DNA from: Flavobacteriales bacterium | Lineage (GTDB): Bacteria > Bacteroidota > Bacteroidia > Flavobacteriales_F > PHOS-HE28 | Length of the DNA: 64,000 nucleotides | Direction: 5' to 3' | Assembly (NCBI GenBank): GCA_019912395.1 | Contig: JAIOIH010000053.1 | Span: 1 to 64,000, forward strand | Shown here: positions 1 through 64,000 of the stretch, one piece after another | Layout of the letters: each line of letters starts with the position of its first letter | How positions within the stretch are numbered: position 1 is the first letter of the stretch | The notes under the pieces: generated by a model | Database searches by the model: none | What the model was told of the DNA's origin: nothing | The model's input: only the letters and a program-made list of their open reading frames with translations | Translations under genes and position numbers: made by a program

Positions 1-136
1 GTGCAGGGGTCGCCCCCTACCACCTTGCGCCTTGCTGACCGGCTTCGACAACTCGCCGGTAAGGGACTTGCACCCTCTGGATATTCAAAGAACGATGCTA
101 CCTTGCGGTAGTACTCTTGACCCATGCCGGGCACAC
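1..136 (-). mobile_element. Group II intron, 5' end (partial, runs off the left edge)
   Basis: Read on the minus strand, the segment starts near 136 with GTGTGCCCGGCATGGG. This fits the GUGYG 5' boundary of bacterial group II introns. It continues with GAGGGTGCAAGTCCC (about 66-80), the kind of purine-rich tract found in intron domain I, followed by GC-rich stems. No coding sequence is visible; the reverse transcriptase would lie beyond the window. Assignment rests on boundary and domain I resemblance, not on a covariance model. Confidence 0.6.
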
Positions 137-256
137 ACAGCACCTACCCAAAAGGCGGGGTTTTGTGTTCCAAAGACAGTTTTGTGGTTAATCAAACATT
201 AGTTTTTCAAATCAAGTTTTGTGGTAAAAGTCCCGCCCTTCGGGTAGCTGCAAACC

Positions 257-270
257 GTTAGCAGTAATGG
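257..270 (+). repeat. Left arm of cassette-flanking inverted repeat
   Basis: GTTAGCAGTAATGG at 257-270 matches the reverse complement of CCACTACTGCTAAT at 1113-1126 in 12 of 14 positions. The two arms bracket the AT-rich transporter gene. This could be the end repeat of a mobile gene cassette. An integron attC identity is possible but not shown. Confidence 0.45.
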
Positions 271-299
271 TAGGACGACCCAACCGACAACAATAGAGA

Positions 300-1097
300 A
301 TGAGAAAAACGACATTTAAAATATCAAAAATGGACTGCCCATCCGAAGAGCAAATGATACGGATGAAGCTTGCCGACTTGACAAACATCAACTCGTTGGA
401 CTTTGATATACCTAACAGACAACTGACCGTTTTTCACACAGAAAACCATGACCAAATTTTTCAGCGACTTGACAACTTAAAATTTGATACTTCTCTTATT
501 GATAGCGTTTCGGCAGACAATTACATTGCAACAACCGACAACACTGACCGTGAGAAAAAATTGCTTTGGCAAGTTTTAGCCATAAACTTTTTCTTTTTTG
601 CACTTGAACTTACGACAGGTTTTATTTCAAACTCAATGGGACTTGTAGCGGACAGTTTGGATATGCTTGCCGACAGTATTGTTTACGGACTTGCACTTTT
701 TGCAGTTGGCGGAACAATGACACGAAAGAAAAATATTGCAAAATCGGCAGGTTATTTTCAATTGACACTTGCGGTTTTTGGTTTTATAGAAGTTATCAGA
801 CGATTTGTTGGAACGGAAACAATTCCAGCATTTCAGACAATGATAATTATTTCAATTCTTGCTCTTATTGGTAATGGACTTTGTTTGTATTTACTGCAAA
901 AAAGTAAAAGCAAAGAAGCTCATATGCAAGCAAGTATGATTTTTACTTCTAATGACGTAATTGTAAATCTTGGAGTAATCGTAGCAGGCGGACTTGTTTA
1001 CTTGACAAACTCAAAATATCCTGACCTTATCGTTGGGACAATTGTATTTTTCATCGTTGGACAAGGAGCATTTAAAATTCTAAAACTATCAAAATGA
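300..1097 (+). CDS. Cation diffusion facilitator (CDF) family transporter with N-terminal metal-binding-like domain
   Basis: A 265-residue inner-membrane protein expected to export divalent metal cations by proton antiport. Residues 1-75 form a small soluble domain with a KMDCPSEE motif (Cys13), like heavy-metal-associated domains. Five or six hydrophobic segments follow between about 88 and 260. TM2 carries the CDF acidic motif ADSLDMLAD (Asp118, Asp121, Asp125), where Zn-type members usually have a His. The cytoplasmic C-terminal domain of classical CzcD/FieF is missing, so the protein ends soon after the last helix. The gene is strongly AT-rich compared with everything to its right and sits alone between inverted repeats and intron fragments, which suggests horizontal acquisition. 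Metal specificity cannot be read from sequence. Confidence 0.85.
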   Translation: MRKTTFKISKMDCPSEEQMIRMKLADLTNINSLDFDIPNRQLTVFHTENHDQIFQRLDNLKFDTSLIDSVSADNYIATTDNTDREKKLLWQVLAINFFFFALELTTGFISNSMGLVADSLDMLADSIVYGLALFAVGGTMTRKKNIAKSAGYFQLTLAVFGFIEVIRRFVGTETIPAFQTMIIISILALIGNGLCLYLLQKSKSKEAHMQASMIFTSNDVIVNLGVIVAGGLVYLTNSKYPDLIVGTIVFFIVGQGAFKILKLSK

Positions 1098-1112
1098 CGG
1101 ACGAAAGAAGAA

Positions 1113-1126
1113 CCACTACTGCTAAT
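1113..1126 (-). repeat. Right arm of cassette-flanking inverted repeat
   Basis: CCACTACTGCTAAT is the imperfect inverted partner of 257-270. The 3' end of the neighbouring group II intron fragment abuts this arm directly, so the intron appears to have inserted at the repeat. Confidence 0.45.
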
Positions 1127-1510
1127 CGAGTAGGCGGCCCCGCCGCTAAATAGCGACGGGGTGCGCCTCTCACACCACTGTACGTACGGGTCTCGTATAC
1201 AGCGGTTCGTTGAGGTGTGGAGCTACTTTCCGGTAGTGGTCGAGCAGGGCTTCATAGCCGCATTTGGCCAAGCGGTTCAGGGTGATCGTGGTGTTCAGGA
1301 TGGGACTTTGGGCGATGGCCCAGCCACCTTTGCGCGTTCGGCTCCAAGGCATAGGCGTGGTGCTGGTCTACTCCCAAGCGGATCAGGTTCTTCCGTTTCC
1401 GTTCGGGTTTCTTCCAGTCCTTCCAGATGCAGTACCGCAAGCGGTTGCGCACCCAGCCGTCCACATCGCGCAGTTTGCCGGAATCAATCCGAAATCGAAT
1501 CAACAAGAAG
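1127..1510 (-). mobile_element. Group II intron, 3' fragment
   Basis: On the minus strand this contains the end of the maturase reading frame. A domain V-like hairpin follows (1166-1205, starting CCGCTGTATACG and closing with GTACAGTGG), then GTGTGAGAGG, a GC-rich domain VI hairpin and the terminal CTACTCGAT near 1127-1135. This order is typical of bacterial group II intron 3' ends. All upstream intron domains and most of the reverse transcriptase are missing, so this is a truncated relic that cannot move by itself. Confidence 0.75.
1170..1506 (-). pseudogene. ltrA: Group II intron reverse transcriptase/maturase, C-terminal remnant with frameshift
   Basis: Two overlapping minus-strand frames together spell the C-terminal maturase/DNA-binding end of an LtrA-type protein. 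The first frame (1506 to about 1350) reads VDGWVRNRLRYCIWKDWKKP and then LGVDQHHAYA. The second frame (about 1352 to 1170) continues WSRTRKGGWAIAQSPIL and ends NEPLYTRPVRTVV. The frame change near 1350 and the lack of any upstream RT domain show that it is a dead, 5'-truncated copy. It lies tail to tail with nothing coding on the same strand. The 207-residue plus-strand frame across it is a shadow. Confidence 0.8.
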
Positions 1511-1535
1511 AGCGATCAGCGGCAGGAGTTCTCCT

Positions 1536-2705
1536 TTACCCCTCCTTCAGCACGCTCCGCCCGATCACGATCCGCTGCACCTCGCTGGTACCCTCGTAGA
1601 TCTGGGTGATCTTGGCGTCGCGCATCAGGCGCTCCACGTGGTATTCCTTCACGTAGCCGTAGCCGCCATGCACCTGCACGGCTTCCACGGTGGTCTTCAT
1701 GGCGGTTTCGCTGGCGAAGAGTTTGGCCATGCTGCTGGCGCGGTCGTAGTCCTTGTGCTGGTCCTTGAGCCAGGCGGCTTTTAGGCAGAGCAGGCGTGCG
1801 GCCTCGATCTCGGTGGCCATGTCGGCCAGTTTGAAGGCGATGGCCTGGTGCTCGCTGATGGGCTTTCCGAAGGCCTTGCGCTCCTTGCTGTAAGCCACGG
1901 CCAGTTCAAAGGCGCCGCTGGCGATGCCGAGAGCCTGTGAGGCGATGCCGATGCGGCCGCCGGCCAAGGTTTTCATGGCGAAGGTGAAGCCGAAGCCGTC
2001 CTCGCCGATGCGGTTGGCCTTGGGCACCTTCACGTCCTGGAACATCAGCGTGTGGGTGTCGCTGCCGCGGATGCCGAGCTTGTCTTCCTTGGCGCCCACC
2101 ACAAAGCCGGGCATGCCCTTTTCCACGATGAGGCAGTTGATGCCCTTGTGGCCCTTGGCGGCATCGGTCTGGGCCATCACCAAGTAGGTGCTGGCGGTGC
2201 CGCCGTTTGTGATCCAGTTCTTGGTGCCGTTGAGCAGGTAGTGATCGCCCTTGTCGATGGCGGTGGTGCGCTGGCTGGTGGCATCGCTGCCGGCCTCCGG
2301 TTCGCTCAGGCAGAACGCGCCGATCACCTCCCCTTTCGCCAAGGGCACTAAGTACTTCTGCTTCTGTTCCTCGTTGCCGAACTCTTCCAGTCCCCAGCAC
2401 ACGAGGCTGTTGTTCACGCTCATCACCACGGAGCAGCTGGCGTCCACCTTGCTGATCTCCTCCATGGCCAGCACGTAGCTGATGGCGTCCATGCCACCGC
2501 CGCCGTACTTGGGGTCCACCATCATGCCGAGGAAGCCGAGCTCGCCGAGCTGCTTGATCTCTTCCTTGGGGAAGCGTTGCTCGCGGTCGCGGTCGATCAC
2601 ACCGGGCTTCAATACGTTCTGGGCGAAGTCACGGGCGGCATCGCGCACGGCTTTCTGTTCTTCATTCAATTCGAAGTCGAAACCGGAGGTGGTGGTTGCT
2701 TGCAT
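1536..2705 (-). CDS. Acyl-CoA dehydrogenase (short-chain/butyryl-CoA type)
   Basis: A 389-residue FAD enzyme catalysing alpha,beta-dehydrogenation of acyl-CoA in beta-oxidation or branched-chain amino acid catabolism. The full family architecture is present: an N-terminal helical domain, the middle beta domain with CLSEPEAGSDA (about residue 134), and the C-terminal helical domain. The C-terminal domain has AFGKPISEHQAI, QVHGGYGY and the catalytic base in QIYEGTSEVQR (Glu371), the position used by SCAD/BCAD enzymes. Length is normal. A promoter-like GATATTTG lies only 4 bases before the ATG. The gene is transcribed away from anmK. Substrate chain length is not certain. Confidence 0.93.
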   Translation of the reverse strand: MQATTTSGFDFELNEEQKAVRDAARDFAQNVLKPGVIDRDREQRFPKEEIKQLGELGFLGMMVDPKYGGGGMDAISYVLAMEEISKVDASCSVVMSVNNSLVCWGLEEFGNEEQKQKYLVPLAKGEVIGAFCLSEPEAGSDATSQRTTAIDKGDHYLLNGTKNWITNGGTASTYLVMAQTDAAKGHKGINCLIVEKGMPGFVVGAKEDKLGIRGSDTHTLMFQDVKVPKANRIGEDGFGFTFAMKTLAGGRIGIASQALGIASGAFELAVAYSKERKAFGKPISEHQAIAFKLADMATEIEAARLLCLKAAWLKDQHKDYDRASSMAKLFASETAMKTTVEAVQVHGGYGYVKEYHVERLMRDAKITQIYEGTSEVQRIVIGRSVLKEG

Positions 2706-2709
2706 TGGG

Positions 2710-2717
2710 CAAATATC
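2710..2717 (-). promoter_or_regulatory. Putative -7 box GATATTTG for acyl-CoA dehydrogenase gene
   Basis: Minus-strand GATATTTG differs from the Bacteroidota consensus TAnnTTTG only at the first base. It ends 4 bases before the start codon, which would give a leaderless or nearly leaderless mRNA. Confidence 0.4.
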
Positions 2718-2927
2718 GGGATTCGATTGATTTTAACCGCAGAGCCGCAGACCGTGCTCCGCCGAAGCGGCTTCGCCCAAGCGAGGACGCGTAGGAATGT
2801 CTGCTGCCCGAAAAGGGAAAACCGCCGATTACCCTGATTACGCGTATGAATAAAGATGAATACCTGCCAGCAGTGATCCGCTCGATCAGTGTCATCTGCG
2901 TCCGATAGATATCGGACCCATCTCCAA

Positions 2928-2935
2928 TACCTTCG
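2928..2935 (+). promoter_or_regulatory. Putative -7 box TACCTTCG for anmK
   Basis: TACCTTCG, a TAnnTTCG variant, ends 6 bases before the anmK ATG at 2942. The identical octamer precedes three other genes in this window (25043, 25978, 55005). Confidence 0.45.
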
Positions 2936-2941
2936 CCACGC

Positions 2942-4012
2942 ATGACGAAGATGGGTCCTGTGCGTGTGATCGGCGTAATGAGCGGCAGTTCGCTGGATGG
3001 GATCGATCTGGCGTTATGCCATTTCGCCCTCAACGGCAAGCAGTGGTCCTTCACCGTGGAGGCGGCCCGGACCGTCCCGTACGATGCCGCCATGCGCCAG
3101 CGGCTACTGGAGGCTACCAGCGGGGATGCCCTGGAACTGGCACGGCTGAACCGCGACATCGGCATCGCGATCGGCCAGGGTTGCCGGCAGATGCTCCAAG
3201 CGCACAGCGCGGACCTGATCGCCTCCCACGGACACACCATCTTCCATCAACCGGATGAGGGCCTGACGCTGCAGGTGGGTTCCGGCGCGCATATCGCCGC
3301 CTTGTCCGGCCTGCCCACTGTATGTGATCTTCGCTCGCTGGACGTGGCCTTGGGCGGCCAGGGTGCGCCGTTGGTGCCGTTCGGCGAGCGCATGCTCTTT
3401 CCGGACCACAAGGCCTTCGTGAACTTGGGCGGCATCGCGAACATTTCCGTTCACCATGGAAAACAGCCCGTTGGCTACGATGTGTGCCCTTGCAACCAAG
3501 CACTGGACCTCTTGGCGGCCGAAGCCGGAAAACCCTACGATGCCGACGGTGCCTTGGCACGCGCCGGCGAAGTGGACCTGGAACTGCTTGCAAAATTGAA
3601 TGCGCTGCCGTTCTATGCGCAGGCCCCTCCCCGTTCATTGGGCCGTGAATGGTTCGAAGAGAAGATGAAGCCCTTGATCACCACGAAAGCGCCGCTGGAA
3701 AACCGGTTGCGCACGGTGACCGAGCACGTTGCCTTGCTGATCGCGCGGGAATTGGACAACGCCAAGGTGGAAACCGCACTTTTCACCGGAGGAGGAGCCC
3801 ACAACGGCTTCCTGATCGAGCGGATCGCCGCCCTGGGCAAGGCCAAGCCGGAACTCCCTTCAGCTGAACTGATCAACTACAAGGAGGCCGTGATCTTCGC
3901 TTTCCTGGGCCTGATGCGCCTTCGCGGCGAGGTGAACACCTTGGCGAGCGTCACCGGGGCTTCGCGGGACAGCATCGGTGGCGCTGTATATCTCCCAATT
4001 AACACCCGGTAA
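2942..4012 (+). CDS. anmK: Anhydro-N-acetylmuramic acid kinase
   Basis: A 356-residue cytosolic sugar kinase of the ASKHA fold. It cleaves and phosphorylates 1,6-anhydro-MurNAc to MurNAc-6-phosphate during peptidoglycan recycling. The N-terminal phosphate loop GVMSGSSLDGIDLAL (residues 11-25), the central LGGQGAPLVPFGE (about 137-149) and NLGGIANIS, and the C-terminal FTGGGAHN with ELINYKEAVIFAFLG match the AnmK family. Length is typical. The ATG follows a TACCTTCG box by 6 bases and there is no purine-rich ribosome site. It sits alone between a divergent dehydrogenase and the gdh cluster. No etherase (murQ) is seen nearby. Confidence 0.95.
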   Translation: MTKMGPVRVIGVMSGSSLDGIDLALCHFALNGKQWSFTVEAARTVPYDAAMRQRLLEATSGDALELARLNRDIGIAIGQGCRQMLQAHSADLIASHGHTIFHQPDEGLTLQVGSGAHIAALSGLPTVCDLRSLDVALGGQGAPLVPFGERMLFPDHKAFVNLGGIANISVHHGKQPVGYDVCPCNQALDLLAAEAGKPYDADGALARAGEVDLELLAKLNALPFYAQAPPRSLGREWFEEKMKPLITTKAPLENRLRTVTEHVALLIARELDNAKVETALFTGGGAHNGFLIERIAALGKAKPELPSAELINYKEAVIFAFLGLMRLRGEVNTLASVTGASRDSIGGAVYLPINTR

Positions 4013-4057
4013 GGGATAACCCTGCGGAACCGGTCCGGCCACCCTACCCGGCACGGC

Positions 4058-4065
4058 TAATTTTG
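4058..4065 (+). promoter_or_regulatory. Putative -7 box TAATTTTG for the gdh-exbBD-tonB-folC run
   Basis: A perfect TAnnTTTG match 24 bases before the ATG at 4090. It also shows that the upstream in-frame TTG at 4063 lies inside the promoter and is not the start. Confidence 0.5.
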
Positions 4066-4089
4066 GGCATTCGCATCCGAGGAGCGCAC

Positions 4090-5313
4090 ATGAGGGAAAC
4101 ATTGAAGAAGTTCGAGGAGCGCGAGCCCGAAGTGGTATTTGAATGGAACGATGCGCCCACCGGGGCCAAGGGCTGGGTGGTGATCAACAGCCTGCGCGGT
4201 GGGGCTGCCGGTGGTGGCACCCGCATGCGCAAGGGCCTGGACAAGCGGGAGGTCATCAGCCTGGCCAAGACCATGGAGGTGAAGTTCACCGTGAGCGGAC
4301 CGGCGATCGGCGGAGCCAAGAGCGGCATCAACTTCGACCCGATGGACCCGCGCAAAGGCGAGGTGCTGGACCGCTGGTTCAAGGCCGTAATGCCCTTGCT
4401 GAAGCACTACTACGGAACGGGCGGCGACATGAACATCGATGAGCTGCACGATGTGATCCCCATCACGGAGCGCTACGGACTGCTCCATCCGCAGGAAGGC
4501 GTGGTAACGGGCCACTTCGGCATGGACGAGGCGGGCAGGGCCCGGACCATTGAGCAGTTGCGCACGGGAGTGAGCATGCGCGTGGCGGACCCCGCCTTTA
4601 CGCCGGTGCCCGGAAAATACGCGGTGGCCGACCTCATCACCGGTTGGGGTGTGGCCCAGAGCGTGATCCACCAGTACCGCATTCAAGGGGGAACCGTGAA
4701 GGGCAAGCGCGTGGCGGTGCAGGGATGGGGGAATGTGGCTGCGGCCGCAGGATACTACCTCAGCCGAGCAGGTGCTCTCCTTGTGGGCATCATCGACCGG
4801 CATGGCGGCACGATCTCCGAAACGGGATTGGATGCGGCGACCGTGGAAAAGCTCTTCCTGGAGAAGGAAGGGAACAGCCTCCACGTTCACGACATGCTGC
4901 CCTTCGACACGGTGAACGAGCGCATCTGGGACTGCGGCGCGCAAATATTCCTGCCGTGCGCGGCCTCCCGCCTGGTGACCCGCGGACAAGTGGACCGCCT
5001 CTGCGAGGCCGGACTGGAAGTGATCGCCAGCGGCGCGAACGTTCCCTTCGCCGACCTGGAGATCTTCTACGGGCCCATCGCTGAGCACGCGGATGAGAAA
5101 GTGGCGGTGATCCCGGACTTCATTGCCAACTGCGGCATGGCGCGCGTCTTCGCGTATTGCATGCAGGACGGTGCGGAACTCACCGACAAGGCCATCTTCA
5201 ACGATGTGGGCAAGGTGATCGGCGAGGCCCTGGAACGGGTGCATGCCAAGAACACCGGTAATACACATATCACCAGCACGGCCTTTGCGATCGCCCTGGC
5301 CGAGCTGTCCTAG
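4090..5313 (+). CDS. Glu/Leu/Phe/Val dehydrogenase family protein
   Basis: A 407-residue NAD(P)-dependent amino acid dehydrogenase that deaminates an L-amino acid to its 2-oxo acid. The N-terminal catalytic domain has RGGAAGGGTRM and PAIGGAKSGINFDP (about residues 78-91, the GG-K-G substrate loop). The Rossmann domain has VQGWGNVAAAAG (about 214-225, GxGxxxxxxG). The C-terminal part carries PDFIANCGMARVF. The ATG at 4090 is preferred over the TTG at 4063 because GAGGAG at 4079-4084 precedes it and a promoter box covers 4058-4065. It leads a tight cluster with exbB, exbD, tonB and folC, an order familiar from flavobacteria. Which amino acid it prefers cannot be told. Confidence 0.9.
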   Translation: MRETLKKFEEREPEVVFEWNDAPTGAKGWVVINSLRGGAAGGGTRMRKGLDKREVISLAKTMEVKFTVSGPAIGGAKSGINFDPMDPRKGEVLDRWFKAVMPLLKHYYGTGGDMNIDELHDVIPITERYGLLHPQEGVVTGHFGMDEAGRARTIEQLRTGVSMRVADPAFTPVPGKYAVADLITGWGVAQSVIHQYRIQGGTVKGKRVAVQGWGNVAAAAGYYLSRAGALLVGIIDRHGGTISETGLDAATVEKLFLEKEGNSLHVHDMLPFDTVNERIWDCGAQIFLPCAASRLVTRGQVDRLCEAGLEVIASGANVPFADLEIFYGPIAEHADEKVAVIPDFIANCGMARVFAYCMQDGAELTDKAIFNDVGKVIGEALERVHAKNTGNTHITSTAFAIALAELS

Positions 5314-5361
5314 GAAAATTTTCGGGGACCATCCCCGTTCCATAACAAGCAAACCCCATCC

Positions 5362-6087
5362 ATGCACATCCCGCTTTTCGCACAGGTACAGGACAACGCC
5401 GAAGCAGCCCGACAGCTGTTGGAGCAAACGGTCGCCACGCCCGCGGTGGTTCCTACCGAGGAAACCATCTCGATCTGGGAGTTGATCCAGAACGGTGGCT
5501 GGTACATCATGGGGCCGCTGGGCATCATGTCCCTCATCGCCGTATACATCATCATTGAGCGGAGCCTGGCCATTCGCCGCGCGCTCAAGGAGGAAAAGGA
5601 CTTCATGGAGAAGATCCGGGACTACATCCACGACGGCAAGATCGATTCCGCCAAGAACCTCTGTGCGCAGAACCCCGCCCCGGTGGCCCGCATGCTGGAC
5701 AAGGGGATCAGCCGGATCGGCAGGCCGTTGAAGGACATCGAGGTGAGCATCGAGAACGCCGGCAAGCTGGAGGTGTACAAGCTGGAGAAGGGACTGAGCA
5801 TCCTGGCCACCATCGCGGGGGCCGCGCCCATGCTGGGCTTCCTTGGCACGGTGATCGGCATGATCGTTACCTTCCACACCATGAAGATCAGCGGTGCCGG
5901 CGTGGAGATCAGCCAACTTTCCGGCGGCATCATGCAGGCCATGGTCACCACGGTGGCCGGCCTCATCATCGGCATCATCGGTTACGTGGCCTACAACACG
6001 CTGGTGGCCCGGGTTACCAAGGTGGTACAGAACATGGAGGCCACCACCATCACCTTCATGGAAGTACTTGAATCCCCCGCCAAATAG
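5362..6087 (+). CDS. exbB: MotA/TolQ/ExbB proton channel family protein
   Basis: A 241-residue inner-membrane protein forming the proton channel that energises TonB. A short N-terminal periplasmic stretch is followed by TM1 at about 48-68 (GPLGIMSLIAVYIII) and a cytoplasmic segment. The conserved ExbB/TolQ pair follows: TM2 near AGAAPMLGFLGTVIGMI (about 154-170) and TM3 near MQAMVTTVAGLIIGIIGYVAYN (described here in part, about 192-213). The conserved Thr/Gly-rich channel residues are present. exbD starts 3 bases after the stop, so the pair is surely co-transcribed. Confidence 0.92.
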   Translation: MHIPLFAQVQDNAEAARQLLEQTVATPAVVPTEETISIWELIQNGGWYIMGPLGIMSLIAVYIIIERSLAIRRALKEEKDFMEKIRDYIHDGKIDSAKNLCAQNPAPVARMLDKGISRIGRPLKDIEVSIENAGKLEVYKLEKGLSILATIAGAAPMLGFLGTVIGMIVTFHTMKISGAGVEISQLSGGIMQAMVTTVAGLIIGIIGYVAYNTLVARVTKVVQNMEATTITFMEVLESPAK

Positions 6088-6090
6088 CGC

Positions 6091-6486
6091 ATGGGACTAC
6101 GCAGCTCACATAAGGTGGATGCCGGGTTCAACATGAGCTCGATGACGGACCTGGTCTTCCTGTTGTTGATCTTCTTCGTGATCCTCAGCACCATGGTAAG
6201 CCCCTACGCACTGCCCGTGGACCTGCCCACCAGTGCCAACAAGACCAAGGACAAGGCCAAGGTGGCGGTACGGATCGATACCGAACTGCACTACAGCGTG
6301 AACAACCAGCTGATCGAACCCGCACAGCTCGAAGGTGTACTGACGGCTGAAATGGCGAAGACCTCCGGCGACCAAGCGATCATCCTCCACGTGGACCAGA
6401 GCGTGCCCACGGGCGTGACGGTAAGCGTGCTGGACATCTGCAAAAGGAACAAGTGGAAGATCATCTTGGCTACGAAGCCGAGTTGA
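6091..6486 (+). CDS. exbD: Biopolymer transporter ExbD/TolR family protein
   Basis: A 131-residue partner of ExbB. One transmembrane helix (about 18-36) contains the proton-handling aspartate in SSMTDLVFLLLIFFVILS (Asp20). A periplasmic domain follows (KVAVRIDTELHYSVN, then VSVLDICKRNKWKIILATKP). Its start is 3 bases after exbB. A gap of 141 bases with a micro-repeat separates it from tonB, which carries on the same operon sense. Confidence 0.92.
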   Translation: MGLRSSHKVDAGFNMSSMTDLVFLLLIFFVILSTMVSPYALPVDLPTSANKTKDKAKVAVRIDTELHYSVNNQLIEPAQLEGVLTAEMAKTSGDQAIILHVDQSVPTGVTVSVLDICKRNKWKIILATKPS

Positions 6487-6492
6487 GAAATG

Positions 6493-6526
6493 GGGACGCC
6501 GAGGCGCAGAGACGCGGAGAAGAAAG
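6493..6526 (+). repeat. Dispersed micro-repeat, GCAGAGACGCGGAGA family
   Basis: The 15-base word GCAGAGACGCGGAGA at 6506-6520 recurs exactly at 25868-25882, and a weaker relative lies at 2735-2751. All three are intergenic and surrounded by degenerate CGCAGAG/CGGAGA words. Confidence 0.5.
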
Positions 6527-6627
6527 GAATGAAGTGGAATGGCATGCAGCTGTAGCGTCGATCAAGTTCCCCGCCGTAGCCATAGCGAAGGAGGGTGGAT
6601 CGGCCGGAACAGGTGAACGAATAAAAA

Positions 6628-7374
6628 ATGAGCAGCCTCACGATAAAACAGGAAACCAACGACAAGCGCGTGAGCGTGATCAGCACGATCGTGTTCCACA
6701 TCCTGCTGCTGATCCTGTTCCTGTACATCGGCCTGAAGCAGCCGGACCCGCTCCCGCAGGAGGAGGGGATCGAGCTTTCCTTCGAGGATGCAGGCGGCCT
6801 TTCCGGCGGTGCCACCACGGCCCAACCCGCCACTTCGCAACCACCACCCACGCCAGCCGAACCTGCCCCGACCACGAGCGAGGAAGTCGCCACCGATGAG
6901 GCCAGCGAAGTAGCCGTGCCCAAACCGGTGAAGCCGAAGCCCAAACCGGAACCCGCCAAGCCCCAGCCCCGCAAACCGGACCCCAATTCCCTCTTCGCGC
7001 CTTCGTCCACGCCGAGCAACTCCAGCGCATCGGCACAGAGCGGTGGCGGGTTGCCCAGCAATACGCCCGGTGACGGCGGTTCAGGCACCTTCAAGGGCAA
7101 GGCATTCGAAGGGCGCTTGGCCGGTCGCGGACTGGTCCGCGGACCGAACATTTCGGAAAAGCCCACTGAAGCGGGCAAAGTGGCCTTGGACATTTTCGTG
7201 GACCGCACCGGCAAGGTGACCCACGTGGCCATGAACCTCGACCGCAGCACCACCACCAGCCAAGTGCTGTACAACCTCGCCAGGAAGGCCGCGCTGCAAT
7301 GCACCTTCAGCCCCAAGCCGGACGGCCCTGCGGAGCAGAAAGGCGACATGACTTTCATCTTCATCCTCGAGTAA
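6628..7374 (+). CDS. tonB: Energy transducer TonB
   Basis: A 248-residue TonB-type protein that links ExbB/ExbD to outer-membrane receptors. A short cytoplasmic N-terminus is followed by one TM helix (about 17-36, ISTIVFHILLLILFLYIGL). A long Pro/Lys/Glu-rich periplasmic spacer comes next (about 60-120, with KPVKPKPKPEPAKPQPRKP). A Gly/Ser stretch follows, then a C-terminal TonB-like domain with GKVALDIFVDRTGKVTHVAMN and ARKAALQCTFSPKPDG. folC starts 1 base after the stop. The TonB-dependent receptor at 17504 is a possible client. Confidence 0.88.
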   Translation: MSSLTIKQETNDKRVSVISTIVFHILLLILFLYIGLKQPDPLPQEEGIELSFEDAGGLSGGATTAQPATSQPPPTPAEPAPTTSEEVATDEASEVAVPKPVKPKPKPEPAKPQPRKPDPNSLFAPSSTPSNSSASAQSGGGLPSNTPGDGGSGTFKGKAFEGRLAGRGLVRGPNISEKPTEAGKVALDIFVDRTGKVTHVAMNLDRSTTTSQVLYNLARKAALQCTFSPKPDGPAEQKGDMTFIFILE

Positions 7375-7375
7375 G

Positions 7376-8593
7376 GTGGACTACCCGGAAACGCTGGCGT
7401 ACCTGCACGCGCGGCTTCCGATGTTCTCGCGGATCGGGAAGGCCGCATACAAGGCGGACCTCTCCAATACCCATGCACTGATGGATGCCTTGGGCCACCC
7501 GGAGCGGGGCCTGAAGTGCGTACACTTGGCGGGAACGAACGGCAAAGGCAGCACGGCCAATATGATCGCCAGCGTGCTGCAGGAGGCCGGTTACCGCACG
7601 GGCCTGCACACCTCGCCGCACCTGAAGGACTTCCGGGAACGCTTCCGGATCAACGGGGACATGATCCCGCAAGCGGCCGTCTCCGCCTTTGTAGGGCGCT
7701 ATCGCACAGCTTTCGAGCCGGTGGAGGCTTCCTTTTTTGAATGGGGCGTGGCGCTGGCTCTCCAGTGGTTCCGCGAGCAGCACACGGACATTGCCGTGAT
7801 CGAATGCGGCTTGGGCGGCAGGCTGGACAGCACCAATGTGGTAACGCCGGAAGTGAGCGTGATCACCAACATCGGCTGGGACCATGCCGATCTCTTGGGC
7901 GATACAGTGGAAAAGATCGCCGGTGAAAAGGCGGGCATCATCAAGCCAGGCATCCCGGTGATCATCGGCGAGGCCGAAGGGTCCGTCGCGGAAATCTTCC
8001 GGAAGCGGGCCAGGGAAGTAGGCGCCCCCATCCACTTCACCGACCAAGCAGCTCCCATCCCCTACGATCTGGATCTCTCAGGCCTGCACCAGCAGCGCAA
8101 TGCACGAACGGCAGTAGCAGCCCTGCGCCAACTTCAGCAGCAAGGCTGGAACATCACCGAAGCACACATCCGTGCCGGCCTGTCCCAAGTGCAGTCCAAC
8201 ACCGGCTTCGCCGGGCGCTGGCAAACCCTTTCGCAACACCCGCACACCATCGCGGACATCGGCCACAATGCCGATGGACTGTTGATCGTGAACGAGATGC
8301 TGAGCCACACCCCGCATGCGCAACTCCACATCGTGCTCGGCACCGTGAACGACAAGGACCTCGATCGGATGTTGGCCTTGCTGCCCAAGGAGGCCATCTT
8401 CTATTTCTGCAAAGCCGACATTCCGCGGGGCCTCGATGCAATAGAGCTGAAGGAATTGGCCCAAGGGCATGGACTCACTGGAAATGCCTTCGCTTCCGTG
8501 AGGGAAGCCTTGGCAGCGGCACAGGACGCAGCTACCGGGAAGGACCTGGTGCTGGTGACGGGGAGTGCCTTTGTGGTGGCTGAGGTGGTGTGA
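7376..8593 (+). CDS. folC: Bifunctional folylpolyglutamate synthase/dihydrofolate synthase
   Basis: A 405-residue Mur-ligase-family enzyme. It adds L-glutamate to dihydropteroate and to reduced folates with ATP. Visible motifs are the P-loop HLAGTNGKGSTANM (about residues 45-58), HTSPHLKDFRERFRING (about 78-94), ECGLGGRLDSTNV (about 142-154) and the C-terminal ADIGHNADGL. The start is GTG at 7376, one base after the tonB stop. No ATG lies upstream without overlapping tonB deeply, so translational coupling is likely. Length is at the short end of normal for FolC. Confidence 0.93.
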   Translation: MDYPETLAYLHARLPMFSRIGKAAYKADLSNTHALMDALGHPERGLKCVHLAGTNGKGSTANMIASVLQEAGYRTGLHTSPHLKDFRERFRINGDMIPQAAVSAFVGRYRTAFEPVEASFFEWGVALALQWFREQHTDIAVIECGLGGRLDSTNVVTPEVSVITNIGWDHADLLGDTVEKIAGEKAGIIKPGIPVIIGEAEGSVAEIFRKRAREVGAPIHFTDQAAPIPYDLDLSGLHQQRNARTAVAALRQLQQQGWNITEAHIRAGLSQVQSNTGFAGRWQTLSQHPHTIADIGHNADGLLIVNEMLSHTPHAQLHIVLGTVNDKDLDRMLALLPKEAIFYFCKADIPRGLDAIELKELAQGHGLTGNAFASVREALAAAQDAATGKDLVLVTGSAFVVAEVV

Positions 8594-8741
8594 GGGGTGA
8601 TTGTGTGGATTGCTTCCTCCGATTCCCTCGCAATGCATCCCCAACGGTCTTCCGACTGCCTTTGCGTACAACCACGTTCCGGGCAGGGGATCCTGCGGGA
8701 GGGTGAAATGACAGCACCTGCGGGGGAGGTCGGGGTGGCCA

Positions 8742-9106
8742 GTCCGTGCTGCCCTGCGGGATCGCTTCGGGCCGTATGCTGCGCGCAGCGCAGCACACAA
8801 CCCTCGCGATGACCGAGTGCTGAATTGGGTCCGTGCGTCCCGGCGGGCCGCACATGGCGAGCCACCACGCACGGTCTTCGCGAGCGAGCATTACGCACGG
8901 GAGCGTAATACCAAATCCCATTACAGATCAGTCCGAAGATGCGTCGGCATTTTTTCGCAGGACGAGACGGAGCGATAGTGGCGTAGCCGTAGCTACGGTG
9001 CTGTCTCTCCGGGGAAGTAATGCGGAAAAAGGGCAAGCAGATTGGGCTGATCTGTGGTGGGTTTTGGTATAAGGCCCGCGAAGCGATCCCGCAGAGCGGC
9101 ACGGAC
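8742..9106. repeat. Palindromic dispersed repeat, copy 1 (interrupted by a MITE)
   Basis: The outer ends read GTCCGTGCTGCCCTGCGGG (8742-8760) and the inverted GCAGAGCGGCACGGAC (9091-9106). Inside lies a second nested inverted pair around CTCGCGATGACCG. The element is highly similar to copy 2 at 19946-20157, except that this copy is split at 8908/9070 by a 161-base insertion. It lies between folC and the secreted-protein operon. There is no coding capacity. Confidence 0.75.
8909..9069. mobile_element. MITE-like element with 23-base terminal inverted repeats and TAA target duplication
   Basis: The left end TACCAAATCCCATTACAGAT (from 8909) and the right end (to 9069, reverse complement TACCAAAACCCACCACAGAT) match in 20 of the 23 terminal bases. 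TAA flanks both sides (8906-8908 and 9070-9072). The centre has the perfect palindrome CCGTAGCTACGG. Copy 2 of the host repeat lacks this segment, which supports insertion. A TNA duplication is what IS5-group transposases make, so a parent IS of that group is a reasonable guess. Confidence 0.72.
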
Positions 9107-9253
9107 CACCCGAAAACCAAGCCCTCAGCCCATATTATACTTCTCCCTTTCAACTCCCGCACACCTGCCACCGGGGTTTGTTCGGAAGCTTTGGACAGGG
9201 GGAATCCCATAAGCCAATAGCCAATTACTTTTTGTTATGTATTGTTAATGTTA

Positions 9254-9264
9254 CCCCCCCCCCC
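9254..9264 (+). repeat. Homopolymeric tract of 11 C
   Basis: An uninterrupted run of 11 cytosines in an otherwise AT-rich 5' region, about 78 bases before the ATG of the SprB-like remnant. It is prone to slipped-strand change, so it could vary promoter spacing or leader length. Confidence 0.6.
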
Positions 9265-9341
9265 TGCGATTGATAACAGACCTTCACAATCGCTAATCCA
9301 CGCAAGCCTTGTGCAAAGCCCCCAACCATAACACCAGCCCA

Positions 9342-9682
9342 ATGGTACAAGCATCTACCCCGCCCGCAAGGAAATTCGATATCTGGTTTCGCCAAGCAGG
9401 GTTCCTGATGGCCCTTGCATCCACCTGCCTTGCATTACCTGCATGGGCAGCCGACTCGTTGCACGTTGCGCTGCAAGTGAGCGACTACAACGGTTTCCAG
9501 GTAAGTTGCTTCGGCATGAAGGATGGGTGGATCGACCTGAACGTAAGCGGCGGCGAGGCCCCATATTGGTACAAATGGAGCAATGGGTCCGGTGAAGAGG
9601 ACCAATTCCATTTAGCCGCCGGCTAATAAAAGTGGACGTGATCGACCAGGGAGGCCAAATAGCCACCGTGCAAGTGACCTAG
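9342..9682 (+). pseudogene. Short secreted SprB-repeat protein, frameshifted
   Basis: From the ATG at 9342 the frame encodes a long n-region and a signal peptide (FLMALASTCLALPAWAAD). One SprB-type repeat follows, with VSCFGMKDGWIDLNVSGG and APYWYKWSNGS. It stops at 9624-9626 in the middle of the expected AG-Y-x-V closing strand. The other plus-strand frame continues KVDVIDQGGQIATVQVT and stops at 9680-9682. A one-base change near 9620 would restore a protein of about 113 residues. It precedes the giant T9SS protein, and whether it is a decayed 5' part of a bigger adhesin is unknown. Confidence 0.55.
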
Positions 9683-9719
9683 CATAGAAATCACAGCCCG
9701 ACACAACTACACCCTACAA

Positions 9720-12700
9720 ATGAAAACACCTCAATCTAAGCACCAAATGATTACCTCATTCTCCTTTCAAAATAGCGGCGATGACCAGGCATTACTGCCC
9801 TTTCGGATTACCTTCGCCTCACTCGCGCTGAAAATTCTAGCAACTGCGTTTTGCATGCTTCTCATCGCGTTCAGTGTTCTATCCCAAGAGGTGCCTCCAG
9901 CTCCCGGTCAAGCCCTATGGGATTACGATATGGAGTTCATGAACGGCCCAGGTGCCACAACTGACCTTGATGCAGAAGGAAGTGCAATAAAATTGCATCA
10001 GAAAATGATGCAGCGATGGGGAGAACGACTTTACCCTTCAGGCAATCTTGGAAATATTTCGCAAGCAGCCATCTCACAAATGAACTTCATTGGTTCCAAC
10101 AGCAGGGGTGGTGGGCAATTCCCTTCAAACTGGACATTGCTTGGCCCAACAAATTCTCCAAATTTTCGGCAAACGAATTTACCTCACTATAATAATGGCA
10201 CAGGACAAGTTCATGTCATTGCGTTTGATCCAAGATATGGGTCGTCAAATTCTACATTATACTGTGCCTCCGGTTATGGGGGCATGTTTAAATCAGTGGA
10301 TGCGGGCGATTCGTGGGTTGCGATAACAGAACACGCATTCCCATTCACTCCTGTATCGGATATTGTGGTCTTGAATCAAGACCCAGACGTGTTAATCGTT
10401 GCTACAGGATATTCCGATGGCTTCGGATACAGCTCCGGCATTTGGCGCAGTCCCGATGCTGGCAGCACCTGGGAACATATCTCTAATGGATTACCTATTA
10501 GTGCCCCTTCCATTTTCAATGTCTACAACTTGGAGGTATTGCAAACCAATCCGAACGTCGCATTCATTGCGACATCAAATGGAATCTACAAGACTACAAA
10601 CGCACAGGCTCCTGCTGCGCAAGTAATGTGGCAGTTGATGTTCAATCCGTCTGGCGAATCGTTCTGGAAAGGACTGACATTTAAGAACGGATCTTCAAGC
10701 GAATTGTTTGCCTCTGGTAAAGACATTTACAAGACAAGTGATCAAGGAGCGACATGGAGTAGCATGACCGGAGCCGGGACGGGGTTGGATTTTACAGATG
10801 CCACTTGGTCAGGGCGGGCAGAAGTATCACGGATTAATATCAGAACATCACCGGACCCAAGCCTATCAAATGATCTTTTTGCCTTCATCAATACAGGAAA
10901 TAATAACGGAGCTACTCAAAATTTTCCGGCTGCTGGAAGTTATGCCGCACGTTTTGAAGGATCCACTGGGCAATGGGTCGAAGGGGGTGTTGTGAGTACC
11001 GCCCAATCTACATCACCAGGGTGGGTCGCAATGGCCGTATACCCGGAAGTAGCAACCTCCAACGTAGTTTATTATGGAGGCTTGCGGATAAAGCGATCAA
11101 TGAACGGCGGCTCCTCGCCTTACAGCAGCTTTTCCATGAAGGTCCACGATGATACGCAAGCCTTGGAGTTTTCCCCGAACGGCAATGAACTATGGGCAGG
11201 ATGTCACGGCGGGGTTTTCCTTTGCACGAATCCCACAGAAGCATCGGCTTCGAACTTGAATTGGATTCCGAAAAACAACGGACTATCCACTGGACTTGTG
11301 TATTGCATGGCCAGCAGCCCAACAGACCGCTATGGGGTGATGTCCGGTGACCAAGACAATGGTGTTCGCCGTATTGATTCAAACACGGGAGGGAACACGA
11401 ATTGGCGCTCCCTCTTGATCGGGGATGGATCCAGGGTGGCGTATAGTGCGGATGGGCGGCACGCGTATGGCGTGGATTACAGATACACCAATGTGTACAA
11501 ATGGCTGAACTACTTTGGGGGAGCCGGCGAGGTCTTTGATCTCGGTTCCATTGGTGCCTGGACCGGCCATCCATTTCGCGCCATAGAACGGGACGAGAAT
11601 GACGGAAAAGTTTATTTTGGCTACAGCGATACCTGGAAAGAGGCTGACCCTGACGCACCGATAGGGAACATGGGGTCTCAACAAGGTCGTATTCGACTGA
11701 CGCAATGGCAATCAGACGACATCGATGAATACGTGAATGATTGTATGCGTATGCAATTCCGGGACGTGGTCATCGCTCCATCAGATGAGGACTATATCTA
11801 TATGATCACACCGGCCAAGGGGAATGATTCTGGGTGCCCCACTGGTCCATTCCCATCAAATCTTATTCGTTCTAAAATACCGGCAGAGATCGATCAAAAT
11901 GGCCTATACAAATTAGAAGGGATGCCACTTCCTGGTGAGGATATAGCCGCGACGCAGTTGGTCGTGGACCCTACTAATCCAAACCGAATCTGGGTTTCTT
12001 GCTCAGGTTATAGAGCCACTGAAAAAGTCTTTTTTTCTGCGCACAGAGGAAATGTGGGTTCATGGGTCAATTGGGACCCGAATGGGACTCTTCCCAATCT
12101 TCCAGTCAATGATATGGTCTATCAAGAAGGGACTGAGGGCGGCCTGTACATCGCTATGGATGTAGGGGTGTATTACCGTAATAACTTGACGGAAGATTGG
12201 ATTCCGTTTTACATGGACCTACCAAACGTTCAAGTGTATGACCTTGATATCAATTATTGCGCAGGAAAGATCCGTGCTGGCACCTTCGGACGAGGTATCT
12301 GGGAAAGCGATCTCGCAGAGCAACCAACAATAGAGATGCTTTTGGAGCAGGATGAAACTTGGGCTAACCATCACAATGTCGCCCAAACCATTAGGATTAC
12401 AACTGGCCATACCCTCACCGTTACAAGCACTATAAATTTCGCACCCGGTGCCGGTGTGGTCGTGGAACCCGGTGCGCGTTTGATCGTGGATGGAGGGTTG
12501 CTCACCAACTCCTGCGGTAGTTTTTGGCCGGGCATCCAGGCATGGGGAACCACCAACCAAAACCAGTCCGGATATCCCATTCCGGACCATCAGGCCATTG
12601 TAGTACTGAAGAACGGTGCAGTGATCGAGCATGCGCGCGAGGCCATCCAGGCCATGAACCCGAACGATTGGAACATGAAGGGCGGGGTGGTGCAGGTGCA

Positions 12701-14987
12701 GGGAACGGCCGATCAAGTGGGGGCCACCTTCCTGAACTGCCGCCGGGCCGTGAGCTATGTGGCCTACCAGAACACCAATTACAACGGCCAGCCCACGGGC
12801 AACCGCAGCTATTTCCGCCGCTGCGACTTCATTGTGGATGACCAGTACCGGGGTGGGGACGACTTCTATGCCCACGTAAGCATGTGGAAGGTGGACGGCA
12901 TCAACTTCAAAGGCTGCCACTTCAAGAACCTCCAGACCGGCATCACCGAGAGCGACAAGCTGGGGCAGGGGATTATCAGCTCCGATGCGCAGTTTAGCGT
13001 TTCGGGCTTCTGCTCCAGCATCCAGCCGTATGGTGTGCCCTGCCCGGCACAAAACCTGACCCGCAGTACATTTGAGGGCTTGGACCACGGCATCGAGGCC
13101 CGGATTTCCTCCACGGACCGCTCCTTTATAGTCACCGATTGCGACTTTATGGACAACGTGCTCGGTGTGTACAGCAGTGCGGTGAACAGCTTTCAGGTTA
13201 CCAAATGTAACTTTACTGGAGGCGGTAGGGATGTGGATGCCGTTTTAGGTACAGTGGATTACGCAATCCTATCTGTAGGTGGCCACCACGGCATTTACTC
13301 CACCCGGGGCCATGGCTTCCGTATTGAGGAAAACACCTTTGCCCGATCGGTGGACGCACCCAATTCATTCACCGGGGTGCGGATCAATACCAGCGGAGCG
13401 TACAATAGCGAGGTGTACAAGAACTCCGCCACGGGCACCAATCACGGTTTTGTGGGCGAAGGCAAGTGCATCGCCGAAAACCATGCCGCTTATGTAGGTC
13501 TGCAGTTCCTCTGCAACAGCAACAACAACCCCGATGCACAGGACATCTTTGACCGGAAGATCGAGAACATCCAATTCAGCAACTTCCACAGCATCCGCAC
13601 CCAGCAAGGCTCCAGCGCCGTTCCGGCAGGCAACCTCTTTACCCAGGACCTGATGCCGCTGGATGAGAGCGATTTCAAGAACAATACGGACTGGGTGCTG
13701 AACTACTGGTACAATAACGCCAACGACCCCGCCGCAGAGCCGATGGACTTTACCATTGGCTGGGTGGGCAAATCCTTTACGGACGAGGTCAATACCTGCC
13801 CCTCCCGCTTGGACCGGACCGGGCGCATTCATCCCTACACCCAGACAGGGATGGACGAGGTGCGGGCGGAGTTTGCCTCTGCGAAGACGGCCTACGTGAA
13901 CACGGCCTACGTGTACAACGCATTGCTGGACGGCGGCAACACCGATGCGCTCATCCAGGAAGTGCAATTGACCTGGCCGGAGGATGCTTGGCAACTGCAC
14001 GATGAACTGATGGCCAAAAGCCCCTACCTCTCCACGGACGTGCTGCGCGAGGCGGTGCTGAAGCACATCATGCCGCAAGCCATGTTGTTGGAGGTGTTGC
14101 TGGCCAACCCGGACGGCACGAAGAAGGAGGGCTTTGTAAAATGGCTGCAATACGAAGCACCTTGGCCACTTCCCCAGTACATGATCGACCTCATTGTGGG
14201 GTCTTGGGAGCAAAAGACCTTCCGCACCCAATTGGAGAGCGACATGGGCCAGCACCATGCCGACATGAGCTTTGCCGCCGATGAACTGATCGGGGAATGG
14301 AAGAACGATTCTTTGGGCATCCGCACGGACAGCATCTTGGTGCGCTGGCAGCAGGTGCCCAGCCTCGGTGCCCGCTACAGCGAGGTCCTTACCCGGTTGG
14401 AGCGCGGGGAATACGATCAGGCCATGGACCTGATGCAGGGGCTGGAGGCGACCTACAAATTGAGCGATGCACAGTTCAAGGAGCGCGAGGATGCCTTGGC
14501 CTATATCGATTTCCTCGCCACCGCCCATGGGGCAGGCCACGACCTGATGCACCTGGACGGCACCGAGCTGGCCGCCCTGCGGAACATCGCGGCAGAAGGC
14601 TGCGAGCGGCCCGCGTTATGGGCGCAAAACATCCTCTGCTTCGGCTACGGGGAATGCTACGCCCCTTGCACTGGCAAAGGTGCTTCGCAGAAAATGCTAC
14701 GCCTGCCCACACCCGCTGCGCCACCTGCCGCCCCAAACCCCCTGGCCCTCTACCCGAACCCGGCGACCTCGTATGTCACCTTGGCCTATACGCTCGCAGA
14801 TGCACCGAAGGATGCAATACTGGTGTTGCGCGGGGTGGACGGGCGGGAACTGCGGCGCATGCCCCTGGCCGCGCAACAGGGCCAAGAGTTGCTGGACACG
14901 CGAGGCTATGCCCCCGGCACCTATAGTGTTGAACTACTCAACGATGGCGTGCGCATCGCCACCGAACGCTTAGTGCTAAAGCCATGA
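9720..14987 (+). CDS. Giant T9SS-secreted protein: beta-propeller (BNR/sortilin-like) plus beta-helix region plus type A sorting domain
   Basis: A 1755-residue surface or extracellular protein. Signal peptide core at about 38-58 (ILATAFCMLLIAFSVLSQ) after a long n-region. Residues about 130-870 hold repeated propeller strands such as GGMFKSVDAGDSWVAI, GIWRSPDAGSTWEHIS and DIYKTSDQGATWSSM (BNR Asp-box style). Residues about 890-1330 look like a right-handed beta-helix, with VVVEPGARLIVDGGLL and many N-rich turns. A helical segment follows, and the C-terminus has a T9SS type A sorting domain (LALYPNPATSYVTL to the end). DNA composition changes inside the gene near 12430. It overlaps the next gene by ATGA. 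Binding target unknown. Confidence 0.85.
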   Translation: MKTPQSKHQMITSFSFQNSGDDQALLPFRITFASLALKILATAFCMLLIAFSVLSQEVPPAPGQALWDYDMEFMNGPGATTDLDAEGSAIKLHQKMMQRWGERLYPSGNLGNISQAAISQMNFIGSNSRGGGQFPSNWTLLGPTNSPNFRQTNLPHYNNGTGQVHVIAFDPRYGSSNSTLYCASGYGGMFKSVDAGDSWVAITEHAFPFTPVSDIVVLNQDPDVLIVATGYSDGFGYSSGIWRSPDAGSTWEHISNGLPISAPSIFNVYNLEVLQTNPNVAFIATSNGIYKTTNAQAPAAQVMWQLMFNPSGESFWKGLTFKNGSSSELFASGKDIYKTSDQGATWSSMTGAGTGLDFTDATWSGRAEVSRINIRTSPDPSLSNDLFAFINTGNNNGATQNFPAAGSYAARFEGSTGQWVEGGVVSTAQSTSPGWVAMAVYPEVATSNVVYYGGLRIKRSMNGGSSPYSSFSMKVHDDTQALEFSPNGNELWAGCHGGVFLCTNPTEASASNLNWIPKNNGLSTGLVYCMASSPTDRYGVMSGDQDNGVRRIDSNTGGNTNWRSLLIGDGSRVAYSADGRHAYGVDYRYTNVYKWLNYFGGAGEVFDLGSIGAWTGHPFRAIERDENDGKVYFGYSDTWKEADPDAPIGNMGSQQGRIRLTQWQSDDIDEYVNDCMRMQFRDVVIAPSDEDYIYMITPAKGNDSGCPTGPFPSNLIRSKIPAEIDQNGLYKLEGMPLPGEDIAATQLVVDPTNPNRIWVSCSGYRATEKVFFSAHRGNVGSWVNWDPNGTLPNLPVNDMVYQEGTEGGLYIAMDVGVYYRNNLTEDWIPFYMDLPNVQVYDLDINYCAGKIRAGTFGRGIWESDLAEQPTIEMLLEQDETWANHHNVAQTIRITTGHTLTVTSTINFAPGAGVVVEPGARLIVDGGLLTNSCGSFWPGIQAWGTTNQNQSGYPIPDHQAIVVLKNGAVIEHAREAIQAMNPNDWNMKGGVVQVQGTADQVGATFLNCRRAVSYVAYQNTNYNGQPTGNRSYFRRCDFIVDDQYRGGDDFYAHVSMWKVDGINFKGCHFKNLQTGITESDKLGQGIISSDAQFSVSGFCSSIQPYGVPCPAQNLTRSTFEGLDHGIEARISSTDRSFIVTDCDFMDNVLGVYSSAVNSFQVTKCNFTGGGRDVDAVLGTVDYAILSVGGHHGIYSTRGHGFRIEENTFARSVDAPNSFTGVRINTSGAYNSEVYKNSATGTNHGFVGEGKCIAENHAAYVGLQFLCNSNNNPDAQDIFDRKIENIQFSNFHSIRTQQGSSAVPAGNLFTQDLMPLDESDFKNNTDWVLNYWYNNANDPAAEPMDFTIGWVGKSFTDEVNTCPSRLDRTGRIHPYTQTGMDEVRAEFASAKTAYVNTAYVYNALLDGGNTDALIQEVQLTWPEDAWQLHDELMAKSPYLSTDVLREAVLKHIMPQAMLLEVLLANPDGTKKEGFVKWLQYEAPWPLPQYMIDLIVGSWEQKTFRTQLESDMGQHHADMSFAADELIGEWKNDSLGIRTDSILVRWQQVPSLGARYSEVLTRLERGEYDQAMDLMQGLEATYKLSDAQFKEREDALAYIDFLATAHGAGHDLMHLDGTELAALRNIAAEGCERPALWAQNILCFGYGECYAPCTGKGASQKMLRLPTPAAPPAAPNPLALYPNPATSYVTLAYTLADAPKDAILVLRGVDGRELRRMPLAAQQGQELLDTRGYAPGTYSVELLNDGVRIATERLVLKP

Positions 14988-16489
14988 AGACCTTGTCCCT
15001 CGCAGTGCTGGCCGTTATGTCGGCCAGCACTGGCGGGGCGCAGGTGCCGCTAACCCTGGACACCTCGTTCCGTGCCACCCGCTTTGTGAACAGCGGCTTC
15101 ATGGACGTACTCCCCTTAGACGACGGCAGTGTACTGGCCACGGGGTATATGATTTCCATTGATCAATGCTGCTCCGGCATCCCTTACAGCTTTTTCAGGC
15201 TTTTGCCCAATGGGGACCTCGACGAATCCTGGACCACAAATGGCGGGTATGGTCCCATCAATCCGTCAGGGGATTACTACTATTTGAATATCGATGGCTT
15301 CCCGCTAAGGTACTTTCAATCGACCGGTGAACTGGATCCGACCTTTGAACCCCTCTTCGAAAATGATGATCATCCAGGCCTCAACAACGGCAACGGCGGG
15401 GACATCTTCGTACAGGCCGATGGCAAGGTGCTCTGCACCGGAGATCATCTTATAGTGGAGCAGTGGGGCCAGAACGCACCAGGGTGGTACTCCCTGCTAC
15501 AGGTGAACACGGACGGTATTTTGGACAGCACCTTTGACTACCGGCAGACCAACGGTGTGATCTGGACCTTGGAGCCCACTACGCAGGGCCGCCTCCTGGT
15601 CAGCGGGGTGTACAGCACCTACGAAGGGCAACCGGCAGGGCGGATCCTGCGCATCTGGCCGGACGGCAGCTTGGACACAACTTTCCACACGGACATCATA
15701 AAAGGCTACGCCTCCGTTTTGGAGGAACTGCCCGACGGACGCATCCTGGCTGGCGGGCAATTCGTGTTCCCCAACGAGCCCGATACCATGCACCTGATCC
15801 GCCTACTGCCCAACGGGACCTTGGACAGCACCTTCAACAACCATACGGAATACAATCACCTGCCGCAGTGGTCTTTCGGGGATTTCAGCCACAGCTTGCG
15901 GGCCATATTACCGCTGCCGGACGGCACCATGATGGTCGGCGGGGATTTCACCCATATCAATGGGCAGCTGCGGCGGGGTGTGGCCCTCTTGGACACGGCG
16001 GGCAACTTGTTGAACACGGCCTTTACCGGAGAGGGCTGCGGCCTGTGGCATGATTTCAACAGCACCAGCATGTACAGCGGGCTTACTGACATCAGCCTGG
16101 CACCTGACGGGAGTATTTTTGTGTGCGGCTTCTTCAAGGGCTTCGATGATGGCTTGGTGAGCGACACGAGCATGACGTTCATTGCCAAGCTGCATGGGCT
16201 GAGCGTAGGCATCCACGAAACGGCGGCCACACAAAAGAGAGGCAGTCTGCTTGTCCTACCCAATCCAGCCAACACGCAGGTGAGTTTCCGATATCGGCTT
16301 CTGGAGCCGGTGAAAGAGGGTTATATCCGACTTGTGGATGCTTTGGGCCATGAGGTGATGCGCCTGCCCTTGCACGATGCCCATGGCGAGTCCATGCTTG
16401 ATACCCGCCACTTTGCCAATGGGAATTACACCGCTCAACTCATCAATGCAGACCTACCAGTGGCCTCACAAAAACTCATCCTGCAATGA
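14984..16489 (+). CDS. Delta-60 repeat protein with T9SS type A sorting domain
   Basis: A 501-residue secreted protein. Signal peptide at 1-19 (MKTLSLAVLAVMSASTGGA). Residues about 25-400 contain repeats of the delta-60 kind: LLPNGDLDESW, IWPDGSLDTTFH and LLPNGTLDSTFN, alternating with LPDGRILAGG-type strands. They probably form a propeller. The C-terminus (about 425-501) starts LVLPNPANTQVSF and ends QKLILQ, a T9SS type A domain recognised by PorU/PorV. The start overlaps the previous stop (ATGA at 14984-14987) and the stop overlaps the next start, so all three genes are translationally coupled. Confidence 0.88.
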   Translation: MKTLSLAVLAVMSASTGGAQVPLTLDTSFRATRFVNSGFMDVLPLDDGSVLATGYMISIDQCCSGIPYSFFRLLPNGDLDESWTTNGGYGPINPSGDYYYLNIDGFPLRYFQSTGELDPTFEPLFENDDHPGLNNGNGGDIFVQADGKVLCTGDHLIVEQWGQNAPGWYSLLQVNTDGILDSTFDYRQTNGVIWTLEPTTQGRLLVSGVYSTYEGQPAGRILRIWPDGSLDTTFHTDIIKGYASVLEELPDGRILAGGQFVFPNEPDTMHLIRLLPNGTLDSTFNNHTEYNHLPQWSFGDFSHSLRAILPLPDGTMMVGGDFTHINGQLRRGVALLDTAGNLLNTAFTGEGCGLWHDFNSTSMYSGLTDISLAPDGSIFVCGFFKGFDDGLVSDTSMTFIAKLHGLSVGIHETAATQKRGSLLVLPNPANTQVSFRYRLLEPVKEGYIRLVDALGHEVMRLPLHDAHGESMLDTRHFANGNYTAQLINADLPVASQKLILQ

Positions 16490-17376
16490 AGCCCACTTTT
16501 AAGATAATCCTGTGCTTGTGCATATTCCTTTTCGACCAACAGATCGCCAAGCCCCAATTTGATGCCCTGCCCGATTCCAACGCGCAATGGCAGACTTACA
16601 CCTATGACGGGGGAATTTTTGCATTTGAGACCCAGTTTTGGATTGACAGTAGTTCTGATACGCTGATCAATGGAGACTTCTATTTGAACCTGAACAATGC
16701 AGGTTCCTACTTTCTGCACGACAATGGCTTGGGGCAGGTGTATTGCAGGGACACCACGGACACTGATCATCTCCTCTATGATTTTGATGTGAGCGAAGGG
16801 GATACTGTCTTTGATGTGTTCCATTTGGACTTAGGCGATCCGCTCTTCACCGATATGGTCGTGAATGGTGTGGATAGTGTACTGATTGCAGGGAAGTACA
16901 GAAAACGAATAGACATTTCGCCAGCCGGGGTGCCGGATCCAGGCTTCTTCTACTGGATCCAAGGGATAGGCGGAAACCAGGGTCTGCTGACCACCAACGG
17001 AGTTTTTTTTGTTTCCATTCGCCCTTGGCTACACTGCATGAGCGCCAACGACACCATACAATTCGATGGCTCTAATTTCGGTGATCCGGGTCCAGTTTTA
17101 AGCGTGGGCCAACCTGGCAATTGCTTCAGTACCATGGATGTTCCGGAGCGTGTACTTGGGCCTTCGCAATTCACCGCCATACCCAACCCCTCCACCGGCC
17201 TTTTCCACTTGGGCCATACCACAGCGCAGATCAGCATCTACAACGCCCAAGGCAGGCTGCTTTTCCAAACCCGCGACAAGGAGGTAGACCTGAGCGCCTA
17301 CCCGCCGGGGGTGTACACGGCGGTGGTGCAAACGGCAAAAGGAAGTAGTGCGCTTCGGTTGGTGGTGATGCGGTGA
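16486..17376 (+). CDS. Secreted hypothetical protein with T9SS type A sorting domain
   Basis: A 296-residue protein with a signal peptide at about 1-22 (IILCLCIFLFDQQIAKPQ). The central domain of about 200 residues is rich in Asp and aromatic residues. I do not recognise it; it resembles domains seen only in Bacteroidota T9SS cargo. The end, from TAIPNPSTGLFHLG to LRLVVMR, is a compact type A sorting domain. Third gene of the coupled operon (ATGA overlap at 16486-16489). The composition is intermediate in GC. Confidence 0.82.
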   Translation: MKPTFKIILCLCIFLFDQQIAKPQFDALPDSNAQWQTYTYDGGIFAFETQFWIDSSSDTLINGDFYLNLNNAGSYFLHDNGLGQVYCRDTTDTDHLLYDFDVSEGDTVFDVFHLDLGDPLFTDMVVNGVDSVLIAGKYRKRIDISPAGVPDPGFFYWIQGIGGNQGLLTTNGVFFVSIRPWLHCMSANDTIQFDGSNFGDPGPVLSVGQPGNCFSTMDVPERVLGPSQFTAIPNPSTGLFHLGHTTAQISIYNAQGRLLFQTRDKEVDLSAYPPGVYTAVVQTAKGSSALRLVVMR

Positions 17377-17377
17377 G

Positions 17378-17457
17378 AAATTAAGCAATGAATGAAATTA
17401 AGCAATTGAGGAAATTAAGCAATGAGGGAAATTAAGCAATTGAGGAAATGAGGGAAA
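17378..17457. repeat. Short degenerate tandem words (AATTAAGCAATgAGG)
   Basis: The gap between the cargo operon and the receptor gene is built of about four units of AATTAAGCAAT followed by GAGG or GAATG. It encodes nothing and is AT-rich. It resembles the low-complexity spacers at 36582-36648, 53147-53210 and 56610-56660 in style but not in sequence. Confidence 0.65.
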
Positions 17458-17503
17458 GTACTTCGAACTGTGCATGTACATTTCCCCCGTTCGCCCCCAC
17501 CGC

Positions 17504-19933
17504 ATGAGCAATAGAACCCTTACCCTTTGTGCTGCCGTTTGCCTTGTCGCCATTGGCTTGCACGCGCAAACCGTCACCTTTCTTGACCAGACCACGCGTG
17601 CGCCCATCCCGGATGTCACGCTCACTTGCACAGGCTCAGGTACGGTGGCGGTGTCCAAGGCCGATGGCCGCGCGAACATCGCCGCGCTGATGGGTTGCGA
17701 CAGCATCCGCATCGACCACCTTTCCTATACGCCCGTCACCATGGCTTGGGCGGCGTTGGCGGCTTCCCCCGAAGTGGACCTGAGCTACCGCGTGAACCTG
17801 CTGCGTGCAGTGGTCACCAGCGGCAGCCGCTTCGCTGAACCCAAACGCGACGTGCCCGAGCAGATCGACATACTGCCTCGCCGCGAAATTTCCTTCATGG
17901 GCCAGCCCACGGCGGCGGAGCTGTTGCAGAATACGGGCACCGTCTTCGTGCAGAAAAGCCAGCTTGGCGGAGGGAGTCCCACCATCCGCGGCTTTCAGGC
18001 GAACCGCATCCTGCTGGTGGTGGACGGCGTGCGGATGAACAACGCCATCACGCGCAGCGGCCATACGCAGGACCTGATCACTGTGGACCAGTATGCCTTG
18101 GACCGCATCGAGGTGGTGAGCGGCCCCAACTCGGTGGCCTACGGCAGCGATGCCTTGGGCGGCACTATCCACCTGATCACCCGCAGTCCGAAGTTCATGG
18201 GAGCGGACAGCATACGCACCACCGGTGATGCCTTTGTGCGCTATGCCACGGCCGCACACGAGAAGACGGCCCATGCAGGCATCGAGCTGCGCGGGAAGAA
18301 ATTGGCCAGCTTCACCAGCATCACCGCCAGCGACTTCGGCGACCTGCGGCAGGGCAGCACACGCAACCCCTTTTACGAGGACTTGGGCCGCATGCCCTTC
18401 GAGGTGGTGCGCGAAGGCGGCCTGGACGTGGTGAAGCGCAACGAAGATTCCAACGTGCAGTTGGGAACGGGCTACAAGCAACTGGACCTGCTGGAGAAAC
18501 TGCGCTTCCGCTCGGGCGAGCATTTCGTCCACCAACTGAACCTGCAACTGAGCACCTCCTCGGACGTTCCACGTTACGACCGGCTCACCGACTACTCGTT
18601 GGACAGCGACGGAAACATCGTCCCGAAATATGCCGAATGGTACTACGGCCCGCAGCAACGCATCCTCGCCGCTTACACGCTGGAGGTGAAAAAGGAGGTA
18701 GGCCTTTTCCAGACCGCACGCTTCACGCCGTCATGGCAGCACCAGGAACAGTCGCGGCACAATCGGCGCTTCGGCTCCAGCAAACTGGGCCACAACACGG
18801 AGGAAGTGGACGTGTTCGGGTTCAATGCCGACCTGGAGAAGCACATCGGCAAGCACGAACTGCGCTACGGCGTGGACTTCGGGAACGAAAGCGTGGCGAG
18901 CTCGGCCAACACGGAGAACATCGAAACCGGTACACTGAGCTACCGCACCACGCGCTACCCGAACGGTGGTTCGAAGATGAACACCATCGCCGCCTACGTG
19001 AACCACAGCATGGAAATTTCGCCGAAGCTCATCATCAGCGAGGGGCTGCGATTCACGAACGTGCGGCTCAACACCACCTTCAATGACGACGAGGATTTCC
19101 GCTTCCTCAACGGCACCTACGAGCAGAACAACTCGGCACTGACCTGGCGGGCCGGCGTGGTGCTGATGCCGGGCAGCGATTGGCGCTTCAGCCTGTTGGC
19201 CAGCTCCGGCTTCCGCGCGCCCAACGTGGACGACATCGGCAAAGTGTTCGACAGCGCCCAAGGGGATGTCATCGTGCCCAACCCCGGGCTGGAGCCGGAA
19301 TACACCACCAACTTCGAGGGTTCCATCAGCAAGACCATCAACGACCGGGTCACCTTCGAGGCCAACGGATTTTACACGCTTTACACCAACGCCATCACCG
19401 TAGGCCCCTATACTGTGAATGGCGAAGACAGCATCGACTACGACGGCGTGATGAGCCGCGTGGCGGCCTTGCGGAACGCTTCGGAAGCCTACCTGTACGG
19501 CGCAAGCGGGCAATTCACGGGGCACTTCAACGCGCACTTCACCTTGCGCAGCGGCTTCACGTACACCTACGCGCGCATCCGCACCGACAGCACGGACTAT
19601 CCACTGGACCACATCCCCCCGGTGTTCGGGCGCACCAGTTTGGAATACCAAGCCAAGAAGCTCCGCATGGAAGCCTCCGTGGTGTACAACGGCTGGAAGC
19701 GCCTGCGGGATTTCAACACCAAGGCGGGCAGTGAAGACAACTTGAAAGCCACCACGTCGCTGGGGGCACCGGCCTGGTACACGCTGAACGTGCGAGGGGC
19801 GTATGCGTTCAATGCACACCTCAGCCTGCAACTGGCGCTGGAGAACATCCTGGACATGAACTACAGGACCTTCGGCAGCGGAGTAAGCGCACCGGGAAGG
19901 AACTTTGTGGTGGGTTTGAGGGCGGGGTTTTGA
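17504..19933 (+). CDS. TonB-dependent receptor
   Basis: An 809-residue outer-membrane receptor taking up a ligand with TonB energy. Signal peptide 1-18 (LTLCAAVCLVAIGLHAQ). A degenerate carboxypeptidase-regulatory-like domain lies at about 20-95. The plug domain follows at about 100-240, with GGGSPTIRGFQANR, LLVVDGVRMNNA and VVSGPNSVAYGSDALGG. The barrel ends in the expected aromatic C-terminus FVVGLRAGF. The plug wording resembles haem/haemoglobin receptors of the HmuR type, but a ligand cannot be assigned. The ATG at 17504 is chosen over 17474 because it gives a normal signal peptide. It is followed by the repeat and tRNA block. Confidence 0.9.
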   Translation: MSNRTLTLCAAVCLVAIGLHAQTVTFLDQTTRAPIPDVTLTCTGSGTVAVSKADGRANIAALMGCDSIRIDHLSYTPVTMAWAALAASPEVDLSYRVNLLRAVVTSGSRFAEPKRDVPEQIDILPRREISFMGQPTAAELLQNTGTVFVQKSQLGGGSPTIRGFQANRILLVVDGVRMNNAITRSGHTQDLITVDQYALDRIEVVSGPNSVAYGSDALGGTIHLITRSPKFMGADSIRTTGDAFVRYATAAHEKTAHAGIELRGKKLASFTSITASDFGDLRQGSTRNPFYEDLGRMPFEVVREGGLDVVKRNEDSNVQLGTGYKQLDLLEKLRFRSGEHFVHQLNLQLSTSSDVPRYDRLTDYSLDSDGNIVPKYAEWYYGPQQRILAAYTLEVKKEVGLFQTARFTPSWQHQEQSRHNRRFGSSKLGHNTEEVDVFGFNADLEKHIGKHELRYGVDFGNESVASSANTENIETGTLSYRTTRYPNGGSKMNTIAAYVNHSMEISPKLIISEGLRFTNVRLNTTFNDDEDFRFLNGTYEQNNSALTWRAGVVLMPGSDWRFSLLASSGFRAPNVDDIGKVFDSAQGDVIVPNPGLEPEYTTNFEGSISKTINDRVTFEANGFYTLYTNAITVGPYTVNGEDSIDYDGVMSRVAALRNASEAYLYGASGQFTGHFNAHFTLRSGFTYTYARIRTDSTDYPLDHIPPVFGRTSLEYQAKKLRMEASVVYNGWKRLRDFNTKAGSEDNLKATTSLGAPAWYTLNVRGAYAFNAHLSLQLALENILDMNYRTFGSGVSAPGRNFVVGLRAGF

Positions 19934-19945
19934 GAGGGCTGGGGT

Positions 19946-20157
19946 GGCCGGTCCGTGCTGCTCTGCGGGATCGCTTCGGGTTGTATGCTGCGCACAGCGC
20001 AGCACACAACCCTCGCGATGACCGTGCGCTGAATTGGGTCTGTGCGTCCCGGCGGGTCGCACTTGGCGAGCCACAGCGCGCGGTCATCGCGAGCGGGCAT
20101 TGCGCGCGGAGCGCGAAATGCCCGCGAAGCGACCCCGCAGAGCAGCACGGACAGGCC
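19946..20157. repeat. Palindromic dispersed repeat, copy 2 (uninterrupted)
   Basis: About 210 bases with outer inverted ends GTCCGTGCTGCTCTGCGGG (19951-19969) and GCAGAGCAGCACGGAC (20137-20152), and an inner inverted pair CTCGCGATGACCG / CGGTCATCGCGAG. The whole unit could fold into a long imperfect hairpin. It matches copy 1 at 8742-9106 with the MITE removed. The rest of 19934-20268 holds no gene. Confidence 0.75.
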
Positions 20158-20268
20158 GGAAATCCACGCCTTCAACTCATTTTATCCTTCCCTCTCCAAC
20201 GGTATGGCGCGAAGTTTTATATTCGCAGCCCGTTTGCGAGGGGTACTGCGTTTCGCAAGTTGAAATCC

Positions 20269-20343
20269 GGGATGTTAGCTCAGCTGGTTTAGAGCGCATG
20301 CTTCACACGCATGAGGTCACTGGTTCGAATCCAGTACGTCCCA
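20269..20343 (+). tRNA. tRNA-Val (anticodon CAC)
   Basis: A cloverleaf is drawn by eye. Acceptor GGGATGT pairs with ACGTCCC (one G-T pair). D-arm GCTC/GAGC. Anticodon stem CATGC/GCATG with loop TTCACAC, so CAC is at 34-36. T-arm ACTGG-TTCGAAT-CCAGT, discriminator A. 75 nt, no encoded CCA. Confidence 0.9.
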
Positions 20344-20347
20344 CTAG

Positions 20348-20410
20348 GGGAGCATAGCTCAGCTGGTTTAGAGCATCCCGCCTACGGGCGGGAGGGTCGC
20401 TGGTCTGAGT
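20348..20410 (+). pseudogene. tRNA-Val-like fragment, anticodon arm palindromic, T-arm lost
   Basis: The first 26 bases equal those of the tRNA-Val at 20422. The anticodon arm is then TCCCGCC-TACG-GGCGGGA (8-base loop region, 7 pairs possible). The sequence breaks down after GCTGGTCTGAG, leaving no T-loop or 3' acceptor strand. Confidence 0.75.
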
Positions 20411-20421
20411 GTTGAAATAAT

Positions 20422-20496
20422 GGGAGCATAGCTCAGCTGGTTTAGAGCATCTGCCTTACAAGCAGAGGGTCGCTGGTTCGAATCCGGCTGCTCCCA
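20422..20496 (+). tRNA. tRNA-Val (anticodon TAC)
   Basis: Acceptor GGGAGCA/TGCTCCC. D-arm GCTC/GAGC. Anticodon stem TCTGC/GCAGA with loop CTTACAA, so TAC is at 34-36. T-arm GCTGG-TTCGAAT-CCGGC. 75 nt. A strong terminator follows 4 bases later. Confidence 0.92.
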
Positions 20497-20500
20497 CGGA

Positions 20501-20526
20501 AAAGCCCCGCAACTGGGGCTTTTTTT
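20501..20526 (+). terminator. Rho-independent terminator after tRNA-Val(TAC)
   Basis: AAGCCCC and GGGGCTT form the stem around GCAACT, followed by a run of seven T. Confidence 0.85.
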
Positions 20527-20546
20527 ATTGGAAGGAACAACCTGTT

Positions 20547-20622
20547 TGCGGCATAGCTCAGCTGGTTTAGAGCATCCCGCCCTCAGGCGGGAGGGTCGCT
20601 GGTTCGAATCCGGCTGCTCCCA
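20547..20622 (+). pseudogene. tRNA-Val-like copy with mismatched acceptor and palindromic anticodon arm
   Basis: The D-arm, variable loop, T-arm and 3' acceptor strand equal those of tRNA-Val(TAC). The 5' acceptor strand is TGCGGCA and pairs badly with TGCTCCC. The anticodon arm is TCCCGCC-CTCA-GGCGGGA, leaving an 8-base loop when a 5-pair stem is imposed. A functional odd tRNA cannot be excluded, but decay is more likely. Confidence 0.65.
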
Positions 20623-20625
20623 CAG

Positions 20626-20650
20626 AAAAAGCCCCGCAGCGGGGCTTTTT
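20626..20650 (+). terminator. Rho-independent terminator after the tRNA-like copy
   Basis: AAAAAGCCCCGC-AG-CGGGGCTTTTT at 20626-20650. Its stem is almost the same as the terminator at 20501, as if the tRNA and terminator were duplicated together. Confidence 0.85.
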
Positions 20651-20691
20651 GCATTTCCCCCAGTCCACGCTTCTTCCCATTCCTTTGCGGC

Positions 20692-22251
20692 ATGGCTATT
20701 TCAATCGGTTGGAAACGTGTGGAGCGGTGGTTGTATCCGCTGCTGGTGGCCGTACACCTTGTTCCCATCCTGGCCCCACACTGGTTCGTTACCCTCGACG
20801 GCCCCAGCCACCTCTATAGCGCCCGCATTGTGCGGAGCTTGGTGCTGGGCGATCCGTTCTTCCACCGTTTCTTCCACCTGTCCACCTACCCGGAACCCTA
20901 CTGGCTTGGGCATGCAGCCATGGCCGTGCTGCTGGGCTTCCTGCCTGCATGGGCCGTGGGAAAGGTGATGTGGTGTGCGGCGGTGATCGGCCTGGCTTTG
21001 GCCTTCCGGTTTTTGGTACGCACCATCGCTCCCACCCGCGTATGGACCTCATTCCTGGTGATGCCCTTCCTGCTGAACTACGCGCTCCGCTTGGGCTTTC
21101 TCAATTTCTGCCTCAGCCTGGCCTTGCTCTTTCTGGCCCTGGCCATGGCTTGGCGCGGTATCCAGCATGGACGCATGAAGGCCACATGGCTGGCGCTGGC
21201 CATGGTCCTGCTCTATTTCGCCCATCTCTCCACTTTCCTGCTATGCGTGGGGATGCTCTCGGCGCTATGGGCGTGGGCGTGGCTGATCTCCGGGGCAGCG
21301 GAGCGCCACAACCTGCGTCGCATTGCACTGGGACTTTGTGGCGCATTGGTGCTGCCCTTGGCCCTTGTGGCTGGTTACGTCATGTCCCACCACCCGGCCC
21401 AAGCCACGGTTGCGCGGCTCCCGTTCAGTGACCTGTGGCGATACATCATCGAAGGTCGCAGTTGGAATGCGCTCGGAACGGACGGTGAACACTGGGCGTG
21501 CATCGTTACGGCGGTGCCCATGCTCTTCGCCGGAATCGCGGCATTGGTCCTTCGCGCCAAGCTGATCGGAAACCGCAAATGGTGTCTCACCGACTTCTGG
21601 CCGCTCCTCACCCTGGCTTCCTTCGCAGCGTATTTCCTCATCCCCGATGTGGTTGCAGGCGGCAGCAGCGTTTCACCACGATTGCTCCTTTTCAGCATGT
21701 TCTTCCTGGCTTGCACCGCTGCCATATCGGAGCTTCCAGACCGGCTGCTGCTGCCTGCCGTGGCACTGGTGGTGTTGGCGGACCTCCACCACACCCGGAT
21801 CCAATACGCCTCGTCGGTCTCGCTGGGACGGGAATGCGCGGAACTGATGAGCGTGCAGGGCGAATTGGCGGACCGCTCCGTACTGTTGCCCTTGAATTAC
21901 AGCGGCAATTGGATGCACAGCAACCTATCGAGCCACCTCGGCACGGGAAAGGCCCGCGTAGTGGTATTGGACCATTTCACCGCGCTTGCGCCTTTCAATC
22001 CCGAGCAATGGAATGAGGCGATGAAGCCTTACGGACCGATAGGCAACTTCGCCTCAAGCAACACGCCTTGCATCCGCATCGCAGGCTATGCCGATAGCAC
22101 GGGCGTGGCGGTGGACGCCGTGCTCACGTGGAAGATGAACGCCGCTGCGGTGGACAGCTGCTTGTCCGATGTGCAAGCACAGCTGCGGGCGGATTTTCTA
22201 CCGGTGGCCAGCTCACCGCACGGTGATGCCCAGCTCTTCCGCCATCGGTGA
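20692..22251 (+). CDS. Polytopic membrane protein, GT-C glycosyltransferase-like
   Basis: A 519-residue inner-membrane protein with about ten hydrophobic segments in the first 400 residues and a soluble C-terminal part. The first loop contains TLDGPSHLYSARIV (about residue 33-46), with an acidic and His residue after TM1. That is where lipid-linked-sugar GT-C enzymes keep their catalytic acid. I cannot name a family with confidence. It is followed after 10 bases by a GT87-like gene, so the two may glycosylate the same envelope polymer. A TTCCTTTG box lies 4 bases before the ATG. Confidence 0.6.
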   Translation: MAISIGWKRVERWLYPLLVAVHLVPILAPHWFVTLDGPSHLYSARIVRSLVLGDPFFHRFFHLSTYPEPYWLGHAAMAVLLGFLPAWAVGKVMWCAAVIGLALAFRFLVRTIAPTRVWTSFLVMPFLLNYALRLGFLNFCLSLALLFLALAMAWRGIQHGRMKATWLALAMVLLYFAHLSTFLLCVGMLSALWAWAWLISGAAERHNLRRIALGLCGALVLPLALVAGYVMSHHPAQATVARLPFSDLWRYIIEGRSWNALGTDGEHWACIVTAVPMLFAGIAALVLRAKLIGNRKWCLTDFWPLLTLASFAAYFLIPDVVAGGSSVSPRLLLFSMFFLACTAAISELPDRLLLPAVALVVLADLHHTRIQYASSVSLGRECAELMSVQGELADRSVLLPLNYSGNWMHSNLSSHLGTGKARVVVLDHFTALAPFNPEQWNEAMKPYGPIGNFASSNTPCIRIAGYADSTGVAVDAVLTWKMNAAAVDSCLSDVQAQLRADFLPVASSPHGDAQLFRHR

Positions 22252-22257
22252 TCTTTG
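22250..22257 (+). promoter_or_regulatory. Putative -7 box GATCTTTG before the GT87-like gene
   Basis: GATCTTTG spans the end of the previous gene and its stop, and ends 4 bases before the ATG at 22262. It differs from TAnnTTTG only at the first base. Confidence 0.3.
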
Positions 22258-22261
22258 CACC

Positions 22262-23443
22262 ATGCCACTGCTCCGCCGTCTTCGCCCCTTTTTCATCATC
22301 GCCGCATTGCTGGTGCTGGCCAGCTTGGCGTTGGAGCACATCAATGGCCGCTTCTGGCTGAATGATTTCCGGGTGTACTACATGGCCGCGGACAACATGC
22401 GCCATGGGCTGCCGGTGTATGGCGAGGTGTTCGGCGAGGACACCGGGCTGTACAAGTACGCGCCCGTGGTGCTCTACTTTTTCCAGCCGTATACCTTTCT
22501 CTCCTTCCATCTGGCCGGTGTGTTGCATTTCCTGCTGATCGGCGTGCTGATGATGGCCTGTTTCGCTGTGATCGAGCGGTCCTTGTCACACCTCATCATT
22601 GATCTTCCCCGGCCCGCGTTGCGCGCTTTTCTGGGCCTGCTCTGCATCGCGGTATTGTTGGTGCGGGAACTGCACATGGGCAACATCAATATGGGCCTGA
22701 TCCTACTGGCCGCCCTGGGCGTGGAACGGTTCATTGCCAACGACCGGAGAACGGCCGGCATCCTATGGGGCGTAGTTTGGTTGATCAAGCCTTATCTCCT
22801 GCTGATGATCGTGCCCTTGGTGATCCGCCGCGAATGGCGGGTACTGCGCACAGGAGCGATCACCATGCTGGTGGGCCTGCTGGTTCCGCTGCTGCTGGAA
22901 GGCCCCTCCAGCGGTTGGGAACTCACCCGGGAATGGGGACATTCCATGCTTTACCACACCCAAGTGATGGCAAGCCCTGATCATTTGACCGCCATTCTGG
23001 GCAAATACACCGGTGTAGCGCCCTCCCCCGTTCCAAATGCTATCGTGATCGCGATCGTCGGTTTGTTATTGAGCGTGTTCACTTGGCGAAACACCCTCCG
23101 TGAAAAATTGGGGCACGGTAGTACCATGGCCCGCAGCTTTGAGCTCTGGATGGCCATGGCCATCGTGCCCCTGCTTGTGATCACGGATCAGCAGCACTTC
23201 ATGTTCTCGCTTCCGCTGATCTTGTACATCCTGGCCTATCTCTTTACCCGCAAGGACATACCCGTGCTCGTGTTCTTCCTCCTCAGCATGATCCTTTATG
23301 GCACCCGCAGCTCAGACTTATGGGGAAGAGCCTTGGAGAACAAAATGGTGGGGTACGGTGTTCTCGGATCGGGGAATATTCTCCTGATGCTCGTGGCATG
23401 GGCAGTTTGGCGCAGCTGGCGCTGGCACACCGCAAAGCCTTGA
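22262..23443 (+). CDS. Glycosyltransferase family 87 (DUF2029)-like membrane protein
   Basis: A 393-residue multi-pass protein resembling polyprenyl-phosphate-mannose-dependent alpha-mannosyltransferases. After TM1 it has LNDFRVYYMAADNMRHG and LPVYGE, then YKYAPVVLYFFQPYTFL. This is the usual GT87 order, with an Asp in the first periplasmic loop. About nine to ten TM segments follow, ending VAWAVWRSW. The ATG at 22262 is chosen because the longer frame from 22169 overlaps the upstream gene by 83 bases and has no hydrophobic start. The acceptor is unknown. Confidence 0.7.
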   Translation: MPLLRRLRPFFIIAALLVLASLALEHINGRFWLNDFRVYYMAADNMRHGLPVYGEVFGEDTGLYKYAPVVLYFFQPYTFLSFHLAGVLHFLLIGVLMMACFAVIERSLSHLIIDLPRPALRAFLGLLCIAVLLVRELHMGNINMGLILLAALGVERFIANDRRTAGILWGVVWLIKPYLLLMIVPLVIRREWRVLRTGAITMLVGLLVPLLLEGPSSGWELTREWGHSMLYHTQVMASPDHLTAILGKYTGVAPSPVPNAIVIAIVGLLLSVFTWRNTLREKLGHGSTMARSFELWMAMAIVPLLVITDQQHFMFSLPLILYILAYLFTRKDIPVLVFFLLSMILYGTRSSDLWGRALENKMVGYGVLGSGNILLMLVAWAVWRSWRWHTAKP

Positions 23444-23530
23444 TCAGCATAGGTTTTTGACAATTTGGCTCACCGGGTCATGGGCTGTGGGAATGGGGTT
23501 TGCTGGGCTAGTGAGCAAAATCCCATTGTC

Positions 23531-24043
23531 ATGTCCAACCTTGAATTTCAGCAGGAGCTTGTAGGCCTCCGTCACCAACTATTCTATTTCGCCCTGAGCC
23601 TGACGCGGGACCGGGATAATGCTTATGACCTCACCCAGGAGAGCATGCTCCGCGCCCTGACGTATAGCGACAAATTCCGGGAGAACACCAACTTCAAGGC
23701 TTGGGTGTACACCATCATGAAGAACACCTTCATCAATGGGCACCGCCGGAATAAGCGCACAGACCGCGTGATGGACCATGTGGAGCGCGTGCGGGAACGG
23801 GTGAGCATGGTGGAAACCCCTGCCACACCCGAGGCCAATGTGCGCATGAGCGAGATCCAAGGCGCACTGGGCAGGCTGGACGATATTTTCCGCACGCCTT
23901 TCCAGCTACACCACGACGGCTACAAGTACCATGAGATCGCCGACCGGCTGGATATTCCGGTGGGCACGGTGAAGAGCCGGATCCATCAGGCCCGGCATCG
24001 CCTGATGGGCATGCTCACCGAGCAGCCCGTCAGTCGCAATTGA
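23531..24043 (+). CDS. RNA polymerase sigma-70 family (ECF-type) factor
   Basis: A 170-residue sigma factor with region 2 at about 10-80 (LFYFALSLTRDRDNAYDLTQ, then FKAWVYTIMKNTFINGHRR) and region 4 at about 105-160 (YKYHEIADRLDIPVGTVKSR with the helix-turn-helix). No anti-sigma gene is adjacent. This closely recalls a stand-alone sigma factor common to many Bacteroidota. The ATG at 23531 is preferred over 23465 because the extra 22 residues are not sigma-like. A long inverted repeat follows 20 bases after the stop. Confidence 0.9.
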   Translation: MSNLEFQQELVGLRHQLFYFALSLTRDRDNAYDLTQESMLRALTYSDKFRENTNFKAWVYTIMKNTFINGHRRNKRTDRVMDHVERVRERVSMVETPATPEANVRMSEIQGALGRLDDIFRTPFQLHHDGYKYHEIADRLDIPVGTVKSRIHQARHRLMGMLTEQPVSRN

Positions 24044-24062
24044 AGCAATCGGCACTGCGGGA

Positions 24063-24110
24063 CACTAGACCGGTTGTGCCGATGTGCGCTTGCCCGCATC
24101 CGGTCTAGTG
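24063..24110. terminator. Long-stem inverted repeat downstream of the sigma factor gene
   Basis: CACTAGACCGG (24063-24073) and CCGGTCTAGTG (24100-24110) are perfect 11-base complements around a 26-base loop, which itself has a weak GTGCG/CGCAT stem. No T-run follows, so it may be a transcript end stabiliser, an operator or an attenuator. The remaining bases to 24411 hold no convincing gene, only further GC-rich partial palindromes near 24210-24260. Confidence 0.45.
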
Positions 24111-24411
24111 GTGGCTTGTCCGGAACCATTGACGGGAAGATCACCGGGGCCATGGGCGCTCCGCACGATGTGGCTTCCGATCTGCAGGAACCCATACGCC
24201 GCGAATCGATGAGCGTCGGGGTGCCCGCATGAGCCGGAAAGCGAGGGCGAACCCCGGTTAAGAACTGTTAAGCGCTGGGTTCCCGACAATGAAATGCCAA
24301 ACTATGCGCCCTCGAACATCGTTCATGGTCCAGGTCCGGGGTTGGCCGTGTCAGTTTTCATGGCCCCGACCGACGGACCGATCGGACACCAACTAAAAAC
24401 TACAGCATACC

Positions 24412-24573
24412 ATGCCACGCAAAAAACGTCAGCTCATCCTCACTCAACCCGTACGCGAAGGCCTGAAAACCTTCAAGGTGCGCTTGGATGCCCGGACCGT
24501 GATCACCCTTGCCAGCAAGAAGGCCCTGGACTTTTGGAAGGAGAAGTACCCCAATGCCGTGATCATCAGTTGA
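24412..24573 (+). CDS. Small basic hypothetical protein (53 residues)
   Basis: The ATG at 24412 opens a frame ending TGA at 24571-24573. It starts MPRKKRQLILTQPVREGLKT and ends FWKEKYPNAVIIS, with a cluster of Arg/Lys at the N-terminus and amphipathic segments. The codon choice resembles the neighbouring genes, and the bases before it (ACTAAAAACTACAGC) are AT-rich, as expected of a start region. I do not recognise a family. The longer frame starting at 24294 overlaps it in another phase and looks like noise. Confidence 0.5.
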   Translation: MPRKKRQLILTQPVREGLKTFKVRLDARTVITLASKKALDFWKEKYPNAVIIS

Positions 24574-25042
24574 TGCCGCAACCGGAGTGGAAACCGGAGC
24601 TTCCCGTATCGCCCCCGGGCGTATTGCCTTTTTCGTCATGCTGCGGATTCCGGCTCGATCACGCCTCCGAATCCGGGTTTCGTGATCCACGAACCGCTAC
24701 CTGACCCACCGACCGGCCAACGGACCATCTGCATGGAGCGACCGCTCCTGGGGGGCCGTCCTGAAGGGTCACCTTGATCACGGAGGCGGAGCCGCCGGAC
24801 CGGTTCAACGATACTCGGGAGAAGAGACTCTGTGGGTACTTTGAAGAATCTCCCTGCCCAGAGCGGGTGATCAGTGCGCCATGCACGGCTCCCCCAAGCA
24901 GCTTCAAGGGGACCACCACCAGCCGGACCATGACCATGTGCCGGAGCACAACGTGGTCCAGGCCGTGGAGCCCGTGACTCCATAGCGGCCACAACGGTAG
25001 CGCAACGGAGATCGACCTGCCGGTCGTGCTGCGTTGCTCGAA
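24574..25042. other. Intergenic stretch without a convincing gene
   Basis: About 470 bases between the small protein and the methyltransferase. Short frames exist, such as a 34-codon His-rich one ending TAG near 24984, but none has a recognisable domain. Inverted GGAGGCGGAGCCGCC-like words occur near 24781-24797. I see nothing more that I can name. Confidence 0.4.
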
Positions 25043-25050
25043 TACCTTCG
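25043..25050 (+). promoter_or_regulatory. Putative -7 box TACCTTCG before the methyltransferase gene
   Basis: TACCTTCG ends 7 bases before the ATG at 25058, the same layout as anmK and the cobalamin adenosyltransferase gene. It also argues against the in-frame TTG at 25034. Confidence 0.45.
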
Positions 25051-25057
25051 CCGCCGC

Positions 25058-25846
25058 ATGGCCTTTCCCACGCACCAACTTCGGGCTTTCCTGCGGCACC
25101 TGCGTTTGGCCGGCAACAGGCACAGCGTGCATTCACCGTTCGTGTTTTCGCTGGTGGAAGAGGCACTTCGCCAGCGATCCGACAGTCCCCGTTTCCCGGA
25201 CCTTGAAAAACTGCGGGGGGCGCTTTTGAAGGACGCTCGGTTCATCCCCGTGACCGACCTCGGCGCTGGTTCACACCGAACCAACTCACCCGAACGCCGC
25301 GTGCGGGATATTGCCAAAAGTGCCCTGAAACCCAAGCGCCAAGCCGAACTTCTCCATCGCATTGCCCGCTACTTCCAGCCCCGCACCGTGCTGGAGCTCG
25401 GCACCAGTTTCGGCATCACCACGCTCTATCTGGCACGCGCAGCGGAACAGGGCCAAGTGATCACGATCGAGGGATCGCCCGGGATACACGCCATCGCGGA
25501 ACAGAATTTCCTGACGGCCGACCAGCGGAACATACGGTCCCTCCTCGGAAGCTTCGATGAACGGCTGACCGCAGTACTGGATTCCATCGAGCAGCTCGAC
25601 CTGGCGTTCGTGGACGGGCACCACGCCAAGGAGCCGACCCTTCGCTATTTCGACCAATGCCTTGCCAAGGCGCACAACGACAGCATCTTCATCTTCGACG
25701 ACATCCATTGGAGCGTGGACATGGAGGAAGCTTGGGAAGCGATCCAGGTCCATCCGCAAGTCACCGTTACGATCGACCTGTTCCATTTCGGGATCGTGTT
25801 CCTGCGAAAGGAGCAGCAGCGGGAGCATTTCAGATTGCGGTACTGA
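25058..25846 (+). CDS. Class I SAM-dependent methyltransferase (O-methyltransferase-like)
   Basis: A 262-residue protein. The SAM-binding motif I is VLELGTSFGITTLYLARA (about residues 113-130), the acidic second strand is VITIEGS, and a later strand is LDLAFVDGHHAKEPT. A helix with IFIFDDIHWSVDMEEAW follows. This layout resembles catechol- and rRNA-type O-methyltransferases. The N-terminal 100 residues are basic and family-specific (RHSVHSPFVFSLVEEAL), a pattern I associate with a Bacteroidota-conserved group of unknown substrate. Confidence 0.85.
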   Translation: MAFPTHQLRAFLRHLRLAGNRHSVHSPFVFSLVEEALRQRSDSPRFPDLEKLRGALLKDARFIPVTDLGAGSHRTNSPERRVRDIAKSALKPKRQAELLHRIARYFQPRTVLELGTSFGITTLYLARAAEQGQVITIEGSPGIHAIAEQNFLTADQRNIRSLLGSFDERLTAVLDSIEQLDLAFVDGHHAKEPTLRYFDQCLAKAHNDSIFIFDDIHWSVDMEEAWEAIQVHPQVTVTIDLFHFGIVFLRKEQQREHFRLRY

Positions 25847-25862
25847 GGTCACGGGAATGGGT

Positions 25863-25893
25863 TAGCCGCAGAGACGCGGAGACGCGCAGAAAG
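25863..25893 (+). repeat. Dispersed micro-repeat, GCAGAGACGCGGAGA family
   Basis: Shares the exact word GCAGAGACGCGGAGA with 6506-6520. It is followed at 25940-25964 by a second repeat, GCTCGATCAGCGTCATCCGC, that also occurs at 2880-2903 with two substitutions. Confidence 0.5.
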
Positions 25894-25977
25894 CCTCCAT
25901 GGGTCCATGGGTCCTGCCCTTTCCGATCCGCGCCGACCTGCTCGATCAGCGTCATCCGCGTTCCATTGCCAAAAACC

Positions 25978-25985
25978 TACCTTCG
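25978..25985 (+). promoter_or_regulatory. Putative -7 box TACCTTCG before the cobalamin adenosyltransferase gene
   Basis: TACCTTCG ends 5 bases before the ATG at 25991. With transcription starting a few bases downstream of such a box, the mRNA would begin at or next to the start codon. Confidence 0.45.
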
Positions 25986-25990
25986 CGGAA

Positions 25991-26542
25991 ATGAAGATCT
26001 ACACCCGCACCGGCGACACCGGACAAACGTCATTGCTGAGCGGCAAGCGCGTGGCCAAGGACAGCCTGCGGATCGAGACCTACGGCACCATCGACGAGTT
26101 GAACAGCCACATCGGCATGCTGCGCGACCTGTTGGAAGGGAACAACGCCGACCTGCTCACGAACATCCAAGTGCATCTCTTCGATATCGGTTCCACCTTG
26201 GCGGCCGGTGATGAAGCGAACGTGGAAAAATTCAAGGTGCCCCGTTTGCTGGATGAAGATGTAGAGGACCTGGAAAAAGCGATGGACATCATGGATGCCG
26301 ACCTGCCCACGATGCGCAACTTCATTCTTCCCGGAGGGCATCCTGCCATTTCGCAAGCACACATTTGTCGCACGGTTTGCCGCAGGGCGGAACGCATGAC
26401 CATCCGGCTCGCTGCGGAGGAAGCCGTCCCGGCCATCACCATTCGCTACCTCAACCGGCTGAGTGACCTGCTCTTTGTGCTCGCTCGATGGACCGGGAAC
26501 CGGCTTAACGTCGTGGAAATTCCTTGGAAGCCTCGTGGGTAA
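25991..26542 (+). CDS. Cob(I)yrinic acid a,c-diamide adenosyltransferase, PduO/MMAB type
   Basis: A 183-residue cytosolic enzyme that transfers the adenosyl group of ATP to cob(I)alamin to make adenosylcobalamin. The N-terminal ATP-binding motif is TRTGDTGQTSLLSG (about residues 5-18). The helical bundle carries FILPGGHPAISQAHICRTVC (about 114-133), RRAER and RYLNRLSDLLFVLAR (about 153-167). Length is typical. Start chosen at 25991 by alignment with the family MKIYTRTGD start; the longer frame from 25907 adds unrelated residues. Confidence 0.95.
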   Translation: MKIYTRTGDTGQTSLLSGKRVAKDSLRIETYGTIDELNSHIGMLRDLLEGNNADLLTNIQVHLFDIGSTLAAGDEANVEKFKVPRLLDEDVEDLEKAMDIMDADLPTMRNFILPGGHPAISQAHICRTVCRRAERMTIRLAAEEAVPAITIRYLNRLSDLLFVLARWTGNRLNVVEIPWKPRG

Positions 26543-26627
26543 TGCGCGTAAAACCTTGGACTGTAGCGGGTTTTCACACCGCTCCGCACCTAACGGGAAA
26601 GATATTTCAACCCTATCCCTATCCCGC

Positions 26628-26635
26628 TATATTTG
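26628..26635 (+). promoter_or_regulatory. Putative -7 box TATATTTG before the DUF2795 gene
   Basis: A perfect TAnnTTTG, 36 bases before the ATG at 26672. Confidence 0.55.
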
Positions 26636-26671
26636 CGGCCAATTTGAAAATACCGTCTAACGCGGGCTGAC

Positions 26672-26893
26672 ATGTACTGGACACTTGAACTTGCATCCTA
26701 TTTGGAAGATGCCCCTTGGCCCGCCACCAAGGACGAGCTGATCGATTTCGCCATGCGTACCGGCGCTCCTCTGGAAGTGGTGGAGAACCTGCAGGGCATC
26801 GAGGACGACGAGGAAGTCTTCGAGACCATCGAGGACATCTGGCCGGATTATCCCAGCAAGGAGGACTTCTTCTTCAACGAGGACGAATACTGA
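26672..26893 (+). CDS. DUF2795 domain-containing protein
   Basis: A 73-residue very acidic protein beginning MYWTLELASYLEDAPWPATK. The DUF2795 signature runs through it, ending YPSKEDFFFNEDEY. The family is small, near-universal in Bacteroidota and of unknown function. It has its own promoter box upstream and a strong terminator downstream, so it is a monocistronic unit and likely highly expressed. Confidence 0.9.
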   Translation: MYWTLELASYLEDAPWPATKDELIDFAMRTGAPLEVVENLQGIEDDEEVFETIEDIWPDYPSKEDFFFNEDEY

Positions 26894-26916
26894 TCGTTCT
26901 CGCCCAAAAGATCCGG

Positions 26917-26946
26917 AAAGCCCTGCCACGTCGGCGGGGCTTTTGC
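26917..26946 (+). terminator. Rho-independent terminator after the DUF2795 gene
   Basis: AAAGCCCTGCC and GGCGGGGCTTT pair around ACGTC with one T-G pair, followed by T-rich sequence. Confidence 0.8.
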
Positions 26947-27024
26947 TTTACTTGGTGAATGGTGCCTGATGACCCACCGGCCAGTGGCCAATGCCGTGAG
27001 ATGTGGAACACTGCAGATCACCTC

Positions 27025-27045
27025 TCGGCGGTCCAGGACCGCCGA
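27025..27045. promoter_or_regulatory. Perfect 10-base palindrome upstream of secA
   Basis: TCGGCGGTCC-A-GGACCGCCGA is a perfect inverted repeat with a one-base centre. It lies about 70 bases upstream of the secA promoter box, so it could be an operator or a small hairpin. Confidence 0.35.
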
Positions 27046-27063
27046 TCACTCCCGACCAAACCT

Positions 27064-27103
27064 GTCAATGCGGCACCTGCGGTATTCCGGCACGCGCATT
27101 GAC
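27064..27103. promoter_or_regulatory. Inverted repeat covering the secA -33 region
   Basis: GTCAATGCG (27064-27072) and CGCATTGAC (27095-27103) are perfect 9-base complements. The right arm contains the TTG that could serve as the -33 element. A protein bound here would control secA. Confidence 0.35.
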
Positions 27104-27116
27104 GGCCGCTACCGGT

Positions 27117-27124
27117 TAACTTTG
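27117..27124 (+). promoter_or_regulatory. Putative -7 box TAACTTTG for secA
   Basis: A perfect TAnnTTTG with a TTG at 27099-27101 upstream. It leaves an 83-base leader to the ATG at 27208. Confidence 0.55.
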
Positions 27125-27207
27125 CAGCCCTTTTAACTACTTCTACCAAGGCCTCTCCCGTCCGGTGGTAAACCTTGGGAGAAGTGCCTCGCCCTACCTC
27201 CCTCTCC

Positions 27208-30200
27208 ATGATCGGCACCATCATCAAGAAAGTCTTCGGCGACAAGGCCACGCGCGACCTCAAGGAAGTGCAGCCCTTGGTCGAGAAGATCAAAGCTGAA
27301 TATGCCAAGCTCAACGACCTGAGCAACAACGAGCTCCGGGCGAAGACCAGCGATTTCAAGCGACGCATCGCCGAGAAGATCGCCGACGAGCAAGCCCGCA
27401 TCGACCAGCTTCGCAATGAGATCGAGGAGAACCCGAAGATGCCGATCGCCGAGCGCGAAGCGCGGTACGAGGAGATCGACAAGCTGGAGGAACAGACCTT
27501 GGGCGAGATCGAGGAGGTGCTGTTGGAGATACTGCCCGAAGCGTTCGCAGTGATGAAGGAGACCGCTCGCCGCTTTACCGAGAACACCGAGGTCACCGTC
27601 AACGCGACGGACCTGGACCGTGAGATCGCCGCCAAGCGCGACGGGGTGCGGATCGAAGGAGACCAGGCCATCTGGAGCAACTCCTGGGACGCGGCGGGCA
27701 CGCCCATCACCTGGGACATGATCCACTACGACGTGCAGCTGATCGGCGGTGTGGCCCTGCACAAGGGCAAGATCGCCGAGATGAGCACCGGTGAGGGAAA
27801 GACCCTCGTGGCCACGCTGCCCATGTACCTCAACGCCCTTGCCGGTCGTGGGGTACACCTGGTGACGGTGAACGATTACCTTGCCAAACGCGACAGCGAG
27901 TGGATGGGGCCGCTCTATGAATTCCATGGCCTGCGCGTGGACTGCATCGACAAGCACGAACCCAACAGCCCTGCCCGCCGCCAAGCCTACTTGGCCGATA
28001 TCACCTTCGGCACCAACAACGAGTTCGGCTTCGATTACCTGCGCGACAACATGGCGCACGCGCCCACGGCTCTTGTTCAGCGCAAGCACCACTATGCCAT
28101 CATCGATGAGGTGGACAGCGTGCTGGTGGATGATGCCCGTACGCCGCTCATCATCAGCGGCCCCACCCCCAAGGGCGAGATCCACCAGTTCGATGAGTAC
28201 AAGCCACGCGTGGAAAAGCTCTACAACGCACAGCGGCAGCTGGTCACCAAGCTGCTCTCCGAGGCGAAGGAACTGCTGAAGGACGGAGGATCAAAAGATG
28301 CGACCGAGAAGGCCGGCCTCGCGCTTCTCCGCGCCCACCGCGGACTTCCAAAGAACAGCGCACTGATCAAATTCCTGAGCGAACCCGGCGCACGGGCCCT
28401 TCTGCAAAAAACGGAGAGCCATTACCTGCAGGACCAGCAGAAGGAGATGCCCTTCGTGGACCAGGAGATCTACTTCACGATCGATGAGAAGCAGCACAGC
28501 ATCGAGATGACCGAGAAAGGCCTCGACCTCATCAGCGGTGATGTGGACGACCCCCAGTTCTTCATCCTCACCGACGTGGGCGGGGCCGTGGCCGAGATCG
28601 AGAAAGGCGACGGGACCGTGGAGGAAAAGGCCAAGCGCAAGGACGAGGTGCTGCGCGAATTCGGCATCAAGAGCGAGCGTGTCCACACCGTCAATCAGTT
28701 GATCCGCGCCTACGCGCTCTACGACAAGGACGTGGAATACGTGGTGATGAACGACAAGGTGATGATCGTGGACGAGCAGACCGGCCGCATCATGGAAGGG
28801 CGCCGCTACAGCGACGGGCTGCACCAAGCGATCGAGAGCAAGGAGCGCGTGAAGGTGGAGGCTGCCACGCAGACCTATGCCACGGTCACGCTGCAGAACT
28901 ACTTCCGCATGTACCACAAGCTCGCGGGCATGACCGGTACGGCCGAGACCGAGGCCCAGGAATTCTGGGACATCTACAAGCTGGACGTAATGACCATCCC
29001 CACCAACCGGCCCATCGTGCGGAAGGACAACGAGGACATGGTCTTCAAGACCAAGCGCGAGAAGTACACGGCGGTGATCGACGAGATCGTGAGCCTGCAG
29101 CAAGCTGGCAGGCCCGTGCTTGTGGGCACCACCAACGTGGAGGTGAGCGAGCTGATGGCCAAGATGTTGAACATGCGCGGCATCAAGCACGACGTGCTGA
29201 ACGCGAAACAGCACGCCCGCGAGGCGGACATCGTTGCGCATGCGGGTTCGGCAGGCACCGTGACCATCGCCACGAACATGGCCGGCCGCGGTACGGACAT
29301 CAAGCTGGGGCCGGGCGTGAAGGAGGCCGGGGGCTTGGCCATCGTGGGCACCGAGAAGCATGAGAGCCGCCGCGTGGACCGCCAGTTGCGCGGCCGTGCC
29401 GGTCGCCAGGGCGACCCCGGATCATCCCAGTTCTACATCTCGTTGGAGGATGACCTGATGCGGATGTTCGGCAGCGAGCGCATCGCCAAATTGATGGACC
29501 GCTTGGGGCTGAAAGAAGGCGAAGTGATCCAGCACAGCATGGTGACCGCGAGCATCGAGCGGGCGCAAAAGAAAGTCGAGGAGAACAACTTCGGCATCCG
29601 GAAACGCTTGCTGGAGTACGACGACGTGATGAACAAGCAGCGGCAGGTGATCTACAAGCGCCGCCGCAACGCCCTCTTCGGCGAGCGCCTGAAGCTGGAC
29701 GTGCTGAACATGTTCCACGACGTGGCCACCATCATCACCGAGGAATACCAACCGGAGGGCGACTTCGAGGGCTTCCAGATGGACCTCTTCCGCAGGCTCT
29801 TCATCGAATCACCGATTGATGCAGAGACGTTCAAGGGCGGCAAGGCCCCCGACATCGCGGACAAGGTCTTCGAGGCCGCATTGGAGGCCTATCACCGCCG
29901 TGGCCAGCAGATCGCCGCGCAGGCCCTGCCGGTGATCGGTGACGTCTTCCTCAACCAAGGCAAGCAGTACGAGAACATCGTGGTGCCCATCTCCAACGGC
30001 ATCAAAACAATGCAGGTGGTAACCAACCTGGAGAAAGCATACAAGACCGAGGGGAAGGACCTGATCGACAGCGTGGAGAAATACATTACGTTGGCCATCA
30101 TCGACAACGAGTGGAAGGAGCACCTGCGCGAAATGGACGACCTGCGCCGCGACGTGCAGAACGCCAGCATTGAGCAGAAGGACCCGCTATTGATCTACAA

Positions 30201-30570
30201 GCTGGAGTCCTTCAAGCTGTTCGACGCGATGATCGACCGCATCAGCAACGAGGTGGTGGAATTCCTCGTACGTGCCGGTCTGCCAGCCGCCGAACCAGCT
30301 GTGCAACAGGCTCCGGAGCACAAGCCCACCCGCGAGGAACAACGCATGCAGACCAGCCGTACCGAAGTGCCGGCCTACGCAGGTGCCTCCACCGGAACGC
30401 CGCAACGTGCCCAAGGTCCGGCAGGAACGGGTACACAGCGCATGCCGCCACCACAAGGACCGCGTCAACAAGTCACGCAGCCGGTGCGCGTGGAGAAGAA
30501 GGTGGGCCGCAACGACCCCTGCCCTTGCGGCAGTGGCAAGAAGTACAAGCAGTGCCACGGGGCGGGGTGA
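27208..30570 (+). CDS. secA: Preprotein translocase ATPase subunit SecA
   Basis: A 1120-residue motor that pushes unfolded preproteins through SecYEG using ATP. Walker A lies at about 192-199 (MSTGEGKT), the DEAD-type Walker B in [15 protein letters not shown] (about 299-313), and the second helicase domain in [13 protein letters not shown] and [20 protein letters not shown]. The C-terminal zinc tail is [17 protein letters not shown]. It is longer than the roughly 900-residue E. coli protein because of insertions usual for Bacteroidota (about residues 340-400 and the Pro/Gln-rich linker before the tail). The ATG at 27208 matches the family start [13 protein letters not shown]; the TTG at 27175 is upstream noise. 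Confidence 0.97.
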
Positions 30571-30715
30571 TCAGTTTTGACGGATCTGATCGCTTGAAAT
30601 GCAATGCAAAAACACGAGCGTGGACTGATATTCATCTGACGCTCGCGCCAAAGGAGGGGCGGTCAGCCGATCAGATGATGGAGCGCGTTATCTGAAGTCT
30701 TGTATAGTTCCGGGC

Positions 30716-32797
30716 TTAATAGACCGCGAAGCGGATGAAGTCTACACGTGAAGGGCCTTGCAAGGTGGCGATGTAGAGCCCTCCTGCTTCCCCGTTCAAT
30801 GGAATAGAATGATGCTTGGCGCCTTTGGCCAAATTCACTTGACGCATCAACTGTCCAGCCATGTTCCGGATCTGTAACAGACCACCGGTCTCCGTATCCA
30901 CAAGCAGTATTCCATTGCCATAGCGAGCGCTGAACCGGTTCTCCGATCGCGCGAGGATGCCGGTCGAAAGATCCGAGGATACCGTCAGGTGGGCCGAGGC
31001 TGTGATCGCACCGCAGGTATCTTCCAGCGTAAGTAGCAGTGAGCCGGTCTCCCGAAATGCAAGTCCTGAAGGGTCCAAGGCGCTATTCAAAAACACAGGA
31101 TCCATAGTTGTGGCCGTATCCGTTACCGCACGATAGCCTTTCAGCACCACATCGGCGCAAGGAGCCTGCTGCACGATGTCACTTACCCGGATGGAATCAT
31201 CGGCAGCCAGTTCCACATCGGCGAAAACTATTGGGCCACCGGCTTCCGCATAGGTTAACGGGAGCGACGTTCCGTCCGCTTGTACGTGATCCAATTCGAG
31301 ATCGATGCGAGGGACTGGTGAATAGTGGACATGGAGTTGGACATCATGGTCGGGGTAGCAGCCACTCCCGTAACCACCGTGCACGTGAACGAGATAATTG
31401 GCGCTGGCACTGAAGGTAGCATCCTGCGTGGCCCCCTGCCCATATAAATAGGGATCCATCAGGTCCGCATCCTCAGGTCCATCGTTAACATGAATGTCCA
31501 GATAAATGTAAAACCAGCAATATCCGGCCTCTTCCAAATGCGCTCGCACCGAATCGCCAGGGTCCAATATGATATCCAGCGGGAATGGTGGGTCCGTGGG
31601 GCCATGGCTGCGGACCAGTTCTTCCTCCGTACCGCCATTTTGAAGCACGCTTATGACAAGGTCAAGTTGAGGTGTCGGAGGGAAGTTGATGGACAAGCGT
31701 GTTCTGGATGTGGGGATGCCGCAATCCGTCATCTGCTCCAAAAAATAACTTCCCGGTGTGGCCATGCGGACACCCGAGGCCGTGCTGGGCGTATCAACCA
31801 CGAGGGTGGAATAGTGGTCAGCAGGTCCCCATCCGGCGGCTTTACGGACAGTCAACCGGACCGAGCTGCAGGGTTCAGTGATCTCGTGGTGGTCGATCCG
31901 CAGCGAATCGCCGGGGCCGAGATCGACATTGAGGTTCGAATTGTAGTTATTCGGCTGGATATAGGCCACATCTTCTTCGGTCCCATCAGCTCGCTCGATC
32001 GTCAAGGACATGTCCACCCATGGCAAATGACCTACATGGACGAAAGCATAACCCGATGAGCTGACCATTGGTCCTTCAACGGAAAGCAGATACGTGCCCT
32101 CGGCAGAAAATTGATAGCCCTCAAAGCCGACCATGGGCAAGGTATCGGCGGGCGAATCGAACGTGAGCGGTTCACCCTCCTCGGCGTAGCGCACCACAAC
32201 GTTGCCACCTGGTTGGGCCAAGCCTTCACTAATGGGTTGCATCCGGACAAACTGACCAGCGGCCAAGTCGACCGTGAAGCAGGGGCCAGAACAAGTATCA
32301 CCAGAGGCAACTGAAGCCAGTGTGGTATAATCCTTCGTGAAGAGCATCCCAGAGGCAACAGGCTCTAGTGGCGCATCGATGAAGAGTCGGATCGGAAATG
32401 GGAACTCTAAGCCCAATTGCTCAATATAGAAGGACCCGCGTTGAGCGATATTGACCCAGGTGCCGCTGGAAGTGAAATAGGTAGCGACCACCGGGGAAAG
32501 ATAATTGGCCGTGTCACCAAATGAGGCACCCTTGACTTGAAGGCCGCCAGTCCCCCAGCAGTCGAAGCCTGACCTATATTGACAAAGTAGAACCGTATCC
32601 CCAGCCGACAGGGATACGGTTATGTTAGGCATATCGCCTACAAACCAATACGGACTCAAAAGTTCCACCAGCGTACCATCGGCATGTTTGAGGCTTACGG
32701 CGATGGTGCCGTCGCATCCCTTCGCTTGGGCGACGGATGTGGAAAAGCAAAGGACCAGAAGGCCAAACAGACGCAAGAAAAATAGGTGGGGCTTCAT
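30716..32797 (-). CDS. Secreted hypothetical protein, probable T9SS cargo
   Basis: A 693-residue protein with a signal peptide at 1-25 (LFFLRLFGLLVLCFSTSVAQA). Four to five repeats of about 130 residues follow. Each pairs an Asp/Gly-rich beta domain with phrases such as GDTVLLCQYRSG, GDSLRIDHHEI, GDSVRAHLEEAG and DDSIRVSDIVQ, followed by a strand ending in GSYFLEQ or similar. The C-terminal 75 residues (from GNGILLVDTETGGLLQI to VDFIRFAVY) look like a diverged type A sorting domain. The Cys pairs suggest an extracellular location. It is convergent with secA, with only 145 bases between them. Function unknown. Confidence 0.75.
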   Translation of the reverse strand: MKPHLFFLRLFGLLVLCFSTSVAQAKGCDGTIAVSLKHADGTLVELLSPYWFVGDMPNITVSLSAGDTVLLCQYRSGFDCWGTGGLQVKGASFGDTANYLSPVVATYFTSSGTWVNIAQRGSFYIEQLGLEFPFPIRLFIDAPLEPVASGMLFTKDYTTLASVASGDTCSGPCFTVDLAAGQFVRMQPISEGLAQPGGNVVVRYAEEGEPLTFDSPADTLPMVGFEGYQFSAEGTYLLSVEGPMVSSSGYAFVHVGHLPWVDMSLTIERADGTEEDVAYIQPNNYNSNLNVDLGPGDSLRIDHHEITEPCSSVRLTVRKAAGWGPADHYSTLVVDTPSTASGVRMATPGSYFLEQMTDCGIPTSRTRLSINFPPTPQLDLVISVLQNGGTEEELVRSHGPTDPPFPLDIILDPGDSVRAHLEEAGYCWFYIYLDIHVNDGPEDADLMDPYLYGQGATQDATFSASANYLVHVHGGYGSGCYPDHDVQLHVHYSPVPRIDLELDHVQADGTSLPLTYAEAGGPIVFADVELAADDSIRVSDIVQQAPCADVVLKGYRAVTDTATTMDPVFLNSALDPSGLAFRETGSLLLTLEDTCGAITASAHLTVSSDLSTGILARSENRFSARYGNGILLVDTETGGLLQIRNMAGQLMRQVNLAKGAKHHSIPLNGEAGGLYIATLQGPSRVDFIRFAVY

Positions 32798-32821
32798 GGT
32801 GCGGGAGTTGCTATCACTGAT

Positions 32822-32829
32822 CGAATGTA
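32822..32829 (-). promoter_or_regulatory. Putative -7 box TACATTCG for the 30716-32797 gene
   Basis: Minus-strand TACATTCG, a TAnnTTCG match, 24 bases before the ATG. Confidence 0.45.
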
Positions 32830-32893
32830 CAGCTCCTGCTACTTATCGTTTACATCAAGTTGGATCTGCACCTCGGGACCTTGAACTCATCCA

Positions 32894-33193
32894 TCACAGG
32901 AACCTCAACCCGATCCGCCGGTTGAGTCCCTGCTCGAAGATGCGGATCAAGGTGGAAAGCTGGATGTTCACTTTGCCGTTCTCGAGCTTGGAGATATAGC
33001 TCTTTTTCGTTCCCGAACGATCGGCCAATTGCTCTTGGGTCATGTTCGCCGCCTTCCGGGCATCCTTCAGCATTTCGCTGATAATGAAGAGCTGTGCTCC
33101 TTCTTCGTAAGCGTTCTGCTTCTTCGAACCCACATTGCCGTGTTCCAGGTCCAACAGCTGGTCGAGGTTGGTTTCTCCGTCGTTCTTTTTCAT
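32894..33193 (-). CDS. XRE-family helix-turn-helix regulator (HigA-like)
   Basis: A 99-residue cytosolic DNA-binding protein. A Cro/C1-type HTH runs from about 42 to 95: ISEMLKDARKAANMTQEQLA, then SGTKKSYISKLENGKVNIQLS. The proportions and the acidic N-terminus resemble HigA antitoxins. HigB toxin genes usually precede higA, but the bases upstream on the minus strand (33194-33397) have no frame long enough, so no partner is present. It may be a solitary antitoxin or an ordinary repressor. Confidence 0.8.
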   Translation of the reverse strand: MKKNDGETNLDQLLDLEHGNVGSKKQNAYEEGAQLFIISEMLKDARKAANMTQEQLADRSGTKKSYISKLENGKVNIQLSTLIRIFEQGLNRRIGLRFL

Positions 33194-33345
33194 GGTCTCA
33201 GTTTTTGGATCCGAAGTGATCCCTGCACCAATGCAAGATCAAGGTACACACGGTTCTCTCGGCCCCTTCACCTCACGCCAGCGTCAGATAGGTATCGGAG
33301 CACGCTCGTGCGCCTATGAAGTCGAACACAAACCAGCAATACGCC

Positions 33346-33371
33346 GAACGCCCCGGTTTCCCGGGGCGTTC
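33346..33371. terminator. Hairpin between the TonB-domain gene and the XRE gene
   Basis: GAACGCCCCGG and CCGGGGCGTTC pair around TTTC. It lies 27 bases downstream of the TonB-domain gene on the minus strand. No clear T-run follows, so termination strength is uncertain. Confidence 0.55.
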
Positions 33372-33397
33372 ATGCTATTGGTGTATGTCGTTTGGTT

Positions 33398-34081
33398 CTA
33401 TTTCAGGGGCACGCGCATTTGTACGCGCACCGGTTGGCCATCCTGCACGCCGGCCTCCCAGCGGGGGGCCGTGCTGATGGCAGCGGCGATCTGGTCGGCG
33501 ATCCGGGGATCGTCCGCACCCACTACCTGCAGATCGCTCAGTTGTCCGTCCTTCTCCACGATGAAGCTGGCCATTACGCCCCCGCTGGTTTTCCCCACCT
33601 TGTCACGCACGTAGCGTACCAGGGCCTTGTCCCCTCCGGGATATTGGGGCATTGTTTGGGCCAGGGTGTATACAAGGTTCTTCAGCGGAGCTGCATCATA
33701 GACCTTTTCCGCCAGTTCCCTGCCCCACTTGTCATTGCGGGTCCACACCCCGTTCTTCCGTCCTTTCTCGTAGTTGCCCTCGCTCTCCACTTGCCCATTG
33801 GGGAAGTAGAACACGAAATGGCCATCGGGTACGCGGTATTCGGGATCGGCATAGCGGCCTTTCGCTTTCAGCACATCATCCATGCTGAAGATCTGCGCTA
33901 GGTAACCGCCCGTTCCGTCGCTGCCGCCCTGCTCCAAATAGTAGGCCGCCTGCCCTTTGGAAGAAGGCTCAAGCACAGCGTCCAGGTAGGTCCGCTGGGC
34001 ATTTGCCGGGGCCAAGGAAAGCCCGATCAGCGAGATCAGTGTGATGAGGAGGGGCATTGTGTTTTTCACGGTAACAGACAT
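33398..34081 (-). CDS. TonB C-terminal-domain protein with MORN/YwqK-like repeat
   Basis: A 227-residue exported protein. Signal peptide around 9-29 (LLITLISLIGLSLAPANAQ). Residues about 80-115 form a toxin_15/MORN-2-like unit (GHFVFYFPNGQVESEGNYEK, GRKNGVWTRN). The C-terminal 90 residues carry a TonB-type domain (YPGGDKALVRYVRDKVGKT, GVMASFIVEKDGQLSDLQVV). There is no transmembrane anchor or Pro-rich spacer like the TonB at 6628, so it probably does not drive receptors. The family is widespread in Bacteroidota with unknown role. A shorter start at 34057 is also possible. Confidence 0.75.
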   Translation of the reverse strand: MSVTVKNTMPLLITLISLIGLSLAPANAQRTYLDAVLEPSSKGQAAYYLEQGGSDGTGGYLAQIFSMDDVLKAKGRYADPEYRVPDGHFVFYFPNGQVESEGNYEKGRKNGVWTRNDKWGRELAEKVYDAAPLKNLVYTLAQTMPQYPGGDKALVRYVRDKVGKTSGGVMASFIVEKDGQLSDLQVVGADDPRIADQIAAAISTAPRWEAGVQDGQPVRVQMRVPLK

Positions 34082-34230
34082 TCTGGGCCGTAATACGCGG
34101 CGGTGGATCCCAAGGTTTCAACCTCTGCCGTCCATTTTCCCGGCCCGTGACCATGCGTGCCAACAGCTGGAGGGAGAACGGTTTCGTTCACCGTCCTTCC
34201 GGGCCATAGCGAGTGCGTGCGGCGGGTCGC

Positions 34231-35769
34231 TCAGCTCGCCCATCCTTCCCGGTCCAAGCTGCGGTACTGGATGGCCTCGGCGAGGTGCTCGGTACGGATA
34301 TCATTGCTTCCGGCCAGATCGGCGATGGTGCGGGCCACCTTCAGGATGCGGTCGTAGGCACGTGCGCTGAGGCCAAGCCGCTCCATGGCCTTTTGCAGCA
34401 GGGCCTGCCCGGAGGAATCGATGCGGCAATACTTGCGCAACTGCTGCGTGGAGATCTGTGCATTGCTGTGCATTTTCGTTCCCCGATAGCGCTGTTCCTG
34501 TACCTGGCGCGCACGCACCACCCTTTCCCGCACGGCCGCGCTCTTTTCCGTCTCGCGCTCGCTGGCCAGTTCAGCAAAGGCCACCGGCGTTACCTCGATA
34601 TGGATGTCGATCCGGTCCAGCAGTGGGCCACTGATCTTGTTCAAATACTTCTGCACCACGCCGGGGGCGCAAACGCAATCCCGCTCCGGATGGTTATGAA
34701 ATCCGCACGGGCAGGGGTTCATCGCCGCCACCAGCATGAAGCTCGCCGGGTATTCCACGGTGAACTTCGCCCGGCTGATGGTGACCACGCGGTCCTCCAA
34801 CGGTTGCCGCATCACCTCCAGCACCGTGCGCTTGAACTCCGGAAGTTCATCGAGAAAGAGCACGCCGTTGTGGGCCATGCTGATCTCACCAGGCTGGGGG
34901 AATGAGCCGCCGCCCACAAGCGCCACGTCGCTGATGGTGTGGTGCGGCGAACGGAACGGGCGGGTGCTGAGCAGGGAATCCTCCGTGCGGAGCTTGCCGG
35001 CCACGCTATGGATCTTGGTGGTCTCCAGCGCCTCGTCGATACTGAGCGGCGGCATAATGGTGGGGAGCCTCTTGGCGATCATCGTTTTGCCCGCGCCGGG
35101 TGGACCAATGAGGATGACATTGTGCCCGCCCGCCGCAGCGATCTCGAAGGCGCGCTTGATGTTCTCCTGCCCCTTCACATCGCTGAGGTCGACCGAATAA
35201 TTGCTGCTGTGCGCGGCGAACTCCGCGGCAATGTCCATGCGCGTGGGCTCGATGTCGACGCGGCCTTCCATCAGCTCCACCACCTGCCTCAAGTGCTCCA
35301 CGCCGATCACGTCAATGCCCTGCACGATGGCGGCCTCGCGGGCATTCGCCACAGGCACTATAACACCTTGGAAGCCTTGCTTCTTGGCCTCCAGCGCGAT
35401 GGGCAAGGCACCTTTGATGGGTCGCACCTCACCATCCAGTGAAAGTTCACCCATCACCACGAGGTCCGCAAAGCGGGACGTTTCCAGTTGCTCGCTGGCC
35501 CCGAGGATGCCCAAGGCGATCGGCAGATCGTAGGCCGTACCCTCCTTGCGAATGTCGGCGGGCGCGAGGTTTATCGTGATCTCCCGACCGCGCGGCATGT
35601 GGAAGCCGATGTTCTTGATCGCGGCGCTCACCCGTTGGTGGCTTTCCTTCACCGCATTGTCCGGCAGGCCCACCATGAAGAAGATATTGCCTCCCACGAT
35701 ATTCGTTTCCACCGTGATGATGGTGGCGTCCACGCCGAAGACCGCGCAACCGAAGTTCTTGACGATCAT
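34231..35769 (-). CDS. comM: YifB/ComM family Mg chelatase-like AAA ATPase
   Basis: A 512-residue cytosolic ATPase. Work on ComM shows a hexameric helicase that helps branch migration during natural transformation. Domain order: an N-terminal Lon-like (S16 fold) region with AVFGVDATIITVETNIVGG and PADIRKEGTAYDLPIALG. Then the AAA core with Walker A GPPGAGKTMIAKRLP (about 214-228), FRSPHHTISDVALVGGG, and Walker B VLFLDELPEF. Then the Mg_chelatase C-terminal helical domain (RAYDRILKVARTIADL). The start at 35769 (MIVKNFGC) matches the family; 12 extra residues are possible. No other competence gene is nearby. Confidence 0.93.
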   Translation of the reverse strand: MIVKNFGCAVFGVDATIITVETNIVGGNIFFMVGLPDNAVKESHQRVSAAIKNIGFHMPRGREITINLAPADIRKEGTAYDLPIALGILGASEQLETSRFADLVVMGELSLDGEVRPIKGALPIALEAKKQGFQGVIVPVANAREAAIVQGIDVIGVEHLRQVVELMEGRVDIEPTRMDIAAEFAAHSSNYSVDLSDVKGQENIKRAFEIAAAGGHNVILIGPPGAGKTMIAKRLPTIMPPLSIDEALETTKIHSVAGKLRTEDSLLSTRPFRSPHHTISDVALVGGGSFPQPGEISMAHNGVLFLDELPEFKRTVLEVMRQPLEDRVVTISRAKFTVEYPASFMLVAAMNPCPCGFHNHPERDCVCAPGVVQKYLNKISGPLLDRIDIHIEVTPVAFAELASERETEKSAAVRERVVRARQVQEQRYRGTKMHSNAQISTQQLRKYCRIDSSGQALLQKAMERLGLSARAYDRILKVARTIADLAGSNDIRTEHLAEAIQYRSLDREGWAS

Positions 35770-35959
35770 GCCCGAGATGGTTTCACCACGGAGGCACAAA
35801 TGCACTGAGAATGCGGCCGAGTGGCAAGTAAATGGCGAATAGGGACAGCGCTTCTGCCGGTGCCTCCCGCTGTTCTCAAATCAACGATCACCAACAACCA
35901 TTCACTATACGGATCGCCGCTCATCCCTGTGGTACCGTGCCTCTGTGGTATGCTCTCCA

Positions 35960-36535
35960 TCACGCCATCCCTCTCTCGATGTGATCGATCAACGCATGGA
36001 TCACTTTGATATGGACCTCCTGCACGCGATCGGCATAACCGGCATGGGGCACTCGCACCTCCACGTCACACAGCCCCGCCAGCTTCCCGCCGTCCTTCCC
36101 CGTGAGGCCCACCACATGCACGCCTTGCGTCCTCGCCACTTCGGCTGCACGCAGTACGTTGGGACTGTTCCCGCTGGTACTGATCGCCAGCAGCACATCG
36201 CCCGCTTTCCCGTGGGCCTGCACGAAGCGCGCGAAGACCTGCTCGAAGCCATGGTCGTTTCCCACGCAGGTGAGGTGGCTGGGGTCGCTGATGCAAAGCG
36301 CTGCGATGGGTGCCCGATCATCGCGGAACTTGCCCGTGAGCTCTTCGGCAAAGTGCATCGCATCACACATGCTGCCCCCATTGCCACACGAGATCACCTT
36401 GCCTTTCGCTTTCAACGCGGCAACCATCAGGTCGCCCGCCTGCCGTATGACTTCGATGTTCGCGCCATTGGAGCGAAACTGTTCCAGCACGGATGCCGCC
36501 TCAGAAAAATGATCTTCTATGCGCTCGTTCGCCAT
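35960..36535 (-). CDS. gmhA: Sedoheptulose 7-phosphate isomerase
   Basis: A 191-residue SIS-domain enzyme that converts sedoheptulose 7-phosphate to D-glycero-D-manno-heptose 7-phosphate, the first step to LPS heptose. Key motifs are [20 protein letters not shown] (about residues 47-66) and [20 protein letters not shown]. The zinc-ligand and catalytic residues lie in the second half, with [10 protein letters not shown] and [15 protein letters not shown]. The start at 36535 (MANERIED) gives the usual length; 13 upstream residues are unlike the family. The other heptose genes are not in the window. Confidence 0.93.
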
Positions 36536-36581
36536 GGATGCTTGTTCGCGAAGATGAGGAGGATTGTTCGACAAAGCCTTT

Positions 36582-36648
36582 TCTTAGTCGTGAGCCCTTG
36601 AGTCGTGGGTCATGAGTCTGGACTCACGACTCAAGACTCAAGGACTTT
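36582..36648. repeat. Low-complexity inverted/direct words (GACTCACGACTCAAG)
   Basis: CTTGAGTCGTG (36597-36607) and CACGACTCAAG (36625-36635) are perfect complements, and GACTCA/AAGACTCAAGG words repeat around them. It sits just downstream of the dsbD stop on the minus strand, so it could end that transcript. Confidence 0.55.
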
Positions 36649-36657
36649 AGATTTTCC

Positions 36658-39156
36658 TCACTTGCTCGCTTGCGCGTCCAAGTGCTCCATGGCGTTCAGT
36701 CCACGTTGCAGAAAGGCTTCGTACTCGCGTGCATCCGGCGTGTATCCCACGGGATCGGTGAGCAGCACGCCATCAGGGCTCAGCAGGGCATAGTAGGGCT
36801 GGCTGTTGTTGATGAAGGTCTCGGTTTGCAGCGTGCTCCACTTGTTGCCGTGGGTGGTGAGGCGCTTCTGCTTGCCGGTACAGGTGGTGTAGTCCCGTTG
36901 TTCCGAAGCGGGCAGTTCGGTCTTGTCGTCCACGTACAGGGAGATCAGCACGTACTCCTTGTCGATCTGCCCGTGTACACCTTTCACTGGCCAAACGTGC
37001 TCCTCCATCTTACGGCAGTTCACGCAGGCGTAGCCGGTGAAATCGAGCAGGATGGGCTTGCCCGTCGCCTTCGCCTGCGCCATCCCGACATCCAGGTCGT
37101 GGTAGCAATCGAATCCGCTGGGGCAGTCCTTGGGCAGGATCCAACTGTAGCCGACGGGAGGTGCGAGGCCGCTCATCAACTTCATGGTGGTGAAGGTGTT
37201 GTTGGTCCTATCCACACGGAAGCCCATGGCCAGGTAGATGGTGAAGGCCAGGAAGATGGCGGCGAAGCCCCAACGCAGCGGTGAGATCTTCAGCAGCGGG
37301 CTGTCATGCGGGAAGCGGACCTTGCCGAGCAGGTAGAGCGTGATCCCCAAGGCGCAGATCACCCACACGGCCATGAACACTTCGTAGGGGACGATCTGCC
37401 ATCCCTTCACCAGGTCCGCGTTGCTCAGGAACTTGAAGGCCAGCGCCACTTCCGCGAAGCCGAGCACCACCTTCACGCTGTTCAGCCAACTGCCCGAGCG
37501 CGGCAATGAATTGAGCCAACCGGGGAACATCGCGAAGAGCGCGAAGGGCAAGGCCAGCGCCAAACCGAATGCGCCCATGCCCACGGTGAGCTGCCATGCA
37601 CCTCCATCGCCCGTGAGGGCGCCGGCGAGGAGCGAACCGAGGATGGGGCCGGTGCAGGAAAACGAGACAAGCGCCAGGGTGAGCGCCATGAAGAAGATGC
37701 CGACCCCCCCACCAAAGCGGCTTGCATTGCTGTCCATTTTGTTCACCCAGCTGGCAGGCAGGGTGATCTCGAAGTAGCCGAAGAAGGAGATGGCGAAAAT
37801 GATGAAGATGACGAAGAAGAAGACGTTCAACCACGGGTTGGTGCTGATCTCATTGAAGATCTCCGGGCTAACAGAGCCCAGCAAGTGGAACGGAATGCTG
37901 AAGAGCAGGTAAATGATGAGAATGAAGCCGCCATAGGTGATGGCGTTGCGCAATCCCTTGGCCTTGTCTTCACTGCCCTTGGTAAAGAAGCTCACCGTCA
38001 ACGGTATCATCGGGAAAACGCAGGGGGTGAGCAGGGCCACCAAGCCTCCGATGAAGCCGAGGAAGAAGATGTTCCAAAGCGAACCGCCCTTGCGCACTTG
38101 GGTATCGATGGTCTCCACGTCGCCGCGCAGCACTGGTGCATCCAGGTCCACGTTGGCGAGCTTCAGGTCGCAACCTTCGTCCGATGCGATGGAGGCGGTG
38201 GGCACCTCACCAATGATGGATGCTCCGGTGGCCGGAATGATGCTGAACTTGACGGGGTCGGGGAAGATGCAGCGCGTGTTGTCGCAGGCCATGAAATCGA
38301 TCGCACCGGTGATGGGCTCCGCCGGATCGGGAACCTGTAAGGTCCTGCTGTAGGTCACTTCCTTCTTGAACTTTCGGACCACGATGCCGAAGAGGTCGTC
38401 CATGCCTTCGTGCATCTCCGGGCCAACCTCCGCAGTAACGCCCAAGGGCACGGCGGTGCCGGTGGTATCAAAGCGGATCAGCGTGGGGATCGGTCCTTCC
38501 CCGAACGCTTCCTGTGAGTAGACCGCCCAGTGCTCGTCGATGGTGGCCTTCAGGTCCACCTTCCACTTCCCCCCGCCGAGGTCGCTGGCCGTAACCGCCC
38601 ATTTCACGGGGTCCAGGATGCCGGTGGCGGGTCCGGAGGGTGAACTCCCCTTCGGGAAGGGGACACCCGCCATGGACACGGCGCCGCTGCCGGGCGTGAT
38701 GCTGAAGTACACGGGGTCCGGAAAGATGCAGGCCTCGTCATTGCAGGTCATGAAATCGAAGCGGCCTGTTACCGGGCTGTTCGGATCATCGGTTCGGATG
38801 CGTTGCGTGAAAATGGCCAAGCCCGCGTATTTCTTCACCTTCATCTCGAACACGGGGTCCATGCCCTCCTTCTTGTGCTTGCCTTCCTCGGTGGTCGGTC
38901 CTTCCAGCGTGAAAGTGGACAGGGTATCAAAGGCGAAGGTGGTGGGCATGGGCCCGGCATCGCCAAAATGTTCCTGGGAGTAGACGTACCAACCGGGATC
39001 GGCGGTAGCCGCGAAAACAAGGTCCCACACTCCTGGCTCATGCTCCACGCTGGTGATGGCCCATTTCACAGGCTCCTGGGCTGCAGGCGCGCCGGGTTGC
39101 TGGGCTGTGGCGAAGAGTCCTGCCAAGGCGAAAAGTGCGAATACGATCGATCTCAT
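36658..39156 (-). CDS. dsbD: DsbD-family thiol:disulfide interchange protein with two N-terminal alpha domains
   Basis: An 832-residue membrane protein that carries electrons from cytosolic thioredoxin to periplasmic clients. After a signal peptide (1-19) come two similar DsbD-alpha-like domains (about 25-150 and 170-310). Both have the wording YSQE-FGE-GP-PT and a Cys pair, CNDEACIFPD in one and CDNTRCIFPD in the other. Eight TM helices follow with ALLTPCVFPMIPLT and FSCTGPILGSLL. A thioredoxin domain with GYACVNCRKMEEHVWP lies at about residue 705-720. The start at 39156 is chosen because the frame upstream only shadows the neighbouring gene. That gene ends 2 bases before and encodes a third alpha domain. 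Confidence 0.9.
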   Translation of the reverse strand: MRSIVFALFALAGLFATAQQPGAPAAQEPVKWAITSVEHEPGVWDLVFAATADPGWYVYSQEHFGDAGPMPTTFAFDTLSTFTLEGPTTEEGKHKKEGMDPVFEMKVKKYAGLAIFTQRIRTDDPNSPVTGRFDFMTCNDEACIFPDPVYFSITPGSGAVSMAGVPFPKGSSPSGPATGILDPVKWAVTASDLGGGKWKVDLKATIDEHWAVYSQEAFGEGPIPTLIRFDTTGTAVPLGVTAEVGPEMHEGMDDLFGIVVRKFKKEVTYSRTLQVPDPAEPITGAIDFMACDNTRCIFPDPVKFSIIPATGASIIGEVPTASIASDEGCDLKLANVDLDAPVLRGDVETIDTQVRKGGSLWNIFFLGFIGGLVALLTPCVFPMIPLTVSFFTKGSEDKAKGLRNAITYGGFILIIYLLFSIPFHLLGSVSPEIFNEISTNPWLNVFFFVIFIIFAISFFGYFEITLPASWVNKMDSNASRFGGGVGIFFMALTLALVSFSCTGPILGSLLAGALTGDGGAWQLTVGMGAFGLALALPFALFAMFPGWLNSLPRSGSWLNSVKVVLGFAEVALAFKFLSNADLVKGWQIVPYEVFMAVWVICALGITLYLLGKVRFPHDSPLLKISPLRWGFAAIFLAFTIYLAMGFRVDRTNNTFTTMKLMSGLAPPVGYSWILPKDCPSGFDCYHDLDVGMAQAKATGKPILLDFTGYACVNCRKMEEHVWPVKGVHGQIDKEYVLISLYVDDKTELPASEQRDYTTCTGKQKRLTTHGNKWSTLQTETFINNSQPYYALLSPDGVLLTDPVGYTPDAREYEAFLQRGLNAMEHLDAQASK

Positions 39157-39158
39157 AA

Positions 39159-39623
39159 CTAAGGCAATGGGGGTATCTCCAATTTGAACTCCACTTGACG
39201 GGGCGGTAAACAGGTCTTGTCGTTGCAGGCCATGAATTCCACCGAACCCTGAACGGTAATGGCTTGGTCCATGTCCCGGCGGATCGCTTGGGTGAAGATG
39301 GTGCGATCTCCGTGATAACGCACGAGCATGCCGAAATTCGGATCGATCACCTCCAACGGGGCCGGTTCGATAACGGCCCCGACCAGATGGTAACCCATGC
39401 CATCGTCCACCTGCACTACCGTGGGCAGCGGACCTGCATCGCTGGGGAGGTCCAGCGCATAGATGTGCCAGCCCGGCTCGCACGCGGCGCTCAGCGCGAT
39501 CTCCACGGTGTCCCCGCTTGCCGGGTTCGCGGCGAACGACCACGTGACGGGCTCCCCGGCCCATGCCAGGCAGCCCATTGCGCAGCCGAGGATGAGAAGG
39601 AGTAGGCGAAGGGGCTTGACCAT
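39159..39623 (-). CDS. Stand-alone DsbD-alpha-like periplasmic protein
   Basis: A 154-residue exported protein. Signal peptide at 1-22 (LRLLLLILGCAMGCLAWAG). One domain follows, with CEPGWHIYALDLPSDAGPLP, FTQAIRRDMDQAITVQGSV and the Cys pair in FMACNDKTCLPPRQV. It clearly parallels the two N-domains of the downstream DsbD, so it could accept electrons from it or act as a carrier. The stop is 2 bases before the DsbD ATG. A TAGCTTTG box lies 10 bases before this ATG, so the pair is one operon. Confidence 0.85.
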   Translation of the reverse strand: MVKPLRLLLLILGCAMGCLAWAGEPVTWSFAANPASGDTVEIALSAACEPGWHIYALDLPSDAGPLPTVVQVDDGMGYHLVGAVIEPAPLEVIDPNFGMLVRYHGDRTIFTQAIRRDMDQAITVQGSVEFMACNDKTCLPPRQVEFKLEIPPLP

Positions 39624-39633
39624 CGGTAGGATG

Positions 39634-39641
39634 CAAAGCTA
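39634..39641 (-). promoter_or_regulatory. Putative -7 box TAGCTTTG for the DsbD operon
   Basis: A perfect minus-strand TAnnTTTG, 10 bases before the ATG at 39623. Confidence 0.55.
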
Positions 39642-39694
39642 CCCTTTGCCCCAACGTGTGGCGGTGCGGGAAACGCTAAAGATGGTGATCCCGA

Positions 39695-41020
39695 TCACCC
39701 TTGGAACGAGAGCCGGAGCACCTTGTGGGTGGCTTTACCGGGGGGGAATCCTTCGGCTACGCGATGGCCCACCAGCCAAACGATCTCGGTACCGCTCACC
39801 AGCACATAGCTGCCCGCCTTGGCGTTGTACGGGACATGTGCATCGATCAGGATATCGCTGATGAGCTTTGAACCGACCAAGCCCACGGGCCGCATGCGGT
39901 CCCCCGTGCGCCACGGGCGGAGCTGCAATGGAAACTCCAACTTGTCCAGGTCCAACCAGGCGGTGTTCATGCCTTGACCCAGCTCCACTTCAGCAACACT
40001 GCACAGCTCCCACGTGAACGGCCCCGCCGCACCGGGCTTCGCTCCGGCCCCGAAAATGGTGAAGGTGGGAAAGCCATCCGGCACCCGGTCCACCACCAGC
40101 ATGTTCCGCTCCAGGGTGATGCGCCCGCCCCCCGCGTGGAAACGCGCCCCGGTGGAGCGCTGATGAACGGCATCCAACAGCTGCCCGACGAGGTCCGGAT
40201 GGGGTTCGAGCCCGCTCAAGAGCCGCATCAGGAGCATTCGCGGCGCGGCGCTATTGCGCAGGCGTTCCAGCGGAATGCGCAGTACGCCTTGCCCATCGGG
40301 CGTTAAGCCTTCCGCCTCATGGTCCAAATGCCGGTCGGTCGCGGCGGCCATTTCGTTGAGCAGGTCCGTTCCGCGCGCCAAGGTGCGACGGGCACCGGGA
40401 CGCAGGGCTTCCATCAGTGGCAACAGCTCGGAGCGCACGCGATTGCGCAGGTACTTGGGATCGGTATTGCTGGGATCCTCCCGGAACGGGATGTGGTTCG
40501 CGCCCGCATACTGCATGATCCGTGCGCGGTCCACCCCCAACAAGGGCCGGCAAATGCGACCCTCGGGCAAGGTGGTGACCGGAGCGATGCCGCCCCAGCC
40601 ATGGGCACCGATGCCGCGCAGCAGGTTCAGCAGGAATGTCTCCACCGCATCATCGCGGTGATGTCCCAGCGCCATGGCATGCGGTCCTTCGTGCAGCAAC
40701 TCCCGGAACCAGTCATGGCGCAATTCCCGGGCGGCCATTTGAACGGAAATGCCTTCCGCAGCGGCCATGGGGTCCACACGAACGAAGCGGAACGGAAGTC
40801 CTTGGTTTTGCGCTTGCTCTTCCACGAACTGCCGGTCCGCATCGCTTTCCGCGCCGCGTAATCCATGATCCACGTGGGCAACATGGCAGGGATGGCCCAG
40901 TTCGCGCAGCGTATGCAACAACACCATGCTGTCCACGCCGCCGCTTACCGCCACCCACACGGGTTCCCCGGGCCGCAGCATGCCTTCCCGGCGGATCAGG
41001 GCACGCACTTCAGCAAGCAT
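39695..41020 (-). CDS. tilS: tRNA(Ile)-lysidine synthase
   Basis: A 441-residue N-type ATP pyrophosphatase that puts lysine on C34 of tRNA-Ile(CAT), changing its decoding to AUA. The PP-loop is AVSGGVDSMVLLHTLREL (SGGVDS at about 25-30). The core has HVDHGLRGAESDADRQFVE, ALGHHRDDAVETFLLNLLRG and RPLLGVDRARIMQYA with NRVRSELLP. The C-terminal TilS domain is present (WRTGDRMRPVGLVGSKLISD, and then DAHVP near the end). It overlaps the end of pabB by 11 bases, so the two are transcribed together. Confidence 0.94.
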   Translation of the reverse strand: MLAEVRALIRREGMLRPGEPVWVAVSGGVDSMVLLHTLRELGHPCHVAHVDHGLRGAESDADRQFVEEQAQNQGLPFRFVRVDPMAAAEGISVQMAARELRHDWFRELLHEGPHAMALGHHRDDAVETFLLNLLRGIGAHGWGGIAPVTTLPEGRICRPLLGVDRARIMQYAGANHIPFREDPSNTDPKYLRNRVRSELLPLMEALRPGARRTLARGTDLLNEMAAATDRHLDHEAEGLTPDGQGVLRIPLERLRNSAAPRMLLMRLLSGLEPHPDLVGQLLDAVHQRSTGARFHAGGGRITLERNMLVVDRVPDGFPTFTIFGAGAKPGAAGPFTWELCSVAEVELGQGMNTAWLDLDKLEFPLQLRPWRTGDRMRPVGLVGSKLISDILIDAHVPYNAKAGSYVLVSGTEIVWLVGHRVAEGFPPGKATHKVLRLSFQG

Positions 41021-42239
41021 GACCCAAGGCGTTCAGCACCGAGCGGGCCTTGTGCTCACACTCGGCGAATTCCTGATCGGGATCGCTGGCTGCCGTGATG
41101 GCCCCGCCGGAAATGAGGGAGGCCTTGCCGGAAACCGCATTCCAGGTCACGGTGCGGATCACCACGTTGAGGTCGGCAGTGCCGTCCGGCAGAAAAAAGC
41201 CCATGGTGCCGCTGAAGAGCCCGCGCCGCATGTCCTCCACCTCATCGATCAGTTGCATGGCCCGCACCTTGGGCGCGCCGGTCATGCTGGCCATGGGGAA
41301 AGTGGCCCGCAGGATGTCCATGCGCGATACGCCAGCACGGAGCCGGGCACTTGCGGTGCTCACCATCTGATGTACGCTCGGATAGCTCTTCACGGCGCAA
41401 AGTTCATCCACCTGCACGGAGCCCGGCGCGGCGATGCGGCTGATGTCGTTGCGGGCAACGTCCAGCGCCATGATGTTCTCGCTGCGCTCCTTGGGGTCCG
41501 CGGCCAATTCCTCCAGCAGGGCCCGATCTTCGGCCATGCTCCTGCCGCGTGGACGGGTGCCTTTCATCGGCTGGGTGATCAATCGGTCCCCTTCAATGCG
41601 CAGGAAGCGCTCCGGGCTTGCGCAGAGGGCATATTGGTCGCCGATCCGCAGAAAGGCTGAAAAAGGCGCATCCGAATAGGCGAGCAGCCTGGCGAAAGCC
41701 GTGCAGGGGTCGAAATCGGCCAGTTGAGCCGTACGCTGCGTGCAATAATTCACCTCGTAGATATCACCTCGCCGGATGTGGTCCAACAGAAGCCGCACCT
41801 GGCCCAGGTAGCGGTCCCGGCTGGTGCGGCGAACCCATCGCGCCGGGGCGACGGGCGGGAGGGGGGCGGGATCGGCGATCAGCTGCTCAAGGAACGCACG
41901 TCCTTCTTCCTCGAGGTCAGTTTGACCCTGAAGTACGGCCCTCCCCGGCCCCAGCCGGACCAGAAATCGGGGCGACCACCACTGGGAAGCGGCAAAACCA
42001 TCCCCTTCCGGATGCCTGCTCACAAGGTCCTCGAAACTGTTCTTCAGGTCATAGTCGGCAAAACCGAAACAGGCTCGTGGCCCGGACCAAGGGGTGTTCT
42101 CGGGACCTGCGGACGCGCCGGCGCCGATCACCCATTCACCACGGTCGCCCACGCGCCGGGCCAGCACCTGCCGGAATGGTCGCAACGCGTGCCAATTGAG
42201 GGAGCCGCTCCAAGGCCGATCGATCTGGATGTCCGGCAT
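41010..42239 (-). CDS. pabB: Aminodeoxychorismate synthase component I
   Basis: A 409-residue chorismate-utilising enzyme making 4-amino-4-deoxychorismate for folate. Core motifs are IRRGDIYEVNYCTQR, CASPERFLR, QPMKGTRPRGRSMAED, VKSYPSVHQMVSTASARL, FPMASMTGAPKVRAM and GLFSGTMGFF. The Lys in the MKGT motif is the residue that separates PabB from anthranilate synthase, where it is Ala. The usual VDLLRNDL reads ALDVARNDI here, keeping Asp, Arg and Asn. The start at 42239 is chosen because a TATCCTTG box ends 4 bases before it; an ATG at 42257 is possible. folC at 7376 is in the same pathway but far away. Confidence 0.9.
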   Translation of the reverse strand: MPDIQIDRPWSGSLNWHALRPFRQVLARRVGDRGEWVIGAGASAGPENTPWSGPRACFGFADYDLKNSFEDLVSRHPEGDGFAASQWWSPRFLVRLGPGRAVLQGQTDLEEEGRAFLEQLIADPAPLPPVAPARWVRRTSRDRYLGQVRLLLDHIRRGDIYEVNYCTQRTAQLADFDPCTAFARLLAYSDAPFSAFLRIGDQYALCASPERFLRIEGDRLITQPMKGTRPRGRSMAEDRALLEELAADPKERSENIMALDVARNDISRIAAPGSVQVDELCAVKSYPSVHQMVSTASARLRAGVSRMDILRATFPMASMTGAPKVRAMQLIDEVEDMRRGLFSGTMGFFLPDGTADLNVVIRTVTWNAVSGKASLISGGAITAASDPDQEFAECEHKARSVLNALGHAC

Positions 42240-42243
42240 GAGG

Positions 42244-42251
42244 CAAGGATA
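42244..42251 (-). promoter_or_regulatory. Putative -7 box TATCCTTG for pabB-tilS
   Basis: Minus-strand TATCCTTG (one change from TAnnTTTG) ends 4 bases before the ATG at 42239. Confidence 0.4.
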
Positions 42252-42455
42252 AGCCATGGAAGTTATCATCGAGGGGCAACCCTATACGGCTGTCCTCGTC
42301 CACAGTGTGGACCCATCCCCCGAACCCCCATGCTGTCACCTTGGGAAGACCCTGCCCCGTACGGCTTGCCGCCCGTTTTCCACATGCGCCTGTTCCCAAG
42401 ATCGGCCGATCCCGGAAAAAACAGTGCGCGCCATGGCAGGTATGCGCATTTCAGC

Positions 42456-42463
42456 TAACTTTG
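42456..42463 (+). promoter_or_regulatory. Putative -7 box TAACTTTG for the 42472 gene
   Basis: A perfect TAnnTTTG, 8 bases before the ATG at 42472. It supports this start over the long upstream frame from 42256, which has no secretion signal. Confidence 0.55.
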
Positions 42464-42471
42464 GCTTGACC

Positions 42472-43845
42472 ATGCAACGATTCCTACTCGCCCTTCTTGC
42501 CTTCTCCATCGGCCTGCTCAGCCACGGACAAGCAGCACGCCTCGTTTTCAGCAGTGCGGGCACTGCTGTGGGGCAGCATCCCTACGTCGTTTTCAACCCT
42601 GATGCGAACATCGCGACCAACCCCGGCACCTACTTGGTGATCGACAACTCGGCGACTACGGGCATCACTCAACTGGTTACGCAAAATCCCCCCATCATCA
42701 AGAGCGAAACGGAGCAGAACAAGATCCGCTGGGCCACGGGTGCGACCATAGGAACTTACGTGATTCCCTTCTCCACAGGTGGCTGGCCCACGGATGCCGC
42801 CATTCCGCTCACTGTTCAAAAAACCTCTGCCGGCACTGGCGCAGGTTCGATCATCTTCTCCACCTACAACAGCTTGGGCAAAACAACGGGCGCTCCCACG
42901 GCTTCCGGCTGGAACAATGACAACTACCGGCCTTCGGACGTCACCCACATGCACGACGAACCGACCGGCCTGACCAATAACTCCGGCAACGCGGTCGACC
43001 GGTTCTGGATCATCGATGCCGGGGAAGGAAGTTACGCGTACGGCACCAAGCCCGCAGTGAACATCACCTTTGGATTGGATCCGAGGGAAACGCAACTCAA
43101 CGGTATTCCGGGAAACGACCCCCTACTGGATGCCAATGCCGGCTATCTGGTCGCACAGCGGTTCAATTCAGGAACCAACCAGTGGTACGACATCGCGCCG
43201 CTGGGAGCACAGGCTGGCAATACGGTCACCGGCGTCATCCCCCCCGGCAGCGGCGACTTCTTCCGGAGCTGGACCTTGTCGAACAGTCTCCTCCCCCTGC
43301 CCATCACTCTGGTGGCCTGGGACGGGCAATGCGAAGGCAAGGTGGTGGTGCTGAAGTGGACCACGGCCTCCGAGCAGGACAACCACTACTTCACCATCGA
43401 GAAAAGCCGTGACGCGAACGATTGGTCCGCCATCGGCACCGTGCCCGGCGCAGGCAACAGCAGCAGCATGATCAGTTATACGTTCACCGATGATGGGGTC
43501 CAAGGGCTTGCATACTACCGCTTGCGCCAAACGGACATCAATGGCACCACCACGGTAAGCAACACCATCGCTGCTGGCTGTGGGGCCGAGAACGGCACCG
43601 CCATCGTGAACGCGTGGGACGACGGCGACTACCTGAACCTTGTGGTCTCCTCCACACTGGACGCCGTCTACGACCTCATCCTGATGGACCCGCAAGGAAA
43701 GGTAATGACCACGCGCGCCTCGCAGGTGATCAACACAGGCTCCACCACCCTACGCGTGGATAAGCGTGGCGTAGCCACGGGCATTTACATGGTGCAATTG
43801 TTCAACAGCACCAACATGATGTCGCGGCGGGTGCATTTGGATTGA
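42472..43845 (+). CDS. T9SS-secreted hypothetical protein, type A sorting domain
   Basis: A 457-residue exported protein. Signal peptide at 1-19 (RFLLALLAFSIGLLSHGQ). Residues 20-280 form an all-beta domain with many Asn/Thr/Gly (FSSAGTAVGQHPYVVFNPDA), of a kind seen in Bacteroidota secreted proteins. At about 285-370 is a fibronectin-like strand set starting LPITLVAWDGQCEGKVVVLK, the segment that often precedes a T9SS domain, with YYRLRQTDINGTTTVSN. The last 80 residues end MVQLFNSTNMMSRRVHLD, a type A CTD. Role unknown. It converges with lnt. Confidence 0.82.
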   Translation: MQRFLLALLAFSIGLLSHGQAARLVFSSAGTAVGQHPYVVFNPDANIATNPGTYLVIDNSATTGITQLVTQNPPIIKSETEQNKIRWATGATIGTYVIPFSTGGWPTDAAIPLTVQKTSAGTGAGSIIFSTYNSLGKTTGAPTASGWNNDNYRPSDVTHMHDEPTGLTNNSGNAVDRFWIIDAGEGSYAYGTKPAVNITFGLDPRETQLNGIPGNDPLLDANAGYLVAQRFNSGTNQWYDIAPLGAQAGNTVTGVIPPGSGDFFRSWTLSNSLLPLPITLVAWDGQCEGKVVVLKWTTASEQDNHYFTIEKSRDANDWSAIGTVPGAGNSSSMISYTFTDDGVQGLAYYRLRQTDINGTTTVSNTIAAGCGAENGTAIVNAWDDGDYLNLVVSSTLDAVYDLILMDPQGKVMTTRASQVINTGSTTLRVDKRGVATGIYMVQLFNSTNMMSRRVHLD

Positions 43846-43895
43846 GGTCACGTTTATCAGCTGACGCATTCGGATCGTGCGGAAACCACGATTCC

Positions 43896-45572
43896 TCATG
43901 CCTTCATCCTCTTCCTCCGTGCCCCCACCCCTCCGGTAAGCAACAGTAGCAGCGCTGATACGGCGTATGCCCCCTTGCCGATGTAGTCCCCGTGCCTCAC
44001 ATAGAACGTGAGGTCCGTGCGGGTATGCACCGTGCCGCGAACGGTCGCCTTCACCCACCAACCGGTGTTCTGGTGCATGTCGCCCCGCTGATCGATAAAG
44101 CACGAGATGCCGGTGTTCGCGCAGCGCGCCACATCGCGCCGGGTCTCCACGGCACGCAGTTTCCCATAGAGCAGGTGCTGTTTGTAACCGGGCGTATCCC
44201 TCCACCAGCCATCGTTCGTCATGATCACAATGAGGTTGGCCCCGTTGCGAACGTGTGCTGCCACATGATCGCCGTAAATGCTCTCATAGCAGATGGTGGG
44301 TGCCAGGCCCACTCGCTTGTCGGTGCTCCAGAGCACGGAGCGTTCTGCCTGCATCCCCAGGCTGCCGGTGGTGCCTCCGAGGTCCAAGGCCAAACCTCCC
44401 AAGGGACCGAGCACCTCCTCGAAGGGCATGAGTTCCACCCCGGGAACCAGTTTGGATTTGTTGTAGAACTCAAAACTGCCATCGGCGCGCACCATCAAGG
44501 CGGCATTGTAGGCATCGAACGCACGGTCCGTTCCATCCAGCAAGCGTGCGGACAATGGGTGCTCGGCTCCCGGGGGATACAGCTTGGCCGAAGATGCCCC
44601 CGCGATAACGGATGCTCCGGGATGGTTCCGGAGGAAGGCCTGAATGCGCTCCAAGCTGATGCTGTTCCGCATATCGTTCTCCCAGGGACCCTGAAAGACC
44701 CAGCGACCGTTATCGTTGGAAAGCGTCGTTCGCTCTTGCAGCGCGGTTTCCGGCATCACCACCAGGGCGGTCGCGCTGTCCATCAGCGGCTCCGCCTGTT
44801 CCAACATCCTGTCCAACTGCGCCAAGGGGTCCACCGCACCGAACTTCTCCTTGTACGGGTCGATGTTCGGCTGTACCAACACCACCTCTGCGGGATCGCC
44901 ACTTTCCTTGAGGGAGGCGTAGCGGATCAGGGAGATCGACAGGGGCACCGCGATCACCGCAAAGGCCGTGAGCGCCGGAACCGTGATCAGTCCCCGCCCC
45001 TTCCCGGCACCTTTCAGGGCCATGCCCAGCACGGCGAAGTTGGCCACCCACACCCAGATGGTGCCACCGAGATGGCCGGTGATCTCGTACCACTGCACCC
45101 AAGCGGTATGGCCCGCGAACACGTTGCCCAGGGTAAGCCACGGCCAACTGAGGTCCCAGTGCATGTGGAAACGCTCGAACGCCAGCCAGAACACCATCAG
45201 CGCCCAGCGGGCACCCGTGCCACCCAGGCCGCGACGCACGATCCGGAACAGCAACCACGGAACAGACATCACCAAGACGTTGCCCACGTTCGGCCCGATC
45301 AGGGTGAAGAGCCGGGTTTCGAGGTGTTCACTGACGTAAAAAAGCCACCATGTCGTGGCCAGGTTCCACACCAGCAGGGCCAGCATCACGTAGGGCATGA
45401 AGTTCCTCGGTCGCTCGCCCTTCGCGCTGCGGGCATAGCGTTCCTCCGCCCAGAGCAGCGGCACCCAGGCCACGAATATCAGCGGGGTGATGCCACCGAC
45501 CGCAGGCCAGGCCAGGGCGAGGAGGGCACCGCTGAGGAGCGCGCATAGCAGGTAAAAGGGGCGGTGCCGCAT
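43896..45572 (-). CDS. lnt: Apolipoprotein N-acyltransferase
   Basis: A 558-residue inner-membrane enzyme that adds the third acyl chain to lipoproteins. About six TM segments fill residues 1-235. The nitrilase-like periplasmic domain carries the triad Glu (VVMPETALQER, about 276), Lys (YNKSKLVPGVELMPFEE, about 373) and Cys (PTICYESIYGDHVA, about 428). A last TM helix lies near the C-terminus. The start at 45572 is chosen because it begins at the first hydrophobic stretch and a TACTTTCG box ends 5 bases before it. Twenty-eight further residues would be needed to reach 45656. Confidence 0.94.
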   Translation of the reverse strand: MRHRPFYLLCALLSGALLALAWPAVGGITPLIFVAWVPLLWAEERYARSAKGERPRNFMPYVMLALLVWNLATTWWLFYVSEHLETRLFTLIGPNVGNVLVMSVPWLLFRIVRRGLGGTGARWALMVFWLAFERFHMHWDLSWPWLTLGNVFAGHTAWVQWYEITGHLGGTIWVWVANFAVLGMALKGAGKGRGLITVPALTAFAVIAVPLSISLIRYASLKESGDPAEVVLVQPNIDPYKEKFGAVDPLAQLDRMLEQAEPLMDSATALVVMPETALQERTTLSNDNGRWVFQGPWENDMRNSISLERIQAFLRNHPGASVIAGASSAKLYPPGAEHPLSARLLDGTDRAFDAYNAALMVRADGSFEFYNKSKLVPGVELMPFEEVLGPLGGLALDLGGTTGSLGMQAERSVLWSTDKRVGLAPTICYESIYGDHVAAHVRNGANLIVIMTNDGWWRDTPGYKQHLLYGKLRAVETRRDVARCANTGISCFIDQRGDMHQNTGWWVKATVRGTVHTRTDLTFYVRHGDYIGKGAYAVSALLLLLTGGVGARRKRMKA

Positions 45573-45577
45573 GTGGC

Positions 45578-45585
45578 CGAAAGTA
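45578..45585 (-). promoter_or_regulatory. Putative -7 box TACTTTCG for lnt
   Basis: Minus-strand TACTTTCG ends 5 bases before the lnt ATG. The same octamer precedes the gene at 60339. Confidence 0.45.
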
Positions 45586-45855
45586 ATTCTCCGCAGGTGA
45601 CGCTTCTGTTCTATCCGTCGATGCATCCCTTCGGAAGCCAGGGTTGTTGATGGCACGGAGAATGCCGTGTTGGCCTAAAAAAGATCGCCGGTGGCACGGA
45701 TGCCGCAGCTGGGGAGCGTGGAAGCCTGCGTGAGGAAAGCCACCGAGGCATCCGTTCAAGGGCCGGTGATGGCATGGCCTGAACTCAAGGCTTACAGAGG
45801 CATTGATCCGCGTGGATCCGCTTTTTCAGCGTGATCCGTGTTCCATTCTCGGCTT

Positions 45856-48800
45856 CTACCGCAGCAAGTACATCTTCCCGAAGCCCTTCTTGAAATAGGA
45901 TCCCGCTCCACCGTCGCGGTACTCGATGTCCTGTCCGTGCAGTTGGGCCATCACCCGGTAGAGATAGACGCCGCGTGCCAAACGGTCGCCGAACTGGTCG
46001 GTGCCGTCCCATGCGAAATCGGTGATGTTGCGGCCCACGTGGAGATGTCCGAGCTCGGCCATGGAAACCTCGCGGACCACGCGACCGCTGATGGTCATGA
46101 TCTGGATGCGCATGGCGGTGGGCACCTCGCGGCCGGTGAGGGTGAAGACGAAGCGGGTGCTGGTGGTAAAGGGGTTGGGGTAGTTCAGCACCTCCGTGAT
46201 GGTGGGACGGTTGATCACTTCGAAGTTCACGCTGTTGTCCCTATCACCGCTGTTGTTGCGGCTCTTGTCGGTGGCGCGAACGGTGAGCCTGTACTTGCCG
46301 TCCTGCTCAAAATTGGGCCGGTAGAACACCTTGCTCACGTTATTGGGCCCGTTCGCAGGCACGAACTGCAATACTTCCTGGTTGCCCTCCCGGAAATAGA
46401 TCCGCTTCATGGTGCCGGAGGGGTCGGTGAGGAAGATCTTGAAGAACACTGTATCTCCGGGTTCGTTGAGGAGCAGGGTCTGGTTCTCATCGTCCAGGGT
46501 TACTTGGATCTCCGGCCGGGCGCTCACGATATCGCCGTCCAGGATGTGCATGCCATCGAAGGTGACGTCGAGCACGGGGTTCTCCAGGTCCTGGATCGTG
46601 AGAAAACGCAGCACTGCGATATTGTTGAAGTGGTACTGTTCCGGTTGATCGTACTGCTGGGTAAGGGTGTCCACCGGATTGGCCTCGATAAGGATGGAGT
46701 TCGGCCCCGGGAACTGCTGCGTATCGAAGCGGATGGTGTCCTGTAGCACAGCGCCTACGGCCAAGGGCGGATTGTACTTGTAGTGGACGCGATGCGCCTG
46801 GTTGTTATGGTCCGTTACCCAAGCGGTCATCAGCAGGCTGTCCATGGGTATCTCCCCGATGTTGCGCACCGCTACCATCAGCTCCCCCTGCTGTCCTTGG
46901 AAGACGCTGTCCAAGTGGGCAAAGTAACCTGCTGGCGGGTCCAGGGCGCATTCCGGTGCGGGCACGCCCAAGAGCTGCCATCGCCGCAGTTGGGCCGGGC
47001 GTGGTGCCAGGAGGGAATCGTTCCAGAAGAGTCCTTTCAGCCGTAGTTGCGGGTATTGCTGGGCCGTGAACAAGGGCTGGAGATCAACATCCCCGGAAAA
47101 GCCGGGGAGGTCCAGTAGGGGTTGTTCCGTTCCTTGCTGCAGCACGCCGGAAAGCTGCACGCGGCTACTGTCCTCCAGCTGGATCGGCCTCATGTTCCAA
47201 CTGAGGGATTCCCAGCTCAGCGCGGTGTGGCTACGGGGCGCTTGGATGGAGCCGCTACGGCTGGAGAGGTGTATGTTGGCCGTCATTTCGATCAGTGCCG
47301 TAGCGTCATCCCCCCATACTTCCTGAATGGATGAGGGATCACCCTTGCGGCAGAAGAAGATGTACGGCACGCTATCGGGTACGGTACCGTTTGCCAAGTT
47401 GGTGGCACCCAGTGCCTGCATGGCCGCCATGGCGTTGGAGTTGACCATGGGGGTCTTCTGCAACCGCAAATAGGTATGAACAAGTACGAAATGTCCGTCC
47501 GGGATAGCGTTGGTCAACATGCTGGCCAAGCTGTCCATTTGCGCTGATGTCGAGTACCAGAACACGAAGTTCCTCTCTTGCCGATATCTGCCGCACGCCC
47601 CTTCATTATTCTTGTTCCCGTAGTAGCGGCCCACACCGTTGAAGCGGGTCAGCCACGGTTCAAAATCGAAGGGGTCCACCACCCCCACGTTCAAGGAGGC
47701 AAAGGGGCCGCAGCCTTGGCCTTCCATCATCTCCACGTCCTTTCGCCAGTAGCATTGGCTGAAGTTCTCCCCCCTCACCTCGCAGAAGATCTGGTGATCG
47801 CCGCCGAAGAACTCGAAGGAACGCGTGGGGCGAGCATGTTCCATCAGGTTGAAACCGTCATCCTTGAACTGGAAGATGTGCGATTGGCCCCAGCCCTGCC
47901 GCCCCGCCAAGTGCTGGAAGGAGAACTCGTGCCAGTTGTAGCCACCCTGCCCCGCACTGTCCAGGGTGCAGCGCCAGAAGTAGACCACGCTGTCCTGGCC
48001 GGAGTTGAGCGAATAGATGGAGCCGGGTTGCCATTGCACCACACCGCCCGGAGCGACCAGGCTGTGCTGCTCCATTACCGGGCTGTTGTACAGGTCGGTG
48101 GTGTCGATCTGGAAGATGTAGGTGCGGGGCGGCGCGAAGGGGTCTCCGGTGCTGGCCTTCAGCATCGGGGCGGGATTGGAGGTGATGGCGAAATTGTAGG
48201 GCTCCACCGGCAACAGATCACCCGTACTGATCGACATCCGGAAGGTCACTTGGTTGTTCCCCATATCATCCAGTTCGGCGATCAGGTCCGGGTCCAGGTC
48301 CAAGCGGACCAGCAGATCGTTGATGCCTACACCACCGGCTGCGACCGTGGTGGGCAGGGTGAAGAACACGGTGTCCTGGAAGGCGTTCATGCTTACCTGC
48401 TGGATCAAGGGCGGCAACAGAACGCCATCGGCCACCAAACTGCGCTCCAAGGCAACGGAGAACGATTGGTGCGTGCCGCGGCCGATGTTGCGGAAGATGA
48501 CCCGCACCTGGAAGGAATCCACGTCCGCAGTGACCTGCTGCGGAACGGTGCTGACATCAGCCAAGGTGACCTCGAGGTCCGGCAGCTTCGGCGAGTTCAT
48601 GATCAGCGTGGGATCACCGTGCAAGGTCATCGTCTCGGCGTTGTTCAACGATTCGATGTCGCCGACCGATAACTGGTTGAGCGCTGCGAAGCGCATGTGC
48701 GTACCGATGCTCTTGCCATAGTTCACTTGACTGAAGCTCCGGTAGAAATCCTTTGAATAGTCGCGGAGCTTGTTCGAGAGGCCCACGTCCACCGAGGAGA

Positions 48801-50934
48801 GGAAGGCCACGGCACCGGCATTCTCGTGCAGCACGAACTGCTCGCTGCTGCTCACGCCGTCGTACAGGTGCAGATTGCCGGTATAGCAGGAGTTGCCCAA
48901 TATGGTGGGGAACTTGCCATGCCATTGGTAATTGGTGGGCACATCGATGGTGATGTCGAACCCTCCGCCGAAGGCATGCGCATAAAAGGTCATCAGCGTC
49001 ACGCCCTGCTCGATCATGTCGGAGACACTGTCAGCTGCGGCTTGCTCTATCACGGCTCCTCCATCCTTGACGAACTTGGTGACGTTCCCGGAGAAGGAGG
49101 TGTCCTCCGCCAGCACCTTGAAGCTGTTCAATGCCGCATCGAACAAGGCCCGTTCGTATGCCGTATTGCCTCCCCGGAAGTGCAGGATGTTCTTCATCCA
49201 GGCAGCGGGAGGTTGGCTTTCCACGGAATCGACCTTGGCCAAGTAGTCCAGCACCTGGGTGGGGGTTCTGGCGGCCAATCGGCCCACGGGCACGGATAGG
49301 TATGCGGGTTGGCTGCCGGACAGGTTCAGCCCGAACATGATGTCGCTGGAGGGCCAGCCCATGGTGGGCACCAGGCATGCTGCGGAAGCCAAGGGATCCT
49401 TGCGGTAGCCCTTGTCAAACGCAAGTCCTCCGGTGGCAGGTGCCTTCACGCTCTTGCCCACGAGGAACAGGGCTTGGGGCTTGGAGGGCGCATGGTCGTA
49501 TACGTAGCGCAAGTAGTTCCGGATGGCCAGGGGATGCTGGCGCACGCCTCCCCCGAACTGGTCGTAAAGCTGCTCCACGTCGGCCACCACGGTGTTGTAC
49601 CGGTTGTGGAGATTGGTCTCCCGGTAGGTGGCATACTGCATGGCCGCTGCCATCAATGTGGGATGCGTGACGATCACCATCGCTGAATCCGGCAGGTCCA
49701 GTCCGGGGTCCGGGAACAGCCCCGTGCCGTTCACCGGTAGGAGCGGACCTGCGGCAAGGATGTCAGCCGAGCGGGTCACTACCACGCGCATGTCCTGCAC
49801 GCTGGGCGGCAGAACCGCTTGGAAAGGTGAACCGCTGGGGAACGCAGCCTGAATGCGATGGACCCCGTTGGGCGCCCAGGCATACACCACCGGAGCGGCG
49901 GCGGAGGTGAAGGACATCAGGATGCTGTCCGTACCTGTTTGACCAGGTATTTCAAGGTCCGCTCCATTACCGAGAACAAACGTTCTCGGGTAGCGGATGC
50001 TTTGCCAGCCCGGTGCGAAGGCATCCAGATAATTCGGAGCCAGGTCCGGACAAACCAGATCATGCACGACCCTGGCGGTCACAATGGTGTTGGCCCCGGT
50101 TACCGTGCTTGGGGCGAACTCGAACTCGTACTTCAACAGTGCATACCCCCTGAAAATGGTGTCGGCATGGATGGTACCGGCATGCTCCACCTGCAGGTGG
50201 TGATCGTCGCAGGAGTTCCCTCCAGGATTGTTCAAGCTGGCCAATACCAGCTTATAGGTGGACGCCGGGGGACTTGCTCCAGTGTACAATTGCGGGACAT
50301 TCAAGGTGTAATTCCGGGACGCATCCGCCCCGTCCGCAGCTATCGTTTGGTTAAAGAAATAGCCCTCAGCCTCATTGATCATGGTCAAGGACGCTCCCGA
50401 TGGGGTGCGCTTGCCGGTCTGGTATGTGGTCGGGTAGGTGATCAGTGTGGTGTCCCAGCACCAGGGCAGCGGCGTATACGCGGCCCAATTGGTGCTGCCG
50501 CTTTCGATCGTGCGCAGGGCTTCGGCCTGCGGCCCCCACGTGAGGTAATACCGGATGGTATCGTTGTAGAGGGAGTAATAGGGATTGTTGATGTGCGCGG
50601 GATCATCCCAGAGGGCGCTGTCCAGCCAGGCATCGTTCTTGGCCCCGTAAAACTCGATGAAGTCGCCGGTGTTGAACGCGCCGTCCTGCTCCCCTTCCAC
50701 ATGGATGGGCACCTGGCGCCCGCGAGCATAAAGCTGGATGGTGCGGGGATCCACCGTGGCCAGGGGGAAGCCCGAATCGGCCAGCGCAATTGAATCGATC
50801 CGGCGAATACCGTCCTGCCAAACCTTGAAGGACCAATACTGGCGGTCATAGTGGATCCACTCGTTGCCGTAGGATTGTGCATGGCCCTCCAGACCAAACC
50901 CCAGGATCACCGCAACGAGTAGAATTCTTTTCAT
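45856..50934 (-). CDS. porU: Type IX secretion system sortase PorU (gingipain-type C25 peptidase)
   Basis: A 1692-residue outer-membrane-associated protease that removes T9SS C-terminal domains and attaches cargo to lipid anchors. Signal peptide at 1-19 (ILLVAVILGFGLEGHAQ). The C25 domain lies at about 415-790. Its catalytic His is in TFYAHAFGGGFD (about 650) and its Cys in LGNSCYTGNLHLY (about 682). Ig-like and CARDB-like beta domains follow, and a FlgD-type C-terminus (LNYPNPFTTSTRFVFTLTG, then ARGVYLYRV). It is long for PorU; the extra length is in the middle beta domains (about 900-1350). It overlaps porV by ATGA. Confidence 0.92.
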   Translation of the reverse strand: MKRILLVAVILGFGLEGHAQSYGNEWIHYDRQYWSFKVWQDGIRRIDSIALADSGFPLATVDPRTIQLYARGRQVPIHVEGEQDGAFNTGDFIEFYGAKNDAWLDSALWDDPAHINNPYYSLYNDTIRYYLTWGPQAEALRTIESGSTNWAAYTPLPWCWDTTLITYPTTYQTGKRTPSGASLTMINEAEGYFFNQTIAADGADASRNYTLNVPQLYTGASPPASTYKLVLASLNNPGGNSCDDHHLQVEHAGTIHADTIFRGYALLKYEFEFAPSTVTGANTIVTARVVHDLVCPDLAPNYLDAFAPGWQSIRYPRTFVLGNGADLEIPGQTGTDSILMSFTSAAAPVVYAWAPNGVHRIQAAFPSGSPFQAVLPPSVQDMRVVVTRSADILAAGPLLPVNGTGLFPDPGLDLPDSAMVIVTHPTLMAAAMQYATYRETNLHNRYNTVVADVEQLYDQFGGGVRQHPLAIRNYLRYVYDHAPSKPQALFLVGKSVKAPATGGLAFDKGYRKDPLASAACLVPTMGWPSSDIMFGLNLSGSQPAYLSVPVGRLAARTPTQVLDYLAKVDSVESQPPAAWMKNILHFRGGNTAYERALFDAALNSFKVLAEDTSFSGNVTKFVKDGGAVIEQAAADSVSDMIEQGVTLMTFYAHAFGGGFDITIDVPTNYQWHGKFPTILGNSCYTGNLHLYDGVSSSEQFVLHENAGAVAFLSSVDVGLSNKLRDYSKDFYRSFSQVNYGKSIGTHMRFAALNQLSVGDIESLNNAETMTLHGDPTLIMNSPKLPDLEVTLADVSTVPQQVTADVDSFQVRVIFRNIGRGTHQSFSVALERSLVADGVLLPPLIQQVSMNAFQDTVFFTLPTTVAAGGVGINDLLVRLDLDPDLIAELDDMGNNQVTFRMSISTGDLLPVEPYNFAITSNPAPMLKASTGDPFAPPRTYIFQIDTTDLYNSPVMEQHSLVAPGGVVQWQPGSIYSLNSGQDSVVYFWRCTLDSAGQGGYNWHEFSFQHLAGRQGWGQSHIFQFKDDGFNLMEHARPTRSFEFFGGDHQIFCEVRGENFSQCYWRKDVEMMEGQGCGPFASLNVGVVDPFDFEPWLTRFNGVGRYYGNKNNEGACGRYRQERNFVFWYSTSAQMDSLASMLTNAIPDGHFVLVHTYLRLQKTPMVNSNAMAAMQALGATNLANGTVPDSVPYIFFCRKGDPSSIQEVWGDDATALIEMTANIHLSSRSGSIQAPRSHTALSWESLSWNMRPIQLEDSSRVQLSGVLQQGTEQPLLDLPGFSGDVDLQPLFTAQQYPQLRLKGLFWNDSLLAPRPAQLRRWQLLGVPAPECALDPPAGYFAHLDSVFQGQQGELMVAVRNIGEIPMDSLLMTAWVTDHNNQAHRVHYKYNPPLAVGAVLQDTIRFDTQQFPGPNSILIEANPVDTLTQQYDQPEQYHFNNIAVLRFLTIQDLENPVLDVTFDGMHILDGDIVSARPEIQVTLDDENQTLLLNEPGDTVFFKIFLTDPSGTMKRIYFREGNQEVLQFVPANGPNNVSKVFYRPNFEQDGKYRLTVRATDKSRNNSGDRDNSVNFEVINRPTITEVLNYPNPFTTSTRFVFTLTGREVPTAMRIQIMTISGRVVREVSMAELGHLHVGRNITDFAWDGTDQFGDRLARGVYLYRVMAQLHGQDIEYRDGGAGSYFKKGFGKMYLLR

Positions 50935-52034
50935 GATCCCGTCCGTTGCTTGAACAGATCGAACCTGAGCGAGAACACGTTGGAGTACAACGCCACGCTG
51001 TTGTCACCAATGTCGGTGAGCGCATAGTCCAGGGCCACGCTCTTGATCTTCAAGCCCACACCGATGTTGGGCTGGAAGTTCAGGGTCTTATTGTCGTTGA
51101 TGTCCGTGACATTTTGGAAGTTGTTCACTCCGGCGCGGACATAGACCACACGTGCATAGCCCACCTCAATGCCCAGGCGCGGGTCGCCGCTCCAGGTGCT
51201 GGAGGCGATCAGGGTGTTCCGTTGGCCGTCGAAGGTGTTTTCCAGGTTCACCTCCGCAAGCAGGTCCACCTTGCTGCCGAACTTGAACTGGCGTGCCACG
51301 CCCAGCACCAAGCGGGGCAAGGTCACCTCCACCCCGTTCACCGGCAGCTCGTTGTTGGTCTGCGCGAACACATCCTGTGTCCGTTGATCCAGTGAGTAGC
51401 TCCACGCGTTAAAGGTGCCGGTAATGTCCCTGCCCATGGCCGCAAAGCGCCACGGCCCCCGGTCGTATTGCAGGCCGGCATCCAGGCCGAAGCCCCAGGC
51501 CTTGGCGAACGGACCCACGCTGCGGTAGATCACCTTCGCGTTGGCACCCATGCGCAGACCGGGCACCTTCATCTTGCGGGCGTAGCTGATCAGGAAAGCA
51601 TTGTCCGCAGCGGAGAAACTGGTGATCCGGTCGTAATCGAGGTTCCCGTTGTTGTCGATGAGCTCGGTGGTGTTGGGGATGTCGTCCACGCCAAAGCGGA
51701 TATAGGAGAAGCCGATGACGCTGGCCGAATCGATGGGCTTGGCGATCGCGATGTAGTCGTACTTGGCGATGCCCGCGAAATACTCGCTGTGCATGGCGCC
51801 CACCTGCAAGTCGCCGCGAACGCCGAGCAGGCCGGCGGGGTTCCAATAGCCGGCCGTGACGTCGTTGGTCGCCGCAACGTTGGCGTATCCCATGCCAAGG
51901 GAGCGGGCACCCACCCCGATGGACAGGAACTCGTTGCTGTACTTGGGCGCATCCTGTGCCTGGGCGATGGCGAACGTGATGGAGGCCAAGCCGATGGCCG
52001 CCATCCTCCAAGGATACCCTCCTGCTGATTTCAT
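50931..52034 (-). CDS. porV: Type IX secretion system outer-membrane protein PorV
   Basis: A 367-residue FadL-like beta-barrel that shuttles cargo from the translocon to PorU. Signal peptide at 1-26. The hallmark N-terminal segment is FLSIGVGARSLGMGYANVA, followed by TAGYWNPAGLLG. Barrel strands continue to LYSNVFSLRFDLFKQ at the end. A PorQ identity is less likely because it precedes porU with a 4-base overlap, the classic porV-porU pair. The start at 52034 gives a normal signal peptide; the frame further upstream has none. Confidence 0.92.
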   Translation of the reverse strand: MKSAGGYPWRMAAIGLASITFAIAQAQDAPKYSNEFLSIGVGARSLGMGYANVAATNDVTAGYWNPAGLLGVRGDLQVGAMHSEYFAGIAKYDYIAIAKPIDSASVIGFSYIRFGVDDIPNTTELIDNNGNLDYDRITSFSAADNAFLISYARKMKVPGLRMGANAKVIYRSVGPFAKAWGFGLDAGLQYDRGPWRFAAMGRDITGTFNAWSYSLDQRTQDVFAQTNNELPVNGVEVTLPRLVLGVARQFKFGSKVDLLAEVNLENTFDGQRNTLIASSTWSGDPRLGIEVGYARVVYVRAGVNNFQNVTDINDNKTLNFQPNIGVGLKIKSVALDYALTDIGDNSVALYSNVFSLRFDLFKQRTGS

Positions 52035-52042
52035 GGTGTGCT

Positions 52043-52063
52043 TGTTAGACGCAACCTCTAACA
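52043..52063 (-). promoter_or_regulatory. Hairpin in the porV leader
   Basis: TGTTAGA and TCTAACA are perfect 7-base complements around a 7-base loop, ending 9 bases before the porV ATG. In the mRNA it would sit over the ribosome-entry region, so it could adjust translation. Confidence 0.35.
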
Positions 52064-52085
52064 GAAGGTGGCCTGCATTATTGCC

Positions 52086-52093
52086 CGAATTTA
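52086..52093 (-). promoter_or_regulatory. Putative -7 box TAAATTCG for porV-porU
   Basis: A minus-strand TAnnTTCG match, 51 bases before the porV ATG. It shares the short divergent region (52035-52113) with the pssA start. Confidence 0.4.
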
Positions 52094-52113
52094 ACCAACT
52101 TCGGCCCGCTTTG

Positions 52114-52848
52114 ATGCGCCTCCCCCGTTTACCCGACCTGCTTACCACCGCGAACCTATGCTGCGGCGTGGCGTCCATACTTCTGGCCTCCCAAGGACAA
52201 TTGACGATCGCTTGTTGGTTGATCTTCCTCGCAGCGCTTTTCGATGTGTTCGACGGGCTGGCGGCACGGGCGCTCGGCGGGGGCACGCCGTTGGGTGCGC
52301 AACTGGACAGTTTGGCGGACATGGTGAGCTTTGGCGTGGCTCCGGCCTATGCCGTCTGGGTACTTTCGGCCCCGGTGCCACGAACAGATCTGCTCCTGGT
52401 CGGCGCTGCGGTGGCCTGCATTTGCATCGCCTCAGCTTGGCGCTTGGCCAAATTCAATGTGGACACGCGGCAGAGCACCGGCTTTCTGGGCTTGGCCACC
52501 CCCGCCAATGGCCTCTTTTGGGTAAGCATTGTGCTCATTGGCGTGGGCAGTGGCCTACCGGCCAACACCGCTGCCCACTCACTGGCTTCCTTGACCAACC
52601 AGGCGTTCGCAAACCCGATCGCTGTATTCGTTATCGCGCTTTTGCTCGGCATCCTCATGCTTTCCGAAATCCCGCTGCCCAGCCTCAAGCTCAAGAGCAA
52701 AGGCTGGAAAGGCAACGAGGTCATCTTCCTCCTGATGGGGATAGGCATCGTGCTCGCGCTGCTATATGGCATACTGGCCGTTCCTTTGCTGCTGATCACT
52801 TATCTGCTCAGTCCCTTTTGGGGCAAGCCATTCCACAAGACGACATGA
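52114..52848 (+). CDS. pssA: CDP-diacylglycerol--serine O-phosphatidyltransferase
   Basis: A 244-residue membrane enzyme making phosphatidylserine, the precursor of phosphatidylethanolamine. It has the CDP-alcohol phosphatidyltransferase motif DG-x2-AR-x8-G-x3-D-x3-D, here DGLAARALGGGTPLGAQLDS with LAD right after (about residues 46-69). About seven TM helices. Length and the N-terminal LPDLLTTANLCCG are typical of the Bacteroidota/Gram-positive-like subclass II PssA. The ATG at 52114 is used because the upstream frame runs into the porV promoter. purS starts inside its stop codon. Confidence 0.92.
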   Translation: MRLPRLPDLLTTANLCCGVASILLASQGQLTIACWLIFLAALFDVFDGLAARALGGGTPLGAQLDSLADMVSFGVAPAYAVWVLSAPVPRTDLLLVGAAVACICIASAWRLAKFNVDTRQSTGFLGLATPANGLFWVSIVLIGVGSGLPANTAAHSLASLTNQAFANPIAVFVIALLLGILMLSEIPLPSLKLKSKGWKGNEVIFLLMGIGIVLALLYGILAVPLLLITYLLSPFWGKPFHKTT

Positions 52849-53099
52849 AAACCTTCCACGCCTCCATCGATGTGATGCCCCACGACAACCTGCTGGACCC
52901 GCAAGGGAAAGCCGTGAGCGGCAGCATGAAGAACCTCGATCTCCCGGAGATCACCAACGTGCGCATCGGCAAGCACATCACCCTGCAGGTGGAAGCCAAG
53001 GACAAGAAGGCAGCCGAGGCCAAGGTGGACCAAGCGTGCAAGAAACTCCTGGCCAACATGGTGATGGAGAAGTACAGCTTCACGGTGACGGAGGGGTGA
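52845..53099 (+). CDS. purS: Phosphoribosylformylglycinamidine synthase subunit PurS
   Basis: An 84-residue small subunit of the FGAM synthase complex (PurL-PurQ-PurS) in purine synthesis. It has the PurS wording DVMPHDNLLDPQGKAVSGSM (about residues 9-28), VRIGKHITLQVEA and ACKKLLANMVMEKYSF. It overlaps the pssA stop as ATGA, so translation is coupled. purL and purQ are not in the window, which leaves this gene away from its partners. Confidence 0.93.
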   Translation: MKTFHASIDVMPHDNLLDPQGKAVSGSMKNLDLPEITNVRIGKHITLQVEAKDKKAAEAKVDQACKKLLANMVMEKYSFTVTEG

Positions 53100-53146
53100 G
53101 TACCGCAGGTGCTTCGCTTGTCCGCTGTTGCCGCAGGTAACCGCTG

Positions 53147-53210
53147 TCCTATGTCTTATGTCTTATGTTTTGCATTGGACATAAGACGATCAGCATAAGA
53201 CATCGGACAG
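53147..53210. repeat. Low-complexity inverted repeat (ATGTCTTATG / CATAAGACAT)
   Basis: ATGTCTTATG (53151-53160, repeated once more just after) and CATAAGACAT (53194-53203) form a perfect 10-base stem. It lies between two convergent genes, so it could end transcription on both strands. Confidence 0.6.
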
Positions 53211-53244
53211 GCAGCTTAGGACAAGGACATAACTCCGTCACCCC

Positions 53245-53847
53245 CTAATCTCCGCAATTGCACGGTTGGGAGAAAAAGATCTTCACCGAGGGCAGAAGCG
53301 TGGTGATGCGGTCCATTTCGCCTTGTGAGAATTGGATCACGCGCAGGTCCATGAAGCGAAGTGCCTTCATGCCACTAATGGCGTCCGGGAAGTCGCCGAG
53401 GTCGTTGCTCCAGAGGTCCAAGGAGTAAAGTTCCTTGAGGCCGCCCATGCATGCTGGCAGGCCTTCGATGCGGTTCTGGTGCATGTCCAGCCGCTTCAGG
53501 TGTTTCCACTGGCACACGCCATTGGGGATCCGGGTGAACTTGTTCCGGCCCGCGCTGAACTCCTGCATGTATTGCAGCTCGTTCATCCAACCGGGCAGGT
53601 CCTTCAATTTATTGCGACCGAGGTCCAGTGCGTTGAGGTTCTTGAACCGGCGTACTTCCTCCGGCACTTCCTTCAGCTTTTGATGGGAAAGGTCAAGGCG
53701 GTACACGCTATCGGGGTTCTGGAGGGCCCGCTCCAAACTGCGGTAGGTGCGCACACTGTCCAACGCGAGCTGCGGCAGCAGCTGCGCCTGCGCCAAAGCG
53801 GCGAGGAGCAAGCAGGAAAGGAGCGAGACTGGTCTGTTCATGATCAA
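53245..53847 (-). CDS. Leucine-rich repeat protein, exported
   Basis: A 200-residue protein with a signal peptide (VSLLSCLLLAALAQAQ). About six LRR units follow (about 45-175), such as VYRLDLSHQKLKEVPEEV, LNALDLGRNKLKDLPG and LKRLDMHQNRIEGLP. They are of the plant-intracellular/bacterial LxxLDLxxN type. The C-terminus has a single CNC. It overlaps ribF by ATGA. Binding partner unknown. A start two codons later (53841) is equally possible. Confidence 0.82.
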   Translation of the reverse strand: MIMNRPVSLLSCLLLAALAQAQLLPQLALDSVRTYRSLERALQNPDSVYRLDLSHQKLKEVPEEVRRFKNLNALDLGRNKLKDLPGWMNELQYMQEFSAGRNKFTRIPNGVCQWKHLKRLDMHQNRIEGLPACMGGLKELYSLDLWSNDLGDFPDAISGMKALRFMDLRVIQFSQGEMDRITTLLPSVKIFFSQPCNCGD

Positions 53848-54779
53848 ATGTCCCGGAGGACGCGAAGTGCTTCCTCCTTATCCACGGCGATCCGCACCTT
53901 CATGGCATCCATGCTCTCAAAGCGCAGTTCATCGCGTAGCTTGTGATGCAAACGAACGGTGATGGCCTCTCCGTATATCTCGCTGTCCAGCCCGAAGAGG
54001 TGGGCCTCCACGGTGCGCTCGCCATGTTCCTCCACGGTAGGGCGTACACCGATGTTCATCATGCCTTGGAACTTGCCTTGCGGCGTGGTTGCCGTGATGG
54101 CATAGACCCCGTCGCCAGGGATCAGCTTGTAGGGGTCGACACCCCCGATGTTGGCCGTGGGCCAGCCGATGGTCCTCCCGCGTTGGGCGCCCTTCACCAC
54201 CACGCCATTGATCATGTACGCATAGCCGAGCAGTGCCGTGGCACGCGCCACATCGCCGGCGAGAAGGGCCTCCCGGACCTTGGTGCTGCTCACCTTCACA
54301 TGGTCGATCTCCTGCGCGGGGATCTCCTCCACCAGGATGTCGTAGGCCTCACCGAGCTGACGGAGCAAGCCGATGTCGCCTTCGCGGTTGCGCCCGAAAC
54401 GATGGTCGTATCCGATCACCAAGGCATGTACCCCGAGCTGGTTCACCAAAATGTCCCGCACATACTCCAAGGCATGCATCCTGCTGAAGGCGCGGGAGAA
54501 GGGTACCACCAGGAGATGGTCCAGGCCGGCCTGCTCGAGCAGACGGTGCTTCTCCGTCGGCGTGTTCAGCAGGCGCAGGTCATTGTCATTGGGATGGAGC
54601 ACCATGCGCGGATGCGGATGGAAGGTGAAGAGGACGCTCTCCCCCCCTTCGCGCCGGGCCACGGAACCGAGCCGGTCCAGAATGACCTGATGGCCCAAGT
54701 GGACGCCATCGAAGGTGCCGGTGGTGAGCACCGGACGCTGCACACCTCGAAAGTCTGCGATGTCGGTATGGATCTTCAT
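53844..54779 (-). CDS. ribF: Bifunctional riboflavin kinase/FAD synthetase
   Basis: A 311-residue cytosolic enzyme. The N-terminal FMN adenylyltransferase domain carries TTGTFDGVHLGHQVI (about residues 20-34), VIGYDHRFGRNREG and VSSTKVREALLAGD. The C-terminal riboflavin kinase domain carries INGVVVKGAQRGRTIGWPTA and GVYAITA. The start at 54779 (MKIHTDI) fits the family; nine upstream residues are optional. It is translationally coupled to the LRR gene. A long gap of about 275 bases, mostly without genes, separates it from atpD. Confidence 0.95.
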   Translation of the reverse strand: MKIHTDIADFRGVQRPVLTTGTFDGVHLGHQVILDRLGSVARREGGESVLFTFHPHPRMVLHPNDNDLRLLNTPTEKHRLLEQAGLDHLLVVPFSRAFSRMHALEYVRDILVNQLGVHALVIGYDHRFGRNREGDIGLLRQLGEAYDILVEEIPAQEIDHVKVSSTKVREALLAGDVARATALLGYAYMINGVVVKGAQRGRTIGWPTANIGGVDPYKLIPGDGVYAITATTPQGKFQGMMNIGVRPTVEEHGERTVEAHLFGLDSEIYGEAITVRLHHKLRDELRFESMDAMKVRIAVDKEEALRVLRDI

Positions 54780-54889
54780 GGCATGCACCCCTTGCGTAGC
54801 GCGCAACGAAGGCTTCGGGGCACAAAGCTCGCACGCACGGGCCTTGTTCCGGTGGAGATCCGTGCGGAAGCTCCCCCCGGAATTGTTGA

Positions 54890-56560
<1,671 letters not shown>

Positions 56561-56609
56561 TCCGTGGATCAGACGATCGGAAAATCAGATGATCGAATGC
56601 CGCTCTCCG

Positions 56610-56660
56610 ATGCTACAGACCGATCACCAGTCACCAATCACTAGTCACTGACAACCGACA
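56610..56660. repeat. Low-complexity words between atpD and atpC (AGTCACCAATCACTAGTCACTG)
   Basis: The last part of the 105-base gap is made of TCACCAGTCACC, AATCACTAGTCACT and GACAACCGACAACT, near-periodic words of 7 to 8 bases. A similar style is seen at three other gaps in the window. Confidence 0.55.
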
Positions 56661-56665
56661 ACTGT

Positions 56666-56902
56666 ATGGACCTCCAGATCATCACCCCGGACAAGGAACT
56701 TTTTCACGGCGAGGCCAAGCGCGTCACCGTGCCCGGTGTGGACGGCAGCATGGGCTTTCTGGACGATCACGCCCCGCTGATCACGGTGCTGAAGGCCGGC
56801 GCAGTGGAGGTGACCCTGCCGGACAACAAGGTAGAGTCCTTCCCGCTGAAGGGTGGCGTGGTGGAGGTGAGCCACAACACCGTGATCGTGCTGGCGGAGT
56901 AA
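56666..56902 (+). CDS. atpC: F1F0 ATP synthase subunit epsilon (N-terminal domain only)
   Basis: A 78-residue protein with the beta-sandwich domain: LQIITPDKELFHGEAKRVTV, VDGSMGFLDDHAPLITVL, and ending GGVVEVSHNTVIVLAE. The helical C-terminal domain, which in E. coli (about 138 residues) inhibits ATP hydrolysis, is missing. Short forms like this are common in Bacteroidota. It ends at a strong terminator 23 bases later. Confidence 0.92.
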   Translation: MDLQIITPDKELFHGEAKRVTVPGVDGSMGFLDDHAPLITVLKAGAVEVTLPDNKVESFPLKGGVVEVSHNTVIVLAE

Positions 56903-56924
56903 CCAACTTTTCTCTCCACTTTCT

Positions 56925-56963
56925 GAACGGCATCCCCTTATCGGGGGATGCCGTTCGTTTTTT
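56925..56963 (+). terminator. Rho-independent terminator after atpC
   Basis: GAACGGCATCCCC and GGGGATGCCGTTC pair around TTATCG, followed by GTTTTTT. Confidence 0.9.
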
Positions 56964-57058
56964 GGCACCATCTTTTGCCCTTCCGCCCCCCGAAAGTGGG
57001 ATTGATGCGTGTTACCCGTACCGGGATCTTTGCCCCACAACCAAACTCCCGAACCATA

Positions 57059-58105
57059 ATGAACACACAACGACTCCTGTTGATCTGCGGCCTCGGCGCG
57101 CTTTCCTACAGCACGATGGCACAGAACCCGCGCATCGTACTCCAAGGCAGTGGCGACCCACAGGTCTTCACGACCATCGAGGATGCTTTGGCGGCCGCAC
57201 AGCCCAACGACAAGCTCTACTTCAGCGGCGGCACCTTCCTCGCAGCCACCGGTCTGGTGATCGACAAGCCCTTGCATTTCGTCGGCGCGGGTATCCATCC
57301 GGACAGCAGCAGTACTACAGGCACCACCACGCTGTCCACCGGTGGATCCACGGAGATCACGATCACCACGGATGCAAGCCGCAGTACGTTCACCGGCATC
57401 ATCTTCAACCCGGGCGGCGATATCCAATACGGTACGAGCGCTGCCGATGACGACCCCACGGACCTGGTCTTCCAGCGCTGCGCCTTCAATAGAAAGACGT
57501 ACTTGGGTTTTGCCGAAGGAGCTTCATCCTCCAGCTCGTTCGATGAGTGTATCTTCCGTGACGTCCTCACGGGGCGGGCCAGCAAGGCCGTCATTACCCA
57601 TTGCATTTTCGATCACGCGACCATCAGCTTGTTCCGGCCTTCCGGACTATTTCTGAAGAACAGCGTCGTCTTGGCCGCACGCTTCCAGAACTCGTCGAAT
57701 GCGATCGTGCAGAATTGTGTTTTCACGTACAACGGAGCGCCCTTGTGGCAAGTGGCCGGCGTGCAGATCAGCAACTGCTTGATCACAGGTGCCGGAATGT
57801 TCAGCAACTCCGGTTCAAGCAATCAGGAGGCGAACAACATCTACGGGCAGCTCGCTAACACGATCTTCGTGAACGAGACGAACGGGATCTACGATTTCGG
57901 CGACGACCTGCACTTGTCCCCCAGCAGCCCGGGCGTGGGCGCAGGCAACGACGGCACCGATATCGGCATCTACGGCAGTGCTTCGCCTTACAAGGAAGGT
58001 GCATCGCCCTACAACCCGCATTACCAAGCGGCCACCATTGATGCGGCCACCAACGGTAACGGCGAACTCCCCGTGAACATCCGCATGGCGGCCCAACCCC
58101 ATTGA
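57059..58105 (+). CDS. Secreted beta-helix protein, paralogue A
   Basis: A 348-residue exported protein. Signal peptide at 1-21 (LLLICGLGALSYSTMAQ). The body is rich in short beta strands with N/S turns, such as CIFRDVLTGRASKAVITHCI, NAIVQNCVFTYNG and QISNCLITGAG. This indicates a right-handed parallel beta-helix. It ends without a sorting domain (NGNGELPVNIRMAAQPH). A close paralogue lies at 59077-60159, with a repeat protein between them. The start at 57059 follows a GATCTTTG box by 26 bases. Confidence 0.8.
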   Translation: MNTQRLLLICGLGALSYSTMAQNPRIVLQGSGDPQVFTTIEDALAAAQPNDKLYFSGGTFLAATGLVIDKPLHFVGAGIHPDSSSTTGTTTLSTGGSTEITITTDASRSTFTGIIFNPGGDIQYGTSAADDDPTDLVFQRCAFNRKTYLGFAEGASSSSSFDECIFRDVLTGRASKAVITHCIFDHATISLFRPSGLFLKNSVVLAARFQNSSNAIVQNCVFTYNGAPLWQVAGVQISNCLITGAGMFSNSGSSNQEANNIYGQLANTIFVNETNGIYDFGDDLHLSPSSPGVGAGNDGTDIGIYGSASPYKEGASPYNPHYQAATIDAATNGNGELPVNIRMAAQPH

Positions 58106-58108
58106 GCC

Positions 58109-59080
58109 ATGAAGATGCTTCGCAACATATCCCTGGGCGGAACCTTGGCAATGGTCTTCACCACGGTGCTGATAAGCACTGCACACACCCAGAACATCAC
58201 CAGCTACCGGTATTGGTTCAATGATGACATCGCGAATCTGGTGAACGTGCCGGTGACAGCCACTCCCGAAATGAACACGCTGATCTCATTCAACAGCGCA
58301 GGCCTTGCCATCGGCTACCACACGGTCACCGTGCAGTTCAAGGACGCCGATTCCCATTGGTCCTCTCCCTATACCAGCGTCTTCAGCCAGAAAGGTGGCA
58401 GCTTGACCGCGTTGGAATACTGGTTCAATGATGATGTGGCAGGCTCGATCCAACTTCCCGTGACGGCCACTGCGAACCTGGACCTGAACGCCACTTTGGA
58501 CGCCAGCGCATTGCCCGTAGGCCTCTACCAGTTGACCATGCGCGGTTTGGACGATCGTGGCGAAAGGAGCGTTCCGTATACCACCACCATCACGCGTGGT
58601 GGCGGCCAGATCACAGGCTACGAATATTGGATCGATGACCAGGTTGCGGACCGTGTGATGAATTCCATCGGACCAGCCAGCGTGGTGGACCTGATCAGCG
58701 ATCTACCCTTGAGCACCACCAATGGCGATCACAGTTTCACGATCCGTTTCCATGACGAGGCGGAAGGATGGAGCGTGCCGATCACCACCACATTCACGTA
58801 CATCGTTGGCATCGAAGAACTGCCCGGCGTGAACAGTGTATTGCTGTTCCCGAACCCCGCAAGTGACAACCTGACCTTGCGCTTGGATGTGAGCACCGCC
58901 TCTGCATTGCAAGTGAGCATGCTGGATGCTACGGGCCGCTTCATCGCGGCGCCTGAGGAATGGGGCGTGCAAGGATCATCGCACCGCACTTGGGCCACCG
59001 GGCACTTGGCCGCGGGTACCTACACTTTGCGTATCGCCACGTCCGACCATGCCATCAACCTTCCATTCATAAAGCAATGA
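58109..59080 (+). CDS. Three-repeat secreted protein with T9SS type A sorting domain
   Basis: A 323-residue protein, signal peptide at 1-28. Three tandem units of about 70 residues begin ITSYRYWFNDDIANLV, LTALEYWFNDDVAGSIQ and ITGYEYWIDDQVADRV, and close with WSSPYTSVFSQ, RSVPYTTTITR and WSVPITTTFTY. The type A CTD starts LLFPNPASDNLTLRLDV and ends HAINLPFIKQ. Its start is 3 bases after paralogue A and its stop overlaps paralogue B as ATGA. It is the only gene of the three with a sorting signal. Confidence 0.82.
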   Translation: MKMLRNISLGGTLAMVFTTVLISTAHTQNITSYRYWFNDDIANLVNVPVTATPEMNTLISFNSAGLAIGYHTVTVQFKDADSHWSSPYTSVFSQKGGSLTALEYWFNDDVAGSIQLPVTATANLDLNATLDASALPVGLYQLTMRGLDDRGERSVPYTTTITRGGGQITGYEYWIDDQVADRVMNSIGPASVVDLISDLPLSTTNGDHSFTIRFHDEAEGWSVPITTTFTYIVGIEELPGVNSVLLFPNPASDNLTLRLDVSTASALQVSMLDATGRFIAAPEEWGVQGSSHRTWATGHLAAGTYTLRIATSDHAINLPFIKQ

Positions 59081-60159
59081 GGAACTTGAGCCTAACTCCC
59101 TTCATCCAAGCCATCATGCTTTTCGCAGGCTTAGGGTCTACCATAGCTGCCCACGCGCAACTTCCCCGCATTGTCGTGGACGGCGTCACTGCACCGCAGG
59201 TCTTCAGGGACCTTAACGCGGCGATCCTGGCCGCACCGGCGAACAGCAACATCACCTTGAGCGGTGGTAGCTTCCACGTACCGGGCGGCTTCGCCCTGGA
59301 CAAGCCCTTGCACTTCGTAGGTGCAGGCATGCATATCGATAGCACCAATTCCACGGGTGCAACCATACTCACCGCTACCGGAAGCGACCATTTTGCGCTC
59401 ACCTCCGGTGCATCCGGATCTTCATTCACGGGCATCTATTTCTTCACGGAACTCTATACCACCTTCTCCTTGGGCACCGGCGCTGGTGACCAGCATGTGA
59501 CAGGTGTGGAACTCCTCCGTTGCAGGTTCGAACACGACGTGCGTCTTGGAGTTGTGGAACCAGCTGCTTCCAGCAGCACATTCACTGAGTGCATCTTCCA
59601 CCGTGGCTTTTACGGCAATGGCGGCACGACCGTAGCGGATCGCTGCATCTTTGATTGGACCAACCCCACCGGAGGCACCATCGCTGTCTTTCAGCCCTCT
59701 GGCCTTACCATGTTGAACAGTATCCTGTTCGGTGGCAAGACGGACCACTGTTCGAACGCAACGATCACCAATTGCATCTTCACACGAGCCGGTGCCGGTC
59801 CGATCTGGCAGAGCAACAATTCCACTGTAAGCAACTGCATCTTCTCCTCGAGCGATATTTTCAGCAATTGCACCGGCACTGCGATCAATAACATCACGGA
59901 CCAAGTTCCCGCGACCATTTTCGTGAACGAAACGGACGGCCACTACCAGTTCACAGATGATCTCCACTTAGCTGGAGGCAGCCCCGGCATTGGTGCCGGA
60001 AGCGATGGCAACGACATCGGGATCTACGGCACCGCATCACCCTACAAGCCGGGTGGCGTGCCGCATGTGCCGCACATCCGCAAGGTGGATATTGCCCGTA
60101 GCACGGATGCGAGCGGCAACCTGCCCGCTACGGTGCGGGTGGCAGCGCAGCCGAATTGA
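59077..60159 (+). CDS. Secreted beta-helix protein, paralogue B
   Basis: A 360-residue exported protein. Signal peptide at 1-27 (FIQAIMLFAGLGSTIAAHAQ). It shares with paralogue A the phrases FVGAG-H-DS, the A-F-ECIF-R turn, NCIFTRAGAGPIWQ, ATIFVNETDG and DDLHLAGGSPGIGAGSDGND. Both end in an R-AAQP-x tail (RVAAQPN here). There is no T9SS domain. The start overlaps the stop of the repeat protein (ATGA at 59077-59080). Confidence 0.8.
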   Translation: MRNLSLTPFIQAIMLFAGLGSTIAAHAQLPRIVVDGVTAPQVFRDLNAAILAAPANSNITLSGGSFHVPGGFALDKPLHFVGAGMHIDSTNSTGATILTATGSDHFALTSGASGSSFTGIYFFTELYTTFSLGTGAGDQHVTGVELLRCRFEHDVRLGVVEPAASSSTFTECIFHRGFYGNGGTTVADRCIFDWTNPTGGTIAVFQPSGLTMLNSILFGGKTDHCSNATITNCIFTRAGAGPIWQSNNSTVSNCIFSSSDIFSNCTGTAINNITDQVPATIFVNETDGHYQFTDDLHLAGGSPGIGAGSDGNDIGIYGTASPYKPGGVPHVPHIRKVDIARSTDASGNLPATVRVAAQPN

Positions 60160-60314
60160 ACGTTCATTTCTCTCCTAATGCGGATCCCCGTTCCAGCCTT
60201 TGGGACGGGGATCTTGCATTACACCGATCGGGAAGTCTATCCAGCAATGATGATGACCACAATGAACTTCCACTCCCTTCGCGTGTACCTATGGAAACAC
60301 CCGAAGCCATCGGC

Positions 60315-60322
60315 TACTTTCG
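60315..60322 (+). promoter_or_regulatory. Putative -7 box TACTTTCG for the 60339 gene
   Basis: TACTTTCG, also found before lnt, ends 16 bases before the ATG at 60339 and supports that start. Confidence 0.45.
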
Positions 60323-60338
60323 CGGAGAACGATCCACC

Positions 60339-61949
60339 ATGAGAACCTCCTACCTCCTTTTCATTCCCTTGTTCAGTTTCTTGTCCACTGCGGCTTTTGC
60401 CGCCGATGGGGAGAAGCCTGTTTCCAGCACCATCACCGCCGCCAAGGTGTTCCTCAATGGCGCACAGGTGGAGCGCAGCGCCAAGGCCACCGTGGCCGCC
60501 GGCAGCGGCACGCTGGTCTTTACCGGCCTGGCGGAGAGGCTGGACCCTCAGAGCATCCAGGTGACGGGCAAGGGCGCGTACAGCATCCTCTCCGTGGCGC
60601 ACCGGATCAACTACCTCAGCGAGAGCCCGAACAAGAAGGAAGTGGACGATCTCCAAGCGCGGATCAAGGCGAAGGAACATGACACCAATGCGGAGAACAA
60701 TGCCAAGGTCGTGTGGGACCTGGAGGAGCAACTGCTGCTGAAGAACACCGCCATCGCGGGGCAGCAGAACGGCGTTTCGGCCAGCCAACTTCAGGCGGTG
60801 AACGATTACGTGCGCGAGCGCTTGAAAACCATAAAGGCCGGGCAGCTGGCACAGGCTGAAAAGCTGGTGCAAATGAACGAGGACCTGACCAAACTGCGTC
60901 AACAACTTCAGCAACTGAAAGGACAGGCCGCGCGGCCCACGAGCGAAGTGGTGCTGGAGGTGGAGGCGGCAGCGTCTGCGGCGGCCACGTTCACCATTTC
61001 CTATTTCGTTTCCAATGCCTCCTGGACCCCTGCGTACGACCTACGCGCCACCGGCACCGGCAAGCCCATCGAGCTGACCATGAAGGCGCAGGTGGTGAAC
61101 GGCACCGGCGAGGACTGGGACAAGGTGGCCCTGTCCCTCAGCAGCGGCAATCCCACGTTGGGCGGGATCATGCCGCAGATCCACCCTTGGACGCTGTCCC
61201 AACCGTATCGCACGCAAGGTTTGTTGAACCGGGTCGACCATGCCGAAATGCAGGCCGTACCGTCGATGGCCAAGAGCAAGGATGACGCAGGGGCTACCTT
61301 GGATGCGATCCGCCAGGTGCCCAATACCGTATTGCAGCGCACTACCACCATGGAGTTCAGCATCGATGCGCCCTTCAGCATTCCGGCGGACGGCGTGGCG
61401 CACAGCGTGAGCGTGACGGAGCACACCATACCGGCCACCTACAAGCACTACTGCACGCCGAAGCTGGACCGCGATGCCTTCCTCTACGCCCGCACCACGG
61501 GCTGGGAAGACATGAACCTGCTGCCGGGCGTGGCCAACGTGTTCTTCGAGGGCACCTACGTGGGCAAGAGCTACTTGGACCTGGACCAGCCCCACGACAC
61601 GCTGGACATTTCGCTGGGCCGCGACAAGGGCATCACCGTGGAACGCGTGAAGCGCAAGACCACCAACGAAAAAGCGGTGATCGGCAGCAAGCGCACCGTG
61701 TCCGTGGGCTGGGACATCACCGTGCGCAACACCAAAAGCGTGGCCGTGGACCTTGAGCTGCGCGACCAATATCCGCTGAGCCCACGCAGTGAGGTGGAAG
61801 TGAAGTTGGAGGATAAAGGCGGTGCCGACGTGAACGAGCAGACCGGAATGCTGACGTGGAAGATCACTGTGGCACCGAAAGAGACCAAGAAGATGGGCTT
61901 CGGCTATACCGTGAAGTACCCGAAGGACATGCCGGTTGTGGTGGAATAG
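60339..61949 (+). CDS. DUF4139 domain protein (mucoidy inhibitor MuiA-like)
   Basis: A 536-residue exported protein. Signal peptide at 1-20 (SYLLFIPLFSFLSTAAFA). The N-terminal DUF4140 domain lies at about 30-120 (ITAAKVFLNGAQVERSAKAT, FTGLAERLDPQSIQV). A coiled coil spans about 125-225, and DUF4139 about 240-530 (SYFVSNASWTPAYDLRA and EDWDKVALSLSSGNP, then WDITVRNTKSVAVDLELRDQ). The family occurs widely in Bacteroidota without a known activity. A longer frame from 60156 adds residues without a signal. Confidence 0.85.
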   Translation: MRTSYLLFIPLFSFLSTAAFAADGEKPVSSTITAAKVFLNGAQVERSAKATVAAGSGTLVFTGLAERLDPQSIQVTGKGAYSILSVAHRINYLSESPNKKEVDDLQARIKAKEHDTNAENNAKVVWDLEEQLLLKNTAIAGQQNGVSASQLQAVNDYVRERLKTIKAGQLAQAEKLVQMNEDLTKLRQQLQQLKGQAARPTSEVVLEVEAAASAAATFTISYFVSNASWTPAYDLRATGTGKPIELTMKAQVVNGTGEDWDKVALSLSSGNPTLGGIMPQIHPWTLSQPYRTQGLLNRVDHAEMQAVPSMAKSKDDAGATLDAIRQVPNTVLQRTTTMEFSIDAPFSIPADGVAHSVSVTEHTIPATYKHYCTPKLDRDAFLYARTTGWEDMNLLPGVANVFFEGTYVGKSYLDLDQPHDTLDISLGRDKGITVERVKRKTTNEKAVIGSKRTVSVGWDITVRNTKSVAVDLELRDQYPLSPRSEVEVKLEDKGGADVNEQTGMLTWKITVAPKETKKMGFGYTVKYPKDMPVVVE

Positions 61950-61992
61950 CAATTTACGGCTACGCGCACTGCGCGTGCCTCGGCTCAAGGCA

Positions 61993-64000
61993 TCACTTCA
62001 ACAACGAGACATGCCCAACCGACCGTTGGGGCAAGCCTGTGGCGATGGACCGGAAGCTGATGCTATAGACATACACGTCCTGCTTCATCAGGTTGCCTCC
62101 CCCGTTCCGGTACGTACCGTCCCAATGGTCACTGGGGTCAGTGGCCGCGAAGACGACCTTTCCCCAGCGATCGAAGACCCGTAGCTCAAGCTCGGTGATG
62201 TCCGGGATGTTGCTGACCATGCCCCATTGATCGTTCACCCCGTCCGCGTTCGGTGTGAAGCAGTTGGGAATGTAAGTCTCCAGCACATCGTTGATCACCA
62301 CAACGCGGCAAACCGAGTCCTCGCAGCCATGGTCATCGATGGCGGTAAGGCATACGGGGTACTCGGCCGGCTGGCGGAAGTCAAAACCGTAGGTGAACTG
62401 CTCCTCGTCGGAGGTGGCCAAGCCCGCGATATCCCACACAACCGAAACGTCGTTGACCGAAGTATTGTAGAAGTTGATCTCGGGTGCGTCCACCGTCCCG
62501 GGTTCGGGAGTGAACATGAAATCCGCGATCACCGGTGGTGGACCGGTCACGTTGATGGACGCTGTTGCCTGGCAACCGTTGGCATCGCGGATCATCAGTT
62601 GATATTCGTCCGCGCAGACATTCGCTACCGTTGTGTCGGGCCCGAAGTCCACCCCCCCATTGAAGCTGTATGCCACGGCGGCAGGATCCGTGATGGTGAT
62701 CGTTCCATCGCACGAACCATGGCACCACGGTTCGGTGAAATCCACCGCTTGGATCTGCAGGGGTTCCGGTTGCCCGATGGTCACGTCCGCCTGGGCGCTG
62801 CACCCGTTGGCATCGGTAACGGAGAGGGTAACGCTTCCCGCACAGAGGTTCACCACACCGGCCGTGTTGGAAACCACGCCCGTGGGGTTGGTCCACTGGA
62901 AGGCATATGGTGCGGTCCCTCCCGCCAGTGCTGCTGTCGCGGTTCCGTCGCACGCACCATGGCACAGGGCATCGGTGGAGCTTACTGTGGCGACAAGCGT
63001 ATCGGTAAACGTGATGGTGACACTGTCCACCACATTGCATGTGCCATCATTCTCGGTCCAGAAGAAGGTGGCGGCACCTCCTGCCGCAGCGACCGCCGTG
63101 GCTTGTGCGTTTTGCGCCGGCACGATCGCATAGCCCGGTGGTCCCGACCAGGTACCTATGCCGATATTGCCCGTGGTTGCTTGCAGGACGTGGGTTAACC
63201 CGCAAACGGTCGCAGCGGGTCCGGCATCCACCGTTCCGCAGCACATCGGATCGGTGATATCGAGGATGTCAATGGTCACATCGGCGGTGGAGGTGCATCC
63301 TGCCGCAGAGGTCAGGCTGTGGATGAACGTCCCTCCCGCGTCGATGCCCGGATCAAAGGTGTTCGGCACCGGGGCGCCGTTCGCGTCGGTCCACATCCCT
63401 TCCGAATCGGGGTTGCCGCCCAGCACGTCGAACAAGAGGAATGGGGGTTGTGTGGGGCAAAGGGTAAGCGAGGTATCCTGTCCGGGATCAACACCGGGGT
63501 CGAAGGTGATCGTCACACTGTCCGTGACCGCACAATCCGGGAAGCCGACCGGATGCACGGTGACCCAATACTGAACGGTGTCGCTTACCGTGGCCACCGG
63601 GGCGGAAATGGACGGGTCCGATAGACCGGTTGCCGGTAGCCAAGCCCAGACCACGGCCGTGGATGCGCCGGACACTTCGGCTTGCAAGGGCATGTTGCCC
63701 GCACAACTGGTGGTGTCCGGGCCGGCATCCACCACCAGGTCAGCACCATCGACGACATCGAACGTGTCCACTGCGGAACAGCCCAGATCATCCTCCACGA
63801 TCAGTGAATAGCTGCCCGCGCAAACGTTGCTGGCCGATGCCGCACCCGGACCCGCCAAGGCATCGCTCCATGCATAGGTGAACGGGCCAGTACCTCCGCT
63901 CACTGCCACGGAAGCCTCCCCGTTGCACGCACCCGGGCAGGTGGTGGCGGTGGTGCTCACAACGGCCTCCATCGTGTTTTCCACTATGGGTATGGTGAGG
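61993..64000 (-). CDS. Large SprB-repeat adhesin with T9SS type B sorting domain (partial, 5' end beyond the window)
   Basis: At least 669 residues of an extracellular protein. The frame is open to base 64000, so the N-terminus lies outside. Several SprB-type repeats are visible, such as CPGACNGEASVAVSGGTGPF, LCHGACDGTATAALAGGTAP and WCHGSCDGTITITD, each followed by an AG-Y-L/V closing strand and DANGC. PKD/Ig-like domains separate them. The C-terminus has the CHU_C/type B sorting domain (IPNCFTPNADGVNDQW, LRVFDRWGKVVF, DHWDGTYRNGG). Such proteins serve as gliding or adhesion proteins carried by the T9SS. Confidence 0.9.
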   Translation of the reverse strand, partial: LTIPIVENTMEAVVSTTATTCPGACNGEASVAVSGGTGPFTYAWSDALAGPGAASASNVCAGSYSLIVEDDLGCSAVDTFDVVDGADLVVDAGPDTTSCAGNMPLQAEVSGASTAVVWAWLPATGLSDPSISAPVATVSDTVQYWVTVHPVGFPDCAVTDSVTITFDPGVDPGQDTSLTLCPTQPPFLLFDVLGGNPDSEGMWTDANGAPVPNTFDPGIDAGGTFIHSLTSAAGCTSTADVTIDILDITDPMCCGTVDAGPAATVCGLTHVLQATTGNIGIGTWSGPPGYAIVPAQNAQATAVAAAGGAATFFWTENDGTCNVVDSVTITFTDTLVATVSSTDALCHGACDGTATAALAGGTAPYAFQWTNPTGVVSNTAGVVNLCAGSVTLSVTDANGCSAQADVTIGQPEPLQIQAVDFTEPWCHGSCDGTITITDPAAVAYSFNGGVDFGPDTTVANVCADEYQLMIRDANGCQATASINVTGPPPVIADFMFTPEPGTVDAPEINFYNTSVNDVSVVWDIAGLATSDEEQFTYGFDFRQPAEYPVCLTAIDDHGCEDSVCRVVVINDVLETYIPNCFTPNADGVNDQWGMVSNIPDITELELRVFDRWGKVVFAATDPSDHWDGTYRNGGGNLMKQDVYVYSISFRSIATGLPQRSVGHVSLLK

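Follow-up and report, generated by a model that had tools for sequence, protein, structure and literature searches.

The window analysed here, a stretch of 64,000 nucleotides of Flavobacteriales DNA, carries a MITE, a non-autonomous DNA transposon that belongs to a previously uncatalogued, genus-specific family. At a probability of about 0.8, we favor an explanation in which this genus-specific element is moved in trans, lineages competent to fold are those that have spread, and the two copies of an outer repeat in the window represent a filled and an unfilled site. The MITE is an ordinary kind of element in a new family, and the evidence for a selected folded form is unusually clear. The copies of many bacterial MITE families are so similar that a functional hairpin is difficult to distinguish from the by-product of a palindrome. 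The family described here extends over some 30 species and is diverged enough for hairpin function to be examined: base pairs persist although the sequence changes, and the two strands do not tolerate mispairs equally. This compensatory conservation, the siting at stop codons, and the likeness of the outer repeat to REP dimers all go beyond the preliminary description of this DNA.

The insertion and its host repeat

The insert runs TACCAAATCCC...GGTTTTGGTA and lies in one arm of copy 1 of a palindromic outer repeat (Table 1). The 161-base length and the flanking TAA duplications agree with the preliminary description. Its 23-base inverted ends are present at both termini but are imperfect, with 20 of 23 positions matching. 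Folded as DNA the insert has an energy of -46.6 kcal/mol (z -9.9), too stable to be a chance fold, and its covariance score is 164.5 bits on the + strand versus 55.4 bits on the - strand. There is no room for a transposase gene in 161 bp, and a coding reading of the conserved interior (ATGCGCCGCTATTTTTTCGCAGG) was rejected, the segment being too short and having no codon-like pattern by eye.

Table 1. Coordinates of the MITE and of the outer repeat in the window.
Feature	Position	Strand	Remark or basis
Outer repeat copy 1	8742..9106	.	MITE interrupts third arm
REP-like unit of copy 1, GATCGCTTCG-[hairpin]-CTCGCGATGAC	8760..8813	-	unit pattern, coordinates
Second REP-like unit of copy 1, GTCTTCGCGAG-[arm with MITE]-CGAAGCGATC	8874..9088	+	sequence
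Target duplication TAA, left	8906..8908	.	sequence
MITE	8909..9069	+ (strand whose fold is conserved)	161 bp; covariance match, fold z -9.9
Terminal inverted repeat, left, TACCAAATCCCATTACAGATCAG	8909..8931	+	20/23 match to right end
Terminal inverted repeat, right, TACCAAAACCCACCACAGATCAG	9047..9069	-	sequence
Target duplication TAA, right	9070..9072	.	sequence
Outer repeat copy 2	19946..20157	.	uninterrupted, cloverleaf fold
First REP-like unit of copy 2	19969..20022	-	unit pattern, coordinates
Second REP-like unit of copy 2; arm that holds MITE in copy 1	20083..20134	+	unit pattern, coordinates

When the insert and one TAA are removed, the 201 bp that remain of copy 1 can be aligned with 202 bp of copy 2 without interruption (89.1% identity), so the empty site is real. 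It is less clean than first described, since the junction reads GAGCG-TAA-GGCCC in copy 1 and GCGCG-AAA-TGCCC in copy 2; the unfilled site is a diverged paralogue and not the identical pre-insertion sequence.

The outer element pairs with itself, as its earlier naming as a palindromic repeat implies, but it does so as a three-armed, REP-like cloverleaf. Copy 2 folds at -110.9 kcal/mol (z -15.3), in the order GGTCCGTGCTGCTCTGCGG-GATCGCTTCG-[arm]-CTCGCGATGAC-[arm]-GTCATCGCGAG-[arm]-CGAAGCGATC-closing strand. Within the genus, 10 genomes contain its unit pattern, CGCTTCG-N22-48-TCGCGATGAC, which was not found in genomes from other families; the hairpin arms vary freely. Close full copies are restricted to the two in the window. 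At the intergenic position orthologous to copy 1, genome G004 has only a short piece, GGCTGGTCCGTGCTGCTC, without the MITE. The preliminary description made its reading hinge on the outer repeat not always being filled, and the other copies, when looked at, lack the insert.

In sequence, the outer repeat resembles a head-to-head (HH) dimer of CGTC-type REPs with enlarged loops. Both have facing GTCATCGCGAG...GAAGCGATC units with ATCGC/GCGAT stems (PMC3733652), and each window copy contains two facing units with an ATYGC stem and a CGTC-type tag (starting at 8760 and 8874, and at 19969 and 20083). The tag itself is GGTC in both window copies and CGTC in relatives. Unlike the HH dimers, which have 4-5 base loops and 8-9 bp stems, the outer repeat has loops of ~22-45 bases that are themselves paired and have grown to hairpin arms of ~30 bases, and its cloverleaf is closed by an additional outer stem, GGTCCGTGCTGCTCTGCGG. 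CGTC-tagged REPs are known in Bacteroidetes, without a dedicated transposase (PMC3733652). We read the outer repeat as a REP-like structure and not as an established transposon. We also note that CGCTTCG-[hairpin]-TCGCGATGAC units form clusters (G028:C75:243-674, G006:C83:3109-3628 and G005:C7:11679-12133), within which the arms are identical or different, as if swapped between units.

Distribution and landing sites of the MITE family

The preliminary description called for a search of this genome and its relatives, and the MITE proves to be multi-copy. With a covariance search, relatives turn up in 33 of 45 genomes of a single Flavobacteriales genus; the window's own genome has 17 matches, G004 has 35 and G001 has 63. 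A DNA search of 58 genomes places the MITE in 20 of 35 from the genus (own genome counted) and in none from 24 other families of the class, and collections of plasmids, phages and viral contigs likewise gave no match. Named records with an exact match to the MITE core are all Flavobacteriales or Bacteroidetes MAGs, and no Rfam covariance model reaches gathering score with it (the best hit, a snoRNA, has E 0.76). The window's genome contains six further full 161-bp copies, and the exact duplications over its seven full copies are TAA (4), TTA (2) and TCA (1). The density in G001 (2.6 Mb, 66% complete) is far above that in other members of the genus, with at least 63 copies, or approximately one per 40 kb.

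Length is 161-162 bp in 71 of the 87 copies taken with flanks, and in 23 copies the terminal inverted repeats match at 19-24 of the outer 30 bases. The extra bases of length variants fall in loops or form added hairpins. Among these variants, L155, L158 (G026) and L169 (G032) carry one extra hairpin, placed in the apical loop in variants of 199-200 bp and in an internal loop in the variant of 183 bp.

Exact 3-bp TNA duplications flank 53 of the 87 copies (TAA 32, TTA 17, TCA 3, TGA 1); the other 34 lack an exact duplication, a point against the favoured explanation that may come from age or misassembly. Where TNA is present on both sides, the middle letter is identical in 53 of 63 copies (42% expected, p ~1e-11), and this correlation shows that the triplet is a duplication and not a fixed part of the MITE. 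Two filled sites, one in G000 at a transporter-like gene's stop codon and one in G032 also at a stop codon, have orthologous sites in G022 that are empty; a G022 copy compared with its G032 site is consistent with an empty orthologous site but is less clean. The family lacks a transposase gene, has terminal inverted repeats, duplicates its target, and is dispersed with empty orthologous sites. The earlier reading of the insert as a mobile MITE is borne out by these many independent insertions, their correlated triplets and the empty sites.

Genes near the copies were called with a home-made scorer of codon usage that had been trained on the window, and the numbers for neighbours and stop codons are therefore approximate. 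For 26 of the 87 copies, the triplet that was duplicated serves as stop codon of the neighbouring gene, whereas this is true of 6% of the usable TWA sites in these loci (p 5e-12). Gene neighbours are convergent in 28 cases versus divergent in 5 (p 7e-5). Two orthologue pairs have a TGA stop in the relative and TAA at the filled site. The preference for stop codons may reflect either target choice or survival. Orientation is only weakly biased, both relative to tandem neighbours (28 versus 19, p 0.24) and at stop codons (19 versus 8, p 0.05), so that a role in the mRNA at the level of the host gains little support.

A strand-specific hairpin and its explanations

Conservation of the hairpin was assessed in a structure alignment (A3) of 69 copies. 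Hairpin cells are paired in 94.8% of instances, and 40 of 55 pairs have double-sided changes. The covariation score is 0.464 versus 0.175 for shuffled alignments (none of 500 shuffles comes up to the real alignment) and falls to 0.05-0.11 when the partner is slid by 1-3 columns. The two strands differ sharply, with an alifold consensus energy of -76.6 on the window's + strand and -18.3 on the - strand.

The mispairs are also asymmetric. With the structure defined from Watson-Crick pairs only, so that pair choice favours neither strand, there are 194 G.T cells versus 60 A.C cells, approximately a threefold excess. Gains mapped on the tree show the same trend (136 versus 54), on both terminal (100 to 40) and internal branches (36 to 14). 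Copies that are antisense to their neighbours have the bias in the same direction (24 versus 6), and C>T and G>A are equally common in paired columns; we therefore rejected transcription-coupled mutation as its cause. A preference of the covariance model for G.U was rejected as a source because the excess persists among copies found by BLAST alone (71 to 25, and in 14 of 16 untied copies). The compensatory changes together with the threefold excess on one strand make it likely that there is selection for folding of the + strand, as RNA or single-stranded DNA. Since a non-autonomous copy drifts freely once inserted, we infer that the constraint acts on lineages that are still spreading, or on the survival of copies in their hosts.

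In the favoured explanation, a transposase supplied in trans would make 3-bp staggered cuts at TNA, mostly TAA or TTA, and the pair of outer REP-like repeats shows one filled and one unfilled site. The lineages that still spread would be those in which one strand folds as a 161-nt hairpin. This folded form would most simply be read-through RNA in 3' UTRs, where a hairpin could blunt harm to neighbouring mRNAs or tune them, as has been proposed for ERIC and Correia; alternatively, it could be single-stranded DNA formed during transposition. A stronger version, to which we would give somewhat less than even odds, is that spread needs the whole of one strand, ends included, to be folded as RNA or single-stranded DNA, with joint selection on transposon and structure, and that the element lands preferentially at stop codons, the stop being restored by the duplication.

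The best of the competing explanations, although an unlikely one, is that this is an ordinary MITE without any RNA or single-stranded DNA function, in which the palindrome is kept by the fit of a transposase to two ends and by template switching from arm to arm. The terminal inverted repeats of subfamilies do co-diverge, as symmetric recognition by a transposase predicts, and there are 158 of the perfect Watson-Crick double changes that template correction predicts. Symmetric recognition or arm-to-arm repair explains the co-varying ends, but leaves the strand asymmetry unexplained: in the terminal, middle and apical parts alike G.T exceeds A.C two- to six-fold, the excess is not reversed in antisense copies, and one U.G wobble (column 48 with 120) persists in 66 of 69 copies. 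Covariation of the apical stem, which lies well away from the termini, is also as strong as that of the ends.

It is far less probable that the cloverleaf carried the insert ancestrally and that copy 2 lost it by precise excision. The genome has just two close copies of the outer repeat, which suits such a loss, but the insert is likewise missing from other relatives of the repeat in the genus, and elsewhere MITE insertions correspond to empty orthologous sites, making gain simpler than excision.

Enzymes of the IS200/IS605 or RAYT type leave no target duplication. Because of the identical triplets at 53 of the 63 TNA-flanked copies, we rejected a single-strand transposon of this kind, its enzyme reading the hairpin of one strand, as the origin of the MITE, and leave it only a very small probability. 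The ends of the MITE, near-perfect inverted repeats that close the whole element, also speak against it, since IS200/IS605 and RAYT elements have none. In favour of such an origin, these enzymes do recognise a hairpin on one particular strand (RAYTs; PMC3733652), and REP-like repeats adjoin the MITE.

If selection for a folded strand is the correct explanation, then the old assumption that MITE hairpin RNA is functional becomes measurable, and the family provides a natural system in which to study insertion at stop codons.

Search for an autonomous partner, and known families

The full IS with TACCAAA-like ends anticipated in the preliminary description was not found, either in an end-pattern scan of G004 or at PF01609 loci in 15 genomes. 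Every TNATACCANNTNNNNNT site of the near-complete G004 (four contigs, 99% complete) was inspected, and these comprise only MITE pairs and unpaired sites, with no partner end at IS distance; among 31 PF01609 (IS4/IS5-type transposase) matches in the 15 genomes none is a TACC-ended IS. The lack of a partner in these scans counts against the favoured explanation; many accepted MITE families have no known partner (PMC2229807). Near TACC sites of G004 there is a second repeat, at L207 and L208, which starts TACCAATTCGTCWTTCACAACC and continues with CTTCCGCAG motifs, and a looser relative is present at L209; only one end of it was found, and it is possibly another MITE or a REP-associated family.

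Among known families the closest parallel is with ERIC (RU-1), a non-coding, palindromic, target-duplicating element of ~127 bp that lies 3' of genes in enterobacteria, and whose transcript is a long hairpin and whose transposase partner is not identified (PMC2229807, PMC10969869). The MITE is likewise short, palindromic and target-duplicating, located 3' of genes and with a hairpin that would form in the transcript. It differs in being 161 bp long, in its TNA rather than TA duplication, in its TACCA ends and in its phylum, and has no evident sequence kinship; stop-codon bias and quantified strand-specific covariation also set it apart. It works like ERIC but is not a member, given its duplication and ends. 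Correia/NEMIS and RUP are also MITEs, 100-160 bp long, that have terminal inverted repeats and duplications, and the NEMIS hairpin RNA is a proposed RNase III target (PMC2229807). Unlike the MITE described here, both have TA at their termini and targets, and RUP has a proposed IS630 partner whereas none was found here; the MITE works like Correia elements too but is not one of them, as ends, length and duplication differ. Neither a strand-specific covariation test nor a stop-codon preference is reported in the descriptions of known families that were sampled.

Elsewhere in the window, between two tRNA-Val genes, positions 20344-20421 contain a degenerate tRNA-like stretch (GGGGAGCATAGCTCAGCTGGTTTAGAGCATCCCGCC...) that is not called by ARAGORN and is apparently a decayed tRNA duplicate.
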